A stretch of 64,000 bases of DNA. Source: a virus. The stretch is from positions 37,725 to 101,724 of IMG/VR virus record IMGVR_UViG_3300021168_000002; one strand, written 5' to 3'. Below are positions 1-64,000 of this stretch, piece by piece (position 1 is the first letter of the stretch; the number at the start of each line of letters is the position of its first letter). The notes under the pieces are model-generated. The model made no database searches. It was not told the origin of the DNA and was given only the letters and a program-made list of their open reading frames with translations. Both the position numbers and the translations under genes were made by a program.

Positions 1-2195
1 ACAACGCATGGAGTTCGAACAACACGCCGTTCTCTGCGATCTACGACCCGCTGACTCACGCTTTCTATGTATGCACCGTGAGCGGAATTTCTAACGGCTC
101 AGTGCCGGTATTCACCCCGGGATACGGCAAGACCACGAAGGAAACCAGTGGGCTGACTTGGACCAACGTCGGAGACGGCGTAACGTGGGCCACCGCAACG
201 AAGTGGTATCTTCCTGTGCAAGGCTTCTTCCCGCCCAGCGGCGCAACACCTCTCGGCGGCGCAAGTATTATCGACAATCGGGTACCAGCCGACGTTGAGT
301 TTGTTGTCAACAGCGGATTAAGCGGGACTGTGCAACCGACGTGGCCTCCGATAGGAAACTATACCGACGACAACGGCACCAGCTTTGTATTGAGCCAAGT
401 AGCTGTTTCGGGAGCAACTACAACATACACCGGCACCGGTTTAAGCAACCTAGCAGGTCAACAGCTTATCGTCACCGGTTTCACGAATCCGGGAAACAAC
501 GGATACGTGGTAGCACTGACTGCAAATGCCACGACTTTCACAGTCACCACTACCTCCCAGGTAAATGAGACGCACGCTGCTGCGGCGGCGAATGGTCTGA
601 TCTGGTTTAATGAAGAGGTATTCAGCACCCAATCTTTGACGTTCACGAAGGGATATTCGTACGCGTATTCATACAAGTCTCGCTCTCTTACAGACTTTTA
701 TACGGTAAATATTTTCGGAACATCGATGCCGCCTATTCCTCCCGGCCTATCTGCGCCACTTCCGTTCCCCACGGGCAGCTTGACGGGCGATGTATCGAGC
801 GCATCTCCCGCGACGATTACTCCAATCGGCCCAAACCCGGGCGCTGTGCTGACGATCTCCGGTCCTGTTTCTACCGACCCGGCTGTAGACACAATTGTTA
901 TTTGGCGTTCTGCGGACGGCGGCGGCAGTTCGAACATGTTCGAGCTAACCGAAATTCCGAACCTTCCAAACGGAGGGCCGGGAACGTGGTCGTTCAGAGA
1001 CTTTCTTCCCGACATCCCGTCAACAATTGCGGGCGTATCATACCCGGGGCTTAACGTATTAATTCCTGCGCCGATAAACGGGGTTAACAACCCACCTCCG
1101 TCGAACTTCCGCCCTCAAGAGTTTAACTTCGACCGCATTTGGGGAATCAGCGGAAACCAAGTTGTCTTCAGCGGAGGTCCAGACACACGAGTTGGAAATC
1201 CCAATTCTGCATTCAATGTGGCTGACGAGTTTACTTTCTTAGCGAATCCAGTTCGCGCTATCAAAATTGGGTCGGTGTTGATCGTCTTCACACCGGCAAG
1301 CATTGAAGTTATCTCAGGAGGTCCGGCAACCGGTTCCTTCTTCACTTACACGCTGGTGCGCGGCGTTGGTCTGCTTAGTTGGAATTTCTTAGATGCGCTT
1401 GCGGGAGAAGTATTTTTCTTAGGAGCAGATAGTGTGCTGAGAGTTCTGTCGCCAAATTTGACTCTCACGAACGCGGGCTTCCCAATCCAAGATGAGTTAG
1501 CAAATGCCGCCGTGTCCGGAGTTCAAGACGCTACATGGAATCCGTCAACAGGTTATCTTGCGATTCTGCAGAGCGGCAATGATAACATGATCGCGATTGC
1601 GGACGGCGCAACAGGCTGGTATAGACTCAACCCTCGTCAACAGAACGGCTCGATCAACGGAACAGAACCGATCTGGTCACCGTTCGCGGCCGTCACCAAC
1701 GGCTGCAAGATGGTTGTGACCGTGGAAACGTCCCCGGGCATCAAAAAGCTTCTAGTGGGTGCAACAACCGGTGGTCAAGAAGTTTTGAAACGCGACACAA
1801 CGGTCTACACCGATAATGGAACGCCGTATGATGCGTTCTTTATTCAAGGAACCTTAGCCCTTGCTCGTAGAGGGGAGCTATCGATTCTTCGATTCTTGGA
1901 GGCAGACTTCTCCGGAGTCGCGTATCACCCAACGGTCTCGTATTTGCTCAACGAGGCATTTAGTTCAACCAGCGTGTTCACGCCTTTCACCTTGGCACCG
2001 CAGTTTGACCCGCCAACTGTTTACGGTGCGACTCTGTCTCCAACAAGTTACAGTCCAAACAGATACTACTTTGCAGGAGTCGGTTCTCTAGCGCGCTGCA
2101 TATTCTTGACGTTGAAGGTAGACTTTGGGACAACAGCAAATGCCGACACGATTTACAATTTGTCCGTGAATGGTGCAATCATCAAGGGACAATAA
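1..2195 (+). CDS. Virion tail protein, 5' partial; hub/stabilisation-like candidate
   Basis: The frame is open from base 3 with no stop before the first possible start, so the gene enters from outside the window and at least 730 residues are visible. The protein is rich in Gly, Ser, Thr, Pro and Asn with an alternating hydrophobic pattern typical of beta-structured tail proteins. A segment with IVIWRSADGGG looks like an Ig/fibronectin-type strand pair, and the second half (around DRIWGISGNQVVFSG and IVFTPASIEVI) has blade-like repeats reminiscent of tail hub or DNA-stabilisation proteins of podoviruses. The stop TAA shares its last A with the ATG of the next gene. The structural role is supported by neighbours; the exact component is inferred. 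Confidence 0.55.
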   Translation, partial: NAWSSNNTPFSAIYDPLTHAFYVCTVSGISNGSVPVFTPGYGKTTKETSGLTWTNVGDGVTWATATKWYLPVQGFFPPSGATPLGGASIIDNRVPADVEFVVNSGLSGTVQPTWPPIGNYTDDNGTSFVLSQVAVSGATTTYTGTGLSNLAGQQLIVTGFTNPGNNGYVVALTANATTFTVTTTSQVNETHAAAAANGLIWFNEEVFSTQSLTFTKGYSYAYSYKSRSLTDFYTVNIFGTSMPPIPPGLSAPLPFPTGSLTGDVSSASPATITPIGPNPGAVLTISGPVSTDPAVDTIVIWRSADGGGSSNMFELTEIPNLPNGGPGTWSFRDFLPDIPSTIAGVSYPGLNVLIPAPINGVNNPPPSNFRPQEFNFDRIWGISGNQVVFSGGPDTRVGNPNSAFNVADEFTFLANPVRAIKIGSVLIVFTPASIEVISGGPATGSFFTYTLVRGVGLLSWNFLDALAGEVFFLGADSVLRVLSPNLTLTNAGFPIQDELANAAVSGVQDATWNPSTGYLAILQSGNDNMIAIADGATGWYRLNPRQQNGSINGTEPIWSPFAAVTNGCKMVVTVETSPGIKKLLVGATTGGQEVLKRDTTVYTDNGTPYDAFFIQGTLALARRGELSILRFLEADFSGVAYHPTVSYLLNEAFSSTSVFTPFTLAPQFDPPTVYGATLSPTSYSPNRYYFAGVGSLARCIFLTLKVDFGTTANADTIYNLSVNGAIIKGQ

Positions 2196-4180
2196 TGGCA
2201 AATAAAGACCACATTACAAACGAGAAAGACTTCACCATACCGGAAGGTTGGTCAGAAGTCACAAGACCTCCGATTGAAAGTGGAGGAGGTGCGCAAGTGC
2301 CTCCGGTTGCCGCAGATCGATTCGCGTCCGGCGCGATCTCTACGATGACACTTGGTCTGAATACGGATATCGCGAATAGCCAGATGGGCGGAAACGTCCC
2401 CAATTTCAGGGTTCAGCCGCCTCAGCCTTCTGCTATCGCGGATGTAAACGCTGCTGTACAGAGTTTCCAAAAACTGGTACCTCCGTCAACTGCGGCCAGC
2501 GCTACCACCGATGATGACACGCCTATCATCAACGAGAATGTGCAGACAGGAACGTCTTACCTAGTTACATTGGCCGACCGAGATACGCTGATCTCGATGA
2601 CCAACAACGCTGGCGGTTTTGTCACGCTCCCCGGGTCGGCTAGTTCTTTTGGTTATGTTCAAACAGCAAAGGGTGGTGGAGCAGGAAATTCCGCTCTCGC
2701 TACTTTTTCAAGCGATAATCGTCTCGGTAATTTTTTGATCGCTACAGCATCGAGTTCACAAACGGTTGGGCCAACCAATACCATAGGAGACAGTGCCGGA
2801 AATACTTGGGTTCCTATCGCAACTATCAGCAATTCTGGCAAGACATCACAGTGGTATGCAGCAAACTGTAAAGCCGGACCCAACGCCGTTATAGCTTTTC
2901 AACCCGGACCAATGGGGTCTTTTCAGAGTCTCGTTGTAGATGAATTTTCCGGCATCAGTCTTACCGGGGGACTAGATCAATTTGCCACGGGTGTGGGCAG
3001 CGCCTCGATAGTTCCTACTGTTACAAATACTTTCGCGTTCGTAGCAGCTAGATACGGTCTCAGCACAACTGGAGTTCAACCGACTGCGGGTGCAGGATAT
3101 ACCCAGATTCCGTGGACTGCCATACAATGGTCTGGCCCTCCGTCAGCTAATGAGTTTGTCGTTGGCTTGGATGAATATCTGGTGAATCCTGCGGTGGGAG
3201 CAACGCTCGTCGGTTCCGGAACCGGAGCAGGCATAGGTTCCTTCGAATTCATAATGGCGAACTTTCGCCTGCAAGCTGTGACGAATGCAGTTTTCCCTGT
3301 CGGCTGGTACACTTATGTAGAAAACACTGGCACCGGAACGTTCTTTGTCCAGTCGAGCGCGAATATTGACGGCAAAAATCAGCAAATTAAGCTGCTTCCA
3401 AACACTGGAGTTCTGATAGTTTCTGACGGCTTTGGGTACTGGACAGAACGTGGTGTGGCACCGGTAGTTACATTTGAAACAAACAGCGTGCTGAACTCAT
3501 CGCAAACTGTTTTGAACTTGATCGCTGGTAACAACATGACGATCACGGATTTGGGCGCGGGTGGGATTAGATTCGCGTCTACCGGAGGCGGCGGCGGCGG
3601 TACGTCTCAGTCAATTTTGAGTCTTCCGAAGTTCTTTTCTGCGCCCGCAAATATAAATCCTATAAATGCGCAGAGTTTTAGTTTTACTGCAAATTCAGTG
3701 AAGTTTTTGTATATGCATATAGATGCTCCTATCACTGTCGGGAACTTCACATTCAACGTAACTACTTCGGACACGAATCATTATGATTGGGGAATGTACA
3801 CGACAGCCGGAGTTTTAGTTTGGAATCTAGGGCCGCAAGTGTTCAACTCAGTTGCCGTAGTAACTAAGCCATTTGTCCAAGGTACCATTACTATTCAAGC
3901 AGGTAATTACTGGTTAGCATTCACCGGTGACGGCACCGGTCTAACTTTTAGTGGAGCAACCCCAAGTCAGCAGGTAGAATACTTCTACTTTGCTAATGCC
4001 CCGGCTCAATCGGGAACAGGTCCTACATGGTGGACGAGCGTTACCTCTTCAACCGGAGGTTCATTAACAGGTCTTGGTCCTACCGTTCCGGCTGCTCCTA
4101 CAACGGCAGCTAACTTAACGAGCAACTTTACCACAGGCGTGACCGCAGCATTCTGGCCAATCATAACTCTGTCTACATAA
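2195..4180 (+). CDS. Tail fibre or receptor-binding-like protein
   Basis: A 661-residue protein, low in Cys and rich in Gly, Thr, Ser and Asn. A glycine run (GGGGGG) near residue 467 separates a long N-terminal part from a C-terminal beta-rich domain. The middle part holds a DSAGNTW-type beta-sandwich motif seen in phage fibre and adhesion domains, and SNNAGG/VTLPG-like strands resemble fibre-shaft repeats. It overlaps the upstream tail gene (TAATG) and precedes the GNAT-like gene by 10 bases. Receptor binding is inferred from composition and position; a structural decoration protein is the alternative. Confidence 0.5.
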   Translation: MANKDHITNEKDFTIPEGWSEVTRPPIESGGGAQVPPVAADRFASGAISTMTLGLNTDIANSQMGGNVPNFRVQPPQPSAIADVNAAVQSFQKLVPPSTAASATTDDDTPIINENVQTGTSYLVTLADRDTLISMTNNAGGFVTLPGSASSFGYVQTAKGGGAGNSALATFSSDNRLGNFLIATASSSQTVGPTNTIGDSAGNTWVPIATISNSGKTSQWYAANCKAGPNAVIAFQPGPMGSFQSLVVDEFSGISLTGGLDQFATGVGSASIVPTVTNTFAFVAARYGLSTTGVQPTAGAGYTQIPWTAIQWSGPPSANEFVVGLDEYLVNPAVGATLVGSGTGAGIGSFEFIMANFRLQAVTNAVFPVGWYTYVENTGTGTFFVQSSANIDGKNQQIKLLPNTGVLIVSDGFGYWTERGVAPVVTFETNSVLNSSQTVLNLIAGNNMTITDLGAGGIRFASTGGGGGGTSQSILSLPKFFSAPANINPINAQSFSFTANSVKFLYMHIDAPITVGNFTFNVTTSDTNHYDWGMYTTAGVLVWNLGPQVFNSVAVVTKPFVQGTITIQAGNYWLAFTGDGTGLTFSGATPSQQVEYFYFANAPAQSGTGPTWWTSVTSSTGGSLTGLGPTVPAAPTTAANLTSNFTTGVTAAFWPIITLST

Positions 4181-4190
4181 AGGAATTAGG

Positions 4191-4604
4191 ATGATAAATT
4201 TCTCTGAGTCGACCTCAGCGGATGTGAAACAGATCACCGAGTGGACCTCTCGTGATCTTTATCACTCTGAAGAATATCCGGAATGGTGGTTGACTGGAAA
4301 TGGACTACTCGCCTTCTGCCTGATGGATGAGCGCGGCCCCCTGGCCTACGTTCGTTTGAACGCGGAAGGTGAATATGTTCGCATCCACACGCAGTTTGCT
4401 CCCGAGTCAGTCGTTTCGAAACGCAGATTGGTGGTCGGGATGATCGCGTGTGTGAAGAAGCTGATCGAGATTTACAAAGCAGATGAGAAGAAAGGTTTGA
4501 TCTTCGGTTCCATCAGTCCCACTTTGGTGGCCTTCATGGACAAGCATCTGGGGTTTAAGCCGGTAGGCATCAGCGACCGTCGGTTGGATTTTGAGAGGGA
4601 ATAA
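4191..4604 (+). CDS. GNAT-like acetyltransferase-fold protein in the virion gene block
   Basis: A 137-residue protein with a strong ribosome site (AAGGAATTAGG) before ATG. The order of elements, LLAFCLMDERGPLAYVRL, then an RRLVVGMIACVKKL helix and the ending FMDKHLGFKPV, matches a compact GNAT fold: beta4-beta5, the acetyl-CoA helix, then the last strand. GNAT-like proteins are common between tail and internal-virion genes of T7-like phages, where they are thought to be virion components. The R/Q-x-x-G-x-G/A acetyl-CoA loop is not canonical, so enzymatic activity is doubtful. Confidence 0.55.
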   Translation: MINFSESTSADVKQITEWTSRDLYHSEEYPEWWLTGNGLLAFCLMDERGPLAYVRLNAEGEYVRIHTQFAPESVVSKRRLVVGMIACVKKLIEIYKADEKKGLIFGSISPTLVAFMDKHLGFKPVGISDRRLDFERE

Positions 4605-4606
4605 AT

Positions 4607-5338
4607 ATGGGTGGGATAATTGCACCGATAATTGGCGCGGCGACCGGTAACTGCGGGCCAAGTAAAGCAGAAAAAGATCAGGCAGCGGCAAGCGCCAGTT
4701 TTTCGAAGACACTGCAGTCGAATTATGCCACTCGATTTGGTCAACAGTCAGATGTATTGAGTGCGATTAACCGTGCTATGTCGCCTATCTTGGCGGCTGG
4801 TCCAAGTCAGCGGGGCTTCTCTGCGGAAGAGAGAGCCGCTCTCAACACTGCGGCTATTAACAACGCGGGCGCGGCAAGCCGCAACGCTCAGCAAGCGGCG
4901 GCTAACTTTGGCGCAGGCCAAGGTGGCGGCGGAACCGGAATTATAAGCGGCGTGCAGAGACAGATCGAAGGCTCGATTGCATCTTCGGCGGCTAATCAAC
5001 TTGCGGGTGCGGAGAATCAGATTACCCAAGCGGATTACGCGCAAGGCAATCAGAACTATTGGAAGGCGCAGGGCGGCATGGAACAGTTGTCGCAAGGCTA
5101 CAGCCCGAACGCGGCGATGAGCGGTTCAATTGAGCAAGGTAAAGAAGCCTTCGGTCAAGCGAAAGATGTTTACGCGCAACAGCAGCAAGAAGATCAAGCA
5201 ATTGCTGGCGGCATCACCAGTTTGGCATCGATGGCAGCGGGCGGCATCGGCGGCGGTATATCAGGGGTAGCAAATTCGGCTGCAGGAGCAAGTCAGCCAG
5301 CGGCCTTTGCACAAGGCTTTTTTAATGGCTTAGGGTAA
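4607..5338 (+). CDS. Internal virion protein, gp14-like candidate
   Basis: A 243-residue protein, very rich in Ala, Gly and Gln. It begins with a hydrophobic Gly/Ala segment (GGIIAPIIGAATG), continues with helical Gln/Ala-rich sequence and ends with another Gly-zipper-like stretch (ASMAAGGIGGGISGVA). Small Ala/Gln-rich proteins with hydrophobic ends placed just before two large internal proteins match the layout of T7 gp14-gp15-gp16, which form the DNA-ejection conduit. ATG follows GAGGGAATAAAT. Assignment rests on composition and synteny, not on a specific motif. Confidence 0.5.
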   Translation: MGGIIAPIIGAATGNCGPSKAEKDQAAASASFSKTLQSNYATRFGQQSDVLSAINRAMSPILAAGPSQRGFSAEERAALNTAAINNAGAASRNAQQAAANFGAGQGGGGTGIISGVQRQIEGSIASSAANQLAGAENQITQADYAQGNQNYWKAQGGMEQLSQGYSPNAAMSGSIEQGKEAFGQAKDVYAQQQQEDQAIAGGITSLASMAAGGIGGGISGVANSAAGASQPAAFAQGFFNGLG

Positions 5339-5353
5339 GTAGAGGATAATAAG

Positions 5354-7600
5354 ATGACTGAATTTGACGATCAGAAGCAAGCACCCGACAGCAGCCAATC
5401 TGCGGGACAGGTCGCGTCAAGCGCCGCTCCAGTTCTTGCGGCTTTGGGACCGGTAGCCCAAGGTACGACTCCCGGAACCCCGGCCCCAACGGGTATAGGC
5501 GGAATTTTAGCCGGAACTGGATTGGACGGCATCGTCGCGGGCTATCTAAAACACATTACTGACGTACAAAAGAACTCGCCGTTGGCTGTGAAGACAGCAG
5601 CAGTCGAGAGTCAGAAGAAGGCCCAGGCTGCAGCACCTGCAGTCGACCGTCCGGTTCCCGAAGCTGCGCCGTCGACAGGAAGTTTCGGAGATAAATTATC
5701 CGGCGCATTAGGCGACGCGTCTCACGCCTCTGACACGAAGGGCGGCTGGCTGACCGGTGTAACGAACACGCTGAACGCGCGCAACAAGCGCCTCGCTGAG
5801 GCCAAGAAAGAAGACGCACTTTTGGCGAAAACCCAGGCGGAAACGGTTGCTCTGCACCGCAACATTTATCAGCAAGATCAAGGTATTCGCCAAGCCGCGT
5901 ACAAGGGCAATCAGGAATTTTCTGACGCCTATAAAGAAAATCACGACATCGAAAGTGGTATCAATCACGCCGAGATGGCGAGACGCTTTCAAACTGACAA
6001 GGATTTTGCGACTAAGTACTTCGTTCGCGCCACAGGTGAAGAGCCGGTTCTTAATGCGCAAGGAGAGCCGAAGAAGGATAAGGACGGAGATGTAATCACC
6101 TCTCCGACTTACGACATCATCACCCGCGCAACCAAGAGCGGAGAAAAAGACGACAAGATTGTACCTGCTCAAATGAGCACGGACTTTCAAAAGTACGGTG
6201 TTGCGCAGTATCCTCCAAACACGAAACTAACCAGCAACCAATTTGCTGCGTCGAATGGCGCGTTGAATCTGGCCCGCAATGCGGTTGGCATTTTGAACAA
6301 TTCACGAGAGAAGCCGGTCAGCGATGAAGAGTTGAAGACACTAAGCCCTTACTTGACCGACCCGACTATTCAAGCTGCGATCTCTCACATTCCGGGTTCT
6401 GCGTACGCGGGACTTCTGCAGTATCAACAGAATGCGGACTTGCATATCCAAGACTTGCAGGCACAAGCTGATATAGCGAAGACCCAAAAGAATCAGCAGG
6501 GACTCGACGCGGCTAACTCACAGATCGCGGACCTGACTGCAGAGAAGCAGAAGGTCGCGACATTCACGTCTCAAGCAATCACCGAGAAGCAGGTCGAGGC
6601 ATACAAGAAGGATTCAGAAGAGGGCATCAAGTGGGTCGATAAGATTCTCCACGACCCGACGTCGCTATCCGGCGACAAGGCTTCCGGTGTTATACCTCAA
6701 CTTCAAGAGGCATTGAAGACCGAGACTGACCCGGGAAACAAGGCAAAGTTGACCTCAGCTATCGACGCCGCAAAGTTGGCTCGCGATAACTACTTCGACG
6801 ACATGCAGCGTAAGGCAACGGCTGACCAAGTTGCAAAGCAAGGTGACCCGGTAACTGCAGGTCGCATGCTTGCAAGAGGTGACTTAACTCTGGCCGACCT
6901 TCGCACGCGTCAAACAACAACGGACTTCATCGAGAAGGCGACAACCGAGGCTCAGAAGATTGACAAGAATTACAACCCGGCTGACGAAGTGAACTTCGAG
7001 CACATCGCGAAGTCACCAACAACAGCCACATTCTTCGGCTCTGCTCGTTCGCTTATGTCTAAGGGCGGCACGATGGACCAGCTTACAGAGATGGCAAAGC
7101 AGATTCCAGATAACTCTTTCCCGACTTTGAACACGGCAGAAGATTGGCTGAAGTTGAAGGAAGGTAAGGGTCCACTGTCAGGATACGCGGCCTTGGTACT
7201 TGGTGTGGCCGACGACTACGGTAAGGTTATGGGCGGCGGTACCGCATCTGATACTGCGCGCAATGCTGCACTTGCCTTGTTTGGTGCGGCTCAAACCGCA
7301 GAACAGCGCAGATACGCGATTGCATCGACGCTGGGTGCCGTAGGCTCTCAGTTTGATGGACGCGTTGGAAACAACAGATTCTTGGCGCGAGAGTATGGCG
7401 ATTTCGCTCGTTCGCCGCTTTCACCGCCAACAGAAAATCCAGTACAGCAGCAGATCACGGCAGGTAAGACTCCCGCAACAGCCGCCACAGCGGCTCCAAA
7501 GGGTGGAACACATCCGATGACATCGGAAGACGGTAAGACGAACATTTGGCTACTTAACAATCAGTGGGTAACAGCAGACGGGAAACCGTACAAGCCGTAA
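5354..7600 (+). CDS. Large internal virion (ejection) protein candidate, gp15-like
   Basis: A 748-residue protein, mostly predicted helical and rich in Lys, Gln, Asp and Ala. It has a Pro/Ala/Gly-rich first 100 residues and extended charged helices between about residues 120 and 450. No enzymatic motif was recognised. It sits between the small gp14-like gene and the giant 1972-residue gene, with only 7 bases to the latter, and shares their codon style. A role as the middle component of the ejection apparatus is inferred from order and size (T7 gp15 is about 750 residues). Confidence 0.5.
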   Translation: MTEFDDQKQAPDSSQSAGQVASSAAPVLAALGPVAQGTTPGTPAPTGIGGILAGTGLDGIVAGYLKHITDVQKNSPLAVKTAAVESQKKAQAAAPAVDRPVPEAAPSTGSFGDKLSGALGDASHASDTKGGWLTGVTNTLNARNKRLAEAKKEDALLAKTQAETVALHRNIYQQDQGIRQAAYKGNQEFSDAYKENHDIESGINHAEMARRFQTDKDFATKYFVRATGEEPVLNAQGEPKKDKDGDVITSPTYDIITRATKSGEKDDKIVPAQMSTDFQKYGVAQYPPNTKLTSNQFAASNGALNLARNAVGILNNSREKPVSDEELKTLSPYLTDPTIQAAISHIPGSAYAGLLQYQQNADLHIQDLQAQADIAKTQKNQQGLDAANSQIADLTAEKQKVATFTSQAITEKQVEAYKKDSEEGIKWVDKILHDPTSLSGDKASGVIPQLQEALKTETDPGNKAKLTSAIDAAKLARDNYFDDMQRKATADQVAKQGDPVTAGRMLARGDLTLADLRTRQTTTDFIEKATTEAQKIDKNYNPADEVNFEHIAKSPTTATFFGSARSLMSKGGTMDQLTEMAKQIPDNSFPTLNTAEDWLKLKEGKGPLSGYAALVLGVADDYGKVMGGGTASDTARNAALALFGAAQTAEQRRYAIASTLGAVGSQFDGRVGNNRFLAREYGDFARSPLSPPTENPVQQQITAGKTPATAATAAPKGGTHPMTSEDGKTNIWLLNNQWVTADGKPYKP

Positions 7601-7607
7601 GGATAAC

Positions 7608-10600
7608 ATGGCCGACCAGTCAACTGATCTATCAACAACAAATCAGCCAGCAGGAACCACGAGTATAGATAACGGTATTGCCTACGATGTCGCAGGCAAA
7701 CCGCTTGGACCTGCGAATGTGGGCGATGAACAAGCTGCGCCACCGCCGCCTCCGGGATTTAAGCCGGTAACGGTAAACGCACAGGTTGCGCCACCTCCTC
7801 CCCCAGGATTCCGGCCAGTCGTGGAAGCGCAAGTCGCGCCGCCACCGGGATTCAAGCCAGCCGAAACCAAAGTTCAACCGTCCGGTGTACTCAATCTCAC
7901 TCCTCCTGCGGGCAAGACGTCTATTAGTCCTCGCGAAGGCGGGTTTGAATCTTGGCTGCAGGACGTGCAGACCGATGTGAAGAACGGGAGTGCCTCCACT
8001 TGGGTCGGAGCTATGCTCAAGAAGATGGGTGCGACAGGTACCCATTCGGGAGTCTCGGAAAAAGCAGGAGAGTTTTTTGCAGGCCCAGCCGAGGGACTTC
8101 CCAAGGCTTTGGAGGGCAGCGTTGCCCTTCACAAGCAGGTATATGAAGGTCTCGTCAACAGCGGCATGGATTTGGATAAATCTGCAGCCGCCGCCAACAA
8201 GATTGTCGAGGGTCTATTTCAATCTGCGGGGCCTGTTGGTGCGGTAGCAGCACCGGGCGGGGAGGCACTTGCGGTTGTCCTGCCTGCGATGGTTGCGCAA
8301 ACAAACGCGCAGAAGGCTGCGGAGTATATGGGCGCGTCTCCGGACGTAGCTGAGTTGGTAGGCAACGTCACCGGAGTTGTCGCTGGCGGACTTGTTCACG
8401 AGAAACTTAATCCAGTACTAGACCGTTTCGGTGTCGCAGTAAATACGCACACCGCTGCGGAGCAAGAGTACACAAATCGCTCACGTAATTTGGAAACCGC
8501 GAGAGCGCAGGCAGCGGAAGTACAGCAGCGCGCCTTGGATGCAGCCCAGAAAGAAACTGCGGGACAAGGCACCCCGGCAGCTACCGACGCGGCGAGACAG
8601 TTAGCAAACGAGGCCGCAAAGAACGTAGCCGATGCGCAAAAGGCATTCGATCAAGCCGCTCAGCGTCGCGCCGCCGCGAAGATCGCGGTGGAGAAGTTAG
8701 GCCGTCAGATCACAAAGGCTGCGGATAAGAACAAGGCCGATGAGTACGAATCGAAGGCGTCGGAGCAGAAGAAGGCCAGCGATCTATTCCAGAAGGCCGT
8801 GCCGTCTCGCGGTGCAAACAGATACACTCCGGAAGACGAAGAAATCGCCCGCGCTCACATGGAGGCTGCGAAGGCAGGCGGCGCGAAGATCAACGATCTC
8901 CCGTCTGCGTACGAGGCCGTAGAAGGCGGGCGTCAGGGCATCGAAGACAAGATCAAGCCTTACGTTGAGAAGTATGCCGACGAACCAGTCACCACTAAGC
9001 CGGAAGACAGCCCGAAGATCAAGGTCGCCCAGAAGTTGGAAGAGATGGCGAAGCTGGATGGAAACTTCTCGAACGCGATGGACGCTTTGTCGGAGTTTAA
9101 TCTTACCGACCCGACCATGAGCGAGGCCCAAGACACGCTCACCAAGTTGAACAATTACAACCGCGCTTCCATGAAGGGCGCGAATAATTGGGATATCTAC
9201 AACATGATCGAGACGAACCCAGACTTTGCGGCTCGCTTCTTCATGGCAGACGAACTGCGCAACGCGATCTACAACAATCTGGAAGGTCACGGAGTGGAGG
9301 GAATTCGCGCAGCTAGAGGGGAGACTGCATCTCTTATCAATGTGCGCGATGCAATCGGCGCTCAAATTCGTGCGAACCGTGGCGGCACAACCGTTCGCGG
9401 TAGCGGCAATGCCAGCGCGATGCGCGGCCTACTTGGTCGATTGACCGGGAAGGCTATCAAGGGCATGGGTATCGCGGCTGGGGCGGAAGCGGGGGGAATC
9501 CCGGGCGCTATCGCGGGCGGCGCAATCGGAGAGGCCGTTGGACAGCCTATCGAAGACTTCATCGCACCTCGCGACATGACGCGCGACGAACACATCGAGA
9601 AGTCGATGAAGTTCAAGGGCACTAACCGCAAGCCAGTCGAGATCAAGGGAACTGGAACACCGCCAGTAATTCCAACCGAAGCAATTCCACCGGCTGTGAA
9701 GAATGGACCTAGCTCCGTTGAGTTGACACCTAGGGAGAACACCGACCTGCACGCAGAACTTGCGGCGCACTACGGTGAATCAAATCTAGAAGATTCCTCA
9801 TACAAGGAACTGGAACAGAACCTTCGCGATGATGTTGCGGCGAAGAACCGCAGCGGCGTAGAACTAGACCCTGCAGAGAAGACGCTGCTCACGAAGATTT
9901 TGAAGGCCGACACAGCCGACCGCGCTGCCGCCCAGGCTGCAGGCAAGCCAAACGCGGAAGTCAAGATCGAGCCTGTCAAGGAAAAGGAATTGCTCGCGGA
10001 GGCCGACAAGCGCGCCAACGAAGGCGAGCCGACTAAGTTGAATCCGACGCTCGTCTCACTAGGACGCGGCGACGAGTCTGCGCTGGTATCGCATTCACCT
10101 GCGATGAAGGCTCACGCGCCTGCTGCAGTTATCCCAGGTTTGCCGGAAGGCGTATCAATGGAAGATGCTCACCTACACGAGTGGGCACATATGGCAATTG
10201 GAGCCGTCGATGGCTTAGAGCCTGTCGAGATTCGCTCTGACATTCACCCGAAGAGTGAGAAGGGCGCAGGTGCTACATCCGTATTCAACGGCGCTAGTAT
10301 CCGCGATGCTGCAGGTAATATCGACCCGGAAGCTTTAGCCAATCAGGAAGTACAGTGGCTGACCCAGAAGATGGCAGGACCGGCATCCCACGAAGTTTTC
10401 AAGGGCATGACGAGAGACGAAGTTAAGGCATCCCCGGCAACAAGGGGAGACTTCCGTCAGTCACGCGCCATCATAAGAGAGCTTCACCCAGACTTCACCG
10501 CGTCTCAAGTGGAACAAGTGGTTGATCTCGCTTACGACCGCGCTCATGAATTTTTGACCAAGCCACACATCGCAGACCGCATCCGTGCGAATGCTGCGGT

Positions 10601-13526
10601 GAGAGAAGAAGGACTGTCACAGACGCTCCATGCAAGTCATGGGCGCGTATCTCAATTTGCAGAGGATATCAGAAATGCCCATAATGAATACACAGGAACT
10701 GAGCCTGGGCCAGATGGCGCAGGGGCTGGGGAAGGCGGCGAGAAAGCTGAGAAGGGAGAAGCCGCTGGGAAGAAGACCCCAGGAGAAGGTGAAGACAGAC
10801 GCGGCACAGGAACACCAAAGTCTGCTAGGGAAGCTGCAGCAGCCCGTGGGGTCGCTGAAAGCCAAGTAGGTAAGATTCCTGTCCCGAAGGAAACCACCAC
10901 CGGCAAGCCGGAAATCGATGAGGCTATCCGCGCAGGTGGGGGCATCCCGGGCGGCGTGCAGAAGGGCTTCGAGTACGTGGACAAGGCGACCGGCGAGACC
11001 CGCCAGTATCCCGACACCGCGTACGTCCACGAGCCGACCACCGGCACATCGTTGAACTTCCCCGTAGAGTCGATCACACCGGAGTTGGTGAAGGAACGAC
11101 TCGCTGCGAAGCGCGCCGAATATGCTGCGGCTGAGAAGGGCAAGCCGGAAGAGAGCGCGGTTACAGCGGTAGAGAAACTAGAGAAGCACCCGAATGAAGA
11201 TTTTCATCCGGTTAAATATTCGTACAATTCTGACTTCTCTAACAAGACTGCGCCGGGAATGGTTCTTCCTGACGGACGAATCATCAATGCGAAGAACGCT
11301 CACTCGGATATAGCCGAGGCTGCGGGATATCGTACGCCTACGGGAGAAACAATTGAGGGCGCTGTAAACAAATTTGAGAAGAACACAGGCGCTGCTCGTA
11401 TTGTCTATCCAGAAGGCGGCGACGGAAATATCGGTATTGAAATGCATACCGCTCCCACAGAAGATCAGAGAGCCATTATCGCCCACAATTTGAGAACAGC
11501 CGCGAAGAGTGGAGTAGGCGACGGCACGCTGACATGGGATTTGATGGGCAAGGGTGGAGAGAAAGGAAGAGGACTTTCAGGATACGGTTCTATCGGTGAT
11601 TTTCTACGGGCCGTGGATGATTGGAATAAGGTTCCTGAAAAAGTCACGCCTACGGGCATTGCGGAATCGAAGATTGAAAAGACACCGGAAGTCGCGAAGG
11701 GCGCAGATGAGTATAACAAAGAACGCGGCCTTCCTGCGATAGACGCTATACCGAAGCCGCATAATGTTGAGTTTGCGAAGCGTGTGGCGGATGCCTTTGA
11801 TGCTATGAAGCACGAGCCGAACAATCCGGAAGTTCAAAAAGCATACCAGTCGATGGCAGACGAGGTGCGCAAGCAGTGGGATTACGCGACTCAGAAGATG
11901 GGTATGAAGTTTGAACCGTGGACGAAGGAAGGACAGCCGTATGCTAACTCTGCGGAGATGGCAGATGACGTCCGTAACAACAATCACCTTTACTTCTTCC
12001 AAGGTGGTGATATTAAGCCAGAGAGTCCAATGGCGAAGGTAGACCCGGAGACAGGTCTAACTTCAAACGATATGTTCCGCGCTGTTCATGATCTATTCGG
12101 GCATGCCGCGCATGGATTTGAGTTTGGGCCTAAGGGCGAAGAGAATGCATACTTAGTTCACCGTCAGATGTTTCCACCGGAAGCTATTCCCGCATTGACA
12201 TCGGAAACTCGTGGACAGAATTCTTGGGTGAACTTCGGAAAACATCTGCGCGATGAAGTTGGAAATATTCCTAAGAAGGGCGAGTCTGGATACGTTCCTC
12301 CCGCAGAGCGTCCATATGCAGAGAATAAGGTTGGCCTTCTTCCATCTGATCTACAAGAGAGTCAAGTCGCAAAGTCTCCGAAAGGTTCTTCGGTTCCGCT
12401 GATGAAGAATCCGTTGGAAGTGGAAGGCACCGGAGAGAAGGGACGCATCTCGAATATCGACGTGGCCCAAGCTTTGAATGAATACAGCAAGGAAAAGAAT
12501 CCCGTGTTGGAACCTGGGACGGAAGGCGGGAAGATGACAGCCCGCGCCCAAAGGTTAGCCGAGGACGAGGCAAAGTATCAGCTAGCGCAAGGCAAGACCG
12601 GCACCGAGTGGTACACCACAGAGATGAAGGACCACGACAATTCTTTGCAAGGCATGAGACCGGAGTTGGTGGGCGGGGAAACGCTCGACTCAGTTCCAGG
12701 CCATCCTGTAAAGTTGTCGCTCTTCAAGGCTGCGGAAGCTGTGCTATCATCTGGACAGAAGCCTTACGGCAACTTCAAGGCCGCTGTGAAGGCTTGGGAT
12801 GCGTATAACGAGACTGGTCAGTTCCCTCCTATGAACCCGGCGACCGGAAAGTCGTGGGGGCCTCGCGGAGTGGCTGCGTACGGCAACGCGCTGGAGATGA
12901 TTAACAAGCTGGTCGCTGGGAAGGGCGAGAAGGGCGCAGCCGATTGGCTGATGGCCGATCACCCGGTTTCGGAGTTGAAGGAATACAACAGCGGCGTGAA
13001 GGGCAAGAAGACCGACATGCGTCCGGGCGCTATGATTTTGGGCGAGAAGCGCGGGCCTTTCATGCAGAATCTCCACGGGGTTGAGTCTGCGTTCACCGCC
13101 GATATGTGGGTGTCGCGCACTTGGAACCGTTGGATGGGGACGATGGAGTTCGGTAAGAATTCGTTTGGTGACGATGCGATTCTCTCTGACTCGCCGCGCA
13201 ATGGCGCGGAGCGCGGATTGATGAAGGAGTCGTTCGAGAAGACCGCGAATAAGCTGGGTCTCACCACCTCTAGTCTGCAGGCTGTGCTTTGGTATTATGA
13301 GCAGGCTTTGTATCGTGCTCACGGCATCCCGAAGGAGTCTTGGTCATTCAAGGACGCCGCCGCGCGTGCTGCCAAGGAAGAGGGCGAGACGCCGGAAGCG
13401 GAGCAGACCGGATTCAACTACGGGGCCAACCAGGGCAAGACAGCGGGCGGTATAGAGAATCTAGGCGCGCCGAAGAAGGCCGGACAGGTCGGTGCCGCAC
13501 AGTTTCTGAATGCCTTCAAAAAGTAA
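7608..13526 (+). CDS. Giant multidomain internal virion / polyvalent protein with M41-like protease motif
   Basis: A 1972-residue protein. Residues 44-84 carry three Pro-rich repeats of the type APPPPPGFKPV. Residues about 605-645 are a Gly/Ala-rich amphipathic segment that could insert in membranes. Residues 857-861 read HEWAH (HExxH). A Gly-Pro-Ala segment (QKMAGPASHEVF) and a downstream acidic residue (D948 in RGDFRQSRAI) follow in the order of FtsH-type peptidase M41. Near 1487 a block (FRAVHDLFGHAAHGFEFG) and, from about 1690, a long C-terminal domain resemble modules found in phage polyvalent proteins. It probably enters the cell with the DNA, as T7 gp16 does. The protease call is by motif order only. 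Confidence 0.6.
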   Translation: MADQSTDLSTTNQPAGTTSIDNGIAYDVAGKPLGPANVGDEQAAPPPPPGFKPVTVNAQVAPPPPPGFRPVVEAQVAPPPGFKPAETKVQPSGVLNLTPPAGKTSISPREGGFESWLQDVQTDVKNGSASTWVGAMLKKMGATGTHSGVSEKAGEFFAGPAEGLPKALEGSVALHKQVYEGLVNSGMDLDKSAAAANKIVEGLFQSAGPVGAVAAPGGEALAVVLPAMVAQTNAQKAAEYMGASPDVAELVGNVTGVVAGGLVHEKLNPVLDRFGVAVNTHTAAEQEYTNRSRNLETARAQAAEVQQRALDAAQKETAGQGTPAATDAARQLANEAAKNVADAQKAFDQAAQRRAAAKIAVEKLGRQITKAADKNKADEYESKASEQKKASDLFQKAVPSRGANRYTPEDEEIARAHMEAAKAGGAKINDLPSAYEAVEGGRQGIEDKIKPYVEKYADEPVTTKPEDSPKIKVAQKLEEMAKLDGNFSNAMDALSEFNLTDPTMSEAQDTLTKLNNYNRASMKGANNWDIYNMIETNPDFAARFFMADELRNAIYNNLEGHGVEGIRAARGETASLINVRDAIGAQIRANRGGTTVRGSGNASAMRGLLGRLTGKAIKGMGIAAGAEAGGIPGAIAGGAIGEAVGQPIEDFIAPRDMTRDEHIEKSMKFKGTNRKPVEIKGTGTPPVIPTEAIPPAVKNGPSSVELTPRENTDLHAELAAHYGESNLEDSSYKELEQNLRDDVAAKNRSGVELDPAEKTLLTKILKADTADRAAAQAAGKPNAEVKIEPVKEKELLAEADKRANEGEPTKLNPTLVSLGRGDESALVSHSPAMKAHAPAAVIPGLPEGVSMEDAHLHEWAHMAIGAVDGLEPVEIRSDIHPKSEKGAGATSVFNGASIRDAAGNIDPEALANQEVQWLTQKMAGPASHEVFKGMTRDEVKASPATRGDFRQSRAIIRELHPDFTASQVEQVVDLAYDRAHEFLTKPHIADRIRANAAVREEGLSQTLHASHGRVSQFAEDIRNAHNEYTGTEPGPDGAGAGEGGEKAEKGEAAGKKTPGEGEDRRGTGTPKSAREAAAARGVAESQVGKIPVPKETTTGKPEIDEAIRAGGGIPGGVQKGFEYVDKATGETRQYPDTAYVHEPTTGTSLNFPVESITPELVKERLAAKRAEYAAAEKGKPEESAVTAVEKLEKHPNEDFHPVKYSYNSDFSNKTAPGMVLPDGRIINAKNAHSDIAEAAGYRTPTGETIEGAVNKFEKNTGAARIVYPEGGDGNIGIEMHTAPTEDQRAIIAHNLRTAAKSGVGDGTLTWDLMGKGGEKGRGLSGYGSIGDFLRAVDDWNKVPEKVTPTGIAESKIEKTPEVAKGADEYNKERGLPAIDAIPKPHNVEFAKRVADAFDAMKHEPNNPEVQKAYQSMADEVRKQWDYATQKMGMKFEPWTKEGQPYANSAEMADDVRNNNHLYFFQGGDIKPESPMAKVDPETGLTSNDMFRAVHDLFGHAAHGFEFGPKGEENAYLVHRQMFPPEAIPALTSETRGQNSWVNFGKHLRDEVGNIPKKGESGYVPPAERPYAENKVGLLPSDLQESQVAKSPKGSSVPLMKNPLEVEGTGEKGRISNIDVAQALNEYSKEKNPVLEPGTEGGKMTARAQRLAEDEAKYQLAQGKTGTEWYTTEMKDHDNSLQGMRPELVGGETLDSVPGHPVKLSLFKAAEAVLSSGQKPYGNFKAAVKAWDAYNETGQFPPMNPATGKSWGPRGVAAYGNALEMINKLVAGKGEKGAADWLMADHPVSELKEYNSGVKGKKTDMRPGAMILGEKRGPFMQNLHGVESAFTADMWVSRTWNRWMGTMEFGKNSFGDDAILSDSPRNGAERGLMKESFEKTANKLGLTTSSLQAVLWYYEQALYRAHGIPKESWSFKDAAARAAKEEGETPEAEQTGFNYGANQGKTAGGIENLGAPKKAGQVGAAQFLNAFKK

Positions 13527-13536
13527 GAAATAACGC

Positions 13537-13565
13537 TTGACAAGGGCACATCCTTGTGATACACT
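13537..13565 (+). promoter_or_regulatory. Sigma70-type promoter with internal palindrome
   Basis: TTGACA at 13537-13542, a 17-bp spacer, then TACACT at 13560-13565 preceded by TGA (extended -10). The spacer contains the dyad CAAGG-GCACAT-CCTTG (13541-13556), a possible operator. It lies 16 bp upstream of the ATG at 13582 and is the only plus-strand member of the promoter family seen in this window. Confidence 0.75.
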
Positions 13566-13581
13566 GGTTTAGAGGATTAAT

Positions 13582-13764
13582 ATGAGCGAGAAAGAGAAGA
13601 AATACGGACCCTCAGACTTCCAAGCGGAAGTAGAGCGTTTGCACGCTGCGGGCAAGCTGCCCCAGCTTCACGAGCTACTCGGCGCGGTTGCCGAGAGTAG
13701 AGCCGAATTCGCAGATAAGATTTTGGCCGCAAGGAAGAAAGGCACAGACGCAGAAAATGAATAA
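13582..13764 (+). CDS. Small hypothetical protein
   Basis: A 60-residue charged helical protein (YGPSDFQAEVERLHAAGKLP) with no recognised domain. It is the first gene after the promoter at 13537-13565, has the ribosome site AGAGGA, and its end overlaps the endonuclease start (ATGAATAA). Confidence 0.65.
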   Translation: MSEKEKKYGPSDFQAEVERLHAAGKLPQLHELLGAVAESRAEFADKILAARKKGTDAENE

Positions 13765-14344
13765 TCGTCAAATAACAAGAATGAAAGCCCGTGCCACAGA
13801 TAGCATCGGGAAACTACGAGGAACGCGCATTCGGCTTAATGGAGGCTTGCACGCGGTCTACACGGGGCGAGCGGTTAAATGCTGGGATAACTCTCAAAAG
13901 AATTGGGTTCCTGTATTAAGATGCGAGGCGAACGGTCACGAATTTATAGCTCCGCATTATACACATGGTCGTCAACACCCGGTGAATTGCGCTCAGTGTG
14001 TTAAAGAGAATGGTGGACCTAGGGGATGGAAGCGATTGCTTCTTCAAGTTTCAAGATTCGGCTTATCCATAGATCGTCTTTTGTCAATGAGAAAACGTCA
14101 AACCAACTCTGACGGGGAAGTTGTTTGCGCCATCTGTAAGAAACCGGAAACTATTGAGCGTCTTTGTGTCGACCACGACCATACATGCTGTAACAATGGA
14201 GACGAATCTTGTGGCTCATGCGTTCGATGCCTACTTTGTCGAGCCTGTAATCAAGTAGTTGGCTTGATTGAATCGGGAAAACTTTGTAAGACGTTTGCAC
14301 CTAAGCACGGAGAATATATAGAAAAGGAGAAAATCAAATGCTGA
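13757..14344 (+). CDS. Endonuclease VII-type (His-Cys) nuclease
   Basis: A 195-residue protein. The core near residues 110-175 has a CAIC pair, the VDHDHTCC catalytic His/Asp motif and RCLLCRACNQ, the arrangement of the recombination endonuclease VII/HNH family, in which four Cys bind zinc and DHDH is catalytic. The N-terminal half has further Cys pairs (CAQC). The start at 13757 is chosen because it overlaps the previous stop. Such free-standing enzymes are frequently homing endonucleases; Holliday-junction resolution is the alternative role. Confidence 0.75.
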   Translation: MNNRQITRMKARATDSIGKLRGTRIRLNGGLHAVYTGRAVKCWDNSQKNWVPVLRCEANGHEFIAPHYTHGRQHPVNCAQCVKENGGPRGWKRLLLQVSRFGLSIDRLLSMRKRQTNSDGEVVCAICKKPETIERLCVDHDHTCCNNGDESCGSCVRCLLCRACNQVVGLIESGKLCKTFAPKHGEYIEKEKIKC

Positions 14345-14526
14345 ATAATATTGGTGGTGGCGATGCTTTAGCTCGTGGCTCAATACGAGCGCAGTTCACA
14401 GCGAACATCAGCGTACCGGATAAGAAGTGGGATGCAGCGTTCGACGACTTTGACCCACAGAAGTTTCAGAAAGAAGGGATGCCGAAGGTCGAGGGCGGAC
14501 AGAAAGAATTAAGCCGATCTCGGTAA
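14338..14526 (+). CDS. Small hypothetical protein
   Basis: A 62-residue protein with no recognised domain. The ATG overlaps the endonuclease stop (AAATGCTGA), indicating translational coupling. A hairpin (14535-14556) and a terminator follow. Confidence 0.5.
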   Translation: MLNNIGGGDALARGSIRAQFTANISVPDKKWDAAFDDFDPQKFQKEGMPKVEGGQKELSRSR

Positions 14527-14614
14527 AACTTTGTCGATGATGTTTTTATGTCATCGGCGTTCATAAATGAGGTTTTTCTGGTTTCGATGAAGAATTTGTT
14601 TCATGAAGCAATGA

Positions 14615-14649
14615 GCCGGGAGCGCCTGAATCGCTTCCGGCCTCTTTCT
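14615..14649 (+). terminator. Rho-independent terminator
   Basis: GCCGGGAGCG (14615-14624), a 7-nt loop, then CGCTTCCGGC (14632-14641) form a 10-bp stem with one G-T pair, followed by the T-rich CTCTTTCT. It ends the small operon that starts at 13537 and lies 17 bp before the next gene. Confidence 0.65.
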
Positions 14650-14665
14650 ATTCAGGAGAAAGAAA

Positions 14666-15127
14666 ATGGAATGCTTAAGATGCAGAAAATCAATCAGAAG
14701 AAGTTATCACAACACTAAGAAATATTGTGATGACTGTGTCCTTTATCGCAGCAGAAGATATGGCCGTTTGCGCATGCGAGATCGCAGAAAAAATCCCCAA
14801 TACAGAAAAATTATAAATAGATCAGTGCGAGAAGCTGCGTCGCGATTGCGTCGAGATGTGCTTACATACTATAGTAAAGGTAAATTGAAATGCATGTGCC
14901 TAGGGTGCCGAACAATTTATTTTGGCTTTCTACAACTAGATCACATCAAAGGCAATGGTTATAAACATCTGGGAAAGAACGGCAGAAGAATTTCTAGCTG
15001 TGCTCTCTTAAATTTTCTCAGAAAAAACAGATATCCCAAAGGGTATCAAGTTCTTTGTAATAACTGTAATGGCCCCGGTGGTAAAAGTAACAAGAAAAAA
15101 TGCCCGATGTCCGGGAGGCCACATTGA
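14666..15127 (+). CDS. HNH endonuclease
   Basis: A 153-residue, very basic protein. Two N-terminal Cys pairs (CLRC, CDDC), a further CMCLGC, the catalytic-type QLDHIKGNG, and C-terminal YQVLCNNCN give the usual HNH layout (D-H, N, H/C with zinc Cys). It is probably a free-standing homing enzyme. Base composition is lower in GC than the neighbouring virion genes, as in acquired endonucleases. The stop TGA overlaps the TTG start of the next gene. Confidence 0.75.
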   Translation: MECLRCRKSIRRSYHNTKKYCDDCVLYRSRRYGRLRMRDRRKNPQYRKIINRSVREAASRLRRDVLTYYSKGKLKCMCLGCRTIYFGFLQLDHIKGNGYKHLGKNGRRISSCALLNFLRKNRYPKGYQVLCNNCNGPGGKSNKKKCPMSGRPH

Positions 15128-15927
15128 GCGAGATTATTGTAATACCAACTTTTGCGCGGCCCGAGTTATTAGCACTGTGTCTTGAAAAACTTGAACAAGC
15201 TATCAATGCCCCTGACGACGTCCGAATCTTTCTAGATACGTCTCCTGAGATGCGGGTGGCCGAGGTAGAATATGTCCGAGACAAGTATCTTCCTAGAGCG
15301 CAGATTTTTCACGCCAAGCCCCACACTAAAGTCGCCTCCGGTACCTACAACATTTTGATGTCTCTAAAAGCCGGATACGAAACCGGAGCCGAGCGTTGCT
15401 GGCTGATTGAAGAAGATGTACTCGTGTATCCTCAGACATTTTTTACGTGGCATCGGTCAGCCATTAAAGGTTGTATTGGGCCAGAGCAATCTAATAAGGT
15501 TGCAGCTTCTTGTGGCCGCAAACATCCCGATCTCCGTTGGCAATACAGAGACCTTTATTGTAACCCGGGTTCTTGTCTTCGCAGACCTCTCCTCGATGCC
15601 CTGGTCCCACACATCAACTCTGAATATTTCCAAGACACAAAGGCATACTGCGACAAACACTTCCCGCCGTGGGAGGTTTCAACGCTGGACGATTGGCTGA
15701 TTAGACGGGTGATGAAGCAGGAGGGGATGTCTTGCGTGTATCCGGAGACGCCGGTATGCGCGCATGTAGGATTTCGAGGATACGGCAGCTTGGACATCTA
15801 CCAGAACAACGAGGCGGACCTGGGGAAGAGAATTGAGCGCGCCCGCTACTTGCTAGCGACGGTGAAGCCTACCGATCAGTACGCGAGAGACTTCGAACCT
15901 TACCAATTTTCTTCATCGAAACTATAA
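15124..15927 (+). CDS. GT-A-fold glycosyltransferase-like protein
   Basis: A 267-residue protein starting at TTG (overlap TTGA). The N-terminus IIVIPTFARPELLALCLEKL is the nucleotide-binding strand-loop-helix of GT-A enzymes. WLIEEDVLVYP near residue 98 provides an acidic EED in the place of the DXD metal site. The rest has aromatic and Cys-containing blocks without a known family signature. It would use a nucleotide-sugar donor in the cytoplasm; donor and acceptor are unknown. It is separate from the minus-strand glycan cassette at 26-33 kb. Confidence 0.6.
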   Translation: MSEIIVIPTFARPELLALCLEKLEQAINAPDDVRIFLDTSPEMRVAEVEYVRDKYLPRAQIFHAKPHTKVASGTYNILMSLKAGYETGAERCWLIEEDVLVYPQTFFTWHRSAIKGCIGPEQSNKVAASCGRKHPDLRWQYRDLYCNPGSCLRRPLLDALVPHINSEYFQDTKAYCDKHFPPWEVSTLDDWLIRRVMKQEGMSCVYPETPVCAHVGFRGYGSLDIYQNNEADLGKRIERARYLLATVKPTDQYARDFEPYQFSSSKL

Positions 15928-15965
15928 AAATCTCATTTATTGGTACTGATGATATAGAAACGTCA

Positions 15966-16094
15966 TCACCAGCCGTTGTAATCGTCCTCGAAAGTGGCAA
16001 TGCAGGCTAGGATGAAGACGCCCAAGATCACAAAGGCGCCCAAGATCACAAAGGCGCACAGTCCTGAGAGAGCGAGAATCTGGAGGAGTGTCAT
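15966..16094 (-). CDS. Small single-span membrane protein
   Basis: A 42-residue protein read directly from the sequence: ATG at 16094, TGA at 15966-15968. Residues 5-33 are one hydrophobic segment (LCAFVILGAFVILGVFILAC), and the tail is acidic. The core is encoded by an exact 18-bp tandem duplication (16021-16038 and 16039-16056). The ATG overlaps the stop of the upstream gene. Function unknown. Confidence 0.6.
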   Translation of the reverse strand: MTLLQILALSGLCAFVILGAFVILGVFILACIATFEDDYNGW

Positions 16095-16321
16095 ACTCCA
16101 CCCAGGTTATCGTAAGCCGCCTGGGCGTCTTTCAGTTCCTGTTTTGCTGCGCCCTCTTGCTCTTCCTGGAGCCAAGGAGGAAAACTCGCCACCTGCCTTG
16201 CGCGGTATTGCGCAGAGGCCAACCGATCTTCCATCAGTTTGAAGTCCTTTAACGCTGCGATCATCATGTTGTAGATAACTTGCTCCGTCCTTGTCTGAAA
16301 AGATATAGTCTTCACGCTCAT
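16091..16321 (-). CDS. Small helical hypothetical protein
   Basis: 76 residues from ATG 16321, which overlaps the previous stop (ATGA). Predicted helical and charged (KDFKLMEDRLASAQYRARQV). No recognised domain. Part of a coupled run from 17192 to 15966. Confidence 0.6.
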   Translation of the reverse strand: MSVKTISFQTRTEQVIYNMMIAALKDFKLMEDRLASAQYRARQVASFPPWLQEEQEGAAKQELKDAQAAYDNLGGV

Positions 16322-16704
16322 ACAGCCTCCTCGTCGTCCGGCTTCCTGTATCCCATCTTCGTCGCGATCTTGCGGCACCGCGCCGCCGTGTCCAATAAAG
16401 CCTCTTCAATCTCGTACGCGCCGGGATGAAATGCGCGGAAGAAATACCCGAAGTTGGAATCCTCCACGATGAAGAGACCCGCACCGGCATTCGTTTTAAT
16501 CGCGTTGACGTAAATCTCGTCTTCCTCTCTGTCTTGCATGTTGTCGACTATGGCTATCGCTGCCTTCCTATCCGCGTCTGTCTCCCACTGGCAGATCACA
16601 TTCCAATTTCCGTTCGCGTAATCGTAGAGGATGCCGCCGATCTCGTTCTTGTTCCACACGAGATACATTGCGGCCCACCTGCGGAGGAAGCCGGGGAGCC
16701 TCAT
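16318..16704 (-). CDS. Hypothetical protein
   Basis: 128 residues; ATG 16704 overlaps the stop of the upstream gene. Two hydrophobic/aromatic blocks (MYLVWNKNEIGGILYDY, NFGYFFRAFHPG) suggest a small alpha/beta fold. No family recognised. Confidence 0.6.
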   Translation of the reverse strand: MRLPGFLRRWAAMYLVWNKNEIGGILYDYANGNWNVICQWETDADRKAAIAIVDNMQDREEDEIYVNAIKTNAGAGLFIVEDSNFGYFFRAFHPGAYEIEEALLDTAARCRKIATKMGYRKPDDEEAV

Positions 16705-17192
16705 AGACTCTCCGTCAACTTGCGGAATTTTTCTGCGATTTCGTTTGTCGCCATCTGATGCGCGCCGCAGAGAGATACGACTTTCCCGCTCTGCCACTTG
16801 CAGACGCAGGAGACGCCGAACATTTGAGCATTCATGGTCTTCTCCTGCTCGTCCTTCAAGCAGCGGCCAATCTGCTTTCCGATCTCCCTCTCGTTGTCAA
16901 CTTGGAATATCAGCTTCTGAACCTCCGACTGCAGCCGCAGGTTCTCTCTCTTCAACTCGTCCATCGCCGCGTCTTTCACTTGGAAGATTTTGACTAATGC
17001 GCCCAGGTCGACCGGGCGGAAGATTCCGTCAATCCAGACGCCGAAGGAGTTCTTCTGGTTCACGACCTCGACAGTCTTGTCGAATTCGATTGGCTTCACA
17101 GGACGCCAGTTGCGACAATTCGGGGCACCTGCATTAAACGCGTGGGGTTCTCCCCAGAAGTCACAAATTCCCATCTCTCTAAGATCAGTCAT
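16701..17192 (-). CDS. Coiled-coil hypothetical protein
   Basis: 163 residues with the ribosome site AGGAGG. A heptad-rich segment (about residues 75-120, MDELKRENLRLQSEVQKLIF) predicts a coiled coil. Scattered Cys (CDFW, CRNW, CVCKW, CGAH) might bind metal. First gene of the run 17192-15966. Function unknown. Confidence 0.6.
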   Translation of the reverse strand: MTDLREMGICDFWGEPHAFNAGAPNCRNWRPVKPIEFDKTVEVVNQKNSFGVWIDGIFRPVDLGALVKIFQVKDAAMDELKRENLRLQSEVQKLIFQVDNEREIGKQIGRCLKDEQEKTMNAQMFGVSCVCKWQSGKVVSLCGAHQMATNEIAEKFRKLTESL

Positions 17193-17228
17193 GTTTCCTC
17201 CTAAAAAGGTATAGCTTTTTGACGTTGT

Positions 17229-18128
17229 TTACGCATGAAGATCGAACCCCAAACCTGCCTTATCGGCCCATGTTTTTCTGACCATAATCTGCTCCCCAAA
17301 TTTTGTGTATCTTTCAGAAACATCGCCCGCCGCGTGACCGGCCCAAAACTTCACCAGGGTCGCGGGGACGCTCGCGGCTTGCAGGTGGGTGATGCGGAAG
17401 CGGCGCATGGAGTGAAAACCTTCTAGCCCGAGTTCTTCTATGCGGCGGCGAAGAGTGCGCTCCGAGGATACAAATATTTTTGAATCGCGAATCGCGAATA
17501 CCGAATGCAGGAGGCTATTCAGTGCCGGGTCTAAGTCCACGATACGGGTCCCGGCCTTGGTCTTGGTGGAGTCTTGCAACTTGCCGTTGACCAGGGTCGC
17601 GCGTACCGCGATGGTCCCGGCTGCCGGGTCCCAATAGTTGGACACCCCGTCGTCGATCTTATGCATGGCAAGGGCCTCCCCGACCCGTAGGCCGGTCCCA
17701 GCCAGGAGGGCCACTAATCCCCCCACTTCGCCCCTTACGGCTGCCACAGCGCCTCCCAGCGCCAGGGATGTGGCAATTGGGGTCCTCTGGGCTGATTTGT
17801 CGATCTTCGGGGCGTCGATAAAGCGGGTATTCCACGTTCTGGGATAAAGTTGATTTCCTTCGTCGTCTACCGCAGACTTGACAACCTGCTTCACGAGACT
17901 GACTGCCAAGGTTATGGTGGCGGGACTCAGATCAGCCTCTGCGAGACGGCCAACGAGTACCTTGACAGTTCGGTTGTTGACCTCCTGCAATTCCAGCCCG
18001 CCGATGGCAGGTAGGAGACGGAAGTCGATGATGGAGCGATAGACGCGCAAAGTGTTCACTTTCGCGGGGTCACTTTTGCGAAGGGCAATTTCAGACATGA
18101 AAGTCTCAGCCTGTGATTGAAACGTCAT
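17229..18128 (-). CDS. Tyrosine recombinase / integrase
   Basis: 299 residues. The catalytic set is complete: R148 (GTGLRVGEAL), K191 (TKTKAGTR), H239-x-x-R242 (FHSMRR), H265 (FWAGHA) and Y274 (SERYTKFG). Residues 1-90 form the SAM-like core-binding region. The start at 18128 is preferred over an upstream GTG because the promoter -10 (18149-18154) overlaps that GTG, and GGAG lies before 18128. It would catalyse site-specific integration and excision. No att core could be identified. The nearest tRNA (51.2 kb) is far away. Confidence 0.88.
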   Translation of the reverse strand: MTFQSQAETFMSEIALRKSDPAKVNTLRVYRSIIDFRLLPAIGGLELQEVNNRTVKVLVGRLAEADLSPATITLAVSLVKQVVKSAVDDEGNQLYPRTWNTRFIDAPKIDKSAQRTPIATSLALGGAVAAVRGEVGGLVALLAGTGLRVGEALAMHKIDDGVSNYWDPAAGTIAVRATLVNGKLQDSTKTKAGTRIVDLDPALNSLLHSVFAIRDSKIFVSSERTLRRRIEELGLEGFHSMRRFRITHLQAASVPATLVKFWAGHAAGDVSERYTKFGEQIMVRKTWADKAGLGFDLHA

Positions 18129-18148
18129 CTTGTTTTCTCCATGCACCA

Positions 18149-18177
18149 AGTCTCTCACAGTTCGGAAAGTTTGTCAA
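18149..18177 (-). promoter_or_regulatory. Promoter upstream of integrase
   Basis: On the minus strand: TTGACA (18177-18172), 17-bp spacer, GAGACT (18154-18149) preceded by TGA. The -10 is weak, suggesting low or activator-dependent expression of the integrase. Confidence 0.6.
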
Positions 18178-18180
18178 GGA

Positions 18181-18327
18181 TTATTTTAGTCTCATCACTT
18201 GATACCGGGGTTGGTGCGTCCCATAAATCGCGTTGATGAGTCGGACGCAATACAATCCAGTCGTCAAGAATATTCCAATCGAGATTAAAGTGGCGGCGAT
18301 AAAGATCAGAGCGCGGGTGTGTTTCAT
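18181..18327 (-). CDS. Small membrane protein
   Basis: 48 residues from ATG 18327 (overlapping the previous stop). One transmembrane segment, residues 6-26 (ALIFIAATLISIGIFLTTGL), then a short basic tail. Function unknown. Confidence 0.6.
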   Translation of the reverse strand: MKHTRALIFIAATLISIGIFLTTGLYCVRLINAIYGTHQPRYQVMRLK

Positions 18328-18506
18328 CTTGGTAAGTCTCCCTCGGGACAGAATTCTTGTTTGAAACAGCGATCTTGGCAGGCCCGGTTGCCGTGGGCGC
18401 ATTGGTTGTGGCACTCATTATTTTTGCGGCGGGCGTCGAATGCAACAAGAGTTATCCATGAGAAAAGCACTATCAAAATAAAGACCTCAAGGGTGCGATT
18501 TTTCAT
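18324..18506 (-). CDS. Small membrane-anchored Cys-rich protein
   Basis: 60 residues. N-terminal hydrophobic segment (VFILIVLFSWITLVAF) followed by five Cys in a short polar region (CHNQC, CQDRC, FCPEG). That region would face the periplasm, and disulfides are possible. Coupled by overlap to both neighbours. Confidence 0.6.
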   Translation of the reverse strand: MKNRTLEVFILIVLFSWITLVAFDARRKNNECHNQCAHGNRACQDRCFKQEFCPEGDLPR

Positions 18507-18604
18507 TTTCTTCTCCACAGCCAGCGAGTCCAAATTTCTAGCGCCGCGATCATGAGGATTCCCAGAATGAGACCGGAGATGCTTAACCCGTGTCCGGCTA
18601 TCAT
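18503..18604 (-). CDS. Membrane mini-protein
   Basis: 33 residues from ATG 18604, overlapping the previous stop (ATGATAG). Hydrophobic core ISGLILGILMIAALEIW, basic end WLWRRK. Its size fits toxin-like or lysis-modulating peptides, but nothing specific can be claimed. Confidence 0.5.
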   Translation of the reverse strand: MIAGHGLSISGLILGILMIAALEIWTRWLWRRK

Positions 18605-18795
18605 GCGATCTCCAGCCAGCTTATGAACGTTCGCCACTTCGGTGAATTCGTGTCCACATAATTCACGACATCCGAATCCGGCCAACTAATATATACCACT
18701 GGCCCGATTTTGATTATCACACCTTCCTCGCCACCAGGGCCTTCCAGTCGGACCCGGGAGCCGAGAGGTAAATTGGCTAGTTGTTTGGCTGTCAT
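18601..18795 (-). CDS. Small beta-rich hypothetical protein
   Basis: 64 residues with an SH3-like strand pattern (LPLGSRVRLEGPGGEEGVII, VVYISWPDSD). Probably a small barrel; partner unknown. Confidence 0.55.
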   Translation of the reverse strand: MTAKQLANLPLGSRVRLEGPGGEEGVIIKIGPVVYISWPDSDVVNYVDTNSPKWRTFISWLEIA

Positions 18796-19175
18796 GATTT
18801 TCCTTTCGGGTTGCAGCTTTGGTATTTTTTGGCCTTGAACTTCGGGTCAATCGTCACGCCACCGAGTCCAAAGCGCTTGCCTGTGATATTACAGCGCAGG
18901 CATATCGCTGTATCGTAAGCCTCGTGACCCTTGATAATCGTGACCAGATTGGTCTTGTGCCATTCGTGGGGAGCAACGGCCACGCTGTCTGGAGATTCTT
19001 GAACACCTACATATTCTCGCGGCTCTTCGTAGGACCTCAAAGAGTCGTTGAATGCGTCTATCAGCTTGCGGCCCCAATGGGCTGCCTCGTCCAGATTGAG
19101 AACATCTGTTCGGTTGTAATCTTCCCGCCACGTCTCTTTTTTACCTTGCTTACGAACTATAATACTAAATTTCAT
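18792..19175 (-). CDS. Hypothetical protein
   Basis: 127 residues; ATG 19175 overlaps the stop of the lipoprotein gene. The C-terminal half has CLRC and a later Cys with His (HEWHKTN, GHEAYD), possibly a zinc site. No family recognised. Confidence 0.6.
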   Translation of the reverse strand: MKFSIIVRKQGKKETWREDYNRTDVLNLDEAAHWGRKLIDAFNDSLRSYEEPREYVGVQESPDSVAVAPHEWHKTNLVTIIKGHEAYDTAICLRCNITGKRFGLGGVTIDPKFKAKKYQSCNPKGKS

Positions 19176-19657
19176 GGCATTGTCTCCGCGTAGTCGTCGA
19201 TCAGAATCTCTCGGAAAGCGCCTTGCGCATCCAGATTCAGCATGCAACTGCGCCAATGTCGCCCGTGATCGACTTGGTCGCCGTTCCGGTCCATATCCTG
19301 CATCCAAGTCTGGACGTGGCACATTTCGTGAAGAAGGGTCTGGTCCCCGACTCGGGGCGCTAAGACGAACTTTAGATTAAAGTGAATGATGCAACTACGG
19401 TCCACATCACAAAGGGTGCTCGCCATATTCCCGTCGTCTGACTCCAGCATGTCGATTACCGGTGTCTTGGTCAGCTTGTTTTGAAAATAACCCTCGTTGT
19501 AGACGGCGTAAGCTTGCTGTAGATGCGCTACGTCAGTTATGCCGTTGGTGGGAGAAGGAACACCGACATAGTGTTCCCTCTTACATCCGAAGAGCCAGGA
19601 GCACAGAACGGCTGCCAAAATTACCAGCAGAAATTTCTCCCGCGTGGTGAGCGTCAT
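19172..19657 (-). CDS. SprT-like zinc metallopeptidase lipoprotein
   Basis: 161 residues. A basic N-terminus, a hydrophobic core and the lipobox LFGC near residue 25 mark an exported lipoprotein. TLLHEMCHVQTW (HExxH) followed about 20 residues later by DHGRHW matches the SprT-like zinc peptidase layout, with two His and a Glu plus a later His. It would act on the periplasmic side. It is coupled to small membrane-protein genes downstream. Substrate unknown; lysis or superinfection roles are guesses. Confidence 0.65.
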   Translation of the reverse strand: MTLTTREKFLLVILAAVLCSWLFGCKREHYVGVPSPTNGITDVAHLQQAYAVYNEGYFQNKLTKTPVIDMLESDDGNMASTLCDVDRSCIIHFNLKFVLAPRVGDQTLLHEMCHVQTWMQDMDRNGDQVDHGRHWRSCMLNLDAQGAFREILIDDYAETMP

Positions 19658-19953
19658 TCCTTCACCTCTTCCTCTAAATTGATAATGTCTTGATGCTCAA
19701 ACAGCGTATCAGAGTTTTCCCCCGTTGTCAAGGGAAATAATTCGACCTCCGGGAGGGTCGGTTGGGACAGAAGCGGCGAGTCAACCGGCAAGACGGAGAA
19801 CTTCGGCTTCACCATAATCCATTCAAAGGTCTCCGGGTCCTCCCTGTAGATAACGGCCTCCGGAACGTTGTAGCGGTTCGGGACAGTCTCGTTCGGCTGC
19901 AGCACGACGCGCGCATCCCGCACGCTGCCTCCCGGCTGGAATCCAACGATCAC
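19654..19953 (-). CDS. Hypothetical protein
   Basis: 99 residues from GTG 19953 overlapping the upstream stop (CAGTGA). Pro-, Val- and Glu-rich, ending EEEVKE. A family-type promoter (19703-19731) lies inside its 3' end. Confidence 0.55.
   Translation of the reverse strand: MIVGFQPGGSVRDARVVLQPNETVPNRYNVPEAVIYREDPETFEWIMVKPKFSVLPVDSPLLSQPTLPEVELFPLTTGENSDTLFEHQDIINLEEEVKE
19703..19731 (-). promoter_or_regulatory. Internal promoter before the lipoprotein gene
   Basis: Minus strand: TTGACA, 17-bp spacer, TACGCT preceded by TGA. It is embedded in the end of the 19654-19953 gene and would drive the metallopeptidase gene and the genes after it. The -10 is identical to that at 41082. Confidence 0.65.
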
Positions 19954-20183
19954 TGTCTATCATCCTTGTGTAGCCGCAGGAAGTCCACGATCTCCTGGGT
20001 ACAATCGACATCGAATATTGCATTGTTAAGCGTGCCCCACACATATCGCCGCCAAGTGGGGCGATACTCGATGAAGCCAAGCTGGCCCGAGCCGGTATCT
20101 GGGTCACCTGCGGGATTGACGATCAACCACCGGCAGGTCTTGTTGCCGGGATTCGGTTTTAGATCAAATCTTAGATGACTCAT
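19950..20183 (-). CDS. Hypothetical protein
   Basis: 77 residues from ATG 20183 overlapping the previous stop (TATGAGTC). Beta-rich with many Trp/Tyr (CRWLIVNPAG, YRPTWRRYVWG). No family recognised. Confidence 0.6.
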   Translation of the reverse strand: MSHLRFDLKPNPGNKTCRWLIVNPAGDPDTGSGQLGFIEYRPTWRRYVWGTLNNAIFDVDCTQEIVDFLRLHKDDRQ

Positions 20184-20398
20184 ACGTGGCTCCATTCCCT
20201 GCAATCAGCGTTCTTCGGGTGCGGCGTTCGATGAGTCGCGCACGCTCCCAGGGGCATAGCGATATCTTCGAATACGTCTGCTAGGTATCGCTGTTTATCA
20301 CCTGTCACCGGTATAGTGAGATCGTAGAAGCCGCTGCCCTCGGACTTGACGGCCTCCACGAGAACTCCGTAGATCAGGTATTGTTTCTTTTCGTTCAC
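20180..20398 (-). CDS. Hypothetical protein
   Basis: 72 residues from GTG 20398, which overlaps the preceding TGA. Contains YLIYGVLVEAV and a C-terminal CATHRTPHPKNADC that could bind metal. Function unknown. Confidence 0.55.
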   Translation of the reverse strand: MNEKKQYLIYGVLVEAVKSEGSGFYDLTIPVTGDKQRYLADVFEDIAMPLGACATHRTPHPKNADCREWSHV

Positions 20399-20550
20399 TT
20401 CCCCGCCTTGGCCCATCGAATCAACTTCGTGCGGTTCACGCCAACGAAGCGCATACAACCGATGGAGAACGCCTGCGCGAGCATCTTGGATTGGCGCTCT
20501 GAAATTGTTGTCAAACGCTTAATCTCGACTTGATAAGGTGCGTTGCTCAT
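20395..20550 (-). CDS. Small basic hypothetical protein
   Basis: 51 residues read from ATG 20550 to TGA 20395-20397. Helical and basic (ISERQSKMLAQAFSIGCMRF, NRTKLIRWAKAGK). Overlaps both neighbours by 4 bases, which supports translation. Confidence 0.6.
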   Translation of the reverse strand: MSNAPYQVEIKRLTTISERQSKMLAQAFSIGCMRFVGVNRTKLIRWAKAGK

Positions 20551-21479
20551 TTTATCCTTTCAATGCGACCCGATTCGACCGCTTTCAAAAATTTCTCCAC
20601 GTAATCCTTATTGTACAGCAGAATGATATTGTCGTAGTTCTCCACGGCCCACTCGCGAAACCAGCCAGAGCACAGCGTGGTGCAGATTCGCATCACGGCC
20701 CACTTGTATGCGGCCAGGGGATTGGCGATCTTTTCGCCCTCGAAGAGCATCGGTATCATCGCCCGCTCCAGCGCGATAACATATGCCTCCTCTTGCACGC
20801 AGGCGGCGCGCTCCCGATAATGCAGCGCGTAAAACTTTTCCTTGGAACACGCGACCTTGTCCGGGTCGATCTTGATCTTCTCGAACATCGGTCGATCACC
20901 GTGCGCCATCACCTCGTGAATCTGGTCGTGGATGAAGGTGCGATTCGAGACTTTGTCATCGAAGAAGTCTACCGTGGACTTGTTTAGACTTGGGGTGCGC
21001 AGCTTTTCTCTAGCCGCGACCTCCGCGTATCGCGTCGCCGTAATCTTGGAGAACGCATCCTTGCCATTAAAGATCACGCGAAGAGCATTGTAGTCTTTGA
21101 CATGCTTCTCGAACATCCGGGGACTGTGGCGATGCGACTTCTTCAAGCTGTACAGCATCTCCAGCGGCGCGACCTCGATCTGCATCCCAAAGAACTCGGC
21201 GGTATCTAGCTTCGCCATTGTCTCGGCCCACTGATCGTACAATACGTTTGATGTCCCAGGACGCGTGTAATCAATTTCGATCATATTGCCGTGCGGCGAC
21301 TTCAAAAGTGCTTTGTCTTGGCTAACCTTTACAACGGTTAGATTAGCTCCTCCAACTAGGTCTGCCAATTGGCGCTCGCCTGGACGTGCGAGAAAATCGA
21401 AGTCGGTCGGCACTCTGCCTAGAGGCAGACCGATCTTTTCCAATCCAATCTTGAGTGCTTGTGAGCCAATCAGAATCAT
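20547..21479 (-). CDS. Nucleotidyltransferase-fold protein
   Basis: 310 residues. The N-terminus has G5-S6 (LIGSQAL), D26-x-D28 (TDFDFL) and a third acid, D70 (MIEIDYTRPG). This is the hG[GS]...Dh[DE]h...D signature of the pol-beta nucleotidyltransferase superfamily. The C-terminal two thirds is helical with HDQIHEVMAHGD. Such proteins move NMP to nucleic acids, proteins or antibiotics; the substrate here is unknown. It overlaps the next gene by 4 bases. Confidence 0.6.
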   Translation of the reverse strand: MILIGSQALKIGLEKIGLPLGRVPTDFDFLARPGERQLADLVGGANLTVVKVSQDKALLKSPHGNMIEIDYTRPGTSNVLYDQWAETMAKLDTAEFFGMQIEVAPLEMLYSLKKSHRHSPRMFEKHVKDYNALRVIFNGKDAFSKITATRYAEVAAREKLRTPSLNKSTVDFFDDKVSNRTFIHDQIHEVMAHGDRPMFEKIKIDPDKVACSKEKFYALHYRERAACVQEEAYVIALERAMIPMLFEGEKIANPLAAYKWAVMRICTTLCSGWFREWAVENYDNIILLYNKDYVEKFLKAVESGRIERIK

Positions 21480-21733
21480 CAGTAGCTCGAAGAAGAACTT
21501 TCATAGACTGGCTCCACGTATGTACTTGATTCATACGAGGAAATGGAATTTTTTCTAATTTCTTGGAAGTCGGCCAACAAGTAATCCGCTCTGAAATTGA
21601 GACCAGCCTTCGCGGCCTTGGCTTTCAGTTTGTTCAATTCGTCAACAGCCTCCTCCGGTGTGGTAACGCCAGATTCAACGGCGACGATGATGCCAAGCAA
21701 GGTTCTTTGTATTTCCGTTAATGTTTGAGCCAT
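21479..21733 (-). CDS. Hypothetical protein with Ser/Tyr-rich tail
   Basis: 84 residues, helical (LTEIQRTLLGIIVAVESGVT), ending in a low-complexity Ser/Tyr tail. Strong ribosome site AAAGGAGGGCC; the ATG overlaps a TAA. Confidence 0.6.
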   Translation of the reverse strand: MAQTLTEIQRTLLGIIVAVESGVTTPEEAVDELNKLKAKAAKAGLNFRADYLLADFQEIRKNSISSYESSTYVEPVYESSSSSY

Positions 21734-21876
21734 TAGGCCCTCCTTTTGAACAACGATACGACTCTAGCATAATGCATCTGACATGTCAAGTACAAAATTC
21801 CTGGGTCGCTCCCGGTGAGGAACGCGATAACGACTGCAGGAATCCCGTGTTGAGGGCAGAATAACAGTTCAAACAC
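21733..21876 (-). CDS. Possible small protein overlapping a promoter
   Basis: 47 codons from GTG 21876 (inside the previous stop) to TAA overlapping the next ATG. The product is hydrophobic with two Cys (FELLFCPQHGIPAVVIAFL). Start and stop overlaps favour a real gene, but the 3' half coincides with a promoter, so it could be a leader. Confidence 0.4.
   Translation of the reverse strand: MFELLFCPQHGIPAVVIAFLTGSDPGILYLTCQMHYARVVSLFKRRA
21761..21789 (-). promoter_or_regulatory. Promoter with GTAC box
   Basis: Minus strand: GTACTTGACA, 17-bp spacer, TAGAGT preceded by TGC. It drives 21479-21733 and the nucleotidyltransferase gene. Confidence 0.7.
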
Positions 21877-22012
21877 GTTGATATTCCTTTAACTCTTGTT
21901 CCATTTCCTGACGTTCCTTCTGATATTCGCGCCATTGATCGTCGGACAACGCATTCACATCTACCTTCTTGTGAATGCTTATCATAATCTCGATGAGGCG
22001 TTTGTTTTTCAT
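21869..22012 (-). CDS. Small charged helical protein
   Basis: 47 residues read from ATG 22012 (overlapping the previous stop, CGATGA) to TGA 21869-21871. Glu/Lys/Arg-rich helix (YQKERQEMEQELKEYQRV). Function unknown. Confidence 0.6.
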   Translation of the reverse strand: MKNKRLIEIMISIHKKVDVNALSDDQWREYQKERQEMEQELKEYQRV

Positions 22013-22347
22013 CGCGGGTACGAGTGCAGTCTTCCGAAAGGATTCTCCGGGGTATTGGTGTTCTCCAACACCGTAAGTAAAATTGCTCCCGAGGCGATGC
22101 TCAACCCGGCCTGGGGCTGGGGCGGCTTACCCGCGTACTCTCTATGGACAGCCTTCTTCAATTCCTTCACGAGTTGACCGTGGGACAATTTCGGCAACGC
22201 GCGAGCGAAAAGTTCGACGCGCTCTCGTTCCGCCTTCGCTTCCGCTTGGGCCTTCACCTTTGCGATCTGCAATGCGGCAAACTCTTCCTGCGTTAACGGC
22301 GCGGCCTGCTTCTGGGGCTGTTTCTTGTGTAGCTTTTTGTCACTCAT
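22009..22347 (-). CDS. Hypothetical protein
   Basis: 112 residues. The first half is a basic Ala/Lys/Glu helix, likely a coiled coil (IAKVKAQAEAKAERERVELF). The second half has a short hydrophobic segment (LSIASGAILLTVLE). No family recognised. Confidence 0.6.
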   Translation of the reverse strand: MSDKKLHKKQPQKQAAPLTQEEFAALQIAKVKAQAEAKAERERVELFARALPKLSHGQLVKELKKAVHREYAGKPPQPQAGLSIASGAILLTVLENTNTPENPFGRLHSYPR

Positions 22348-22522
22348 GTAGTCTCCCGTCTAAGATGACTTCCTCGAACTTGCCCTTCTTTGTTTTCCAC
22401 ATCCACTGATCTGCGTCGAAAAAGAAAACCGCTCTGTGATAACAAACGTAACAGAGTTGGCAGCGGGAGCATAGCCATATGTACTCCCCGGCCTTACCCT
22501 TTGCGAAGCAGTCGTGTCTCAC
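22340..22522 (-). CDS. Small zinc-ribbon-like protein
   Basis: 60 residues with CSRCQLCYVCYH, a four-Cys cluster suggesting zinc binding. It overlaps both neighbours. Confidence 0.55.
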   Translation of the reverse strand: MRHDCFAKGKAGEYIWLCSRCQLCYVCYHRAVFFFDADQWMWKTKKGKFEEVILDGRLHE

Positions 22523-22950
22523 GGCTGGTGATTGCTAAACCAGCAAGCTGGCATAGCCAGCACATCGATCTGGTAGTGCTCCATACGGTCCAACACTTCG
22601 CCTAGTTTAAGCGACGGCGTATCGAATGCCACCGCCAGTTTCATGCTGTGGGTCCACACCGCGCGACCGGACGGCTTAATTCCTGCTAGGTAGTGAGGTG
22701 CTTCCTGCCGCGCGATTACGACGCGGTCGGAGATTGCTGTAATTTGAATCAGTTCCGGCTTTTCGTCGTCGTAAAAGGCGACGTCGCTGGCATCGTGACG
22801 CGTCATCTGTTCCGTCGCGGTCTTCACGAGATGCTGCAAATCTTCTCCTGGGTTGAACATAGTTGCCGCCTTATTGGAGACGTGCTCCACGCGATGGAAT
22901 ACAGCGCCGCTTCGCTCCAATTCCTTGATGTATTCCTTCGCGTTTTGCAT
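22519..22950 (-). CDS. Hypothetical protein
   Basis: 143 residues, mixed alpha/beta, with His-rich motifs (FHRVEHVS, TRHDASD). No recognised domain. Transcribed from the promoter at 23058-23086. Confidence 0.6.
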   Translation of the reverse strand: MQNAKEYIKELERSGAVFHRVEHVSNKAATMFNPGEDLQHLVKTATEQMTRHDASDVAFYDDEKPELIQITAISDRVVIARQEAPHYLAGIKPSGRAVWTHSMKLAVAFDTPSLKLGEVLDRMEHYQIDVLAMPACWFSNHQP

Positions 22951-22951
22951 G

Positions 22952-24175
22952 TTACTCTCCGATCTCTGTCTGGACGGTAAGCGTCCCGTTCTGATCGTCT
23001 GCCAGCTTCAAGGTGATCTGGTTCAAACTGATCTTGTGCTGTTTCAAGTACAAGACCACTCTACCAGATTCCACCGGGCCTGTCAAGACAATTCTTGCAT
23101 TATTATTTACCCCAATTGCGCCCACGGCTTCGTCTAGAATTACGTAGCAGCCGGGGTCTGGGATGCTGTTGTGAAGTTTGCAAAAGCCGATAGTCGCGAT
23201 CTTGGTACTGGCCTTGCAGACCCGGGTATAGTGAACCGGAACCGCCTTGGGCTGATTGCAGTCTGGGGACGGCTGGGCTGCTATCGGGGCCAGAACGGGT
23301 TGTGGGGCTGGTACAACGATAACCTGCGGCTGAGGGGCTGCTGGGGGCTGTGGGACCACGATCTGGGGGACTGGCGGAACCACGATAGCTAGGCAATCAT
23401 CCAAGGTCAGCTTGGCGCGTCTGGCAGCATCGCTGCTGCAAAGTATCCTCGCCGCTGCGGTCTTGTTGCCGAGTGCGTAGAAAACAACTGCGGTCTGTCG
23501 GGAATCGCAACCCTTGTCGGTCTTGCTCACCCCTAGACTGCCTGCGCCACCCGGGAGAGATACGCCACCTGAGAAGCCTTTCACGCACGGTGACGTGGTG
23601 AAGGCCGCGTCCGGAGCGTATGCCATCGGCGTCTGGCGGACCTGATTGTCGACGAAGCTGGTGACATTACCGGCAGAATTGTTTGATGAACTCGCGGAAC
23701 CTCCCGTACCACCGTTTGCTGTGGTATTGTTTGTATTGGATGAATTCCCTGAGTTGGTCAATATGGAATTGCCACTGTTCTTCACCACCGAAGACCCGCC
23801 CGTAGCTGTCGCGGAGCCACCTGTGGATGTACTTGTCGAGTTGCCCCCCGTTACGCTGGAGGTAGATTTCGAATTCGCGCTGGAATTCGAAGTCGCATTT
23901 GAGTTTGCGGAGGAGTTCTGCGTCTGATTCTGCGATTGATTGACCGTAGGCGGTGTTGGCGGTGTTACCGGTGGTTTCGGAACTTGACATTGGTATAGTT
24001 GTCCTTTCGTTCCTTCGCTACCTGTGCCAAGGAACAGTTGGCCGTCTCCATTCCCGAAGGAACCGGACGTGCCAGATACTACCGGGACGCGTGATGCAAG
24101 CGGGTCGCTACAATTCCACGCGAACGCGGGCGATGCAAATGCGAGAAAAACTAATGCTAGGATGGTCTTTTTCAT
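22952..24175 (-). CDS. Secreted Asn/Ser-rich protein
   Basis: 407 residues from ATG 24175. A classical signal peptide (MKKTILALVFLAFASPAFA) precedes a mature protein with paired Cys. Residues about 75-205 are a low-complexity Asn/Ser/Thr/Gly region. A Cys-containing domain follows (SPCVKGFSGGVSLPG, CDSRQTAVVFYALG), then a Pro/Val/Gln linker and a C-terminal Cys domain. It should be exported to the periplasm or beyond. The Asn/Ser/Thr block would be a good substrate for glycosylation. Function unknown. Confidence 0.7.
   Translation of the reverse strand: MKKTILALVFLAFASPAFAWNCSDPLASRVPVVSGTSGSFGNGDGQLFLGTGSEGTKGQLYQCQVPKPPVTPPTPPTVNQSQNQTQNSSANSNATSNSSANSKSTSSVTGGNSTSTSTGGSATATGGSSVVKNSGNSILTNSGNSSNTNNTTANGGTGGSASSSNNSAGNVTSFVDNQVRQTPMAYAPDAAFTTSPCVKGFSGGVSLPGGAGSLGVSKTDKGCDSRQTAVVFYALGNKTAAARILCSSDAARRAKLTLDDCLAIVVPPVPQIVVPQPPAAPQPQVIVVPAPQPVLAPIAAQPSPDCNQPKAVPVHYTRVCKASTKIATIGFCKLHNSIPDPGCYVILDEAVGAIGVNNNARIVLTGPVESGRVVLYLKQHKISLNQITLKLADDQNGTLTVQTEIGE
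23058..23086 (-). promoter_or_regulatory. Internal promoter
   Basis: Minus strand: TTGACA, 17-bp spacer, TAGAGT preceded by TGG. It lies inside the 3' end of the secreted-protein gene and points to the 22519-22950 gene. Confidence 0.6.
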
Positions 24176-24200
24176 TGTTACCTCTTTCCGGCTTAGCCGA

Positions 24201-24422
24201 TCAATCTTTTGAACTCGAATTGGAACTTTTGAATGCGGTGCCGAAGAATACATTGAGAACGAGGGCCTTCCAAAAACCGATCTTCGCGGCACCGAAAACG
24301 AAAGTCAGTAATTGGGCGGTGAACAGATAGTTCACAATCCACATCGTGGGATATGCCATCAACATCGATAAGCCCAGGACCATTGCAACAAGAATAACTA
24401 AAGATGCGAACAGTTTTGTCAT
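24201..24422 (-). CDS. Small two-span membrane protein
   Basis: 73 residues with two hydrophobic segments (ASLVILVAMVLGLSMLMAYP and LLTFVFGAAKIGFWKALVLN) and a Ser-rich tail. First gene after the promoter at 24438-24466 and close to the endolysin gene. A holin is possible on size and topology, but nothing proves it. Confidence 0.6.
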   Translation of the reverse strand: MTKLFASLVILVAMVLGLSMLMAYPTMWIVNYLFTAQLLTFVFGAAKIGFWKALVLNVFFGTAFKSSNSSSKD

Positions 24423-24437
24423 AATACCTCCAAAAGT

Positions 24438-24466
24438 AGGCTAACAGACTTCTTCGGTTTTGTCAA
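24438..24466 (-). promoter_or_regulatory. Promoter before membrane and secreted protein genes
   Basis: Minus strand: TTGACA, 17-bp spacer, TAGCCT preceded by TGT. It overlaps the end of the 24441-24968 gene and drives the 24201-24422 and 22952-24175 genes. Confidence 0.7.
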
Positions 24467-24968
24467 GCACTATTTTTTCACACCAAAGACAGGTCGGAGG
24501 GGACTGCAGTTCATAGAAATAGATGGGGGCCGCGCATACGATGCACAGCGTGGCGGGCGGCGGGGGAGGGGTAAACGGGGAAACATACGGAGGGCGGGGC
24601 GGCAGGTCGGAGGCATCGATGTAGCCTTTCTCAGGAATCACCACCGCGTTTGCAATCTGCTCCGCTATCTTCAACTTTTTCTTCGAAGCCTTGTTGTGGC
24701 TGGCTGCCTTGGCTTTGATCTCGGCGTTCTTCTCCTCCATCGCAGCCATAGGGGTATACTGCGCCCGGGCTTCCGGGGAGATAGTGAGTAACCCGGGACG
24801 GAGGGTGCGTAACTTTGTAAGAGGTCCAGCCTTCAACGTGTGCCATATCCACCCCGGTGCCCCGTCTGTCTTGAATCCTGCTTCTTTGACGGCGGCGAGG
24901 TCTCCTGCAAAATCACCAGAGAATTCTGCTTCGAACCGTCTCAGGAAACTATTCCAGCGAAGGTTCAC
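24441..24968 (-). CDS. Hypothetical protein with C-terminal zinc ribbon
   Basis: 175 residues. N-terminal alpha/beta region, a Lys-rich helix, a Pro-rich linker (DLPPRPPYVSPF) and a C-terminal CIVC...CLWC pair expected to bind zinc. No family recognised. Confidence 0.6.
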   Translation of the reverse strand: MNLRWNSFLRRFEAEFSGDFAGDLAAVKEAGFKTDGAPGWIWHTLKAGPLTKLRTLRPGLLTISPEARAQYTPMAAMEEKNAEIKAKAASHNKASKKKLKIAEQIANAVVIPEKGYIDASDLPPRPPYVSPFTPPPPPATLCIVCAAPIYFYELQSPPTCLWCEKIVLDKTEEVC

Positions 24969-25186
24969 AGTGCCAGTGCTTCTCTCATAAGCTGTACTTT
25001 GCGACGTAGATTAGCGTTCTCTCGAAGGACGTCGTCCAGCCCCTCGTCGATGACCTGCCACTGCTCCATGACTTTCTTTGCAATTGTGGTGTCGCCGTCA
25101 TTTGCTGTAATATCATTAGCAGCATTCGCCAACTCATTTCCTAGCCAACCTTGCGCGAATTGAATCGTTGATATCAAGTGCCTCAT
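24965..25186 (-). CDS. Small helical protein
   Basis: 73 residues, helical with a coiled-coil end (DVLRENANLRRKVQLMREAL). It overlaps both neighbours by 4 bases. Confidence 0.6.
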   Translation of the reverse strand: MRHLISTIQFAQGWLGNELANAANDITANDGDTTIAKKVMEQWQVIDEGLDDVLRENANLRRKVQLMREALAL

Positions 25187-25578
25187 AAGCCCATCCTCCT
25201 GCGTTTCTCCGGGTTGTCGCCGGAATTTGCTTTATCCTGATCGTCTAACTCTTTGAAATAATTCCGATTCACCATCGTATAGTTCGCATACAGTGCATGG
25301 AACATGTCGTAACACAGATGACAAACTGGATGTGGCCTGCTAAGTCCCGTCCTCTGACAGTCGCAGGATGTATCTCCGCATTTAAAGACTAACTCTCGAA
25401 CGGCCTTCTCGTCCCGGGTGACAACAAAGTTGCAGATTTTGCATCGTCCGGTTATGGCGCGGCGGACCCGGTCGTACTCATAGCAGTTCATATAGATTAT
25501 CTTGGGAGTAGCGGGATGCTTCAACCCAGGAATCCACGAGACCAACGCGCTCATCCAATGTCGGCCCATCGTTATCAC
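25183..25578 (-). CDS. Cys-rich zinc-binding hypothetical protein
   Basis: 131 residues; GTG 25578 overlaps the endolysin stop (an ATG at 25569 is an alternative). It has nine Cys in the middle (CKIC, CGDTSCDC, CHLC), giving two zinc-ribbon-like knuckles. Confidence 0.6.
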   Translation of the reverse strand: MITMGRHWMSALVSWIPGLKHPATPKIIYMNCYEYDRVRRAITGRCKICNFVVTRDEKAVRELVFKCGDTSCDCQRTGLSRPHPVCHLCYDMFHALYANYTMVNRNYFKELDDQDKANSGDNPEKRRRMGL

Positions 25579-26084
25579 GAATTAATCCTACGTACCCAAT
25601 TATTCGCGAACTGTGCCTTCGCCGGATTGTGGTTGATGATATTCATGCAGTGATTGATGAACGTGGTCTTGTAAGCGGGCAGCAGATTTGCGGACTGGTT
25701 CACCGCCGATAGCGTGCCGAGACCAAACTCACCATCGGTGACTAAGCTGATCTTGTTGGCCATTGTGATTTGTAGCAGCTTCACGGCCTCCCCGACGCCG
25801 AAGAGAACACCCAGGTCGAATAGTTTGTCAGCCAGCAATTGATCAGTGATCTGAGAGTAACCATCCTTCCAATAGCCTTCCCGGTAAATCTGGATGGCCT
25901 GATCTTGGGTCAGATTGAAGATGTCGAGGTTGGGGAATTCGGCGGCGCTGATACCATATTTCGTGCCCCTCAGTTCGCCCTTGCCGACCTCGCCCCCGGT
26001 CCAGTTGCCGCTGTCGCCGTGGATGTTTTGGAAACCGCCCTCGTTGATTAAAGTCTTCTGCACCGCCTGATTGAAGTCCGCCAT
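25575..26084 (-). CDS. Endolysin, GH108-type N-acetylmuramidase
   Basis: 169 residues. The opening TLINEGGFQNIHGDSGNWTG carries the catalytic Glu of the EGG motif. GTKYGIS, the YREGYWKDGY block and LFDLGVLFGVGEAVKLLQ follow in the order of glycoside hydrolase family 108. It would cut peptidoglycan during lysis. There is no signal peptide, so release needs a holin; the 73-residue two-span protein at 24201 and the 233-residue membrane protein at 53779 are candidate partners. A strong AAGGAGG precedes ATG. Confidence 0.85.
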   Translation of the reverse strand: MADFNQAVQKTLINEGGFQNIHGDSGNWTGGEVGKGELRGTKYGISAAEFPNLDIFNLTQDQAIQIYREGYWKDGYSQITDQLLADKLFDLGVLFGVGEAVKLLQITMANKISLVTDGEFGLGTLSAVNQSANLLPAYKTTFINHCMNIINHNPAKAQFANNWVRRINS

Positions 26085-26092
26085 AATCCTCC

Positions 26093-26248
26093 TTATCGTT
26101 CAAATTCTCTGAGTCGATTACATACCGTGCAGCGCCAGGAATAAACAACATCATGCCAGCCGCCGTTGTCGGTAAAGAGTGTTTGTATATTTTCTGGCAC
26201 ATCATCGTGTTCAAAAAAGAAGCACATGATTTTATTGAGCACTGTCAT
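26093..26248 (-). CDS. Small Cys-pair protein
   Basis: 51 residues read from ATG 26248 to TAA 26093-26095, with AAGGAA upstream. The end WRCTVCNRLREFER contains a CxxC knuckle. It lies just upstream of the endolysin gene and downstream of a hairpin terminator. Confidence 0.6.
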   Translation of the reverse strand: MTVLNKIMCFFFEHDDVPENIQTLFTDNGGWHDVVYSWRCTVCNRLREFER

Positions 26249-26265
26249 TGTTATTCCTTGTCACG

Positions 26266-26289
26266 AAACCCCCCGAATGAGGGGGTTTT
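26266..26289. terminator. Bidirectional hairpin terminator
   Basis: AAACCCCC / GGGGGTTT (8 bp) with a 7-nt loop. On the plus strand it ends in TTTT, on the minus strand in TTTC. It separates the glycan operon (ending 26301) from the lysis-side genes. A TTGACA/TAGAGT pair with an 18-bp spacer at 26345-26374 lies upstream. Confidence 0.65.
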
Positions 26290-26300
26290 GATGAAATATA

Positions 26301-27296
26301 TCACTTCAAATACAGCCAATGCCTGTTTTCTGCTCGCACCATCCACTCTACCGTATTTTTGAGATTGGTGTCAAGGCTTTTCGATGGCATCCATCCCATC
26401 GCGGCCAGCTTGCTGCCGTCCATACCGTATCGAACGTCGAAGCCGGGGCGAATCGTTTGAGGGTAAATCTCGCGATAAGCTAGTTCCCTTCCTAGGACTT
26501 TCGCGATCACTCTAGCGACATGCAAATTCGAATACTCTTGCATTCCTGTGATATTGTACTTCTCACGGTTCAGTCCACGCTCCAATAAAAACATGACGGC
26601 CTCGGACACGTCCTGGCAGTGTAGGTAATTTCTTGTGCCGGGATTGCCGGTCACCGGGTCAACGTGGATATCGAGGGTCCTTCCGTTGAGAAGTGCGCTG
26701 ACCACCCGTGGGATGAATTTCTCCGGATGCTGGCGCTCCCCATAAACGTTCATCGTGTGGCTGATGATTACGGGGACGCCGTACGTGTTAGACCACGCCA
26801 GTGCCAATTCCTCCCCACCGGCCTTTGTTGCGGAATACGGATTGGTCGAATTGTAGCGGTCCCACTCTCTGAATGCCTCTCCAACTTTGGCTGGCCCGAA
26901 GACCTCGTCGGTCGAGAAGTAGAAGAACTTTTTGAGTCCTGGGATGCGGCGGGCGTATTCGAGCATCTCGAAGGTTCCGAAGATATTCGCCTCCACAAAG
27001 TCGCGGGGACACGCAATCGAGCGGTCGACATGGGTCCCAGCTGCCATGTGAAGCAGGTAGTCGATGTGGCCGATCTCTGCCTCCAGGCACTTGCCCAGCG
27101 GTTTCGCGACATCTGCAACGTGAATCTTGACGCGCGGATTGTTAGGCCATGCACCGATCTCCATTAAACGCTGGAGACCATTCGATGCGTACGTTAACTT
27201 GTCGAGAAGGACGACGTCCCAATCAGTTGTTTTCAAAACATGATCGACAAAATGCGCGGCAATAAATCCTGCGCCACCTGTGATGAGAATTTTCAC
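26301..27296 (-). CDS. Sugar-nucleotide 4,6-dehydratase (RmlB-like SDR)
   Basis: 331 residues from GTG 27296, which overlaps the TGA of the upstream glycosyltransferase. ILITGGAGFIAAH is the NAD-binding Rossmann motif, STDEVFG carries the Thr-Asp-Glu catalytic set typical of dTDP-glucose 4,6-dehydratases, and YSATKAGGEEL gives the YxxxK pair. NVYGERQHPEKFIPRV is the usual sugar-nucleotide site. It makes a 4-keto-6-deoxy nucleotide sugar in the cytoplasm, presumably a donor precursor for the adjacent transferases. GDP- or UDP-sugar specificity cannot be excluded. Confidence 0.85.
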   Translation of the reverse strand: MKILITGGAGFIAAHFVDHVLKTTDWDVVLLDKLTYASNGLQRLMEIGAWPNNPRVKIHVADVAKPLGKCLEAEIGHIDYLLHMAAGTHVDRSIACPRDFVEANIFGTFEMLEYARRIPGLKKFFYFSTDEVFGPAKVGEAFREWDRYNSTNPYSATKAGGEELALAWSNTYGVPVIISHTMNVYGERQHPEKFIPRVVSALLNGRTLDIHVDPVTGNPGTRNYLHCQDVSEAVMFLLERGLNREKYNITGMQEYSNLHVARVIAKVLGRELAYREIYPQTIRPGFDVRYGMDGSKLAAMGWMPSKSLDTNLKNTVEWMVRAENRHWLYLK

Positions 27297-29371
27297 TTTC
27301 CCTCCGGGAATATGTCTGGATGATTTCTTCGAATCGCTGCGCACATCTGCTCATGAGTCTGGCCCGCTATGCTCCTCATCGAGCCGGGGCGCATCCGGTA
27401 TTTGAATAACGGTTCATGCAGGACAGCGCACTTCCAAGTTCGCTTCAAAATGTCTAAGGAAAGATTCCAATCACCGTAGGCCCAGATATCCAGATTCATG
27501 CTGTATCCACCGGCCTGCTCGAAAGCCTCTCGAAGGATGAGGCGGCAGTACGGCATCTGATTGGATACTTTCTGCTGCTCCAAAGTCTCGGCGGTCGGTA
27601 TTCGCAGGTCGGATAACCCGAAGTACTGCATATCCGTTGAGACTATGCCGACGCCTGCCTTCATAAGCGGCACGGTTTTCTCAAGATAGTGGGAGTCGAG
27701 TAAGTCGTCAGCGTCTAAGAATAGGAGCAAATCGCCTGTGGCGGCCTTGGCTCCGGTATTGCGGGCCACATTCAGTCCCTGGTTTTCTTGTCGTATCCAC
27801 ACGATTGAATCTACGAACTGCTGGGACACTGTGTGAACATTGTCCATCGAGCCGTCGTCGACCACGATCACTTCGAAGTTTCTGTAAGTCTGCGCCAAGG
27901 CCGATTCGATGGTCTCTTTCAAATACTCCTTCATGTTGTAGCAAGGAATCACTATGGATACTCGGGTCTCTACGCTGTTTCGGACCTTCAGTTCTTCAAA
28001 CAAAGACCTCGGGTGATATATTTTATTAGGCACCAAAGCGCCGTCGGTCCAGGCAGATGTTCTCAAGTGAATCAAGTAAGACCGGTCTGTGAAATTCCAT
28101 CGCTTGAGTCCGGGAGATACGAAGTGCAGCATCTCATCATATCGCATGGCATCGAGTACTATCGGGGCCTTGACATATTTGCTCAGCCCGAATTTCGGGA
28201 CGGCCTCTTTGAATAGCGCGGGGCCGAAGGATATCCAACTTTCCGGGTGCATCTTATCCATGCTCTCGATCTTGTTGGCAATGTACTTCAAAACTTCCGC
28301 GTCCTTCGGTGCCTTGAAGACGCAGCCGCTGAGATACTCTTGGACTTTGTCGGAAGATGGGATGACATCCGTATCGGGAGATCGACGAGCGCCCAATTTC
28401 TCTTCTGATACGAAGGCGTAAGGCTCCGGGAAGTCTAGTTTGCGCAGGCACACCGTATCCAAATCTACATACCAGCCGCCCTCTCTCAAGATCAGGAGGA
28501 CCCGAAAGTAGTCGCAGAAGTGCACGCTGTTGTCAAACTCCGCTAATCTAGACTTGGGTAGAATCTCGTTTGCATCTTTGACTACCGTTCCCTTCGGGAT
28601 GCCTTCCGTTGGCTGTGTTACATACAAGTGGAACTCATGGCCGTGCCGCATGTAAGAGCGGATGCACAGTTTCTGGATGTTCGTTAATTCTGGACCAGAC
28701 CAAAAGCCTCTGACGATCTTGTTGCTATCCTTCCAAGACTGGTCGGGCTTCTCTAAGTGCTGAATCTTGGGGACCAGCCCGGTCCAGCCTTCCGGATAAG
28801 CGTAGGCGGGAGATAAGACCTTTCCAGGCGGGTTGTCGTGCAGATAGCGATTCAAGTGCGATTCATCGAACCAGACTGCGGTAATTCCCTTCTCATTGTC
28901 TGCGTCGATGCTCTTGCTTATACTGGCGCACATGTGAAGAAATGCGCCGGTGCTTCCACCAACGAAGCAGCCTTGATAATATGTGGAGCCATTGCCGACG
29001 TAAGCGGCAGATTGCGGGCGACGCTCCCAAGCCTCCGGGAAACCCGGATGTAGGACTGCGGTGATTCCGCCAGCAAAAATTTCGTCGAGTGCTATCTTGC
29101 TGACGACCCGTAAGTCCACGTCCATGTAATAAACGTGGTCATACGCCAGCAGGAAGCCCCGCTGCTCGTAGATGGCGTGATAGCGCATCATGGTAGCGTC
29201 CGGCCATCCCAGGTCCAGATAATCAAACTTGATTGCGTCAAAAGAATCTTTGCTGTCGGTGAACAAGAGTATATCGCACGGTGGGAAGAAATCTCTCAGA
29301 GATGCGATCATCGGCGCGATGTGCCCTGCGTAACGTTCGCCTGTCGCGACTAGGATGACAGCGGTCTTCAT
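27293..29371 (-). CDS. Triple-domain glycosyltransferase GT6-GT32-GT2
   Basis: 692 residues. Residues 1-210: GT6 family (animal ABO/alpha-1,3-Gal transferases), with YMDVDL (DVD 84-86), LHPGFP, ERRPQSAAYV, QGCFVGGS and AVWFDESHLNRYL. Residues about 215-450: GT32-like (OCH1-type), with FWSGPEL, FCDYFRVLLILREGGWYVD and DLD 303-305. Residues 470-690: GT2, with VSIVIPCYN, VVDDGS and the LDADD metal site at 552-556. All three metal-binding acidic motifs are present. It probably adds several sugars to one glycan in the cytoplasm. It is coupled by ATGA to the GT11 gene and by GTGA to the dehydratase gene. Confidence 0.85.
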   Translation of the reverse strand: MKTAVILVATGERYAGHIAPMIASLRDFFPPCDILLFTDSKDSFDAIKFDYLDLGWPDATMMRYHAIYEQRGFLLAYDHVYYMDVDLRVVSKIALDEIFAGGITAVLHPGFPEAWERRPQSAAYVGNGSTYYQGCFVGGSTGAFLHMCASISKSIDADNEKGITAVWFDESHLNRYLHDNPPGKVLSPAYAYPEGWTGLVPKIQHLEKPDQSWKDSNKIVRGFWSGPELTNIQKLCIRSYMRHGHEFHLYVTQPTEGIPKGTVVKDANEILPKSRLAEFDNSVHFCDYFRVLLILREGGWYVDLDTVCLRKLDFPEPYAFVSEEKLGARRSPDTDVIPSSDKVQEYLSGCVFKAPKDAEVLKYIANKIESMDKMHPESWISFGPALFKEAVPKFGLSKYVKAPIVLDAMRYDEMLHFVSPGLKRWNFTDRSYLIHLRTSAWTDGALVPNKIYHPRSLFEELKVRNSVETRVSIVIPCYNMKEYLKETIESALAQTYRNFEVIVVDDGSMDNVHTVSQQFVDSIVWIRQENQGLNVARNTGAKAATGDLLLFLDADDLLDSHYLEKTVPLMKAGVGIVSTDMQYFGLSDLRIPTAETLEQQKVSNQMPYCRLILREAFEQAGGYSMNLDIWAYGDWNLSLDILKRTWKCAVLHEPLFKYRMRPGSMRSIAGQTHEQMCAAIRRNHPDIFPEGK

Positions 29372-30147
29372 ATTTTAATCCATCGCTCCGGTACGATATC
29401 TGAGTAGTCTTCTCCCGACCCGTCAGCAAACCACTTTGCGGGAGCAATCACCGTGCGGTTCTTTTGCTTGTCGCCCAACCACGCGCCCCACCACGAGAAA
29501 GAACTGTTAGCGATGATCGCGTGGTTGCAGATCGACATCAGGTAAATATCTTCTGATTCGGTGCCTGGTTCCACAAAGGTGAATGGTTCGGAAGAAAAAT
29601 TGCTCTTCACCCATTTTATGTCGTCGGAGAATATGAAAAATCGAGCACTGAGTCCACGCTCGTGCCAAATGCGCGTCATAGCATCGGCGTAGTATTTATC
29701 TGAGAGTATGCCGTGAAAACTCTTGTGCGGTTCATTCAGATAGTCGCCGCGACGAACATGAACTGCGACTGAATTGCTTTGAAAAATTTGTTTCAATAAA
29801 TCCCGCGATCTGATAGACCAAGTCAGCGGTGTGAACTCGCCGCGCAATGCATCCGGGTCGTAGAAATACTTTTCGCTCTGCCAATAGCCTTGTAGAACGT
29901 CGCCGTCCTTAATGCTATCCACTGTCGCCTGATTGTACCGCATGCCTTGTTCGTGAACGGTGGCAGCGTGACGGGGCGCTAATTGGAGAGCATCTATATT
30001 CCACTGATGGAGAGCAAGAGGTCGATTGACTCCCAGGAGGGATGTATCAAGCTGGACGCGAGTATCGAGGCGACGCGCCACCGCCAGTCCCATAGCGTAT
30101 TGAAACATCTGATTGCCCATCCCGCCCATCAGCTTCACTGTAATCAT
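29368..30147 (-). CDS. GT11 alpha-1,2-fucosyltransferase
   Basis: 259 residues from ATG 30147 (4-base overlap with the GT6 gene). The family's motifs are all there: GGMGNQMFQYA (residues 8-18), HVRRGDY (130-136), FIFSDD (171-176) and ANSSFSWWGAWL (213-224). GT11 enzymes transfer fucose from GDP-fucose to the 2-OH of galactose, the H-antigen reaction. GDP-fucose must come from the host or from genes outside the window. Confidence 0.92.
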   Translation of the reverse strand: MITVKLMGGMGNQMFQYAMGLAVARRLDTRVQLDTSLLGVNRPLALHQWNIDALQLAPRHAATVHEQGMRYNQATVDSIKDGDVLQGYWQSEKYFYDPDALRGEFTPLTWSIRSRDLLKQIFQSNSVAVHVRRGDYLNEPHKSFHGILSDKYYADAMTRIWHERGLSARFFIFSDDIKWVKSNFSSEPFTFVEPGTESEDIYLMSICNHAIIANSSFSWWGAWLGDKQKNRTVIAPAKWFADGSGEDYSDIVPERWIKI

Positions 30148-30830
30148 TTGCCCGCCTTGGTTAACGCCAGAATCTTTGGAGTGACAATCAAGCCTGCGGC
30201 CTTCCACTTGCTTGTGTAGTATGGACCTGCGTTCTCCGGGTAGCAGTAAGACGGGTCGAGAACTTTCGTTGGACCATTCAAGTATAGGTATCTGTTTAAG
30301 TGCGATTCATCGTGCCATATAGCTGTGATTCCTCTACTCGCATCTTCGTCGACTGCTCCTTTTATAGCTTGTGCCATGCGCAGAAAATGCCCCGAAGTCC
30401 CGCCATTGAAACCTCCGCAGAAATACCTGTTGTTGCTTCCTTGTGGAATAACTGCCATCGACTCAGCGCGACGCTCCGGTGTACCCGGTGTGCCGACATA
30501 GCCCGGATGTAGCGTGGCCGTTATACCATCAGAGAATATCTCCTCCCCTACCGGGGCAACGAATCGCATGTCTACGTCGATGTAAAACAAGTAGTCGTAC
30601 TTCTCAAGAAATTGATACTGTTCAAAGAAGGTGTGGTATCTGTACAGCGTCTCGTTTGGAAATCCCAAGGCATACTTTTGAAGTTGAAATTTCGCGATGC
30701 TGGGAATTAGTTCGTCCGCCCATAAGAACGCGTCGTGCTCCACGAAAAATTCTTTAGCAGACTCCAGCAGTGGATTAACATACTGGTGATATCGCTCTCC
30801 TGTGGCTATAACTAAAAGCGCGGTCTTCAT
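30144..30830 (-). CDS. GT6 family glycosyltransferase
   Basis: 228 residues from ATG 30830 (GGATGA overlap). FYIDVDM (DVD 85-87), ATLHPGY, PERRAES, CGGFNGGTSG and AIWHDESHLNRYL align with the ABO/alpha-1,3-galactosyltransferase family. It is a soluble form without membrane anchor. The known reaction of the family is transfer of Gal or GalNAc from UDP-sugar to galactose, usually fucosylated. It is clearly related to the N-terminal domain of the triple transferase but divergent, so it is not a recent duplicate. Confidence 0.88.
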   Translation of the reverse strand: MKTALLVIATGERYHQYVNPLLESAKEFFVEHDAFLWADELIPSIAKFQLQKYALGFPNETLYRYHTFFEQYQFLEKYDYLFYIDVDMRFVAPVGEEIFSDGITATLHPGYVGTPGTPERRAESMAVIPQGSNNRYFCGGFNGGTSGHFLRMAQAIKGAVDEDASRGITAIWHDESHLNRYLYLNGPTKVLDPSYCYPENAGPYYTSKWKAAGLIVTPKILALTKAGK

Positions 30831-31540
30831 CCGTTCACCGTCTTGTTCACTAGGTGCGCAGCTTCCATCCACTTCAGCTTCGGGTCATAACCGGACCCGT
30901 ACTTCAATTGCGGGAAGTGCTGCGAGTAAGCGCCCGCTGGTAGATCGAGCGCGAGCATGTCGCCCTTAGCGAATTCTGGCCCTAATACTTGTCCAACCCA
31001 CAAGTCTTCTGCCCACCCCTTAGGATAAGAATCTGAGATCAAGAACATCGCCTCCCTAGATAGGAAGTAACCGTAACCACCGCTAGCCCACGGGTGGCAC
31101 TCAGCGATATGCGTAGTAACGCCGCGACGGTCAACCGCGTCGTAAGGAAAAGTTTCGCCAATTGGCTTGCTGATCTTACCAGCATAGTCAAATCTCCGAT
31201 ATCCGCACGTCAGAAGCCTGCTTGCATTCACATAAGTATCTGTGTCGCAGAGAAAAACGTGGTCGATATTCTTGGTGGTCACCCAATGACAGATTGAGCG
31301 GACCTTGAAAGGCAACGCGTCGTAATCATCCGCGCTATCTGCGACAACCTCGTCGCTCTTCAACGTCCGAGCGTCGGCCTTGGGGTGCGCTAGAAAATAA
31401 TCCGCCCCGGTATGACCTACGAAGAACCGGACTAAGACGTTTCGGTTCCTCAAGTCTTGGCCCCAGGTCGCGCGAATCACATCGTGGTAGCCGCGATCTA
31501 AGTCAGCGCGGCACGACTTAACAGCAACGAGTAAGGTCAT
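30827..31540 (-). CDS. GT31-like beta-1,3-glycosyltransferase
   Basis: 237 residues; ATG 31540 overlaps the DHH-gene stop. VAVKSC, then IRATWG, RFFVG, FLCDTDTYVN (DTD 99-101) and the GGYGYFLSREA and EDLWVGQVL blocks match the beta-1,3-galactosyltransferase (GT31/fringe-like) pattern of animals. It would add beta-1,3-Gal, GalNAc or GlcNAc using a UDP-sugar. It sits directly upstream of the GT6 and GT11 genes in the same coupled operon. Confidence 0.8.
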   Translation of the reverse strand: MTLLVAVKSCRADLDRGYHDVIRATWGQDLRNRNVLVRFFVGHTGADYFLAHPKADARTLKSDEVVADSADDYDALPFKVRSICHWVTTKNIDHVFLCDTDTYVNASRLLTCGYRRFDYAGKISKPIGETFPYDAVDRRGVTTHIAECHPWASGGYGYFLSREAMFLISDSYPKGWAEDLWVGQVLGPEFAKGDMLALDLPAGAYSQHFPQLKYGSGYDPKLKWMEAAHLVNKTVNG

Positions 31541-32490
31541 TTTACACATCCTCCTGGCTGAACGAATGTGGTGTAAGTGATTCGATTCAGAATTTTGTCA
31601 ACTAAAATGCGGCCTTCCGGCATAGATAGCTGGAAGCCTGCGGCTGTTCCGTGGCCGCCGCCCCCGTACTTCTTTGCAATTGCACTCACGTCTACGTTGC
31701 CACTGTGTAAGCTGCGGAGAGAAAACTGCGTGATACCGTCGCCGCGTTCGAACCACAGTAAGCCGATATCGTAGCCCTTGTCGATCAGCGCCGCGCCTGC
31801 CTCGCTTACTCCGACGTACGGGATGTTTAGTACGCCAGTCTTGTAGCCTTCGAACACACCTTCCTGCGCCTCCGCGACTACGGAGCGGGTATAGTATTCG
31901 ATGTATTCGCGGACGCCCATACCGCTGCGTCGCGCGTCGTTTGCGGAAATTTTGTTTTGGATAATATCCCACGTTTCCATAGTACGTGGTTGAACCATCA
32001 GCCACGCGTTGATGAGTTGTGAATCAGGCAACGCCCAATTCCAGAGGTCTTGATCTTCGGTGTAGTTCACCCACCACGGACGCGATTCAAACATATACAT
32101 CACGCCGCCCGGTTTATCCAAACTCTGAGCGGGACGATCTTTACAATCTTTGCCGAAGAGATAATCCCACGCAAGTCCCGCGCCCGAGCGTTTCATGTCG
32201 AATGTGGCGTACTCTGCGCCGTTGAGCGCAGCCTGGGCTGTCTTGTGGTGGTCGAGGATGCGGAACGATTTCGCGACCAAATTTAGTTGGTCATTCAACT
32301 CACGAGTGCGGAGCGAGTAGTCAACCATGATGACATCTTTGCCTGCGCAGATATTGAATAGCGAATTAAGCTGGTTATCGTTAAGACCGTGATTCAGCGG
32401 CAACAGTTCTGCTTCCGGATACTTCATCTTGCAGATGTAGGCCGCCGCCCAACCATCAGGACAATTTTGGTGGAAAAGGACGAGGTCCAT
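31537..32490 (-). CDS. DHH-family phosphoesterase
   Basis: 317 residues. FHQNCPDGWAAAY, VDYSL, ILDHHKTA (the DHH motif) and a C-terminal DHHA1 loop, KYGGGGHGTAAGF, are visible. The family cleaves oligonucleotides, cyclic dinucleotides or phosphates with Mn2+. Its place inside a glycan operon is unusual. A role in nucleotide recycling or in degrading a signalling nucleotide is possible. Confidence 0.8.
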   Translation of the reverse strand: MDLVLFHQNCPDGWAAAYICKMKYPEAELLPLNHGLNDNQLNSLFNICAGKDVIMVDYSLRTRELNDQLNLVAKSFRILDHHKTAQAALNGAEYATFDMKRSGAGLAWDYLFGKDCKDRPAQSLDKPGGVMYMFESRPWWVNYTEDQDLWNWALPDSQLINAWLMVQPRTMETWDIIQNKISANDARRSGMGVREYIEYYTRSVVAEAQEGVFEGYKTGVLNIPYVGVSEAGAALIDKGYDIGLLWFERGDGITQFSLRSLHSGNVDVSAIAKKYGGGGHGTAAGFQLSMPEGRILVDKILNRITYTTFVQPGGCVK

Positions 32491-32687
32491 TAGCGCACCA
32501 GTCGAAGTGCTTGAATGGGAATCTCGGACTTCGCGAGACGTGAGTCATCGGCTTCCCAAATTACGGTGAGAATTGGGTTAGGGTTTGAGACGGCGCTGAC
32601 CACTGTCATAAGCGACCCGCCACTCTTCAATTGAACTACCGAGCCAATCGTGATCGGCTTCACTTTCTTCTGTCTCTTGATCTTCAT
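32490..32687 (-). CDS. Small DUF2158/YodC-like protein
   Basis: 65 residues. GSVVQLKSGGSLMTVVSAV followed by a W-containing strand and PIQALRLV matches the small beta-barrel DUF2158 type. Overlaps the DHH gene by one base. Function unknown. Confidence 0.55.
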   Translation of the reverse strand: MKIKRQKKVKPITIGSVVQLKSGGSLMTVVSAVSNPNPILTVIWEADDSRLAKSEIPIQALRLVR

Positions 32688-32695
32688 GTTGCCTC

Positions 32696-33481
32696 CTATT
32701 TTACTTGCTCATCAAATCCGTAGTAGTGCTTGATGTTGCGCTTCTTCATCATCAGCGCGTGGCCGGTCGTAACAGCGCGGCAGCGAAGTTTGTTGTAATC
32801 CGGGTGCTGCTTGCTCGCGTCGTACGGTATCTGATTGATATTTGCATACGGCGATGAGAATACTACCTTCATGCCCGCTTCCTTTAAGTCGAGGAACCAA
32901 TCCGCATGTTCCCCTCCTATTGGCTTAATGCTCTCGTCCCACGGCATAGCTCGTAGAACTTCGGTGCGGGCCAGGAAGTAATTCGCAGCGATATCGATCT
33001 CCCACAGCACGAACGGCTTCAACCTGAACGGAAGTTCATTGCGAAGAGCGTGCTCTTTGATATACTCACCTGGGACGTACTCAAGGAATCCTTCGTAAGA
33101 GCGGTCATTGACCCTTCCGGCGACCACGTCGATCTCTCGCCCTATATCGATCTCGGATGATTTCAGTATCCGGACCATCCGGATGATACCTTCTCGTACT
33201 TCTGGCGTAGAAAAGTCGAAGTCATCGCTGCCCATTAATGTATATTGCGTATCCACTAATCTAACCGCCGCGTTGCGCTTCGCGGTGAGACCGCTGTCGT
33301 ACGGCAGCTTCGCCCAATAATACGTGTTGTATGCGCTTTGTTCCAGCGTGCAGTCGCCATCATCGTCTTGCGCAATTCTCACTTGACACTCAGGCAAGTT
33401 CTTTTGAATCCCATCGAGACAGTCCCGCAGATAGCCTCGGCGGTGGAAGGTCGGAATGACAATGGTAATATCTTTTAGCAT
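32696..33481 (-). CDS. GT2-like glycosyltransferase
   Basis: 261 residues. ITIVIPTFHRRGYLRDCLDG, RIAQDDDGD and LMGSDDFDFS (acidic metal site) give the GT-A fold of family 2. The last part has HADWFLDLKEAGMKV. Probably the first-acting transferase gene in the operon order. Substrates unknown. Confidence 0.75.
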   Translation of the reverse strand: MLKDITIVIPTFHRRGYLRDCLDGIQKNLPECQVRIAQDDDGDCTLEQSAYNTYYWAKLPYDSGLTAKRNAAVRLVDTQYTLMGSDDFDFSTPEVREGIIRMVRILKSSEIDIGREIDVVAGRVNDRSYEGFLEYVPGEYIKEHALRNELPFRLKPFVLWEIDIAANYFLARTEVLRAMPWDESIKPIGGEHADWFLDLKEAGMKVVFSSPYANINQIPYDASKQHPDYNKLRCRAVTTGHALMMKKRNIKHYYGFDEQVK

Positions 33482-33801
33482 ATCGGCTCCGCTGTCTCAA
33501 TGCGCCTGATTCTCATCTTCATATCAGGCGGCAGTACCGCTCGAAATTTGATGAAACTCGGGTCATCGCAATCACAAGTATCCACAACTAAAAGCTGCAC
33601 ACCGTCGCAGCATGGGCAGTTAGCGATCAACGAGCGGCTCGTAGCACCAATCTTGCCGCCTCCGCAAATACAATCTCGTGCGTCATTAGTTGGCGGCGTG
33701 AAATTCTCCCGCTTTGCAAAGAGGTGCGTGTGCTTCCCGATTATATCTTGATGCGGGTCAAGAGGTACTCCAATTGGTACAATGAGAAGAGAGTCGCTCA
33801 T
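33475..33801 (-). CDS. Cys-rich hypothetical protein
   Basis: 108 residues with CICGGGKIG, NCPCCDG and TCDCDD, a likely zinc-binding module resembling half of a DnaJ-type zinc finger. Coupled to neighbours by overlaps. Confidence 0.6.
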   Translation of the reverse strand: MSDSLLIVPIGVPLDPHQDIIGKHTHLFAKRENFTPPTNDARDCICGGGKIGATSRSLIANCPCCDGVQLLVVDTCDCDDPSFIKFRAVLPPDMKMRIRRIETAEPIC

Positions 33802-34337
33802 AGCAGTCCCAGGTTGATGCGGCGAGACCGATCTGCGCGTCGCCGTACCGCGCGATCTTTAAACTCGCGCTCCCTACGGATGTCGCGGGCGGCCAGTACC
33901 CGGCAGCGTTGGAGGTTCTCTTGAAAGTTCGCTGCCTTGTCGTCTAGCGAGAACTCAAGCTGAGAGAAGACCTCCCGGGTCTTTTGAATGAACAGCAACT
34001 TCATTTTAGATGGGTGCGGCTTCAATCGCTTCCTCGCGAAGGACGCGCGGCCCATAACCTGCCCACGAGTCGGCTTCTCATCCGGGCGCGTCGCGGTGCG
34101 ATAATCGGGGACTAGCTCGCCCTTGTCGTCTTCTCGGAAATATTCGTAGTCTCCGATAGTGTATGTGAAAACCTGTTCGCACTGGCGCTCATTCTTGCGG
34201 TGGCGACTATCGCAAAATTGGCAGTTCACCATCTTGCCTAGTTCGGGATGGCGACCAGAAAACGGGCGATCTGCGATTTCGAAAAGAACTGCGTTGATGG
34301 CTTTTTGAGCGTCCCCCACAACGTTGATCTTAATCAT
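33798..34337 (-). CDS. Basic hypothetical protein
   Basis: 179 residues with a CQFC...CEQ cluster near residue 40 and a strongly Arg-rich C-terminus (RDIRREREFKDRAVRRRADR) that could bind nucleic acid. No family recognised. Confidence 0.6.
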   Translation of the reverse strand: MIKINVVGDAQKAINAVLFEIADRPFSGRHPELGKMVNCQFCDSRHRKNERQCEQVFTYTIGDYEYFREDDKGELVPDYRTATRPDEKPTRGQVMGRASFARKRLKPHPSKMKLLFIQKTREVFSQLEFSLDDKAANFQENLQRCRVLAARDIRREREFKDRAVRRRADRSRRINLGLL

Positions 34338-34978
34338 ATGGTCCTCCCAAAATCGTAATCTCGGCCTTCACCGCGCGCCGCATTATTGTCTGGCTCCATC
34401 CTTATCTGCACCAGCAAATGGCCTCTGCAGTCATCGTCAAGACCCGCATATTCTGCCCAGGCCGCATCAAATTCTTCGTTGGTAAGTCCCTCTGCCAGCA
34501 TGCGCAATTGTTCCTTCACAATCAATAGGCCGTATTGATCTATTCTCTTCGCGGCCTCCGGTACCTTGTCCACGTATGCCCTCACAATATGTTTTGATTC
34601 TACAGTTGCCACCCTAGGCGTCTTCGGAGCGAGCCACTTGCGCTTCTTCTTCTCGCTCTCATCTACTGAATCGGCGCTCGTGTAAACGATATCGGTGCCG
34701 GGAATATCTTCGACGTATGTCTCTTCTTGTTTCCCGGTTCCGCTGCACTTGGCGCAGATTTTGATCTCTGTACCGCCCTTGCAGTGAGAGCAGGCGACTA
34801 GGCGAACGCCTCGCTTACGTGATTTCACAATCCACTTGGCTTCGCCTCGCTTCACGATGGCTGTAGCCTCCGCGACGGTTATCTTACGTCTGCAGTTACA
34901 CTTCGGCGCTGGCGGTTCTTTCTCTTCTAGAACTACGGCCTCCTGCCCACGGCAGGAGTGAATTTTCGATACGATCAT
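34334..34978 (-). CDS. DnaJ-like zinc-finger protein
   Basis: 214 residues. CSHCKGGTEIKICAKCSGTG is the CxxCxGxG-type repeat of DnaJ zinc domains (about residues 64-83). An earlier CNCRRK adds Cys. There is no J domain. It may be a DNA- or protein-binding adaptor. Confidence 0.6.
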   Translation of the reverse strand: MIVSKIHSCRGQEAVVLEEKEPPAPKCNCRRKITVAEATAIVKRGEAKWIVKSRKRGVRLVACSHCKGGTEIKICAKCSGTGKQEETYVEDIPGTDIVYTSADSVDESEKKKRKWLAPKTPRVATVESKHIVRAYVDKVPEAAKRIDQYGLLIVKEQLRMLAEGLTNEEFDAAWAEYAGLDDDCRGHLLVQIRMEPDNNAARGEGRDYDFGRTI

Positions 34979-35017
34979 CGGGTCTCCGGTGCTGCCTCAC
35001 TAGGTGTCTGAGGGGGG

Positions 35018-35434
35018 TCATTTATTCTTACGAGGGCGACCTCTGCCAGTATGTATGAGTGGTGCAGTGTTGTCTGCGCGACGGCCCTTAGCAACGCGGC
35101 GAATATGGCTCAATGTTGTTTTGACCACATTAAGGGACATATTCATCTCTTTGGCAACTTGGAAGTTAGGCATCTGCACGCGATAGTAGAGGTGGATAAG
35201 ACGCATCCAGCGACCAGCGCAGATAGCAGCTTTATTGTCGGTGCGCAGTCGGGGAAACGCGCGAAGGAGAACCTTCTGAACTTCTTTATCATTTAACGTC
35301 CAAGCCGGAATCTCGCGCTCCATCGTTCTTGTCTTTGTGATCTGAAAGGCATTCATGAAATTATCGTTTACGTCCATACGGCGGCGTAATTTTATCATGT
35401 CTTTGTTGCGGGTCAGCTTAATGTCGCGCGCCAT
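35018..35434 (-). CDS. Helix-turn-helix, sigma-region-4-like protein
   Basis: 138 residues with a strong GGAGGAAATAG ribosome site. The C-terminal part FQVAKEMNMSLNVVKTTLSH fits a sigma-70 region 4 or LuxR-type HTH, followed by a basic RGRPRKNK tail (AT-hook-like). A role in switching transcription between operons is inferred. Confidence 0.6.
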   Translation of the reverse strand: MARDIKLTRNKDMIKLRRRMDVNDNFMNAFQITKTRTMEREIPAWTLNDKEVQKVLLRAFPRLRTDNKAAICAGRWMRLIHLYYRVQMPNFQVAKEMNMSLNVVKTTLSHIRRVAKGRRADNTAPLIHTGRGRPRKNK

Positions 35435-35579
35435 CTATTTCCTCCAGTGTTTCGTTGTCAGTTATTTCTGGTTCCTCCTGTAGCCCCAATTGCCTCTCGC
35501 CCAGGCCGTGCGATTCTAAAACTTCTTCCCAATACAATCGATCTTCCCGGGTAATATCCGGTTTGTTAATTCGTTTCAT
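35418..35579 (-). CDS. Small acidic hypothetical protein
   Basis: 53 residues from ATG 35579. Glu-rich (YWEEVLESHGLGERQLGLQE). It overlaps the nuclease gene by 14 bases and the HTH gene by 17. Confidence 0.5.
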   Translation of the reverse strand: MKRINKPDITREDRLYWEEVLESHGLGERQLGLQEEPEITDNETLEEIDGARH

Positions 35580-36777
35580 GTGGTGCCTCGTTGTCTTCCT
35601 CCGCGAAGATATCAATATCCTCGTCGGATTTGGTGAAATTCGTTTCTCTGTAATCTTTGTTATTCAAGACGAACGCTTGAAAGTATGGGTCGCTGCGGTC
35701 GTCGTGCGGGTATCGCACGCCGAAAGTGTTCTCATAGTTACCGGAGTGCCAAGCGTTCACGATGTTTATGATCTGCCGCTGTGCGATCTTGCCCGCGTCG
35801 TCCGCCGATTCCACGGTCACGAAGCCCGCGTTGAACTGCAGCCGCTGCTTGGTAACCGACTCCTCGGCAGCGAACGTTCCGTTAATATCCAGCCAAGCGG
35901 CGCGGCGTTCCTTAGCGACGTTGGTCTGTTCTGTCTTACCATTCTTCTTGCCTTGGACTCGTTCCATTTCCTCGATCATGAAGTCATTCGGCAACAACCA
36001 TATTCCGTCGTCCTCTACCATCGCGACTACAGCCTCCTGGCCCGCCTTCATACATCCCTCGTCTTCCAGTAGCGTGACCGAGTAGCCCTTCTGGATAGTC
36101 AGACCTTTCTTGACGAACCAAAGTAGCGCCACGTCTCGAATGCCAGAGAGCCATGAGTAGCGTCGTAGTTGAGTATCGTATGCGGCGATTCCGTATTGTT
36201 CAGGAAAATCTGCCCCAGCGGTCTTGATGTCCACGATGATTGGACGGAAGGCCCCATACTCGGGGAGCCAGTTAAGCTTGGGAAGCATAGGATGATTAGG
36301 CTCGACGAAGGCCACAATATCAAGTTTTCCTGCATCTTCGATTTCTCCGTAGTTCGGGTCGCCAGGAAATACTTCCTTGACGTACTCCCGCTGAAACACT
36401 ATCTGGCCGCCGAGCGGAATGGGCAGAGTCGGCTGGCGAATCGCGTACAACTTCAACCAGTCGGTCGCGATATGTTCGCACTGCGCCCAATCCTTTTCGA
36501 CTCGCGTGTACTGCAGTTCCTTGTTGTCTCGAAACGAGGCCCACTGAGTTTGAAAGTGCTTGATCGCATCGCCCAACACCCCGCGATTCTCGTGGTAGTA
36601 CTGAATAGCCGATTCGAATGCCTTGCCTAACTCAAAGCGGGCCTTGTTGTTCTTCTCGCGCCAGCCGTGAATCTTCTGCAGTTTGTATTTCAGCGGGCAT
36701 TGGTCCCAAGTGTTGCCCGCACTGTAACTGTGTTTGCGCCACGGTTTTCCGGCGCTATTAATATAAAGGAACGCCAT
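35566..36777 (-). CDS. RecB/Cas4-like PD-(D/E)XK nuclease
   Basis: 403 residues. SAGNTWDQCPLKYKLQKIHG, GKAFESAIQYY (the GxxxH-like helix), DIVAFVE and IIVDIKTAG (D...DxK) plus YDTQLRRYSWL form the RecB-family nuclease core. It is likely a 5'-3' or processing exonuclease working with the adjacent UvrD-type helicase and the candidate annealing protein in recombination. Both neighbouring genes overlap or abut. Confidence 0.8.
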   Translation of the reverse strand: MAFLYINSAGKPWRKHSYSAGNTWDQCPLKYKLQKIHGWREKNNKARFELGKAFESAIQYYHENRGVLGDAIKHFQTQWASFRDNKELQYTRVEKDWAQCEHIATDWLKLYAIRQPTLPIPLGGQIVFQREYVKEVFPGDPNYGEIEDAGKLDIVAFVEPNHPMLPKLNWLPEYGAFRPIIVDIKTAGADFPEQYGIAAYDTQLRRYSWLSGIRDVALLWFVKKGLTIQKGYSVTLLEDEGCMKAGQEAVVAMVEDDGIWLLPNDFMIEEMERVQGKKNGKTEQTNVAKERRAAWLDINGTFAAEESVTKQRLQFNAGFVTVESADDAGKIAQRQIINIVNAWHSGNYENTFGVRYPHDDRSDPYFQAFVLNNKDYRETNFTKSDEDIDIFAEEDNEAPHETN

Positions 36778-36971
36778 TATTCGTTCCTTGGGTCGGTGAA
36801 GGTGAAGCGACCGTCGATTCGACTATCGTTAAAATCGTGACCTTCGTAAAATACTTCGTCATCTTCCGACGATGCTACCCACTCATCGAACGCATTTTCT
36901 TGGCCTACACGAACGAAATATTCGTGACCACTTTCATCTGCCAAAATTTGATATCGCTCTTCATTGCTCAT
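36777..36971 (-). CDS. Small acidic hypothetical protein
   Basis: 64 residues from ATG 36971, overlapping the helicase stop. Acidic (WVASSEDDEVFYEGHDFNDS) with strands. Could be a helicase or nuclease modulator by position; no direct evidence. Confidence 0.6.
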   Translation of the reverse strand: MSNEERYQILADESGHEYFVRVGQENAFDEWVASSEDDEVFYEGHDFNDSRIDGRFTFTDPRNE

Positions 36972-38595
36972 CTTCTTCTCCAAATACTTCCACATCTTCC
37001 GCGAACTCATTAAGAAATTGACTCCTATTTTTCGTGAAAGAGATTTGCAATTCATCGGCGGCCCTGCTCGCGGCGACGAAGAAAATACGATGCTCTTCTA
37101 GTAGCTCGCCTTCCTTGTGCGGCATCGTGCCCTGGTTGCAGCCGACCACGAATACCCGCTTCCATTCCCGGCCCTTGGCTTGGTGGACCGTGGACAGCGT
37201 CAGAATTGGTTCCGTCTTGGAGCGTCGCATATAGGTGATCTTGCGGAGCCAATCTAGGAATTGCGGGACGGTGAGCGGCAGGCCGGTCTCCTTGCTGCGG
37301 CGGCCAGCCATGCGGACGATGTCGTTCAGATTTTCGATAGGGTCCTTCTCCATCGGGTTGCCCTTCGTATTCGTGTAGCGATAGACCAGATTGTGCTCCC
37401 GGATAAGGTCCGTCATTACTGTGGCGGCGGGGCGAGGGTCGCCGGTCTTTTCCTTGGTCAGGTCGATCAGGTGCTTCACCTCGTTCTCTTGCCACACGTT
37501 CTTCTTGCCGAGAATTTCGGCCTTGATGTTGCGGCTCATCGCGCGGCGCTGAATAAGCTGTAGTTGGCGATTGGTGCGAGCCAATATGGCAGACTCGTCC
37601 TCGATGCCGCGCTCACTGATTTCGCTTAACACCTCGTTGGCTTCCTCGTCTTCCGTTGAGTAATTTATGAAACGAAGTTCGTCGCGAATGTCGGCGGCTG
37701 AGGGACGCGCCGAGATCATGTGACTCGCGAGTCCGTTGTCGACCGGTATAATTTTCTTAAAGAAGTCTACAAGTCTAACAGTCGACCGATAATTTTGCCC
37801 AAGATATAGCGTTCTTGCTCCGGGGAATGTTTTGGAAAAGTTAGAGAGATTTCCAGATTGCGCGCTTCTCCATTCGTAGATAAGTTGATTTTCATCTCCG
37901 ACCACAAAGATGTTTCCTCCGTAGAGGAGTTTGAGAAGTTGGAATTGGGTGGTGTCAGTATCTTGGCACTCGTCGACTGCAATATATCTTCTAGTGTTGC
38001 GCGCTCTAACAGCATCTTTGCCCTCCAAAAGTTTGACTGTCTCTTTCACCAACGAATCAAAATCGAGCCAGCCTTGCTCCCGGCACCTGATCTCGTAGTC
38101 GCGATACGCCAGAGCATAAAAGTAACCGACGCCCGAGTTGAATTCTTCTTCGATAGCTTGATCGGTGCTGACGTTCCCAGCCTTCCACTCGCTGATGCGG
38201 TCGGACAGCGCGCGGTATGATGTGATCGGCGGGTAAAGTTTGAGCAGGTCCTTCATCAACATGAATTGTTCCCCGCGTACCGGTATGATCGTGGGGCACG
38301 TCGGGAATGGGATGTGAGCGCGCTCCCGTTTGAGCAAGTCGAGGCAGAAGCTGTGGAAGGTGCGGAAGACATTGGAGGCATCTACCATACTGACGCGCTC
38401 CACCATCTCTTTGGCGGCGCTGGCTGTGAATGTCAGATTCAAGATGTCGCTGTCAGGAATTCCTGCTTCCCGCATCTTCAAGTAACGTCCCACTAACACG
38501 CGGGTCTTCCCCGCGCCGGGACCTGCGATCATTACGAAGTCGCCGTCCACGGCATCGACGCCTAGCTGTTGTTCGGGATTGAATTCAAGACTCAC
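36961..38595 (-). CDS. UvrD/PcrA-type superfamily 1 DNA helicase
   Basis: 544 residues from GTG 38595 (GTGA overlap). Motifs: Q-motif FNPEQQ, Walker A AGPGAGKT, Ia FTASAAKEM, II VDECQDTD, III FVVGDENQLIYEW, IV LGQNYRST, V STVHQAKGREWKRV and VI FFVAASRA. It is shorter than UvrD (about 720). It unwinds DNA 3'-5' with ATP, probably in recombination or replication with the neighbouring nuclease. Confidence 0.92.
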   Translation of the reverse strand: MSLEFNPEQQLGVDAVDGDFVMIAGPGAGKTRVLVGRYLKMREAGIPDSDILNLTFTASAAKEMVERVSMVDASNVFRTFHSFCLDLLKRERAHIPFPTCPTIIPVRGEQFMLMKDLLKLYPPITSYRALSDRISEWKAGNVSTDQAIEEEFNSGVGYFYALAYRDYEIRCREQGWLDFDSLVKETVKLLEGKDAVRARNTRRYIAVDECQDTDTTQFQLLKLLYGGNIFVVGDENQLIYEWRSAQSGNLSNFSKTFPGARTLYLGQNYRSTVRLVDFFKKIIPVDNGLASHMISARPSAADIRDELRFINYSTEDEEANEVLSEISERGIEDESAILARTNRQLQLIQRRAMSRNIKAEILGKKNVWQENEVKHLIDLTKEKTGDPRPAATVMTDLIREHNLVYRYTNTKGNPMEKDPIENLNDIVRMAGRRSKETGLPLTVPQFLDWLRKITYMRRSKTEPILTLSTVHQAKGREWKRVFVVGCNQGTMPHKEGELLEEHRIFFVAASRAADELQISFTKNRSQFLNEFAEDVEVFGEEDEQ

Positions 38596-39938
38596 TTGAC
38601 TCCGAGTGAATCGTTGATGTACTTGACCAAACCTTTCGTTGTATTCTTAGTAACGAAACTTTCGAACCACCCCAGCATCTCTTCCCACTGGTCGGTTGTC
38701 ATGTACTGCGGCGCGGTGCCGGTGTTCTTAGTGATGAAGGCACGCATCTTCTGCACGCTGCCCATATTCTCGCTGCTGGGCAATTCGGAGGTGTAGACCG
38801 AGACACGCTTACGGTAGTCGGCCATCTGGGTGTCGGTCGGCTTGCCTATGAAGCCAGGGTCCCCTGTACCCTGATTGGATACGCTCGTACCCGCAACGGG
38901 TACAGGTGGGGGCGGTGCTGGCGCTGGGGAGCACAGAGGCGCGACATCAAGTACTTGTGGCGGCACAGCAGCAACCGCTTGCGTTGGCGCGGCGGGGGGC
39001 GCGGTACGCGAAAGGCCGAGGCCACTGAGAATTGCTGCCGAGGCGAATGCCGGGGCCGGGGTTAAAACTGTCTCCGGTTCCACCTCCATGCTGATCGTGT
39101 TCTTTTGCTTCCGGGCGCGCTTTGGCTTGGCCGCTTCTTTGGCCGATTCCGGATTAGCCGTAAGTGCTGCAACTGCAGGAGTTATGGGGACCGGGGGCTG
39201 TTGAATGTCCGGTTTAATGTCCGCTTCCGGGTCCCTCGCCTTGAGAAAGGCGGCTGCAGCCGCGTGAATGGCCTTTTGGGTTGTTGCGAAATCTGCCCAC
39301 TCGCCCGAAGGCGCGGGGGCCTCATGGGTTACCGTGCCGGTGGCGTGATCGATAGTTGTCATTTCTATCACTCGCCCGGGGGCGTTGTTGGGCGTGGCGG
39401 TCGGAGCCGGGATAACCATCGGGCCGTTCGCCAGCGTTGCGCCTGCGGCGGGATTCGATGTGTCGCCTACCAGCGATTGGACTTCACTCTCGTCTAGGAT
39501 GCCTAGAGAGGTGAACTGCATGGTCAAGCGGCGCAAAGCGCGGGTGCTCGCGGTCATGATGGCGTCGTCGAGCGCCTTGCCTACCAGTCCGGTAATATAT
39601 TTTGAGCCTGTCGCGATCTCGTTGCGACCACCGACCACTCCGTTATCGTCTGGCTTCCTACCTGCGGCGGTGAAGACTATAGAACCGTTAATCATCTGAT
39701 TCGTAAGGGATTGCACCTCGATGCGTAGAATATTGCGTAGAATCTCAGCGGTGCCTCGGCGCGCGTAAACCACCAGCGACTGGCCGGGGCCGTTCTCATT
39801 CTTCATCCATATCGTGTCCAGCCCGTTCAAGCCTGGGTCCAGCCCGATGAATACGCTGACATCGGCCAGATACTTCGCGACTTCTTCCGGCGTCAGCTTC
39901 GAAAGATCGTGCTGGATAACCAATTGTTGTTTGCTCAT
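38592..39938 (-). CDS. Candidate single-strand annealing recombinase
   Basis: 448 residues; ATG 39938 follows GGAGATAT. Residues 1-165 hold the domain. A VVYARRGTAEILRN strand-helix and a KALDDAIMTASTRALRRLTM helix followed by SLGILDESEVQS strongly recall the T-x-A-x-RR...G-x-LDE-EV core of phage annealing proteins (RecT/Erf-like). The rest is a long Ala/Pro linker and a helical C-terminus. Its place next to helicase and nuclease genes supports recombination. Confidence 0.6.
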   Translation of the reverse strand: MSKQQLVIQHDLSKLTPEEVAKYLADVSVFIGLDPGLNGLDTIWMKNENGPGQSLVVYARRGTAEILRNILRIEVQSLTNQMINGSIVFTAAGRKPDDNGVVGGRNEIATGSKYITGLVGKALDDAIMTASTRALRRLTMQFTSLGILDESEVQSLVGDTSNPAAGATLANGPMVIPAPTATPNNAPGRVIEMTTIDHATGTVTHEAPAPSGEWADFATTQKAIHAAAAAFLKARDPEADIKPDIQQPPVPITPAVAALTANPESAKEAAKPKRARKQKNTISMEVEPETVLTPAPAFASAAILSGLGLSRTAPPAAPTQAVAAVPPQVLDVAPLCSPAPAPPPPVPVAGTSVSNQGTGDPGFIGKPTDTQMADYRKRVSVYTSELPSSENMGSVQKMRAFITKNTGTAPQYMTTDQWEEMLGWFESFVTKNTTKGLVKYINDSLGVK

Positions 39939-39945
39939 ATATCTC

Positions 39946-40626
39946 CTATTTGTAATTTTCCGCTTCAATACGAGTTAGAAAAAAGTGAATTCCACCAGAG
40001 CATTCTTCCCAGCGATTTTCATCCCATTTATCGGCTCGTACCCACTGCCCTGTTTTGTAGGTGAATGTAGAGTCATGTTTAGAAATACCAATTTCTGCGC
40101 CGATAACTTCGAGCACTTTTGCTCGCTCTGCACGGCACTTACGCCCGGTCGCATTAGATCGACGGGCCTTGGAAGGAATGAATAGCCGGACAAGAACATT
40201 ATTTTCACATATTTTCCATCCAAAAAGCGGGCCGTGATCTGGAACGATGGATGTTTGTGCCCATACCAATTCTGCATTTTTCGCGCCGTACAGGTCCGCG
40301 CCGTACAGGTCCGCGCCGGACAGGTCCGCGCCGTACAGGTCCGCGCCGCGCAGGTCCGCGCCGCGCAGGTTCGCGCCGTACAGGTTCGCGCCGTACAGGT
40401 TCGCGCCGCGCAGGTTCGCGCCGTACAGGTCCGCGCCGGACAGGTCCGCGCCGGACAGGTCCGCGCCGGACAGGTCCGCGCCGGACAGGTTCGCGCCGGA
40501 CAGGTTCGCGCCGCGCAGGTTCGCGCCGGATTTAATAGCGGCTAAGATTAGCGCAGCAAAACTTTCTGCTTCCGCTTGATAAAGAACTTTTGAACTATCA
40601 TATTTTGATAAAATTTGTCGATTCAT
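39946..40626 (-). CDS. Pentapeptide-repeat protein with DUF5758-like C-terminus
   Basis: 226 residues. About 17 pentapeptides of A(N/D)L(R/S/Y)G type (residues about 35-118) would form a right-handed square beta-helix. The C-terminal domain has [35 protein letters not shown] and [14 protein letters not shown], as in DUF5758 proteins. Some such helices mimic DNA. The repeat is almost perfect at DNA level, suggesting recent expansion. Function unknown. Confidence 0.75.
40282..40530. repeat. 15-bp tandem repeat within the pentapeptide gene
   Basis: About 16 copies of the plus-strand unit CAGGTYCGCGCCGNN (codons for A-N/D-L-x-G on the minus strand). The variable two bases are TA, GA or CG. The array is in codon phase and has no spacers. 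Confidence 0.85.
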
Positions 40627-40644
40627 GATTTCACCTCTTTTAGA

Positions 40645-40673
40645 ATACTAGCACAATTCTGATGCTTTGTCAA
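40645..40673 (-). promoter_or_regulatory. Promoter of the recombination / glycan operon
   Basis: Minus strand: TTGACA, 17-bp spacer, TAGTAT preceded by TGC. It is the best -10 of the family. It lies 19 bp before ATG 40626. No other promoter was seen down to 26.3 kb, so it may drive the whole 14-kb run. Confidence 0.75.
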
Positions 40674-40676
40674 GGG

Positions 40677-41075
40677 CTATTTATCGTCTCGAACGATCTC
40701 GATCTTGACCTTCTCTACTCCAAACTTTTTGATATCGATACGCCGCGCCACCCGGGCTGAGACGTCGATCTCCCGGCCCTCCTCGTACGGCCCCCGGTCG
40801 GTGACCACCGCAAACTCGCTGTGCCCGGTGCGTACGTTCGTAATACGGAGCCACGTCCCGCATGGCAGATACGGGTGTGCCGCTGTCAGTTTTTCAGGGT
40901 CGAATTTCTGACCGCAGGCGGTCTTCTTTCCCGCCCAAGCGTCGCCGTACCACGAAGACATTCCGGTCCAAGACTTGCTGTACTTTGGTTTCGGACTCGT
41001 CTTCGGAGCCTGCGCTTGCAGCGTCAACATCGGTAACATCACCGCAACTGTCAGAACCGCGAGTAGTTTTCTCAT
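40677..41075 (-). CDS. RlpA-like exported double-psi beta-barrel protein
   Basis: 132 residues. Signal peptide MRKLLAVLTVAVMLPMLTLQ with an AQA cleavage site. GMSSWYGDAWAGKKTACGQ, LTAAHPYLPCGTWLRITNV, VVTDRGPYEEGREIDVS and AARRID-type blocks match RlpA. In bacteria RlpA acts on glycan strands in the periplasm. Here it may assist lysis or remodel the wall. The catalytic-type Asp (TDRGPY) is kept. Confidence 0.85.
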   Translation of the reverse strand: MRKLLAVLTVAVMLPMLTLQAQAPKTSPKPKYSKSWTGMSSWYGDAWAGKKTACGQKFDPEKLTAAHPYLPCGTWLRITNVRTGHSEFAVVTDRGPYEEGREIDVSARVARRIDIKKFGVEKVKIEIVRDDK

Positions 41076-41081
41076 CTGGAA

Positions 41082-41110
41082 AGCGTATCATATTCTCTCC
41101 ATGTTGTCAA
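41082..41110 (-). promoter_or_regulatory. Promoter of the RlpA-like gene
   Basis: Minus strand: TTGACA, 17-bp spacer, TACGCT preceded by TGA, just before ATG 41075. The -10 (41087-41082) overlaps the ribosome-binding region, so the leader is very short. Confidence 0.65.
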
Positions 41111-41822
41111 GTCCTGAAAATTTACACCTTGGGTCATGGTAACTGTTCATCGCGGTCGCCATGTCGATCAACCAAAACTTGCCATCGACATCCTCCACGA
41201 AGTCTACGCTCCACTTGAGTTGTCCCATCGCCTTCGCAGCCTCTTTCGCAGCGTCTTGTAAGTCGGTGCGCATCCATTCGCGCGTCCAAAGATTTAGGGG
41301 CACGGGACCTCCGTCATCCATTTTATCTTTCAGCGCCTCGTCCGGCCAGTAGTGGTGAAAGCACTGGTGTCCCCGCTGGTCCGCGAAGACGCGCCACTCG
41401 TTGCCGATAGGCAGCCCGTTGAATGCGGTGCGCTCGTGCTTCACGTTTATGAGTTGGCGCACCATAATGGCGCTTGACTTCACCTTCGAATGGTAGCTCT
41501 TCAATTGCGCGCAAGACAACGTAGTGAGCAGCGCGTGATTCCAATCATCCTCGTCGTTGATGATGTAGGCGTCCTTACCCGCGTGCTTCGCACTGGTGAG
41601 ATCAGTGCGGATGAAGCAGGGAACGCCGATATTGTAAATGGCTGCTCCCACAGCGTAGTACAGCCGATCATACTCCTTGCTGCGCTGGCCGAGTAGCGCA
41701 GGCGCTAGTAGCTCTTCGTCATAGTCAACTAGAACTGTCTTCGGTAGCCAATCCCTCATCCACTGCCACGGGTGCGACTCCAACTTTGGGAACCAAAACT
41801 TTGCACTGTCTTGTGCGATCAT
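41088..41822 (-). CDS. ATP-grasp-like protein
   Basis: 244 residues with GGAGGGATACA before ATG. CFIRTDLTSAKHAGKDAYII, MVRQLINV, GNEWRVFAD and VDFVEDVDGKFWLIDMATAM follow the order of an ATP-grasp core (nucleotide-binding strands, then the metal-binding D...E/D motif). Substrate unknown. The 5' end overlaps the upstream small gene by 98 bases. Confidence 0.5.
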   Translation of the reverse strand: MIAQDSAKFWFPKLESHPWQWMRDWLPKTVLVDYDEELLAPALLGQRSKEYDRLYYAVGAAIYNIGVPCFIRTDLTSAKHAGKDAYIINDEDDWNHALLTTLSCAQLKSYHSKVKSSAIMVRQLINVKHERTAFNGLPIGNEWRVFADQRGHQCFHHYWPDEALKDKMDDGGPVPLNLWTREWMRTDLQDAAKEAAKAMGQLKWSVDFVEDVDGKFWLIDMATAMNSYHDPRCKFSGLDNMERI

Positions 41823-41937
41823 TGTATCCCTCCAAAATTTCCTCTGCTGAAATCATTGTCGGCTTCTTCGATTCCATAGGTATCCGACGAAACGGGCTAG
41901 CTGCCCACGGCGTCCATTGCAATTCTTTGTCGTCCAT
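41725..41937 (-). CDS. Small hypothetical protein overlapping the ATP-grasp gene
   Basis: 70 residues from ATG 41937 with GAGGTAAAT upstream, 7 bases after the polymerase gene. Trp- and Pro-containing start (WTPWAASPFRRIP), acidic end. The long overlap with the next gene in another frame is unusual. Confidence 0.5.
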   Translation of the reverse strand: MDDKELQWTPWAASPFRRIPMESKKPTMISAEEILEGYNDRTRQCKVLVPKVGVAPVAVDEGLATEDSSS

Positions 41938-41944
41938 ATTTACC

Positions 41945-43087
41945 TCACTTGTGATAATACGTTCCTTGAAAACCGTCCGCGCCCAACAAGAGGCCGGGTG
42001 CCCACTCAACTTCCTTACTCATGATCTCGACCATGTCGTGATACGTCGGGCTGAGTAAATCGTCTTCGACTTGGCAGATTCCCTCGTCGTGAACGTGGCC
42101 GATGACTGGCATCTCTGCGGCCTCGAATTCGAGCAGCTTCACCGCCAAGACGTCGCGCGCGATTCCTTGTACTGCGTTCTGAAATGTGTGCCCGCCGTGG
42201 GTGGATATGCTGTTGCACCACTGCTTGGTCTTCTGGTTCATGCCCGCGTAAATGAGCGAGTCGCGGTAGACGTCGATCTCGCTGCCCTCGTCGTCCTGTG
42301 TCTTCCACGGCATCATCGTCAGTTCCAGGCGCGCATCCAAGTAGTGGAGGTACCGCCCGCTGGGCAGCCGCATCCTCATCATCGGCTCCCGTTCCTTGTT
42401 GCCCGCTGCGTCGATGAAGTTGACACGGTCAATTACCACGCAGCCGCCTGGACCTAGACGGCGGGAGGTGGCCGGGTGGTCTGGGTGCATCACGTCTGCG
42501 ACCGCGACCTCGAATTGTTTCCAGATTCCAGTTTTAGGGTCACATATTTCTGGATAAGAGTCTCGGAAGATACGCACAACTTCCGCCGCCTGTTCCTGCG
42601 ACATCTCCACACCCATATTATCCGCGTAACCCCAAAGCCCGGTCTTGACGCGGTCGCGGACCTCTTCGCAGTAGCAGTACTTCTTGCCTATCTTCTTGAC
42701 CTTCCCATTCTGCTGGACGTATGTATCGTCGGCATTGCAAAGGTCGCCGTGGTCCTTGTACGCGTTTGGACTTTTGCCCCATCCGCCGCCCGATTGACGG
42801 TAGACGGCGGCCAGCACTCCCGGCTTCGCCAATTGGCGCATGCGCTTCGCAGCCAGCTTGCGTTCCTTGCCGTTCCTTCCCGTGTAGTCGGCCCAAAGGT
42901 GATCGTAACTCATGCCAAACATCTTCGCCGCGAAGGCGATGTATGGGTCCCGACCGTTCCGCCAATATACTCCAAACTGATCTGTGTAAGGGACGAATAC
43001 ATTCATCAAGTCGGTGCAGCCCGAGAGCCACGCGGAGACGCGAGTCTCAATACCGTTCAAGTCGCAGACATTGAAGCGAGTGCTCAC
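41945..43087 (-). CDS. DNA polymerase A, C-terminal (palm/fingers) subunit of a split enzyme
   Basis: 380 residues from GTG 43087, overlapping the stop of the 68-codon gene (GTGA). It begins exactly at palm motif A: FNVCDLNGIETRVSAW (D9, E14). Motif B is in the RKLAAKRMRQL...AAVYRQSGGGW region, and motif C is VIGHVHDEGI (near residue 333). All catalytic acids are present, so polymerisation should be possible if it pairs with the N-terminal product at 43300-44490. Confidence 0.9.
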   Translation of the reverse strand: MSTRFNVCDLNGIETRVSAWLSGCTDLMNVFVPYTDQFGVYWRNGRDPYIAFAAKMFGMSYDHLWADYTGRNGKERKLAAKRMRQLAKPGVLAAVYRQSGGGWGKSPNAYKDHGDLCNADDTYVQQNGKVKKIGKKYCYCEEVRDRVKTGLWGYADNMGVEMSQEQAAEVVRIFRDSYPEICDPKTGIWKQFEVAVADVMHPDHPATSRRLGPGGCVVIDRVNFIDAAGNKEREPMMRMRLPSGRYLHYLDARLELTMMPWKTQDDEGSEIDVYRDSLIYAGMNQKTKQWCNSISTHGGHTFQNAVQGIARDVLAVKLLEFEAAEMPVIGHVHDEGICQVEDDLLSPTYHDMVEIMSKEVEWAPGLLLGADGFQGTYYHK

Positions 43088-43290
43088 TTTAGCCTCGTGT
43101 ACGCCAGCCGTCGAAGCGGCGTTTCGCAAATCAGGTGCGCGAGCCACAGAGGAAAGCCTTTGCGGTGAACCCATATTTGCGTGTCGGGTTCGCCGCTCCA
43201 GGCTATCATCTGTCTAGCTCTTTCAATGGCGGCTTCCTTCGTATCGTACAAAGGCTCTCCGTCTTTTTCATCGAATCCTGTGAATGTCAT
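43084..43290 (-). CDS. 68-residue protein encoded between the two polymerase halves
   Basis: Strong ribosome site GAGGAGG before ATG 43290. The start lies 9 bases after the N-terminal polymerase gene, and the TGA overlaps the GTG of the C-terminal gene. The pattern YDTKEAAIERARQMI and IWVHRKGF faintly resembles small DUF2188-type domains. It is not an endonuclease or an intein fragment by motif. It might bridge the polymerase halves, but that is speculation. Confidence 0.65.
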   Translation of the reverse strand: MTFTGFDEKDGEPLYDTKEAAIERARQMIAWSGEPDTQIWVHRKGFPLWLAHLICETPLRRLAYTRLK

Positions 43291-43299
43291 AAAGCCTCC

Positions 43300-44490
43300 T
43301 CATGATGTGACGAACACCGTACGGATTAACGACTTCACCACCAGCAAGACGCTCAGATACTTTGCTTTAATGCCTTCGTAATCTTCCGCGTATACCATTG
43401 CGCGAGCATCTTGAACTACCTTCTGATCTTCGAAATCGTGGCCTCCCACAACCAGTGGACGTGCCAAATTATGAAGTTGTACAGCCGTACCAGACCATCT
43501 ACCACAGCGAGGGCTGCCGAGGAAAATAAACTGCCCACGTAACCTCCCATCAGGTGAAACTGATTCCAATATCTTGCCCAGCTTTTGATAGCTCGTGCTG
43601 GCCGCTTCCGCGCGCATCTTTAGCGCGGCGCGGCACGCGTCTGTCAACTTGATGTCCGGGTCCTTCAAGACCGATGTGACCGTATCCTTACGGATGGTGC
43701 CATACGGATAGCCCTGCGTCTTGGCCCACGCCTTAACCTGGGTGGGTGAATTCGCATTCGTTACGCCGGTCATCTTTTCGAAGTTCAACTTGGCCTCTTC
43801 CTTCGCGCGAATGGCCAGCGCATACATCTTACGAACGAATTCCACGTCCACCGGCATCCCGCGATCATTCACCGTCTGATCGAAGAGCCACAGCTTCTGT
43901 TCAAATTCAGGCAGCGGCAGCGCCTTCAAGATTCGCATGCGTCTGAGTAGCTCACCTTCCGCGATCAAGTCCTGCCGTCCATATTCGAGAAACTCTGCCC
44001 ATTCTTTAGGATGCGAATTCCAATCGTTGTAGTATTCGCGGCCTTCCCTCTTCTTCGTTGCCGTCACGATGACCTTGTCGCAGAACAGTTTAATCAGCGC
44101 GTCTCCGCGTGCATCCTTTGCCAAGTGCGTTGGCACGCCTAGGACTTCGCACTGCACCTCCAGGCTGGCCGGGAGCGAGAGATAGCGACCACCGACTTGG
44201 GGGTCGATGAAACGGCTGGCCGGGATTTCATGATGCAGCTTCTGAAACATATAACGTTCAAAGCAAGAATTGAAGGCTACGAAATATGCGTCCGGATGAT
44301 TCGCTGCCTGCCATAATTCATCATGTATCTTCTCGCCTTCCCAGATACGCCAGCATTTATAGTCGCCCGTGCCGATTCGGTACCACAAAAATAAAGGTTC
44401 TGTATCCAGCGAGAAGATGTAGTTATACAGTCCCCGGTCGGAAGGAGAGAAGGTGCTGCGCGATTCAAAGTCGATCAAGACTTCAATCAT
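43300..44490 (-). CDS. DNA polymerase A, N-terminal (3'-5' exonuclease/thumb) subunit of a split enzyme
   Basis: 396 residues from ATG 44490 (a TTG at 44502 is an alternative). Exonuclease motifs: IDFESRS (D7, E9), VAFNSCFERYMF and YGRQD. The thumb region follows, then GSPRCGRWSGTAVQLHNLAR, the conserved block just before the palm. It stops after SLIRTVFVTS, at the point where motif A should follow. The full proofreading set is kept. The partner gene is 213 bases further on. Confidence 0.9.
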   Translation of the reverse strand: MIEVLIDFESRSTFSPSDRGLYNYIFSLDTEPLFLWYRIGTGDYKCWRIWEGEKIHDELWQAANHPDAYFVAFNSCFERYMFQKLHHEIPASRFIDPQVGGRYLSLPASLEVQCEVLGVPTHLAKDARGDALIKLFCDKVIVTATKKREGREYYNDWNSHPKEWAEFLEYGRQDLIAEGELLRRMRILKALPLPEFEQKLWLFDQTVNDRGMPVDVEFVRKMYALAIRAKEEAKLNFEKMTGVTNANSPTQVKAWAKTQGYPYGTIRKDTVTSVLKDPDIKLTDACRAALKMRAEAASTSYQKLGKILESVSPDGRLRGQFIFLGSPRCGRWSGTAVQLHNLARPLVVGGHDFEDQKVVQDARAMVYAEDYEGIKAKYLSVLLVVKSLIRTVFVTS

Positions 44491-46522
44491 TGTCGCCGCC
44501 AAACATCATGTCACGAGTCATGCGAACCACACACGGGTCGCCCTTGCAGCCCTTGCCCTCGATAATGATGAAGCCTTCTTGCACCAGCGCGTAGAAACTT
44601 TTACGCCAGACCGACAGCCCGTACTTGTTGGCGTTCAACGCACGCTCCACGTCGCGCTTCTCCATCGTGCCGCCGTTCTTCTTGAGCAGCCGCACGACGC
44701 CCTGCTGGATGGCGGACTCGTCGTTCTTGGCCTCGAAGGTCATGAGGTAGTCCTTGACGGACTCCTCGTATTTCACCATCTCGATGCCGCGTGCGACGCA
44801 GTCTTCGTCTATTTCGCCATCGAGTCCCAGGTCAATCGCGAAGTACAGCGCCCACTTCTCAGCGCGGGCGGCGGCGCGGTTGCCGTAAACTTCCAAAATA
44901 CGTTGCAGCGGGGTCTTGTCGAAGAACTGGTAGCTGCCTCTCGTTACGGCTGCATCGATCACCTTGCGGGTCGCCAGGGCGGCCTCGTTGTAGTTTACCG
45001 CATGCTCCAGCTTCAGTGTGGGTAGCGTCTTCGGTTCCAGAATCCAAGTGAATCGATCATTCAATCCGGTGTCTTCCCCGGCGAGTTGAGACCACAGTTC
45101 CGCAAATTTGCGGTCGGTGGTCGCGGTGACAAGCGTCGCGCAGTATGTACCAGGGTCTATGTTGAAGGTATCCTTCTTAGTTTTAATCGAATTGGAAAAA
45201 CTATTCGAGTCGTACAATTTTAGCAGCGCGCTATTCATCCCGCTGCCCTCGATGCGGGCCTTGCCTACCAAAGCAGATAGCTCGTCGTAAACCAAGATCG
45301 GATTCTTGCAGTTGGTACGCATCATGTCGGTGCCCAACCCTTCCGGCGAGCCTGCTTCCCACACGAGCGACTTCCCGTCGGCATTCTTAATATTCCTCGA
45401 ATACATTGAGAGCACACTGGCGAATTCTAAAAACCGCATCGCGTCCCTGATCGAAGATGACTTATTCGAGCGGCCTTTCTTTCCGATCAGCACCATGTAA
45501 AAGCTGGGCTTCCACGATACGTACGGCACAGAGACCTTGGTACCGAGGTAGTTCATCATCATCGCGGCGGTTGGGAGAAACATGAAGTAGTCAACCCGAG
45601 AATTGCTCTCGCAGTACGGCTTCACGAATCCTTCATAGATAGACGTGCCAAACATGACGTGGCGGGGAAACAACGGGTATTCAATCGGCTCAAAATTCAG
45701 CGGCTCCGCTGACTCCATCGGGACGACTGTTGGTATCTGATTCAAGATGATAGCCGTTTCTTCGCCCACCGGGAAGTTGCAAATAGACCTCGACATCAGA
45801 ATAACTTTCGAATCGTCAATCGGTTCTTCGCATTGCTCGTGAACAATGCGCAGCAGCGCGACCTCGATCTCCTCGTGCGTGAGACCTGCGTTGCGCATCC
45901 TGCCAGCCTGCGACAACATGAAACCGTGGATGCTGCCGTGAGGAACCTTACCGCGCTCATTGCGGGGCGCGTCGTCTGGCGCGGCGGTTTGCTTCTGAAT
46001 CTTCTGTGACATCAGCCACTGGACGAGCCAGTCCGGTGCCTCCGCGATTGGCGTAGCCCAATTTAGCGCCGTGTAAGGCTGGCCAGTATCTGGATGGATG
46101 CTGCCGGGGCCGACAACATACTCGCGATTCGTGCGAACGGACCAGTCTTGGCCGACGACGTAAGTCTGGCTAATATTGCCCATCTCAAGAGAGACAGCGG
46201 TATGGCGAAAATAGAAGTGACCGCGTCCGGGGCGAGAGCGCACCATGAATGTCGCAGGCATCTGCTGGCCGGTATCGCGCAGTATGCGGGGCAGAACGTC
46301 CTTAGAATCTGTTTCAAAAAACCAGACGCCGCTAACTTCTGCGCGGGCCACGCAGGCCACGTTGCTGTCGGGAAATTGAGCGTCCCACGCGGTGATCTGG
46401 TCGAGGCTGGTAGTTGCTGTGGTGGGGAAATCTGGTAGGAAGGCGCGCTTCGTGCCGGGGCGCACGGGTGTGACTGGCACGCCCAACTTTGCTAGCGGTT
46501 CGGCAATCTGTTTAAATCCCAT
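44483..46522 (-). CDS. Primase-polymerase / helicase fusion
   Basis: 679 residues. Residues 1-170 are a bifunctional primase-polymerase (AEP) domain: FFETDSKD (E70-x-D72), SRPGRGHFYFRH and YVVGPGSIHPDTGQPY. Residues from about 280 are a DUF3987-like ATPase with P-loop IGKKGRSNKSS (about 346-356), Walker B-type ILVYDEL and a DRFTWILEP arginine-finger-like block. It would prime and unwind at the replication fork with the adjacent polymerase, SSB-like protein and exonuclease. Confidence 0.85.
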   Translation of the reverse strand: MGFKQIAEPLAKLGVPVTPVRPGTKRAFLPDFPTTATTSLDQITAWDAQFPDSNVACVARAEVSGVWFFETDSKDVLPRILRDTGQQMPATFMVRSRPGRGHFYFRHTAVSLEMGNISQTYVVGQDWSVRTNREYVVGPGSIHPDTGQPYTALNWATPIAEAPDWLVQWLMSQKIQKQTAAPDDAPRNERGKVPHGSIHGFMLSQAGRMRNAGLTHEEIEVALLRIVHEQCEEPIDDSKVILMSRSICNFPVGEETAIILNQIPTVVPMESAEPLNFEPIEYPLFPRHVMFGTSIYEGFVKPYCESNSRVDYFMFLPTAAMMMNYLGTKVSVPYVSWKPSFYMVLIGKKGRSNKSSSIRDAMRFLEFASVLSMYSRNIKNADGKSLVWEAGSPEGLGTDMMRTNCKNPILVYDELSALVGKARIEGSGMNSALLKLYDSNSFSNSIKTKKDTFNIDPGTYCATLVTATTDRKFAELWSQLAGEDTGLNDRFTWILEPKTLPTLKLEHAVNYNEAALATRKVIDAAVTRGSYQFFDKTPLQRILEVYGNRAAARAEKWALYFAIDLGLDGEIDEDCVARGIEMVKYEESVKDYLMTFEAKNDESAIQQGVVRLLKKNGGTMEKRDVERALNANKYGLSVWRKSFYALVQEGFIIIEGKGCKGDPCVVRMTRDMMFGGDND

Positions 46523-46530
46523 TTGCCCTC

Positions 46531-46564
46531 AATTCAAAAAGAAGGGGGCCGCGCGGGGCGGCCC
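46531..46564 (-). terminator. Rho-independent terminator between SSB-like and primase genes
   Basis: On the minus strand: GGGCCGC, loop CCCGC, GCGGCCC, then CCTTCTTTTTG. The 7-bp G+C stem with T-run lies in the 50-base gap. Read-through must occur, or primase needs its own start; GAGGGCAA precedes its ATG. Confidence 0.75.
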
Positions 46565-46572
46565 ACCGGGGG

Positions 46573-47184
46573 TTAGAATGCTTCTGGGGTTGCTGGCGGC
46601 ACGCTGAGCGAGACAGTGTTCTGATTCTGAGGCGGCGGCACGAATTGCTGGGGCTGTGTATAAGTCTGCACCGGCACGCCTTGTGGTCCGGCCTGCGTCT
46701 TCGGCTTGTTCTTGGAGCGAACGAAGCCTGCGGGCGCTTGCGGGATAGGCATACCTGTCTGCATCGGGAGAATGCCGACCGGGTTGACGTAAAATTCATT
46801 CTGCTTCCCGGGGACAGCTTCCTTGGTGACCATCAGCACATTGGAGCGACCGAGTAGAACCTGTTCCAGTTGCGCGGTGGATGTGATGAGCGGCGGCTGC
46901 TGTCCGTTCAACACGCCCGATACAACCTTGTACAGATTGCGGAACAAAGGCTGGCTCGACTTCTCGCTCATAGAAGCGGTGGTGTAAATCGAGACTTGAT
47001 ACGGCAGACCCTCCGGGTCCAGATACGGCGCTCCGTTCAATTGGGTGATGACCCAGAGAATGAGAACCTTGTTCTTGAGTCCGTACGTGGTCTGTACCTG
47101 CGGCTTATCAACGACGTCGATGATCGTGCCGAGGTACGTTCCCGCTTCCGGTTTGAAAAATACTTTGCCTTGACTAATGTCCAT
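46573..47184 (-). CDS. Single-stranded DNA-binding-like (OB-fold) protein candidate
   Basis: 203 residues. The first 140 have a beta-barrel pattern (GTYLGTIIDVVDKPQVQ, VLILWVI, YQVSIYTTASMS, RSNVLMVTKE). The last 60 are a Pro/Gln-rich, flexible tail, the layout of SSB proteins. The end (PATPEAF) lacks the classic acidic DDDIPF. Position between exonuclease and primase supports the role. Confidence 0.55.
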   Translation of the reverse strand: MDISQGKVFFKPEAGTYLGTIIDVVDKPQVQTTYGLKNKVLILWVITQLNGAPYLDPEGLPYQVSIYTTASMSEKSSQPLFRNLYKVVSGVLNGQQPPLITSTAQLEQVLLGRSNVLMVTKEAVPGKQNEFYVNPVGILPMQTGMPIPQAPAGFVRSKNKPKTQAGPQGVPVQTYTQPQQFVPPPQNQNTVSLSVPPATPEAF

Positions 47185-47201
47185 TGTTGCTCCTTTTGAC
47201 T

Positions 47202-47924
47202 TTATTGTTCGTCTTCCAAATCCTCCGGTAGGAGGTCTAGAACTTGTAACCCAAATTCTCCGTTTACTGCGGCGGATAGATCATTCAGGTCAATCTCTTT
47301 CACTGCCTTCCACCAAATCTTATGATCTGGGTTCCAGCGAAATTTGTGCTTTTTGGCTGCATTGTTATTGCTGTAGTCTTGCTTCGATTGTACCACAACG
47401 ATGGGACTCTTTGCACGCTCTAATACGGTGGCGAATTCAAACTTGGCCACTAGTCGGAGCATCGCGCCGACATCCGAGCCAGCCTCGTGCGGGTCGTAGT
47501 AGATTCCCATCTTGGCGCACATTGTAATCAACTCTTGCCCTCGCATCGGCAGGTCGGTGAACGGGTCGATCAACAATTTATCGGGGAAACATTTCTTAAC
47601 TCTGTTCGCCCATGATTGACACATCGGCATATCGAATCGTCTGCCGTTGAATGCGACAATAGCGTCCGCGCGATCTACAAAGTAAATGACCTCGTCGAAT
47701 GCCTCTTCCGGCGTGTAGCCAAATCTATCGCACATATCCTGCGTGACACCAGTAATCTCTGTAATCTCTTTGGTCACAGAAACGCCATCGGACTGGATAA
47801 GAAGCGTACGAGTATCAAGACTACGGTTGAATTTTGTAGTCCACAAGGCAACGCCAGCTTCTATTGGGCGGTCTTTCACCTTGTCGAGTCCTGTAGCTTC
47901 TAAGTCGAGACCAATTATTATCAC
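47202..47924 (-). CDS. DnaQ-like 3'-5' exonuclease
   Basis: 240 residues. IIGLDLEATG (Exo I), TEITGVTQ, VAFNGRRFDMPM (Exo II) and HEAGSDVGAML (Exo III, HxxxxD) form the DEDDh set. The C-terminal 70 residues are an extra domain with NAAKKHKFRWNPDHKIWWK, like the DUF3820-type tail. It degrades 3' ends or proofreads; its partner is unknown. Confidence 0.88.
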   Translation of the reverse strand: MIIIGLDLEATGLDKVKDRPIEAGVALWTTKFNRSLDTRTLLIQSDGVSVTKEITEITGVTQDMCDRFGYTPEEAFDEVIYFVDRADAIVAFNGRRFDMPMCQSWANRVKKCFPDKLLIDPFTDLPMRGQELITMCAKMGIYYDPHEAGSDVGAMLRLVAKFEFATVLERAKSPIVVVQSKQDYSNNNAAKKHKFRWNPDHKIWWKAVKEIDLNDLSAAVNGEFGLQVLDLLPEDLEDEQ

Positions 47925-47952
47925 GATAAGCCTCCCCGAGTCAAGTACTTTC

Positions 47953-48303
47953 TCATTGTTTAACTGGCTCTTCGCCGTTCTCCAAACGCTCAGTGCCCTT
48001 CTCGTCCGCCATCGGGAACTCTCCGGTCATAGGAAAGACATCAACATCGATGAACGCAATCCATCGCATTGGAACCATCATGCGTTCTGCGGGCATCTGC
48101 TTTATATCGATCAATTTGCCTTGGTCTTTTTGGACAATCATACACTGCGATCTTAAAAAGGCACCGCATTGAGCCTCGATGGCAGTATTAAACATTTCAT
48201 GGTCATAGCCCTTCATCATCAAGAAGGCATATATCACCTCAGGCAGGCCGTTCATTTGCCCATCCCATGATATGTGTCCATTGAATCTGATTACATGGTC
48301 CAT
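47953..48303 (-). CDS. Hypothetical protein
   Basis: 116 residues, mixed alpha/beta, ending in a Glu-rich tail (EGEFP-like MTGEFPMADEKG). No recognised domain. ATG overlaps the upstream stop. Confidence 0.6.
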   Translation of the reverse strand: MDHVIRFNGHISWDGQMNGLPEVIYAFLMMKGYDHEMFNTAIEAQCGAFLRSQCMIVQKDQGKLIDIKQMPAERMMVPMRWIAFIDVDVFPMTGEFPMADEKGTERLENGEEPVKQ

Positions 48304-48767
48304 TAACTCAGCTTGACCTTGACTGATTGGCCTTCGCGGATTGCGGCATCGGCCTGCCGTGCATTCGCTGCGGCCTGGGCGGCTGCTGCGATGGCTGCTG
48401 GATTAGCTGCGGTGATGATCTTCGGTGGTTCCGGAATATTGTGCGTTCCGGTAGCAGCGCCCTTCACCTCGCAGGTGTCGGAGCAATACACGATATTGCG
48501 GCCATCGGCAGTCTGGGTCACGCGAGTCGAGCGCAACCAGACGTTCTCCGGTTTCTCGAATGTCTGCTTCTCCTGCGTGCGGTCGTATGCGATCTGCTTG
48601 TCGCATCCGGGGCCGTCACAAGTAATGGTACGAAATTGCGCATCTGCGACCGACACCTTGTGCTTTTCGAAGTTTTCCTTCTCTTGAGCGCGGTCGAAGA
48701 TGGCTTGCTTCTCGCCCTCGTGGCCGCTGCATGTGATGGTACGAATGACGCTATCGATTATTGACAT
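48303..48767 (-). CDS. Duplicated Cys/His-motif protein
   Basis: 154 residues. Two similar units, TCSGHEGEKQAIFDRAQEK and TCDGPGCDKQIAYDRTQEK, then YCSDTCEVKG near residue 95 and an Ala/Gln-rich tail. The Cys/His pattern suggests zinc knuckles. The internal duplication is clear by eye. Confidence 0.65.
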   Translation of the reverse strand: MSIIDSVIRTITCSGHEGEKQAIFDRAQEKENFEKHKVSVADAQFRTITCDGPGCDKQIAYDRTQEKQTFEKPENVWLRSTRVTQTADGRNIVYCSDTCEVKGAATGTHNIPEPPKIITAANPAAIAAAAQAAANARQADAAIREGQSVKVKLS

Positions 48768-48779
48768 TGGTGTTTCTCC

Positions 48780-49331
48780 TTAAAGTTGCGGTCCACCGTA
48801 GTAAAGGACATTGTAGAATCGATCTAGGAATAAAGCCTTGTTCACCCAAAACGACGTCTCTATGATCTTAACATCGGCGGCCTTCATATCCTCGCTCCAC
48901 TTATTCTTCCACTCTTTCGGAAACATGACCTGTGCCTTCTCGGCGTACAGCATCTGATTGTCGATCTCGTGGATTATCGGCGGGTCTTCTCCGACCAGCC
49001 CGAATTTGTTGTAAACCAATGCCTGGATGGGCGCTTCGATTTTTCTGTACTCGTCGCCCGCTGGCGTGAAGTGTTTCAACGGCCCATTGACATCGCCTAT
49101 GTACGTCTCGCTGCCATCGTGAAGCAGGAACCGCAAGGCGTATACCATCGGCACAAGATAGCTTCCAAGTCGGCTGTGCTGCGATACCGGGTAAGGGAAT
49201 CTGGTGTGGCCGGTGAAACGATTGCACATGCTAGACGAGTGCGCGATATCCTCGATGCATATCATGTCCGTTGTCGGTTCCAAGATATCGAAATACAGTC
49301 CGGTCGAAGTGAGAATTGTTGCTTTGCTCAT
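48780..49331 (-). CDS. HD-domain 5'-nucleotidase (YfbR-like)
   Basis: 183 residues. PVSQHSRLGSYLV (first His), FLLHDGSETYIGDVNGPLKH (HD) and EIDNQMLYAEK match the HD hydrolases that dephosphorylate dNMPs. Likely balances nucleotide pools with the neighbouring dNMP kinase. Confidence 0.8.
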   Translation of the reverse strand: MSKATILTSTGLYFDILEPTTDMICIEDIAHSSSMCNRFTGHTRFPYPVSQHSRLGSYLVPMVYALRFLLHDGSETYIGDVNGPLKHFTPAGDEYRKIEAPIQALVYNKFGLVGEDPPIIHEIDNQMLYAEKAQVMFPKEWKNKWSEDMKAADVKIIETSFWVNKALFLDRFYNVLYYGGPQL

Positions 49332-49340
49332 TTTGACTCC

Positions 49341-49862
49341 TCAGCTTCCTGCGTATTCCAGGCTAACTAGGTCCCAATACAAGGCCAGCGTGTTGATCTT
49401 CAATTGCTCCGGTGTCCCATTGTTATCGATGGTGTAGTTTGCCATCGCCTGCGTCACTGAGACGGACGTTGGCGGCTCCGGGGCGACATGCTTACTGCGG
49501 TCCACCCAGATGCTGTAGTTGTACAGAACTTCCTTACGCACGGCCTCCAGTTCGACTTCGTTTCGCATGCCGACGTAGATGTCATTCTCCGCATAAATCT
49601 CCCGAGCGAGTCGAGCGCCGTCCGGCGTGTTGTACGCCTTGATCTGCTCGTACCAGTCTTGACGATGATTGACGCGGTCGGCGTAGCACTCGTCCAGGCT
49701 CGCGTACGTTATGCCCTTCGCTGCCAAGAATGGTACCATCACCTTCTGAGCGGCTGCGAAGGACGAGGACGCGAACGTCAGCCCAAGATTGTCGCGCAAG
49801 ATTTCTGCGACGGTGTCTTTGCCGTGGCGGGCGTGCCCGAGAATCATCAGCTTCAATTTCAT
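49341..49862 (-). CDS. Deoxynucleoside monophosphate kinase-like P-loop protein
   Basis: 173 residues. LMILGHARHGKDTVAEIL is a Walker A of the adenylate/dNMP-kinase type (GKDT). The YADRVNHRQDWYEQIKAYN region resembles the phage dNMP kinase lid, and YSIWVDRSKHV the dNMP-kinase core. It phosphorylates dNMPs to dNDPs. Confidence 0.75.
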   Translation of the reverse strand: MKLKLMILGHARHGKDTVAEILRDNLGLTFASSSFAAAQKVMVPFLAAKGITYASLDECYADRVNHRQDWYEQIKAYNTPDGARLAREIYAENDIYVGMRNEVELEAVRKEVLYNYSIWVDRSKHVAPEPPTSVSVTQAMANYTIDNNGTPEQLKINTLALYWDLVSLEYAGS

Positions 49863-50098
49863 GCGGCCCTCTTAATTGCTTCTTTGATATCGTTTGGTTC
49901 CCCGTCTACAGGGCACGGTACAACCTTGCGTTCCGGATTCAAGTCGCTCACGAACCATCCCCGGCCACAGCGACCACAGCGTAGATTGCCGGTGAAGTGG
50001 AGGACGTTTTTCACACCTTGTCGCTCCCGGCGCTTGGTGCGAACTTCTCTACCGACTGCGGCCTGTTCTTGCGTGATCGGTTTGCGTTGTTCGCTCAT
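49859..50098 (-). CDS. Small zinc-ribbon protein
   Basis: 79 residues with LRCGRCGRGW and a later VVPCPVDG. Both ends overlap the neighbours by 4 bases. Confidence 0.6.
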   Translation of the reverse strand: MSEQRKPITQEQAAVGREVRTKRRERQGVKNVLHFTGNLRCGRCGRGWFVSDLNPERKVVPCPVDGEPNDIKEAIKRAA

Positions 50099-51135
50099 GC
50101 GTATGTCCCCCTATGATTTGCTCCTCCGCTATAATAAGGAGGTGTCAAACTTGCGGTCTTCTCGTAACGCGGCGAACCAAATCGAACATACCAGTCCTTG
50201 ATTACCTTTGAACGGTCTGATGGTGATACTGCCGTATGATAGTACACACCCCGCTTATTGCCGTGGTGTGTTGACGCCTTCTTCTCGATCTTGATTTGAA
50301 CCAAATCGTGGCCCATAAATTCTACTCCGAGAGCCTCCAGAGGCGTCATGTTTAGTACTTCAAGGGCCTTAAAGAAGGCGGCAATCCTGCGTCTGCGCGG
50401 ACTCGCGCCGTCTCCGATAGGCTTGCCGTGCTCTTTGCAGCACACCTTTCGCCACACACAACCCGGAACCGTACACCACTTTTCTTGATTTACTCCGTCG
50501 TGAGCCTGCGTTTTCGTTGGCGCGAGAGGCAAAGGATTCTTACAATCCTCTGTACAATTGGGGCAGTGCAGACGGAGGAAAGCCATCATCTTTTTATATA
50601 CCTCATCATCCACGCCCTCGTGTCCGGTTCCTTGCGTCTCTCCCAAATGTTTATAGATACGTGAGTACTGCGTCGCCTTGTTTCCGCCAAATAGCGATGT
50701 AGTCGTGATACCCATCAGGCTTTGTCCATATCTATCCTCTACAAAATCTCCGAGAGTATAGGCGATCATCGCCATCAACTTGCCGAGATTCCAGTGCCAG
50801 CCAATCGGCTGTGCGGCCACGCAGACGCTCATATCCATGTACCCCTGTATTACTTTTCCCTTCTCTTGCTTTGCCATGCCAGGGAAGAGATAGGCATCTC
50901 TCACAGAGAGAGCGAGGACCGGGCTGGCTAAAAAGATTAATCCCAGCAAGTGCTCTCCGTGAACCACTAGAAAACCAAGTTTGCGGCCAAAAGCGGGACG
51001 CCAAACTGCCTTCGACATTTGCTTCTGGTAGTAGGTCATTACACCTGCTGATACTTGTATGACTTCGATCTTATTCGGTTCGATCTCGAAAAGCGGAGTC
51101 GTCACCGAGTAACTTTTTAACTTCTCGTCTGTCAT
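50095..51135 (-). CDS. DruA-like (DUF4338) protein
   Basis: 346 residues. GRKLGFLVVHGEHLLGLI, SVRDAYLF, YMDMSVCVAA, NLGKLMAMIAY, EDRYG, ITTTSLFGG and SRIYKHLGETQGTGH occur in the same order as in DruA (DUF4338) of the Druantin anti-phage system and related proteins. A Cys cluster (HCPNCTEDCKNP, CVWRKVCC) is inserted or added C-terminally. The molecular activity of DruA is not established. The other Druantin genes are not adjacent. Confidence 0.6.
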   Translation of the reverse strand: MTDEKLKSYSVTTPLFEIEPNKIEVIQVSAGVMTYYQKQMSKAVWRPAFGRKLGFLVVHGEHLLGLIFLASPVLALSVRDAYLFPGMAKQEKGKVIQGYMDMSVCVAAQPIGWHWNLGKLMAMIAYTLGDFVEDRYGQSLMGITTTSLFGGNKATQYSRIYKHLGETQGTGHEGVDDEVYKKMMAFLRLHCPNCTEDCKNPLPLAPTKTQAHDGVNQEKWCTVPGCVWRKVCCKEHGKPIGDGASPRRRRIAAFFKALEVLNMTPLEALGVEFMGHDLVQIKIEKKASTHHGNKRGVYYHTAVSPSDRSKVIKDWYVRFGSPRYEKTASLTPPYYSGGANHRGTYA

Positions 51136-51152
51136 CCTTTCTCCTATAAACT

Positions 51153-51222
51153 TGGAGCGGGGTGGTGGAGTCGAACCACTGTCGACGGTTGGACCGCTGT
51201 TCTGCTGTTGAACTATCCCCGC
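51153..51222 (-). tRNA. Unusual short tRNA, probably Trp (anticodon CCA)
   Basis: 70 nt including an encoded CCA end. Acceptor GCGGGGA pairs with ACCCCGC over 6 bp (A7-A mismatch). The D arm is GTTC/GAAC with a 7-nt loop lacking GG. The T arm is GTGG-TTCGACT-CCAC. Between D and T arms only 18 nt remain. The best 7-nt loop is GTCCAAC with T33 and anticodon CCA, but its stem has an A-C mismatch and one residue is shared with the D arm. Isotype and function are uncertain; it could be a decaying or suppressor tRNA. Confidence 0.65.
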
Positions 51223-51229
51223 GTAAACT

Positions 51230-52042
51230 TTAGGCTGCTTGTTTTTCTGCGTGAGCGCTCTCCCACTTTCGCAAAATATCCGATCTCAACTGTTTAAGAA
51301 CTTTACGGAGAGCGAACATCTTCAAAAGGCCATCAGAATCCTCCGCTGTTAAACCGATACTGTGGATGGTAACTCTGTTAGCGCAATCTGGGTGGTAGAA
51401 GGCTGGGTTGACTACGCTTATTTCCACTTTTATGTCGCCGGATGATTCCCGTGTCGCCGTCATCTCGGACTCTACAAAATTTTCAGAAGAAAAATAAGAA
51501 AGAGCAACATGGGCAGTGGCCGGAATCAGAATCGCGTCGATCATTGTTTCGTCGCTCCTTGGCCCTATCAATTGCGCGTCAACAATGTGCGCTCTTTCAA
51601 CGCCTTTAAGAACGAGGCCATTGGGGGAAGAGAACTCCGGTTGGCGCGAGACGTGAGAGGCCGGAAGGGATGAGTGGGCGCGCTTCCTAAAAACGAAAAC
51701 CTCATCAATCAGGCCCTTCAAACTCGGAAAGTTCTTAGCAACCCACACAAGATTAAGTCCCTTGGGTAACTTACTCTGCGCCCAATCTGCTGAATCAACA
51801 GGTAGCCCGGTGAAATAATATCCACCTTTGTCTTTGTAAATCAATCCGACTGGCTCATAAATTAGTCCCGCTTGGTTCGACCACGAGCCGTATGGTGTAA
51901 TCTCGAAACCAAGAGTCTTTTCGGCCTCATTCAAAAGTTTATGTCCGGCATCGCCAAAAGCGTCGTCCATGAGTTTGTCGCCCTCTCTCATGAGCGTGGA
52001 CATCACTAAATCAAACCTTTCTTTTGCTGTCATCCTTCGCAT
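51230..52042 (-). CDS. Hypothetical protein
   Basis: 270 residues, alpha/beta, no Cys clusters except DCANR. Starts with a helical region (MTAKERFDLVMSTLMREG). First gene after the promoter at 52085-52113 and directly upstream of the tRNA. No family recognised. Confidence 0.65.
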   Translation of the reverse strand: MRRMTAKERFDLVMSTLMREGDKLMDDAFGDAGHKLLNEAEKTLGFEITPYGSWSNQAGLIYEPVGLIYKDKGGYYFTGLPVDSADWAQSKLPKGLNLVWVAKNFPSLKGLIDEVFVFRKRAHSSLPASHVSRQPEFSSPNGLVLKGVERAHIVDAQLIGPRSDETMIDAILIPATAHVALSYFSSENFVESEMTATRESSGDIKVEISVVNPAFYHPDCANRVTIHSIGLTAEDSDGLLKMFALRKVLKQLRSDILRKWESAHAEKQAA

Positions 52043-52084
52043 CTTGTTCCTGCTTTCTGATCGCTCTGCGACCTCATCTTACTA

Positions 52085-52113
52085 GGTGTATCACAGTTCC
52101 CGGCTCTTGTCAA
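52085..52113 (-). promoter_or_regulatory. Promoter with GTAC box
   Basis: Minus strand: AGTACTTGACA, 17-bp spacer, TACACC preceded by TGA. It drives 51230-52042, the tRNA and possibly the replication genes down to the terminator at 46.5 kb. Confidence 0.72.
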
Positions 52114-52121
52114 GTACTATT

Positions 52122-53765
52122 TTACGCGCGCCATTGGTCTGCATAGATTGTGATAATGCTACGCTTACCATTCGGATACGTTACGATATGCGAGTGCGTC
52201 CAATTGCTGGGTCCCTTCGTGTAATCCCATCGCAGCTTGCTGCTCGTCCCCGCGACGTACAGCCCATTGTAGATGCCCGTGGCATGAGTGTGGGCGGTAT
52301 TCGCCTTCCGGCCCATCTTAGATAAGTTGTCCGGTGTTCCGAAGCGTCCTGCGGGTCCCAGGTGCCCGTGCATGCCGTTCTCGATCTTCCGCCCGCAGGT
52401 CTTGAATGGTTCATCTGCCGACAAGAATTTCGCGTATTTGTAGCCTGCTTCTCGGAGCGCGTATTCAAGCACGTTGATGTCGCGTACAAACTTTGGATTT
52501 GCCGTGCGGGCGCGAGATTCTTCCTCCGTCACCCCATTGCGAATCTTCCCATACAGATATGACTGCAGTTTCAAAAAGATTTCGGTGTTCGGCGGGTCCT
52601 TACGATAATCGTACTCGCGGAGCCAACGTTTAATCCACGCATCGTCGTGGTTCGAGTCGACGATCACGGTCGAAGAAAATTTACGCTCATATCGGGTCAA
52701 CAGCTTGACGGTGTCCACCAGTTCATTCTCCAGCTTGTGGTATCCGCGTAGCCAAGTGTGGAACTTCTCGTGATTCGTTTGGTACTTACGCTGGTGCGGA
52801 TTGACAGCCGCGCCCTCCATCACATCATGCAGGAACTGAAACTTCGGCTGTAGTTCGTCGACCATCTGCAGCGAGGTAGTAACGATGGCCGGGTCTGCGA
52901 ATACACCATGCAGGTCGCCGTGTGTTACAGCCTCCACTCGGTTACCGGTTGTGATCTTGCCGTTGTTTGATATCACATCCAAATCTTGGATGGTGCCCTT
53001 CTCATCTTCATTCAATTGGCGCACCCACCAGTTGCCTGTGGAATTAACTTCAACTAGCAGCCCGCCGTAGATGTGATGAAATTCTGCGATCACGCCTTCG
53101 CGCTTCTGGATATAATTGCGCTGAGTAACTGTGCCGGTGGTGTAATTCAGTTTCACATCCTCGCCCTGCATCGTCGCGATACTGCGCATCGCCAGCTTGG
53201 CGTGGGGAAAGATTGCAGACGCGCGGCCTGTGTACGATTCGAGTCCTGCCAGCGGGTTAACTGCGGTCGGGAGGATATTCATCTCTCCGCACCACACTAG
53301 CCCGGGCGCGAGTTGAACGCGCACATCTTGAATGTAATCGATGACCTTTGGGTCGTACCACAATTCGTGCTCGTACCGTGCTTTCTTGCCGCGCTTCACA
53401 CTCAACTTGCCATATCGATTCTGATTGTAAGTGTACGTGCCGACAATGATCTGCGCGTCATAGTGCTCCGCGAGCGCGAGTAGATTCTGCCACGCTGAAT
53501 CGTGAACGTACGTATTGTTCTGCGCGGAGGTGAGGATGTAACGACGCACCTCGCCGGTCGCTGGCAGCTTCTGCTTCTCTGTCTTCACGCCTTCGATGCT
53601 GCCCGCTGCGAGCGGCTTCTTCATCGCACCCAGCGGTGCCAATGTGCGGCGCACGGTGGAGCGGGCGATGCCTAACTCTACTGCCGTCGCGCGCACATTT
53701 CCGGCGTTGCGCTCGAATGCTGCCAAGACTAAGTCTTCTGATACACGATGCTTTGATATGCTCAT
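52122..53765 (-). CDS. HTH - metallophosphoesterase fusion
   Basis: 547 residues. Residues 1-50 are a helix-turn-helix (NVRATAVELGIARSTVRRTL). Later blocks fit a calcineurin-like phosphoesterase: VTHGDLHGVF (DxH), FLHDVMEG, VIVDSNHDDAW (NHD) and HGHLG with THAHATGIYNGLYVAGT. It may cut or dephosphorylate nucleic acid at sites chosen by the HTH. Function in the phage is not known. Confidence 0.75.
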   Translation of the reverse strand: MSISKHRVSEDLVLAAFERNAGNVRATAVELGIARSTVRRTLAPLGAMKKPLAAGSIEGVKTEKQKLPATGEVRRYILTSAQNNTYVHDSAWQNLLALAEHYDAQIIVGTYTYNQNRYGKLSVKRGKKARYEHELWYDPKVIDYIQDVRVQLAPGLVWCGEMNILPTAVNPLAGLESYTGRASAIFPHAKLAMRSIATMQGEDVKLNYTTGTVTQRNYIQKREGVIAEFHHIYGGLLVEVNSTGNWWVRQLNEDEKGTIQDLDVISNNGKITTGNRVEAVTHGDLHGVFADPAIVTTSLQMVDELQPKFQFLHDVMEGAAVNPHQRKYQTNHEKFHTWLRGYHKLENELVDTVKLLTRYERKFSSTVIVDSNHDDAWIKRWLREYDYRKDPPNTEIFLKLQSYLYGKIRNGVTEEESRARTANPKFVRDINVLEYALREAGYKYAKFLSADEPFKTCGRKIENGMHGHLGPAGRFGTPDNLSKMGRKANTAHTHATGIYNGLYVAGTSSKLRWDYTKGPSNWTHSHIVTYPNGKRSIITIYADQWRA

Positions 53766-53778
53766 ATGTCCCTCGTTT

Positions 53779-54480
53779 CTATAATCCGAAGTGAACGAAT
53801 TGTCTGCCTATGAATCCTATCGCGATTCCCGCGCCAAGCCACTTCAATTTCGATTTCCGCGCGTTGTCTTTTACCAACTTGAGTTCCTCGTTGTCTTTCT
53901 TGATTTGCCCTGCGAGAACTACTGCATCCTGCTTGATGATACCTGCTTGGTCAGATATTGTACCCTCCTGATTCTTGATGACGCCTGCTTGTTGCACCAC
54001 AGTCTGCGCATCAGCGAGTCCCTGGTCCAACTTCGCGACGATCTGTTGACCCAACGGCAGCGGTACAATCAAATCCTGAGATGAGTCGAGAGTGATAGTG
54101 CCCTGCTTAAACCCGGTAATAGTCTCTATGCGGTGGCCAAGTTCTGGCGCAGGAAGCGCTTGGTCGTGGATTATTTGAACCTTCGTTTGGGATTGGATTT
54201 GCGCTATGGATGCGAGGAATGTGGCATTTTCTTTCTGGCGCTCCACCTCATTGGCTGCGTACGCGGCTGCCAGTTGAGAGGAGTGATCTTTCTCTACAGC
54301 CAGGGCCTGCTCTGCGGCTGTAGCGCGGGCTTCTTGAAGAGAGGCCCACTTCGCTTCGACGGAGTAAACTCCGAAGGTCAGCGCGCCTGCTAAGGCCAAG
54401 TAAAGTATGATGTGGTGGCCTGTGAGGAACACGCCGATCTTTGATTCGACCGCTTTGATTTCGCCTGGAATTGCCATCAT
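53779..54480 (-). CDS. Membrane protein with long coiled coil, possible spanin-like
   Basis: 233 residues. N-terminal transmembrane segment (ILYLALAGALTFGVYSVEA), a long Ala/Gln coiled coil (residues 48-110 and 160-210) and a second hydrophobic segment near the end (WLGAGIAIGFIGRQF). One-span inner spanins have a similar start, but the C-terminal hydrophobic segment differs. Function inferred weakly. Confidence 0.6.
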   Translation of the reverse strand: MMAIPGEIKAVESKIGVFLTGHHIILYLALAGALTFGVYSVEAKWASLQEARATAAEQALAVEKDHSSQLAAAYAANEVERQKENATFLASIAQIQSQTKVQIIHDQALPAPELGHRIETITGFKQGTITLDSSQDLIVPLPLGQQIVAKLDQGLADAQTVVQQAGVIKNQEGTISDQAGIIKQDAVVLAGQIKKDNEELKLVKDNARKSKLKWLGAGIAIGFIGRQFVHFGL

Positions 54481-54938
54481 TTACCTCTTCCTTGGTTCAA
54501 TAGCGGTTCCAGGGGGGTCATCAATTTAGCCTCTCGTCTGAGTCTTTTTCTGTGTGCCTTAGTGCCGGTGCGGCCAGGGTATCCGAAGTGATCTCTGCCG
54601 AGTGCTAGCCACGCTGGTGTTAGTTCCAAGTAATACGCGATTCTCTTAGCGAATATCGCCACGGTGAGAGTCGTGATCTTGCCGAGTCCGTACCGTTTGT
54701 ATGCGTTCTCGATCTTGCCGAGTAACGGATTGCATCTTGAACACAGCAGCCCGCGAATCTTTCCAGTGGTGTGGTCGTGGTCCACCGATAGTCGACGGCC
54801 TTTCACAGGCTCCGGTTGTTCGCAGGCATAACAAACGCCGCCTTGAAATGCAAAGATCGCATCGTACATTTCGACGGTCAGCTTGTAGTTGTCCATCAGC
54901 CGCTTAGCGCGAGCGCGTTCTTTTGCTTTGTCGTTCAC
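54477..54938 (-). CDS. Recombination endonuclease VII
   Basis: 153 residues. GGVCYACEQPEPVKGRRLSV, DHDHTTGKIRGLLCSRCN and the LLGKIENAYKRYG tail are the endonuclease VII signature (zinc Cys, catalytic DHDH). It can resolve branched DNA before packaging. A second, different member lies at 13757-14344. Confidence 0.85.
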   Translation of the reverse strand: MNDKAKERARAKRLMDNYKLTVEMYDAIFAFQGGVCYACEQPEPVKGRRLSVDHDHTTGKIRGLLCSRCNPLLGKIENAYKRYGLGKITTLTVAIFAKRIAYYLELTPAWLALGRDHFGYPGRTGTKAHRKRLRREAKLMTPLEPLLNQGRGK

Positions 54939-55020
54939 ATTGTGCTCCCCTAAGGCTCCATTTTATGTGTAAGTAGCCCCTCCCCGCTTGATCTTGCTCG
55001 TTGAAAATTAGTAAAACTTT

Positions 55021-55284
55021 TCAAAGGTCCGGAAGGTGTTCCGGCTTGATCGTGCCATCAGTATCACTGTAAAATTGTGTGATGGAACGGGTCGGGTCTT
55101 GCTCTGTAAGTTTGGCGGCACATTCCATGCAGTACGGCACATCATTTTCTTGATACCAGCATTCGGGCAGGCGCGCTTCTCCGCTCGACGCGCTAGAATA
55201 TAGCGCGGTGCCTCCGATGCCGGTGCGCGTGCATCCTGTGCATGTTAAGGTGATGGCGGTGCCCTCGATTAGCGATAGCTTCAC
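55021..55284 (-). CDS. Zinc-ribbon-containing hypothetical protein
   Basis: 87 residues from GTG 55284 (GTGA overlap). LTCTGCTRTG and PYCMECAAKL give two CxxC knuckles 45 residues apart. The 82 bases between it and the endonuclease VII gene carry no recognised feature. Confidence 0.6.
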   Translation of the reverse strand: MKLSLIEGTAITLTCTGCTRTGIGGTALYSSASSGEARLPECWYQENDVPYCMECAAKLTEQDPTRSITQFYSDTDGTIKPEHLPDL

Positions 55285-55493
55285 AGCGCGGCCTCCGAGT
55301 ATGCGTAGCATGGGGGGTAATCATCAAATCCAGTTCTGTGCGACGTGAGAATAGCGCGCCCGATCTCGACTTCCGGCCCGTCGTCGGTCGGGTCGTACTC
55401 GTAAACGAATGGGCAGTTGTTGCGCTCCCAGAAAATTTGATGGGCCGTCTGGATTGGCCAGAGGGGACTGTGGAACGGCGTATTATTCAGCAT
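55281..55493 (-). CDS. Hypothetical protein
   Basis: 70 residues from ATG 55493, overlapping the end of the next upstream gene by 11 bases. Aromatic, acidic (FVYEYDPTDDGPEVEIGRAI). No family recognised. Confidence 0.6.
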   Translation of the reverse strand: MLNNTPFHSPLWPIQTAHQIFWERNNCPFVYEYDPTDDGPEVEIGRAILTSHRTGFDDYPPCYAYSEAAL

Positions 55494-55632
55494 GCTGTGC
55501 CTCCTGAGGAGGCTGTAGGGCCTCGCGAATCTCGTTCTGGGCTTCCGCCTTGCGCAGACGGTCAATCGTCGCCTGGGGCGACGCGTCGGTAGTTTGGGTG
55601 CGGCTGTTTGCGTGTTTCCAAGTCTTGCTCAT
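55483..55632 (-). CDS. Small helical hypothetical protein
   Basis: 49 residues read from ATG 55632 to TAA 55483-55485. Polar helix (TIDRLRKAEAQNEIREALQP). The ATG overlaps the preceding TGA. Confidence 0.6.
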   Translation of the reverse strand: MSKTWKHANSRTQTTDASPQATIDRLRKAEAQNEIREALQPPQEAQHAE

Positions 55633-55790
55633 GACTGTATATCCTCTCTATCGACAATCTGTATTCGTCCTTCAACCAAAATTATGACGCGCTTGCCGCT
55701 CTCAAGTGTGTCGAGAACAATTGCCTCTGCTTGTGTGCCGCGTTCCTGCAGCACTGTGACGCGCTGGTTCTTCATCAGTTCAGAAGCCAT
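55629..55790 (-). CDS. Small beta-rich hypothetical protein
   Basis: 53 residues read from ATG 55790 to TGA 55629-55631 (an internal ATG gives 48). Strands VTVLQ, AIVLDTL, KRVIILVEGRIQIV suggest a small barrel. Confidence 0.6.
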   Translation of the reverse strand: MASELMKNQRVTVLQERGTQAEAIVLDTLESGKRVIILVEGRIQIVDREDIQS

Positions 55791-55959
55791 TGGCCGGGTC
55801 CTCCTCTATCTTTTGTGACTGCAAAGATTTGAGACGCTTCTTACAGCACTCCCAACACGACGCCTGCCATTCACCTTTCTTATCTTGCAGGGCATACCCC
55901 TCGTCTAATTCTGTGCAGAAAAAGCAAAGCTTTGGCTCCAGTGTCCACTCGGCGCTCAT
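55780..55959 (-). CDS. Small zinc-finger protein
   Basis: 59 residues read from ATG 55959. CFFC and CWECCKK form a likely zinc ribbon 25 residues apart. Overlaps both neighbours. Confidence 0.65.
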   Translation of the reverse strand: MSAEWTLEPKLCFFCTELDEGYALQDKKGEWQASCWECCKKRLKSLQSQKIEEDPANGF

Positions 55960-56066
55960 TCGTGCCTGCCTTTCACGCGGCCCATGTCGATCATGTTGAT
56001 AGCGATAATGCCCATCAATATGAAGAAAATTATCCAGCCGCCTGCCTCGCCAAAATTAGGACTCAA
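55956..56066 (-). CDS. Membrane mini-protein
   Basis: 36 residues from TTG 56066 with AGGAGCG upstream. One hydrophobic segment (WIIFFILMGIIAINMI), basic end. The stop overlaps the next ATG. Confidence 0.5.
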   Translation of the reverse strand: MSPNFGEAGGWIIFFILMGIIAINMIDMGRVKGRHE

Positions 56067-56084
56067 TGTACGCTCCTGTGCAAT

Positions 56085-56297
56085 TTTGAAAAATGGGACG
56101 ATATTGTGCAATCGATGCGCCTAGCAGAAGGGCCTTGGACCTTTGGCCGTTCCCGGGTCTAACCTAGTCGCGCTCCCCGACTCGCCAAGGTGAGGGTTTT
56201 CCCCTCTTCGGTGTCGGACGCGACATTGGTCGTGCCCCTCTGCGAGAAGCATCTGGCCGGGAGGAAGGTCTCTCAGGTCTTCCTCCTGTGCTCTACT
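56085..56297 (-). ncRNA. Candidate structured leader or small RNA
   Basis: Between a promoter (56304-56332) and the first gene (56066). Read on the minus strand it has consecutive hairpins: GGAGGAAG/CTTCCTCC, CGAC-CAAT-GTCG, GAGGG-GAAAA-CCCTC, AGTCG/CGACT and GGCC/GGCC. The first hides an AGGAGGA ribosome site. A 43-codon frame (56252-56121, starting MLLAEGHDQCRV) is open here, so a leader peptide is the alternative. Confidence 0.4.
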
Positions 56298-56303
56298 AAA
56301 ACC

Positions 56304-56332
56304 AGCCTACCACCGATCTAGTTTTCTTGCAA
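56304..56332 (-). promoter_or_regulatory. Promoter with double GTAC box
   Basis: Minus strand: GGTACC-AAA-GTACTA, then TTGCAA, 17-bp spacer, TAGGCT preceded by TGG. The two GTAC elements are the clearest copy of the putative operator. Confidence 0.68.
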
Positions 56333-56356
56333 TAGTACTTTGGTACCGAAAAAGTC

Positions 56357-56797
56357 CTATGACTTCGGCACGCTGGCGGCATACCGCCCGACTTGGTTGC
56401 GAACGAACTGGAGGTGCTTGCAGTTCAATCCCTTCGCGAATTGGGACATCATGAAATTGTCGCAGGAACAAATCCAACCGCGAAAGGTCTTGCGACGGAA
56501 GTACGCGAAGCGGTAGGTCTTACCAGATTCGCCTAGTACCTGTCCGTATACTTTCAGGCCGGTGTCCTTGTGCTTCGTTCGTTTGATGCTGACGATCTCC
56601 ATCACGCTGTCATTGGCACCTGCCGGTCGCAAATCCCTTGCTTCGAAGCCACCTGTCTTTCCGGTCGCTCGCCCGGTGAGCATGTTCACGAGAATATATT
56701 CATCTTCAATACAAAGGCGCGTGACTACACCTTCGCCTGTCCAGTAACTATTCGCGGACGCGGGAATAAAAACCTTATCTCCAATTTGAAATGACAT
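56357..56797 (-). CDS. SWIM zinc-finger protein with KOW-like start
   Basis: 146 residues from ATG 56797. N-terminal FQIGDKVFIPA is a KOW/SH3-like strand pair. ICSCDNFMMSQFAKGLNCKH gives the CxC...CxH SWIM signature (near residue 113), which binds DNA or proteins. AAGG-type site upstream. A hairpin (GGGGCG/CGCCCC, 56830-56852) lies between this gene and the DUF932 gene. Confidence 0.7.
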   Translation of the reverse strand: MSFQIGDKVFIPASANSYWTGEGVVTRLCIEDEYILVNMLTGRATGKTGGFEARDLRPAGANDSVMEIVSIKRTKHKDTGLKVYGQVLGESGKTYRFAYFRRKTFRGWICSCDNFMMSQFAKGLNCKHLQFVRNQVGRYAASVPKS

Positions 56798-56863
56798 GTG
56801 CACTTCCTTTCTCGACTAGAGTCGAACTAGAGGGGCGAGCCATCCCGCCCCCTTGATTCGCAT

Positions 56864-57670
56864 CTAGGCTGCTGCCATGCGCTCCGCGCTGGCCCAGATA
56901 ACTTGATTCAGGTTGACCAGATTGTCGATGCTCTTGACTTCACGAGTCCGGATACGACGCTCGTTGGAGGTGAGACGCTCACCGCGTACGCCGCCGCGAA
57001 TCACGTTCTCTTGGATGCGGTTAAGAACGGTCCACAGGTCTTGTTTGTTGTCGTCATAGCGACGGGCAGCGAGTAGGGAAGCGGGGGTAACGCGTTCCGC
57101 CAGGGGGCTGTCTTCGAAGCGTGCAGCGTGGGCCTCGACGGCCATTTGCAGTGCCTGGGCGTCTGTGAGTTGAATTCCCTGCCACTTTCCGATGGTCTCG
57201 GCAATCTTGGGGGCCTGCCCCATGATGTTGTTCGTTTCTTCGATGACGCGGTCCAAAATGTTACCGGTGTGCCGAATCTTGACCGACTTGCAAGTGGCCT
57301 CTGCCACGATCAAGCCATTCAAGCAACGGACGCGGAAGACGCCGCAGGACAAATCGTAAGTAGAGGTGCCATCATGCGCGTTGGACATCACGGCCTCCAG
57401 AATGTATTCACCAACGGAGGTGACATTCAGGTTCATCTGACGGAAGCGGATTAGATGCTTCGTGAACAATTCCTTGCCCACGATGCGGGAAGAGGACTGC
57501 TGTGCAGAAACGGGAACGAAACCGTTCTTGCGCATTTCATCGATGATGTCTGACGTGGGGATGAAAGTGTAGCGTGAAGACTGTCCCGAGTAGGGTTGAC
57601 CGGCGAAAATTGATGGTGCCCGCTGCTGCAGTTCCTCGTTGGTCAGTTCCCGTGTCGTGAAGTTATTCAT
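56864..57670 (-). CDS. DUF932-type phage/plasmid protein
   Basis: 268 residues. The pattern YTFIPTSDIIDEMRKNGFVP, then SVGEYILEAVMSNAHDGTS and the central GVFRVRCLNGLIVAEA is that of DUF932/DUF945 proteins, frequent on phages and plasmids near ssDNA-handling genes. Function unknown. Confidence 0.75.
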   Translation of the reverse strand: MNNFTTRELTNEELQQRAPSIFAGQPYSGQSSRYTFIPTSDIIDEMRKNGFVPVSAQQSSSRIVGKELFTKHLIRFRQMNLNVTSVGEYILEAVMSNAHDGTSTYDLSCGVFRVRCLNGLIVAEATCKSVKIRHTGNILDRVIEETNNIMGQAPKIAETIGKWQGIQLTDAQALQMAVEAHAARFEDSPLAERVTPASLLAARRYDDNKQDLWTVLNRIQENVIRGGVRGERLTSNERRIRTREVKSIDNLVNLNQVIWASAERMAAA

Positions 57671-57716
57671 TGTTGCTCCTAAGTGAGGCGGCTTCGTGCC
57701 GTTCCTCAGTGTTCAC

Positions 57717-57745
57717 AGTATCTCATGAATCCCGAAATGTGTCAA
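57717..57745 (-). promoter_or_regulatory. Promoter of the DUF932 gene with GTAC box
   Basis: Minus strand: AAAGTACTATTGACA, 17-bp spacer, GATACT preceded by TGA. A 5' leader with a small hairpin (GGC-ACGAA-GCC) precedes the ATG at 57670. Confidence 0.72.
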
Positions 57746-57757
57746 TAGTACTTTAGT

Positions 57758-57958
57758 TTAATGCCCGCCATAGTCGATACTCGGCCTATAGGCCACTTCG
57801 TATTGGACCTCCTCTGCCTGCCTGTGGTGTTTTGGTGGCTTCCTGCGCTTGTCTTCGATCTTGCGCGTAGCTCCAGGCTTCTGTGCCTGATTTCGGGCCA
57901 CCCGGCGCGCGTTGGTGGCTTGATCGAAGACCCCTGTTAGCTTTGTTCGTTTGCCCAT
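57758..57958 (-). CDS. Small very basic protein
   Basis: 66 residues rich in Lys, Arg, Gln (RKIEDKRRKPPKHHRQAEEV). Likely nucleic-acid binding. It overlaps the upstream gene by 22 bases. Confidence 0.6.
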   Translation of the reverse strand: MGKRTKLTGVFDQATNARRVARNQAQKPGATRKIEDKRRKPPKHHRQAEEVQYEVAYRPSIDYGGH

Positions 57959-58239
57959 CGCAGTGCCTCTTCTCCTGTTTCGAATCTCTTAACCTTGCAC
58001 TTGCCAATCCAGCCCGACCATCCGGTATGCTCATTGAAACCATAGGTGCGGCGCTTGCTGCGCGGTACGATAGGCCCACACTCCTCGGGGCCAAGGCACT
58101 CTGCGATTGCGTCTGCTATAGTGACGTCGCCTTCTAATATCAGCGCGCCAGGATACAGCGGTGTCGCCATGCCATCGCCTTGCTGATAAAACATGTTGAT
58201 CGCTTCCAGAATCTCAATTGCCCTTGCGAGTCTGCTCAT
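57937..58239 (-). CDS. Hypothetical protein
   Basis: 100 residues from ATG 58239. Alpha/beta, with TYGFNEHTGWSGWIGKCKVK and a helical end. No family recognised. Confidence 0.6.
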   Translation of the reverse strand: MSRLARAIEILEAINMFYQQGDGMATPLYPGALILEGDVTIADAIAECLGPEECGPIVPRSKRRTYGFNEHTGWSGWIGKCKVKRFETGEEALRWANEQS

Positions 58240-58420
58240 TTTCTGCCTCCGTCTTCCGAATCTGGGTGTACGTGATATCGAGGATGCGTGTAAAGGTGCC
58301 GGTGCCGCGCGCTCTACTGCGGCGCTCCGCATGTGGCATTCCAGCGTCCATAAGACTGCTGCATACTGACCGCTTCAACCCGCAGCCGTGGCAGAATCCG
58401 TCTACGTATGCGTCGCTCAC
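58214..58420 (-). CDS. Small Cys-containing hypothetical protein
   Basis: 68 residues. CHGCGLKRSVC near the start could bind zinc. It overlaps both neighbours. Confidence 0.55.
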   Translation of the reverse strand: MSDAYVDGFCHGCGLKRSVCSSLMDAGMPHAERRSRARGTGTFTRILDITYTQIRKTEAENEQTRKGN

Positions 58421-58746
58421 ACTGCCTCCCTTTCGAGTTTCTCCACGTAATCTTTGGCTTCTTTCAAGCCCAGAATTGCGTTGGCGCGCACCAGCTTGAT
58501 TGCATCGATCTTGTAACCGCCCTGCATCAAACTAAGGGCCTCCGCGTTCATAACAGTGGTGGTGAGTTGCTCCGACAATACTGTGGCGCGGTCAGCCAGT
58601 GTGCGAATGAGATTCGCATCCTGTTCGAAGCCGTCGCGCAGGTACGCGCTTATATTCGACTCCGATAACGTGCGGTATTCTTGAGAAAGCATACGCAGCG
58701 CATCCACGATTAACTTTCTTTCTTCCGGTGTGATTCGAAATATCAT
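58417..58746 (-). CDS. Protein with ribosomal L7/L12 C-terminal-like domain
   Basis: 109 residues from ATG 58746 with TGGAGGCAATC upstream. The last 35 residues, GYKIDAIKLVR and ILGLKEAKDYVEKLE, match the bL12 C-terminal domain (KIxxIKxVR...LGLKEAKxxVE), which recruits translation GTPases. The N-terminal helical part is not L12-like. A role in host translation control is possible; such domains also occur as general small folds. Confidence 0.6.
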   Translation of the reverse strand: MIFRITPEERKLIVDALRMLSQEYRTLSESNISAYLRDGFEQDANLIRTLADRATVLSEQLTTTVMNAEALSLMQGGYKIDAIKLVRANAILGLKEAKDYVEKLEREAV

Positions 58747-58976
58747 GATTGCCTCCAAGTGTAAGTTTGTGATGGCAGCGTAAGCAACATGCTGCCGAGA
58801 TAACTTTGACGCCAGTAGCCCCACAACGTTGCGGTGCGTGTCTTCCAAGGAGTAAGTCTATCGTAAACACGCGTTCGATGCTGGCCGAGTCCGTATAGAT
58901 ACCACGCGTTGCTCGTGGCCTGCGCCGGGTCCTGACATTCAAGTACCTGCACAGAAAATGGGACGCGTACTTTCAA
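58743..58976 (-). CDS. Hypothetical protein
   Basis: 77 residues from TTG 58976 (TTGA overlap). Rich in Trp/Tyr (WYLYGLGQHRTRVYD, LWGYWRQSY). No family recognised. Confidence 0.5.
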   Translation of the reverse strand: MKVRVPFSVQVLECQDPAQATSNAWYLYGLGQHRTRVYDRLTPWKTRTATLWGYWRQSYLGSMLLTLPSQTYTWRQS

Positions 58977-59059
58977 GACTGCGCCGCTAACTTGCGCTCG
59001 ATCTTCTTGGCCTTGAGAATGAGATACACGACAAATACAGGAATAATCAATCCAGTCAT
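58973..59059 (-). CDS. Membrane mini-protein
   Basis: 28 residues read from ATG 59059: TGLIIPVFVVYLILKAKKIE, one span with a basic end. Overlaps the stop of the upstream gene and the start of the downstream gene. Confidence 0.5.
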   Translation of the reverse strand: MTGLIIPVFVVYLILKAKKIERKLAAQS

Positions 59060-59226
59060 GATTGCCTCCTCGTGGCTTTCAGTCCTTCGTTCATCAAATC
59101 AGCTTCCTGACGTAGCTCCCGGGCCTTAACTCGACCAGCCTCGCTCTGCCTGTCTTCGAACAAATTTGCCTCCCGGTAGAGCATCGAAATCTTTGCGCGT
59201 ATCTGGTAACGCTCGCCTTTGCTCAT
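59056..59226 (-). CDS. Small charged helical protein
   Basis: 56 residues read from ATG 59226 to TGA 59056-59058. Basic/acidic helices (YREANLFEDRQSEAGRVKAR). AGGAGG in its end serves the next gene. Confidence 0.6.
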   Translation of the reverse strand: MSKGERYQIRAKISMLYREANLFEDRQSEAGRVKARELRQEADLMNEGLKATRRQS

Positions 59227-59405
59227 TATCGCACCATGCTCCCAAGTTGACCGAGCGGGTTAGTGGTCGCCGCTTGGTAATAGCGCTCCGAGATAATTGC
59301 CACCTCGCCATTGCTTGCATACAGCACCCGATACTCGACGCCGGGGTTTGCACTCGCCAGCTTGGTGAGTGCGTTCTTGATTTGCCGCTGTGTTGGTCTC
59401 TGCAT
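59226..59405 (-). CDS. Small hypothetical protein
   Basis: 59 residues read from ATG 59405 to TAA overlapping the next ATG. VEYRVLYASNGEVAIISERY suggests a small alpha/beta fold. First gene after the promoter at 59425-59453. Confidence 0.6.
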   Translation of the reverse strand: MQRPTQRQIKNALTKLASANPGVEYRVLYASNGEVAIISERYYQAATTNPLGQLGSMVR

Positions 59406-59424
59406 TATGTTCTCCAGTGTTTGA

Positions 59425-59453
59425 AGTGTACCGCGAATTCGAGTTTATTGCAA
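59425..59453 (-). promoter_or_regulatory. Promoter with double GTAC box
   Basis: Minus strand: GGTACC-TTT-GTACCA, then TTGCAA, 17-bp spacer, TACACT. The only member without a TG extended -10. The boxes overlap the end of the 59445-60074 gene. Confidence 0.65.
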
Positions 59454-60074
59454 TGGTACAAAGGTACCGATCTTTGCTAGTACTGCGCGGCGCTGGTATT
59501 CTGCAGCATCGAAGCGGGGTCGGGCCTCGACTGCAGGCGGCGCTGGTGCGACCACAGCGGCCTGAGGCAAGACTTCTATCGTCGGCTGGGCTGGCTGTAT
59601 GATCTCCCAGCAAGATGTCATGAGCGCACGCATCTTGCTCTTGCCTAGATTGTCGAATAGCACGCCGTCAACGTATGCAAATGCGTGGGAGGTGCAGGTC
59701 AGGTAGAATCGCCCTTTACGTGGCAGGTGGCGCAGCGCGGCTGCTACTGTGCTGCCTGTCTGCCTGGGGCGACGCGCGTACATTCTGTATCCTTGAATGA
59801 CTGCAGGACTACAGGTGTTGAAAGCGGGGCGCATACGAATGTAAGGCTTAAAAATGACATCCAGAATCTGGCCGCTGTTTTTCATTTTGGTGAGCACAGA
59901 TTGAATGTCGCAGTCGCGCATCCCGCGACGATTGCGTCGACCTTGCTGTGCACAAATCGTGTGGGCCTCGGCGTACGATATGCCCACGCTGTGCGCCAGA
60001 GCAATCACGCTGCAGTCGCGCGTCTCGAATGGGTGAGTCTTGCTGCGTCCCGCGTCTGAGGTGTGCGTGAGCAT
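59445..60074 (-). CDS. Cysteine-peptidase-like protein
   Basis: 209 residues from ATG 60074 (GGAG upstream). RDCSVIALAHSVGISYAEAH, then GRRNRRGM and RFYLTCTSHAFAYVDGVLFD. A Cys followed by a helix, then a His and an Asp in a strand pair, is the order of papain/C39-like peptidases and their inactive relatives. The C-terminal 50 residues are Pro/Ala-rich. The catalytic call is from motif order only. Confidence 0.5.
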   Translation of the reverse strand: MLTHTSDAGRSKTHPFETRDCSVIALAHSVGISYAEAHTICAQQGRRNRRGMRDCDIQSVLTKMKNSGQILDVIFKPYIRMRPAFNTCSPAVIQGYRMYARRPRQTGSTVAAALRHLPRKGRFYLTCTSHAFAYVDGVLFDNLGKSKMRALMTSCWEIIQPAQPTIEVLPQAAVVAPAPPAVEARPRFDAAEYQRRAVLAKIGTFVPLQ

Positions 60075-60075
60075 G

Positions 60076-60363
60076 TCAGTCTCCGTAGTTATCATTCAGG
60101 CCCATGACTTCCCGGCGATATCCCTCCGGGTCGGCTTCCCTGGTGCATCCGTCGCAATGATAGTGGTGCGCTTTCTGATAAGACGTCAGACTCATTTCAC
60201 CGCAGGTCGGGCACTTGAGTCCGCGAGGAGTCTGCTCGACTCCGGTGACGCAGGTCTTGCACTTGCCTTCGTGTTCCCGCGCGTACTTCCTAGATGTCTT
60301 GTTGCCACAGGCACAAGAGACGAGGTATTGAGAGAACTGGCTGCCGTAGTTTCGGTGAAACAT
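60076..60363 (-). CDS. Multi-zinc-ribbon protein
   Basis: 95 residues from ATG 60363 (TAATG overlap). CACGNK, CKTCVTG, CPTCGEM and CDGC give four knuckles, two zinc ribbons. May be a transcription-related or DNA-binding factor. Confidence 0.65.
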   Translation of the reverse strand: MFHRNYGSQFSQYLVSCACGNKTSRKYAREHEGKCKTCVTGVEQTPRGLKCPTCGEMSLTSYQKAHHYHCDGCTREADPEGYRREVMGLNDNYGD

Positions 60364-60596
60364 TATTCGGCCACCCTTTCCGTATCCTGAGACCATTTCC
60401 GACCATCGGGGCCAAAGTTGAGGTCTTCCTCGCTGCCATCCAGTTCTTCGATTGAGACCACGTCAACGTGAGAGCGATTGCAGCGTAGGCAGACCACAGT
60501 CTCATAACCGTGAATCTCGGCCAGTTCAAATTGGGGGTTCGTTTCACCGTTCAGCGTTCCGTTACCGCAGTCCTTGCAGATTGCTATGATATTCAT
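60363..60596 (-). CDS. Zinc-ribbon protein
   Basis: 77 residues from ATG 60596 after GGAGG. CKDCGNG and CLRCNRSH form one ribbon; the rest is acidic (IEELDGSEEDLNFG). First gene after the promoter at 60622-60650. Confidence 0.65.
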   Translation of the reverse strand: MNIIAICKDCGNGTLNGETNPQFELAEIHGYETVVCLRCNRSHVDVVSIEELDGSEEDLNFGPDGRKWSQDTERVAE

Positions 60597-60621
60597 AATC
60601 TGGTGTTCCTCCAGTGGATAC

Positions 60622-60650
60622 ATGGTCTCATGGAAGCAAGTTTAATGCAA
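60622..60650 (-). promoter_or_regulatory. Promoter with double GTAC box
   Basis: Minus strand: GGTACC-TCC-GTACTA, then TTGCAT, 17-bp spacer, GACCAT preceded by TGA. The same architecture as at 56304 and 59425. Confidence 0.6.
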
Positions 60651-60695
60651 TAGTACGGAGGTACCGATTTTGACTAGTACTAATTTACGCCGATC

Positions 60696-60830
60696 TCAGG
60701 ACTTTTTATCATCTTGTCTTTCCTTTCCGCACGTTTCGCAGTATGTGTACTTCCCAATTTTGACGCGCAGGTCCTGGGCCTGGATTTGAGTCGGGCAAGA
60801 TGCACAGCGTTGGCTGTTTGTGGTGTTCAT
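60696..60830 (-). CDS. Zinc-ribbon mini-protein
   Basis: 44 residues read from ATG 60830 to TGA 60696-60698. CASCPTQ and CETCGKE, a minimal four-Cys ribbon. The ATG overlaps the upstream stop. Confidence 0.65.
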   Translation of the reverse strand: MNTTNSQRCASCPTQIQAQDLRVKIGKYTYCETCGKERQDDKKS

Positions 60831-61027
60831 AGTTCCTCTGGCATCGATAGCGGGCCAATCCAATGTGTATATAAAAATCCTCTGTCATACCAGCGCTGTG
60901 TGTTTGGATAAAATACGCATGTGTCCATGTGACTAGAAATGTAACCACTGTCGTGTTCCAAAGTTCTGATTACAAGGTATACACCATACTCAGTAGGTAA
61001 CCCGTTTGAGACTTTATTCCAGTTCAT
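60827..61027 (-). CDS. DUF551-like small protein
   Basis: 66 residues. The pattern WNKVSNGLPTEYGVYLVIR...TQRWYD...THWIGPLSMPEEL matches the DUF551 type common in phages. Function unknown. Confidence 0.65.
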   Translation of the reverse strand: MNWNKVSNGLPTEYGVYLVIRTLEHDSGYISSHMDTCVFYPNTQRWYDRGFLYTHWIGPLSMPEEL

Positions 61028-61175
61028 ATTTCACCGGTGCCAAGACAGCGCCTTGCTTTCGAAATTGTTCGCGGAAGGCTTTAATCTCGGCTCTCTGTTT
61101 CTTATTAAATCCGCGTGACGTTTTTGTGACAAACGTTTTGACGATCTTTCCGTCTTGCTTAAATTCGATTCGCAT
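61014..61175 (-). CDS. Small basic hypothetical protein
   Basis: 53 residues read from ATG 61175 to TAA 61014-61016; GGAGGAAATACTA upstream. Basic (RGFNKKQRAEIKAFREQFRK). Confidence 0.6.
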   Translation of the reverse strand: MRIEFKQDGKIVKTFVTKTSRGFNKKQRAEIKAFREQFRKQGAVLAPVKYELE

Positions 61176-61261
61176 TAGTATTTCCTCCCGTGTATCAGCC
61201 CGAGCAGCGCCAGGGCGGTGAATTTGAAGATGAACATCAGTGTCATGAGTTTAGTTGACAT
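61175..61261 (-). CDS. Membrane mini-protein
   Basis: 28 residues read from ATG 61261 to TAA overlapping the next ATG. One hydrophobic stretch (LMTLMFIFKFTALALLGLIH). It may also serve to place the strong ribosome site of the next gene. Confidence 0.5.
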   Translation of the reverse strand: MSTKLMTLMFIFKFTALALLGLIHGRKY

Positions 61262-61547
61262 AAGCCACGATCTCGTAATTGCCGGACTCCATGCGGTACA
61301 AAGACACGTGCAGCCACTTGCCATCGCCTACGGCCTCGCTATATCCCTTTGATGCGCCGCAGGTCCCGGTAAACTCTGAGTAGTAAGATGATGTCGCTTC
61401 GAATCCGCTTTCCATCAGGATGTCTTGAATCTTCTCGACCGGGTTATACTTGTGGTATATCTGCCCGAGTTTGGCAAGTGCTTCATTGACGCGATTCTGA
61501 CGCCTCGCGAGTGTGGGAATCTTTGCGTTGCATGTTGCGCAGTTCAT
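61251..61547 (-). CDS. Hypothetical protein with N-terminal Cys pair
   Basis: 98 residues from ATG 61547 after GGAGG. NCATCNAKIPTLARRQNRV then a beta-rich domain ending WLHVSLYRMESGNYEIVAYV. No family recognised. Confidence 0.6.
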   Translation of the reverse strand: MNCATCNAKIPTLARRQNRVNEALAKLGQIYHKYNPVEKIQDILMESGFEATSSYYSEFTGTCGASKGYSEAVGDGKWLHVSLYRMESGNYEIVAYVN

Positions 61548-61565
61548 GATTGCCTCCATATTTGA

Positions 61566-61594
61566 ATTATCCCACCGATCTCGAATTCCGTCAA
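61566..61594 (-). promoter_or_regulatory. Promoter with double GTAC box
   Basis: Minus strand: AGTACTAACGTACCA, then TTGACG, 17-bp spacer, GATAAT preceded by TGG. Drives the genes 61547 to 60696. Confidence 0.68.
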
Positions 61595-61607
61595 TGGTAC
61601 GTTAGTA

Positions 61608-61793
61608 CTAGCCGACGTGGATAGTGCTTTGAAGGAATAGGATATCTTGTGTGTAACGTTCAGACTTGTTACTACCTAAGCACCGGCTGCTGGGTGTCTC
61701 TAAATGCCAGACCATGATAGGCTCGCCCTTTGTGTTAGTGGCGAGAGATTCGAGACGCACCAGCTTTTTGCAGAGTGGACATTTTACTTTCAA
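61608..61793 (-). CDS. Small zinc-finger-like protein
   Basis: 61 residues from TTG 61793 (TTGA overlap). KCPLCKKLVRLE plus a later HLETPSSRC could hold zinc. Confidence 0.55.
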   Translation of the reverse strand: MKVKCPLCKKLVRLESLATNTKGEPIMVWHLETPSSRCLGSNKSERYTQDILFLQSTIHVG

Positions 61794-61870
61794 TTCGTCC
61801 TCCTGATCTCTTGCTCCAAACGTTTAATGCGCAGTTCCAGAAGTCGGTCCATCAGTTCGCGGTCGGTCAT
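61790..61870 (-). CDS. Mini-protein, helical
   Basis: 26 residues read from ATG 61870 to TGA 61790-61792: an amphipathic charged helix (RELMDRLLELRIKRLEQEIR). Overlaps on both sides favour translation. Confidence 0.45.
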   Translation of the reverse strand: MTDRELMDRLLELRIKRLEQEIRRTN

Positions 61871-62046
61871 ACGTCCTCCTCGATTGCCTCGTCCACATCG
61901 GCCTGGGTGTATCCCGTTAGAATCTCGGGGCGATACCGTGATAGCTTATCGTCGACACACTCGCCGCACACGCGACAAAGCGGAATGCCTTGTGCATCGT
62001 GTTCCCACCAGCTTTGCTCACCGCTGCCGCATCCGCATATATTCAT
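61867..62046 (-). CDS. Zinc-binding small protein
   Basis: 59 residues from ATG 62046. ICGCGSG and CRVCGECVD are Cys clusters; acidic C-terminus (DVDEAIEEDV). Confidence 0.6.
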   Translation of the reverse strand: MNICGCGSGEQSWWEHDAQGIPLCRVCGECVDDKLSRYRPEILTGYTQADVDEAIEEDV

Positions 62047-62207
62047 GACTTCCTCCCTTTCAACATATCTTGCAGCGCCTTCTTGCTGGCTTGTTCCAGT
62101 GTCCACCCTGCCTGGATGTATTCGCGCATGATCTTGTCGTGGAGCGCGATACTCGATTTGATTTTGCGTTCTTCTCCCTTGCGCATCGCAGGTCTGCCTA
62201 AACTCAT
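62043..62207 (-). CDS. Small basic helical protein
   Basis: 54 residues read from ATG 62207 to TGA 62043-62045. HDKIMREYIQAGWTLEQASK suggests a small helical DNA-binding-like fold (ribbon or HTH). Function unknown. Confidence 0.55.
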   Translation of the reverse strand: MSLGRPAMRKGEERKIKSSIALHDKIMREYIQAGWTLEQASKKALQDMLKGRKS

Positions 62208-62416
62208 GGCTTCCTCGCTTTCATCGCTGCTGCTATCTGACCTTCATCGGGCCGCTTGCTGACATTCAGCCTTAGGACTGTGGTGCTTTGTTTACCGTCG
62301 ACCCAGGTCTCTGTGAACGCGGTGCACTCGCGGCCTTGCACATTCATGATAATGGCTAACCGCGTGCGCTGCTCCGCGCCTGCGTCGGTGTTGGGGAATG
62401 TGAATGTGTCGGTCAT
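62204..62416 (-). CDS. Hypothetical protein
   Basis: 70 residues from ATG 62416 overlapping the previous stop. Beta-rich (RLAIIMNVQGRECTAFTETW). Confidence 0.55.
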   Translation of the reverse strand: MTDTFTFPNTDAGAEQRTRLAIIMNVQGRECTAFTETWVDGKQSTTVLRLNVSKRPDEGQIAAAMKARKP

Positions 62417-62643
62417 GTGCCGTACGTTCCGCCTTTCTGCTGACGTGCAGTTTCCGGTGTCCACTCGTTGGTGTTGAAATAATCGAGAGCGTCGAAGGTA
62501 TGTGTCATCACATTGACCTTGACGCGGTCGATTTGTTTTGCGAGCAAGCGGTCGATTTTGTGCGCCACCTCGCTCAAGTCTTCGTGCTCTTTGCGGACCT
62601 CGATTAAGCTCATGAGTCGGATTACCGTGCTGGTGAATTCCAT
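62413..62643 (-). CDS. Hypothetical helical protein
   Basis: 76 residues from ATG 62643 (TAATG). Helices (VIRLMSLIEVRKEHEDLSEV) with a polar C-terminal tail ending KGGTYGT. Confidence 0.55.
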   Translation of the reverse strand: MEFTSTVIRLMSLIEVRKEHEDLSEVAHKIDRLLAKQIDRVKVNVMTHTFDALDYFNTNEWTPETARQQKGGTYGT

Positions 62644-62810
62644 TATGCCCTGCCTTTCTCCTTCAAGACTTTGTCGTACGCTGCCTCGGCTTGCGCTTGC
62701 GTTGTTGTGATGCCTTCTCGGGCCTGGGTTGCTATGATGCAAGCGACCATCAGTTTGCGGCGCAACACTGGGTTTGCCAGGACGGCCTTAATGTCGACTC
62801 GTTTGCTCAT
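62643..62810 (-). CDS. Small helical protein
   Basis: 55 residues read from ATG 62810 to TAA 62643-62645. VLANPVLRRKLMVACIIATQ then an Ala-rich helix. First gene after the promoter at 62817-62845. Confidence 0.6.
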   Translation of the reverse strand: MSKRVDIKAVLANPVLRRKLMVACIIATQAREGITTTQAQAEAAYDKVLKEKGRA

Positions 62811-62816
62811 GTATGC

Positions 62817-62845
62817 ATCGTCTCATGCCTTCGTCGGGCTGTCAA
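62817..62845 (-). promoter_or_regulatory. Promoter with GTAC box
   Basis: Minus strand: CAAAGTACTATTGACA, 17-bp spacer, GACGAT preceded by TGA. It overlaps the end of the winged-helix gene. Confidence 0.65.
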
Positions 62846-63116
62846 TAGTACTTTGGTTTGCCTCGATATCGGGGTAATTTACGTGACCGCATAACGCACA
62901 CTTGTTGAACGGCCAAGTTTTATTGGGTGCGATTCTAATAGGGCTGCCTCGGCGGCCTGTGCCTAACACGTTCACGTATCCAGCGCCTATTAGGTTCGAA
63001 AGCTCTTGCGATGCCCGGGCGCGTCGCGACTTGTCGAATGCCTCGATTAACTCATGACGGCTGACCGGCTTGTTTGCTTCCTGTATCTTGCGAATCAAAC
63101 GCTCTTTGATGTTCAT
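62823..63116 (-). CDS. Winged-helix DNA-binding protein candidate
   Basis: 97 residues. IQEANKPVSRHELIEAF and SRRARASQELSNLIGAGYV form helix-turn-helix, followed by a wing (VLGTGRRGSPIRIA) and a CALCG knuckle. It is the first gene of the leftward region, next to the repeat-rich segment. It could be the factor that binds the GTAC boxes or the repeats; this is inference. Confidence 0.6.
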   Translation of the reverse strand: MNIKERLIRKIQEANKPVSRHELIEAFDKSRRARASQELSNLIGAGYVNVLGTGRRGSPIRIAPNKTWPFNKCALCGHVNYPDIEANQSTIDSPTKA

Positions 63117-63143
63117 GCTTCCTCCTAGAATTCGACCAATTTA

Positions 63144-63172
63144 TGATGATAGCACGATTCTGGTGCATTGTC
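63144..63172 (-). promoter_or_regulatory. First leftward promoter
   Basis: Minus strand: TTGACA, 17-bp spacer, TATCAT preceded by TGC. Drives the winged-helix gene. No GTAC box. Confidence 0.75.
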
Positions 63173-63185
63173 AAGCATTTTCTTC

Positions 63186-63544
63186 AACATTTTTATCCTA
63201 GGTGTCAGGTATACTCAAAAAATTTGCTAATAGAATCAACAACTTACGCCGACACAAAAGTGGCCTCCTGCGTTATACACAAACGATTTGAAAGTGTCAT
63301 AGACAGAATATCATATATAACACACAAAAAGGTTTCATAGCATAGAGCATAGAGCGCGCGACCTGCTCGGCCATCGTAATCGAGACCAGTTTGATCTAGC
63401 TACTTTGGCGCGTGGTTCGCATCTTGTTGAAACGTCTATGTATAACGCAGGGAGCCGCTTTTGTGTCAGAATCGTTTGTTGCAAACAAAGGCACTTGCAG
63501 CCGATTATTAGAGCGCGCGACCGAAACCTAGGATAAAAATGTTG
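63186..63544. repeat. Outer 19-bp perfect inverted repeat
   Basis: CAACATTTTTATCCTAGGT at 63186-63204 is exactly complementary to ACCTAGGATAAAAATGTTG at 63526-63544. The arms are 321 bp apart and enclose a second, longer inverted repeat. Confidence 0.9.
63251..63467. repeat. Inner 35-bp imperfect inverted repeat
   Basis: 63251-63285 and the reverse complement of 63433-63467 agree at 30 of 35 positions; both start GACACAAAAG and share CTGCGTTATACA. Confidence 0.85.
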
Positions 63545-63822
63545 TCAATGACATAATCCTGGGCCAGCGCGTCGCGTCCGGAGCGCGCAGCATATTTCGG
63601 ACACAAATCAAAACATGACCCTTCTCGAACCTCTATTGACAGGTTGCAGGTGACGTGGCCGGGTGACGACTCATTTCGAGCCAACCCAATTGAAACGCTC
63701 GGCATCACTCATAAGTTGAACAAACGAAAGCATTTACTGACACATGTCGAGAGCGCGAGAGCGCCGCGAAGTTGTCAGAAAATTCCTGATCGCGAGTTTT
63801 CGTCGCGTAACTCGTTTGTTTT

Positions 63823-63970
63823 CAACGATCTGCGAGATTGGCAACGATTTTGCTCCCCTAGCAAGCCAATGGCCAAAGCGTAAATCACTGATTCGACAGC
63901 ACTTAGCCTCGATCTCGCCGTTTGTCAGTTAATAGCGCATTAACTGCCAAGCGTGCAACGATGCAACGAT
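63823..63970 (+). repeat. CAACGAT iteron-like repeats
   Basis: Exact CAACGAT at 63823, 63842, 63956 and 63964, three of them as GCAACGAT. The last two are 8 bp apart. A related AAACGATT occurs at 63281 and its complement near 63470. Confidence 0.6.
63926..63946. promoter_or_regulatory. Operator-like 8+8 dyad
   Basis: Half-sites CAGTTAAT and ATTAACTG are perfect complements separated by AGCGC. The size suits a dimeric DNA-binding protein. Confidence 0.55.
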
Positions 63971-64000
63971 TCGACCGCGCGCGGCGCGCAGGTCCAATCC

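Follow-up and report, generated by a model that had tools for sequence, protein, structure and literature searches.

The stretch of DNA analyzed here (64,000 nucleotides, hereafter the window) is part of a 101,724-bp virus record, IMGVR_UViG_3300021168_000002, and encodes a predicted DNA polymerase in two adjacent genes with a 68-codon gene between them (Table 1). The N-terminal ORF starts with the ATG at 44490 and ends with the TGA at 43302-43300, its product terminating in ...KSLIRTVFVTS*. The C-terminal ORF is in frame from the GTG at 43087, and its product has the N-terminal residues VSTRFNVCDLNGIETR. In relatives that have no insert (L002, L003 and L128), the ATG of the ATGA overlap that corresponds to the end of the N gene is the start of the C gene. 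The primase-helicase gene is the upstream neighbor in the same replication operon, and its end overlaps the N gene. We found no terminator inside the operon and one promoter-like site, at chance level.

Table 1. Features of the polymerase locus, in window coordinates.
Feature	Position	Strand	Evidence
N-terminal polymerase gene (3'-5' exonuclease, thumb, start of palm)	43300..44490	-	ORF; 396 aa
68-codon gene	43084..43290	-	ORF; homologues in L007 (72%) and L006 (67%)
C-terminal polymerase gene (motifs A, B and C; palm and fingers)	41945..43087	-	ORF; 380 aa; GTG start
ATGA at end of N gene	43300..43303	-	Sequence; compared with L002, L003 and L128
AGGAGG ribosome-binding sequence of 68-aa gene	43295..43300	-	AGGAGG-CTTT-ATG; 4-nt spacing to ATG
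GTGA stop/start overlap of 68-aa gene and C gene	43084..43087	-	Sequence
Primase-helicase gene (Prim-Pol, DUF3987)	44483..46522	-	Pfam Prim-Pol, 2.8e-21

Several other genes of the window merit mention. Shortly downstream of the polymerase operon lie genes for a pentapeptide-repeat protein with a DUF5758 tail (39946-40626, minus strand) and for an RlpA-like double-psi beta-barrel protein with a signal-like start (40677-41075, minus strand; PF03330, 8e-17); in L128, a gene similar to the latter comes after the polymerase. The product of 50095-51135 (minus strand) matches DruA (PF14236, 1.7e-10), a protein of the Druantia defense system, here in a phage genome.

Both polymerase genes matched the DNA polymerase profile phrog_17, the N half at positions 675-1001 (7.4e-42) and the C half at positions 1010-1232 (2.1e-32), and they thus represent consecutive parts of one profile. 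The N half keeps the exonuclease residues of Exo I (D7/E9), Exo II (N74) and Exo III (Y170/D174), while the C half keeps the polymerase residues of motif A (D9/E14), motif B (R84/K88/Y96) and motif C (H333-D334-E335). Judged by these Exo motifs and by motifs A, B and C, the enzyme is a family A DNA polymerase. A search of the whole record revealed no second DNA polymerase, and a PDB sequence search with both halves returned no match. The ratio dN/dS was ~0.07 for each half (window compared with L002) and 0.14 for the 68-aa gene (window compared with L007), values that are approximate because synonymous sites are close to saturation. Both polymerase halves are under strong purifying selection.

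Intact relatives define what the split has changed. The nearest of them (L060 to L072) have 42-50% identity in the N half, and in most of them ...RTVFVAP-PGK-RFNVCDLNAIETR or a near variant of it runs through in one frame, whereas the window reads ...TVFVTS* / MSTRFNVCDLNGIETR. The PGK turn of the intact enzymes has become a stop followed by M-S-T, and otherwise no residue is lost in the alignment. One ancestral ORF is now two, with all motifs kept and intact relatives extant. An AlphaFold model of intact L060, built with 31 relatives (pLDDT 92), has a Klenow/T7-like fold in which a helix (residues 391-402) leads through a loop (405-408) into a strand (409-416) carrying the catalytic Asp415. 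The seam falls in that loop, so each half begins or ends at the border of a structural element. A preliminary description, made from the sequence alone, had reported a split before motif A with a 68-codon gene in between, full retention of the exonuclease and polymerase residues, and a perfect ribosome site and a GTGA overlap with the C gene for the intervening ORF. The ORFs, the junction sequence, the motif alignment and the alignment to intact relatives confirm all of this, with the refinement that the C protein has its catalytic motif A Asp at residue 9 and so begins 8 residues ahead of it, not on it.

We searched for the same split in relatives and found the identical seam in 10 other contigs (L002-L005, L007, L019, L022, L023, L026 and L128), which come from several separate metagenomes. 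Because the seam is the same in all 10, the split as such cannot be an assembly error. The junctions themselves occur in several states. In L002, L003 and L128 there is no insert, and the stop of N and the start of C share the overlap ATGA. Small ORFs alone occur in L022 and L023, among them members of one family (53 and 70 aa); a 45-aa ORF of this family also occurs in L005. Five relatives carry endonuclease genes of several types at the junction: Endo VII genes in L004 (140 aa; PF02945, 1.2e-8), L005 (165 aa; PF02945, 2.4e-9) and L019 (190 aa; PF02945 at 7.8e-5, just under the cut-off, and phrog_423 at 7.2e-8), an HNH_3 endonuclease gene in L026 (239 aa; 4.9e-8), and in L007 a gene for a 209-aa endonuclease (phrog_3322, 6.7e-28) together with a homologue of the 68-aa gene. 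L128 (CABMCB010000010.1) is binned as an uncultured archaeon yet carries the uninserted split polymerase, and is thus probably a phage contig misassigned to an archaeal bin.

In a tree of 54 polymerases, the 10 split phages (window included, L128 left out) form one clade (support 100/99) that is sister to intact enzymes. L059 has the same cut, with an unrelated 93-aa Cys-rich ORF in between, and is placed among intact polymerases, so the split label needs two changes on the tree; two gains take fewer steps than one gain followed by several re-fusions. Two further candidates were set aside: the two-gene polymerase annotated in S-ESS1 has a different interruption, downstream of motif A, and the family A polymerase of L098 (5836-9864), interrupted by intein-like sequences that enclose a gene for a GIY-YIG-like endonuclease, is a fractured-gene arrangement of different mechanism that is unrelated to the window.

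A published precedent is the family A DNA polymerase of the OM43 phages MEP401 and MEP402, which is split and accompanied by a small ORF (PMC10580990; OP830906). In MEP401, an isolated marine phage, gp13 ends in KTLFLSRYGE* and gp15 begins with MILNADAKALEW, with the 77-aa gp14 between them. As in the window, a family A polymerase is cut at the same place before motif A and a small ORF intervenes; unlike the window, MEP401 has a polymerase of a distant lineage, close to the intact one of HMO-2011 (28% identity), and gp14 is unrelated to the 68-aa gene. Among 80 MEP401-related contigs, 76 include both halves, and the polymerase is split in every one of these (76/76). Their junctions hold various small ORFs, nothing (14 overlapping contigs) or an endonuclease (L287; 142 aa, phrog_3322 at 7.7e-29, 34% identical to that of L007). 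The isolated Alcaligenes phage vB_Af_QDWS535 (OK172329), also of the MEP401-type lineage, is cut in the same loop into two genes that overlap as TAATG; it resembles the window in this split and differs in having no insert. HMO-2011, a cousin of the MEP401 lineage, keeps its polymerase in one gene. In separate comparisons, not in one tree, the window clade was placed among intact relatives and the MEP401 lineage close to HMO-2011, whose polymerase is intact; with intact relatives on both sides, we infer that the two lineages split independently. The cut likewise appears to have arisen independently in L059 and in the MEP401/QDWS535-type phages.

The DNA around the seam also varies in its similarity between relatives. 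L004 and L005 are 87-95% identical far from the seam and only 69% and 78% identical beside the insert (p 1.5e-8 and 9.5e-9), and for L019 and L026 identity increases, from 73% to 88%, immediately downstream of the seam (p 1.4e-4). Both patterns suggest that sequence has been exchanged locally around the seam, as happens when homing is accompanied by co-conversion. The preliminary description had seen no connection of the split with homing enzymes, and this part does not stand: Endo VII or HNH genes occupy the same junction in five relatives, and in one of these (L007) the 68-aa gene also has a copy, 72% identical. The description itself had named such inserts in relatives as grounds for refutation; their presence refutes the idea that the split is independent of homing elements but leaves the two-subunit enzyme untouched. 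Endo VII genes are abundant in these genomes (1 to 10 per record); the window has two (PF02945), at 54477-54938 (minus strand, 5e-21) and 13688-14344 (plus strand, 1.5e-9).

Together, the results make it highly probable that this is a two-piece family A polymerase encoded by adjacent, coupled genes and inherited within the clade, with a seam that serves as an insertion point for endonucleases and passenger genes. Two polypeptides would be made from the adjacent genes, presumably by translational coupling; their halves would meet in the short loop between the helix and the palm strand that bears the motif A aspartate, and presumably assemble non-covalently into an active heterodimer. The split is inherited within the window's phage clade, and the seam would offer a safe insertion point for free-standing Endo VII and HNH endonucleases of putative homing type. 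Such endonucleases would enter the seam, be exchanged together with flanking polymerase sequence and then be lost, while small passenger genes may arrive, leave or remain. The window represents the state in which the endonuclease is absent and the 68-aa passenger is present.

The first cut may itself have been made by an endonuclease. Plain mutational fission, with later colonization of the junction, fits as well: a stop and a new start would have arisen in the loop by ordinary mutation, with endonucleases and small genes settling there afterwards. We regard this as a serious possibility that stops somewhat short of being probable. Uninserted forms are extant (L002, L003 and L128, the 14 overlapping MEP401-type contigs and the isolate QDWS535), gp43 of phage 44RR is split without an endonuclease (PMC2988022), and the window itself has no endonuclease at the seam. 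The seam endonucleases come from unrelated families, and since the five in the window's relatives are not of one family, no single founding endonuclease can be named. Against fission by mutation, two unrelated polymerase lineages hold related endonucleases (phrog_3322) at this seam, in L007 and L287, and the same site has been hit repeatedly, as expected were motif A DNA the target.

Five split polymerases carry a one-base lesion in motif A. In L005 (5973-6010), L019 (6775-6812) and L026 (7106-7143), a shared one-base insertion creates CTT TAA directly after the catalytic Asp codon. These are diverged phages with three different adjacent endonucleases and a common upstream GGAGAAGCAGCGATGA flank. 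Their leader, M(S/T)TRFNVCDL, is kept through mostly synonymous changes, a +1 shift restores N-A-I-E, and the C halves of L019 and L026 keep a dN/dS of 0.06. We found no Shine-Dalgarno-like stimulator near it, and the site looks like a prfB-like +1 frameshift site that lacks this element. L287 (2566-3050), with its MEP401-type split and 142-aa endonuclease at the seam, has a one-base deletion in motif A. Phage ctOsX528 (L290, 2282-2560; MW202697) has a split polymerase whose C half contains one extra base in motif A; the insert at the split encodes 68 aa annotated as R67 dihydrofolate reductase. Lesions seen in a single contig may be errors. Of 23 matches to the DNA pattern of the lesion, 20 lay outside these polymerases.

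An endonuclease lies at the seam in four of the five lesion carriers, which hints that the lesion shields the target, much as has been suggested for the 50-nt bypass in T4 gene 60 (PMC5009743). The C product of the carriers would need ribosomal frameshifting. Tentatively, and with more doubt than conviction, the seam before motif A could be a convergent target of homing endonucleases in family A polymerases, with an endonuclease-linked one-base lesion shielding the gene and frameshifting at CTT TAA, of the shifty-stop type, restoring the motif. If this is true, lesion and endonuclease would parallel the cassette of T4 gene 60 on the scale of one nucleotide, and the window would be a sister or descendant that has neither lesion nor endonuclease.

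The gene that the window carries at the seam has a patchy distribution. Its product had been described as not being an endonuclease, correctly so for the window's own protein, which has no endonuclease match in Pfam or PHROGs. It shows weak resemblance to DUF2188 (Pfam E 0.025, below the cut-off); tblastn against phages gave no hit, and PHROGs matches were at chance level only. The AlphaFold model has low confidence (pLDDT 68) and no PDB match. The family is present in 2 of 10 split genomes, those of the window and L007 (window counted, L128 not; records may be fragments), and a copy with 67% identity occurs in a different phage (L006), away from any polymerase. Between the window and L007, identity is 72% for the 68-aa gene compared with 51% for the N half and 59% for the C half, as expected for a moving passenger, although stronger constraint may also be the reason. 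Its position and overlap ensure co-expression with the polymerase and it is under purifying selection (dN/dS 0.14), which would suit a third subunit or regulator of the split enzyme. We nevertheless consider such a role quite unlikely: the gene is missing from 8 of the 10 split genomes searched (incomplete records), unrelated ORFs take its place in others, its homologue in L006 has no polymerase nearby, and its low-confidence model matches no fold. Judged by this distribution, the 68-aa gene is a dispensable passenger.

Introns and inteins are often found in phage polymerase genes. For the split polymerase of MEP401, its authors proposed an intron (PMC10580990). We nonetheless think it very unlikely that the two halves end up in a single chain by way of a group I intron, a split intein or ribosomal bypassing. 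Rfam searches of the window region gave chance-level matches only, up to E 5, and none at the gathering threshold in 12 related loci. Past the conserved IRTVF, the N half continues for 3 residues, and the C half has 3 ahead of the palm-strand RFNV; these ~3 residues per half beyond the aligned polymerase leave no room for intein halves. The uninserted, overlapping forms contain nothing to splice, so the absence of an intron or intein given in the preliminary description is upheld. We also rejected fusion of the uninserted forms by a -1 frameshift: no slippery heptamer occurs at ...GTCGCGTCATGA, and a stop-start overlap is simpler.

That the polymerase is decaying, or its split an assembly error, is extremely improbable: the motif A frame lesions of L005, L019, L026 and L287 could be read as decay, but the window polymerase has no lesion, a dN/dS of 0.07 and long open C frames, is the only polymerase in its record, and shares its seam with contigs from separate metagenomes. 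Purifying selection, the 10 relatives with the same seam, the insert-free forms, the lack of another polymerase in the record and the uninserted split of the isolate QDWS535 instead argue for the stable two-piece polymerase of the preliminary description over a broken gene.

Splits of this kind are already known, from MEP401 (PMC10580990) and from T4-type gp43A/B and Aeh1 nrdA (PMC2988022). The split gp43A/B of Aeromonas phage 25 co-purify with polymerase activity, and gp43 of Aeromonas phage 44RR is split with no endonuclease between (PMC2988022). As in the window's clade, two genes encode a replicative polymerase, and an endonuclease gene lies between them in phage 25 but not in 44RR; the enzyme, however, is of family B and the endonuclease of seg type (GIY-YIG) (PMC2988022). 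In Aeh1, the free-standing HNH endonuclease mobE splits the ribonucleotide reductase gene nrdA, and the split NrdA is active (PMC2988022). Here too an essential replication gene is in pieces, with a working two-piece product, but the enzyme is a different one and the endonuclease is still present. T4 gene 39/60 is endonuclease-split, and its downstream piece contains a 50-nt bypass thought to protect it from cleavage (PMC5009743). This recoding element of a downstream piece invites comparison with the motif A lesions of L005, L019 and L026, although the recoding is a 50-nt bypass in T4 and the window itself is lesion-free. In the literature searched, we did not find a description of recurrence at one loop, of the full series of junction states or of the motif A lesions. 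The new elements are this recurrence, the full set of junction states and one-base motif A lesions that occur mostly in endonuclease-bearing relatives.

A cut right before the catalytic strand of a replicative polymerase is tolerated, stable within a clade and recurrent in unrelated phages; the MEP401 case, published as a possible intron, is therefore better interpreted as an enzyme of two subunits. For a junction visited by selfish endonucleases, all states are documented: intact, with endonuclease, with endonuclease and passenger, with passenger only, and empty. The isolated phages QDWS535 and MEP401 make the two-piece polymerase testable at once, and the seam is a natural split point for two-piece polymerases.
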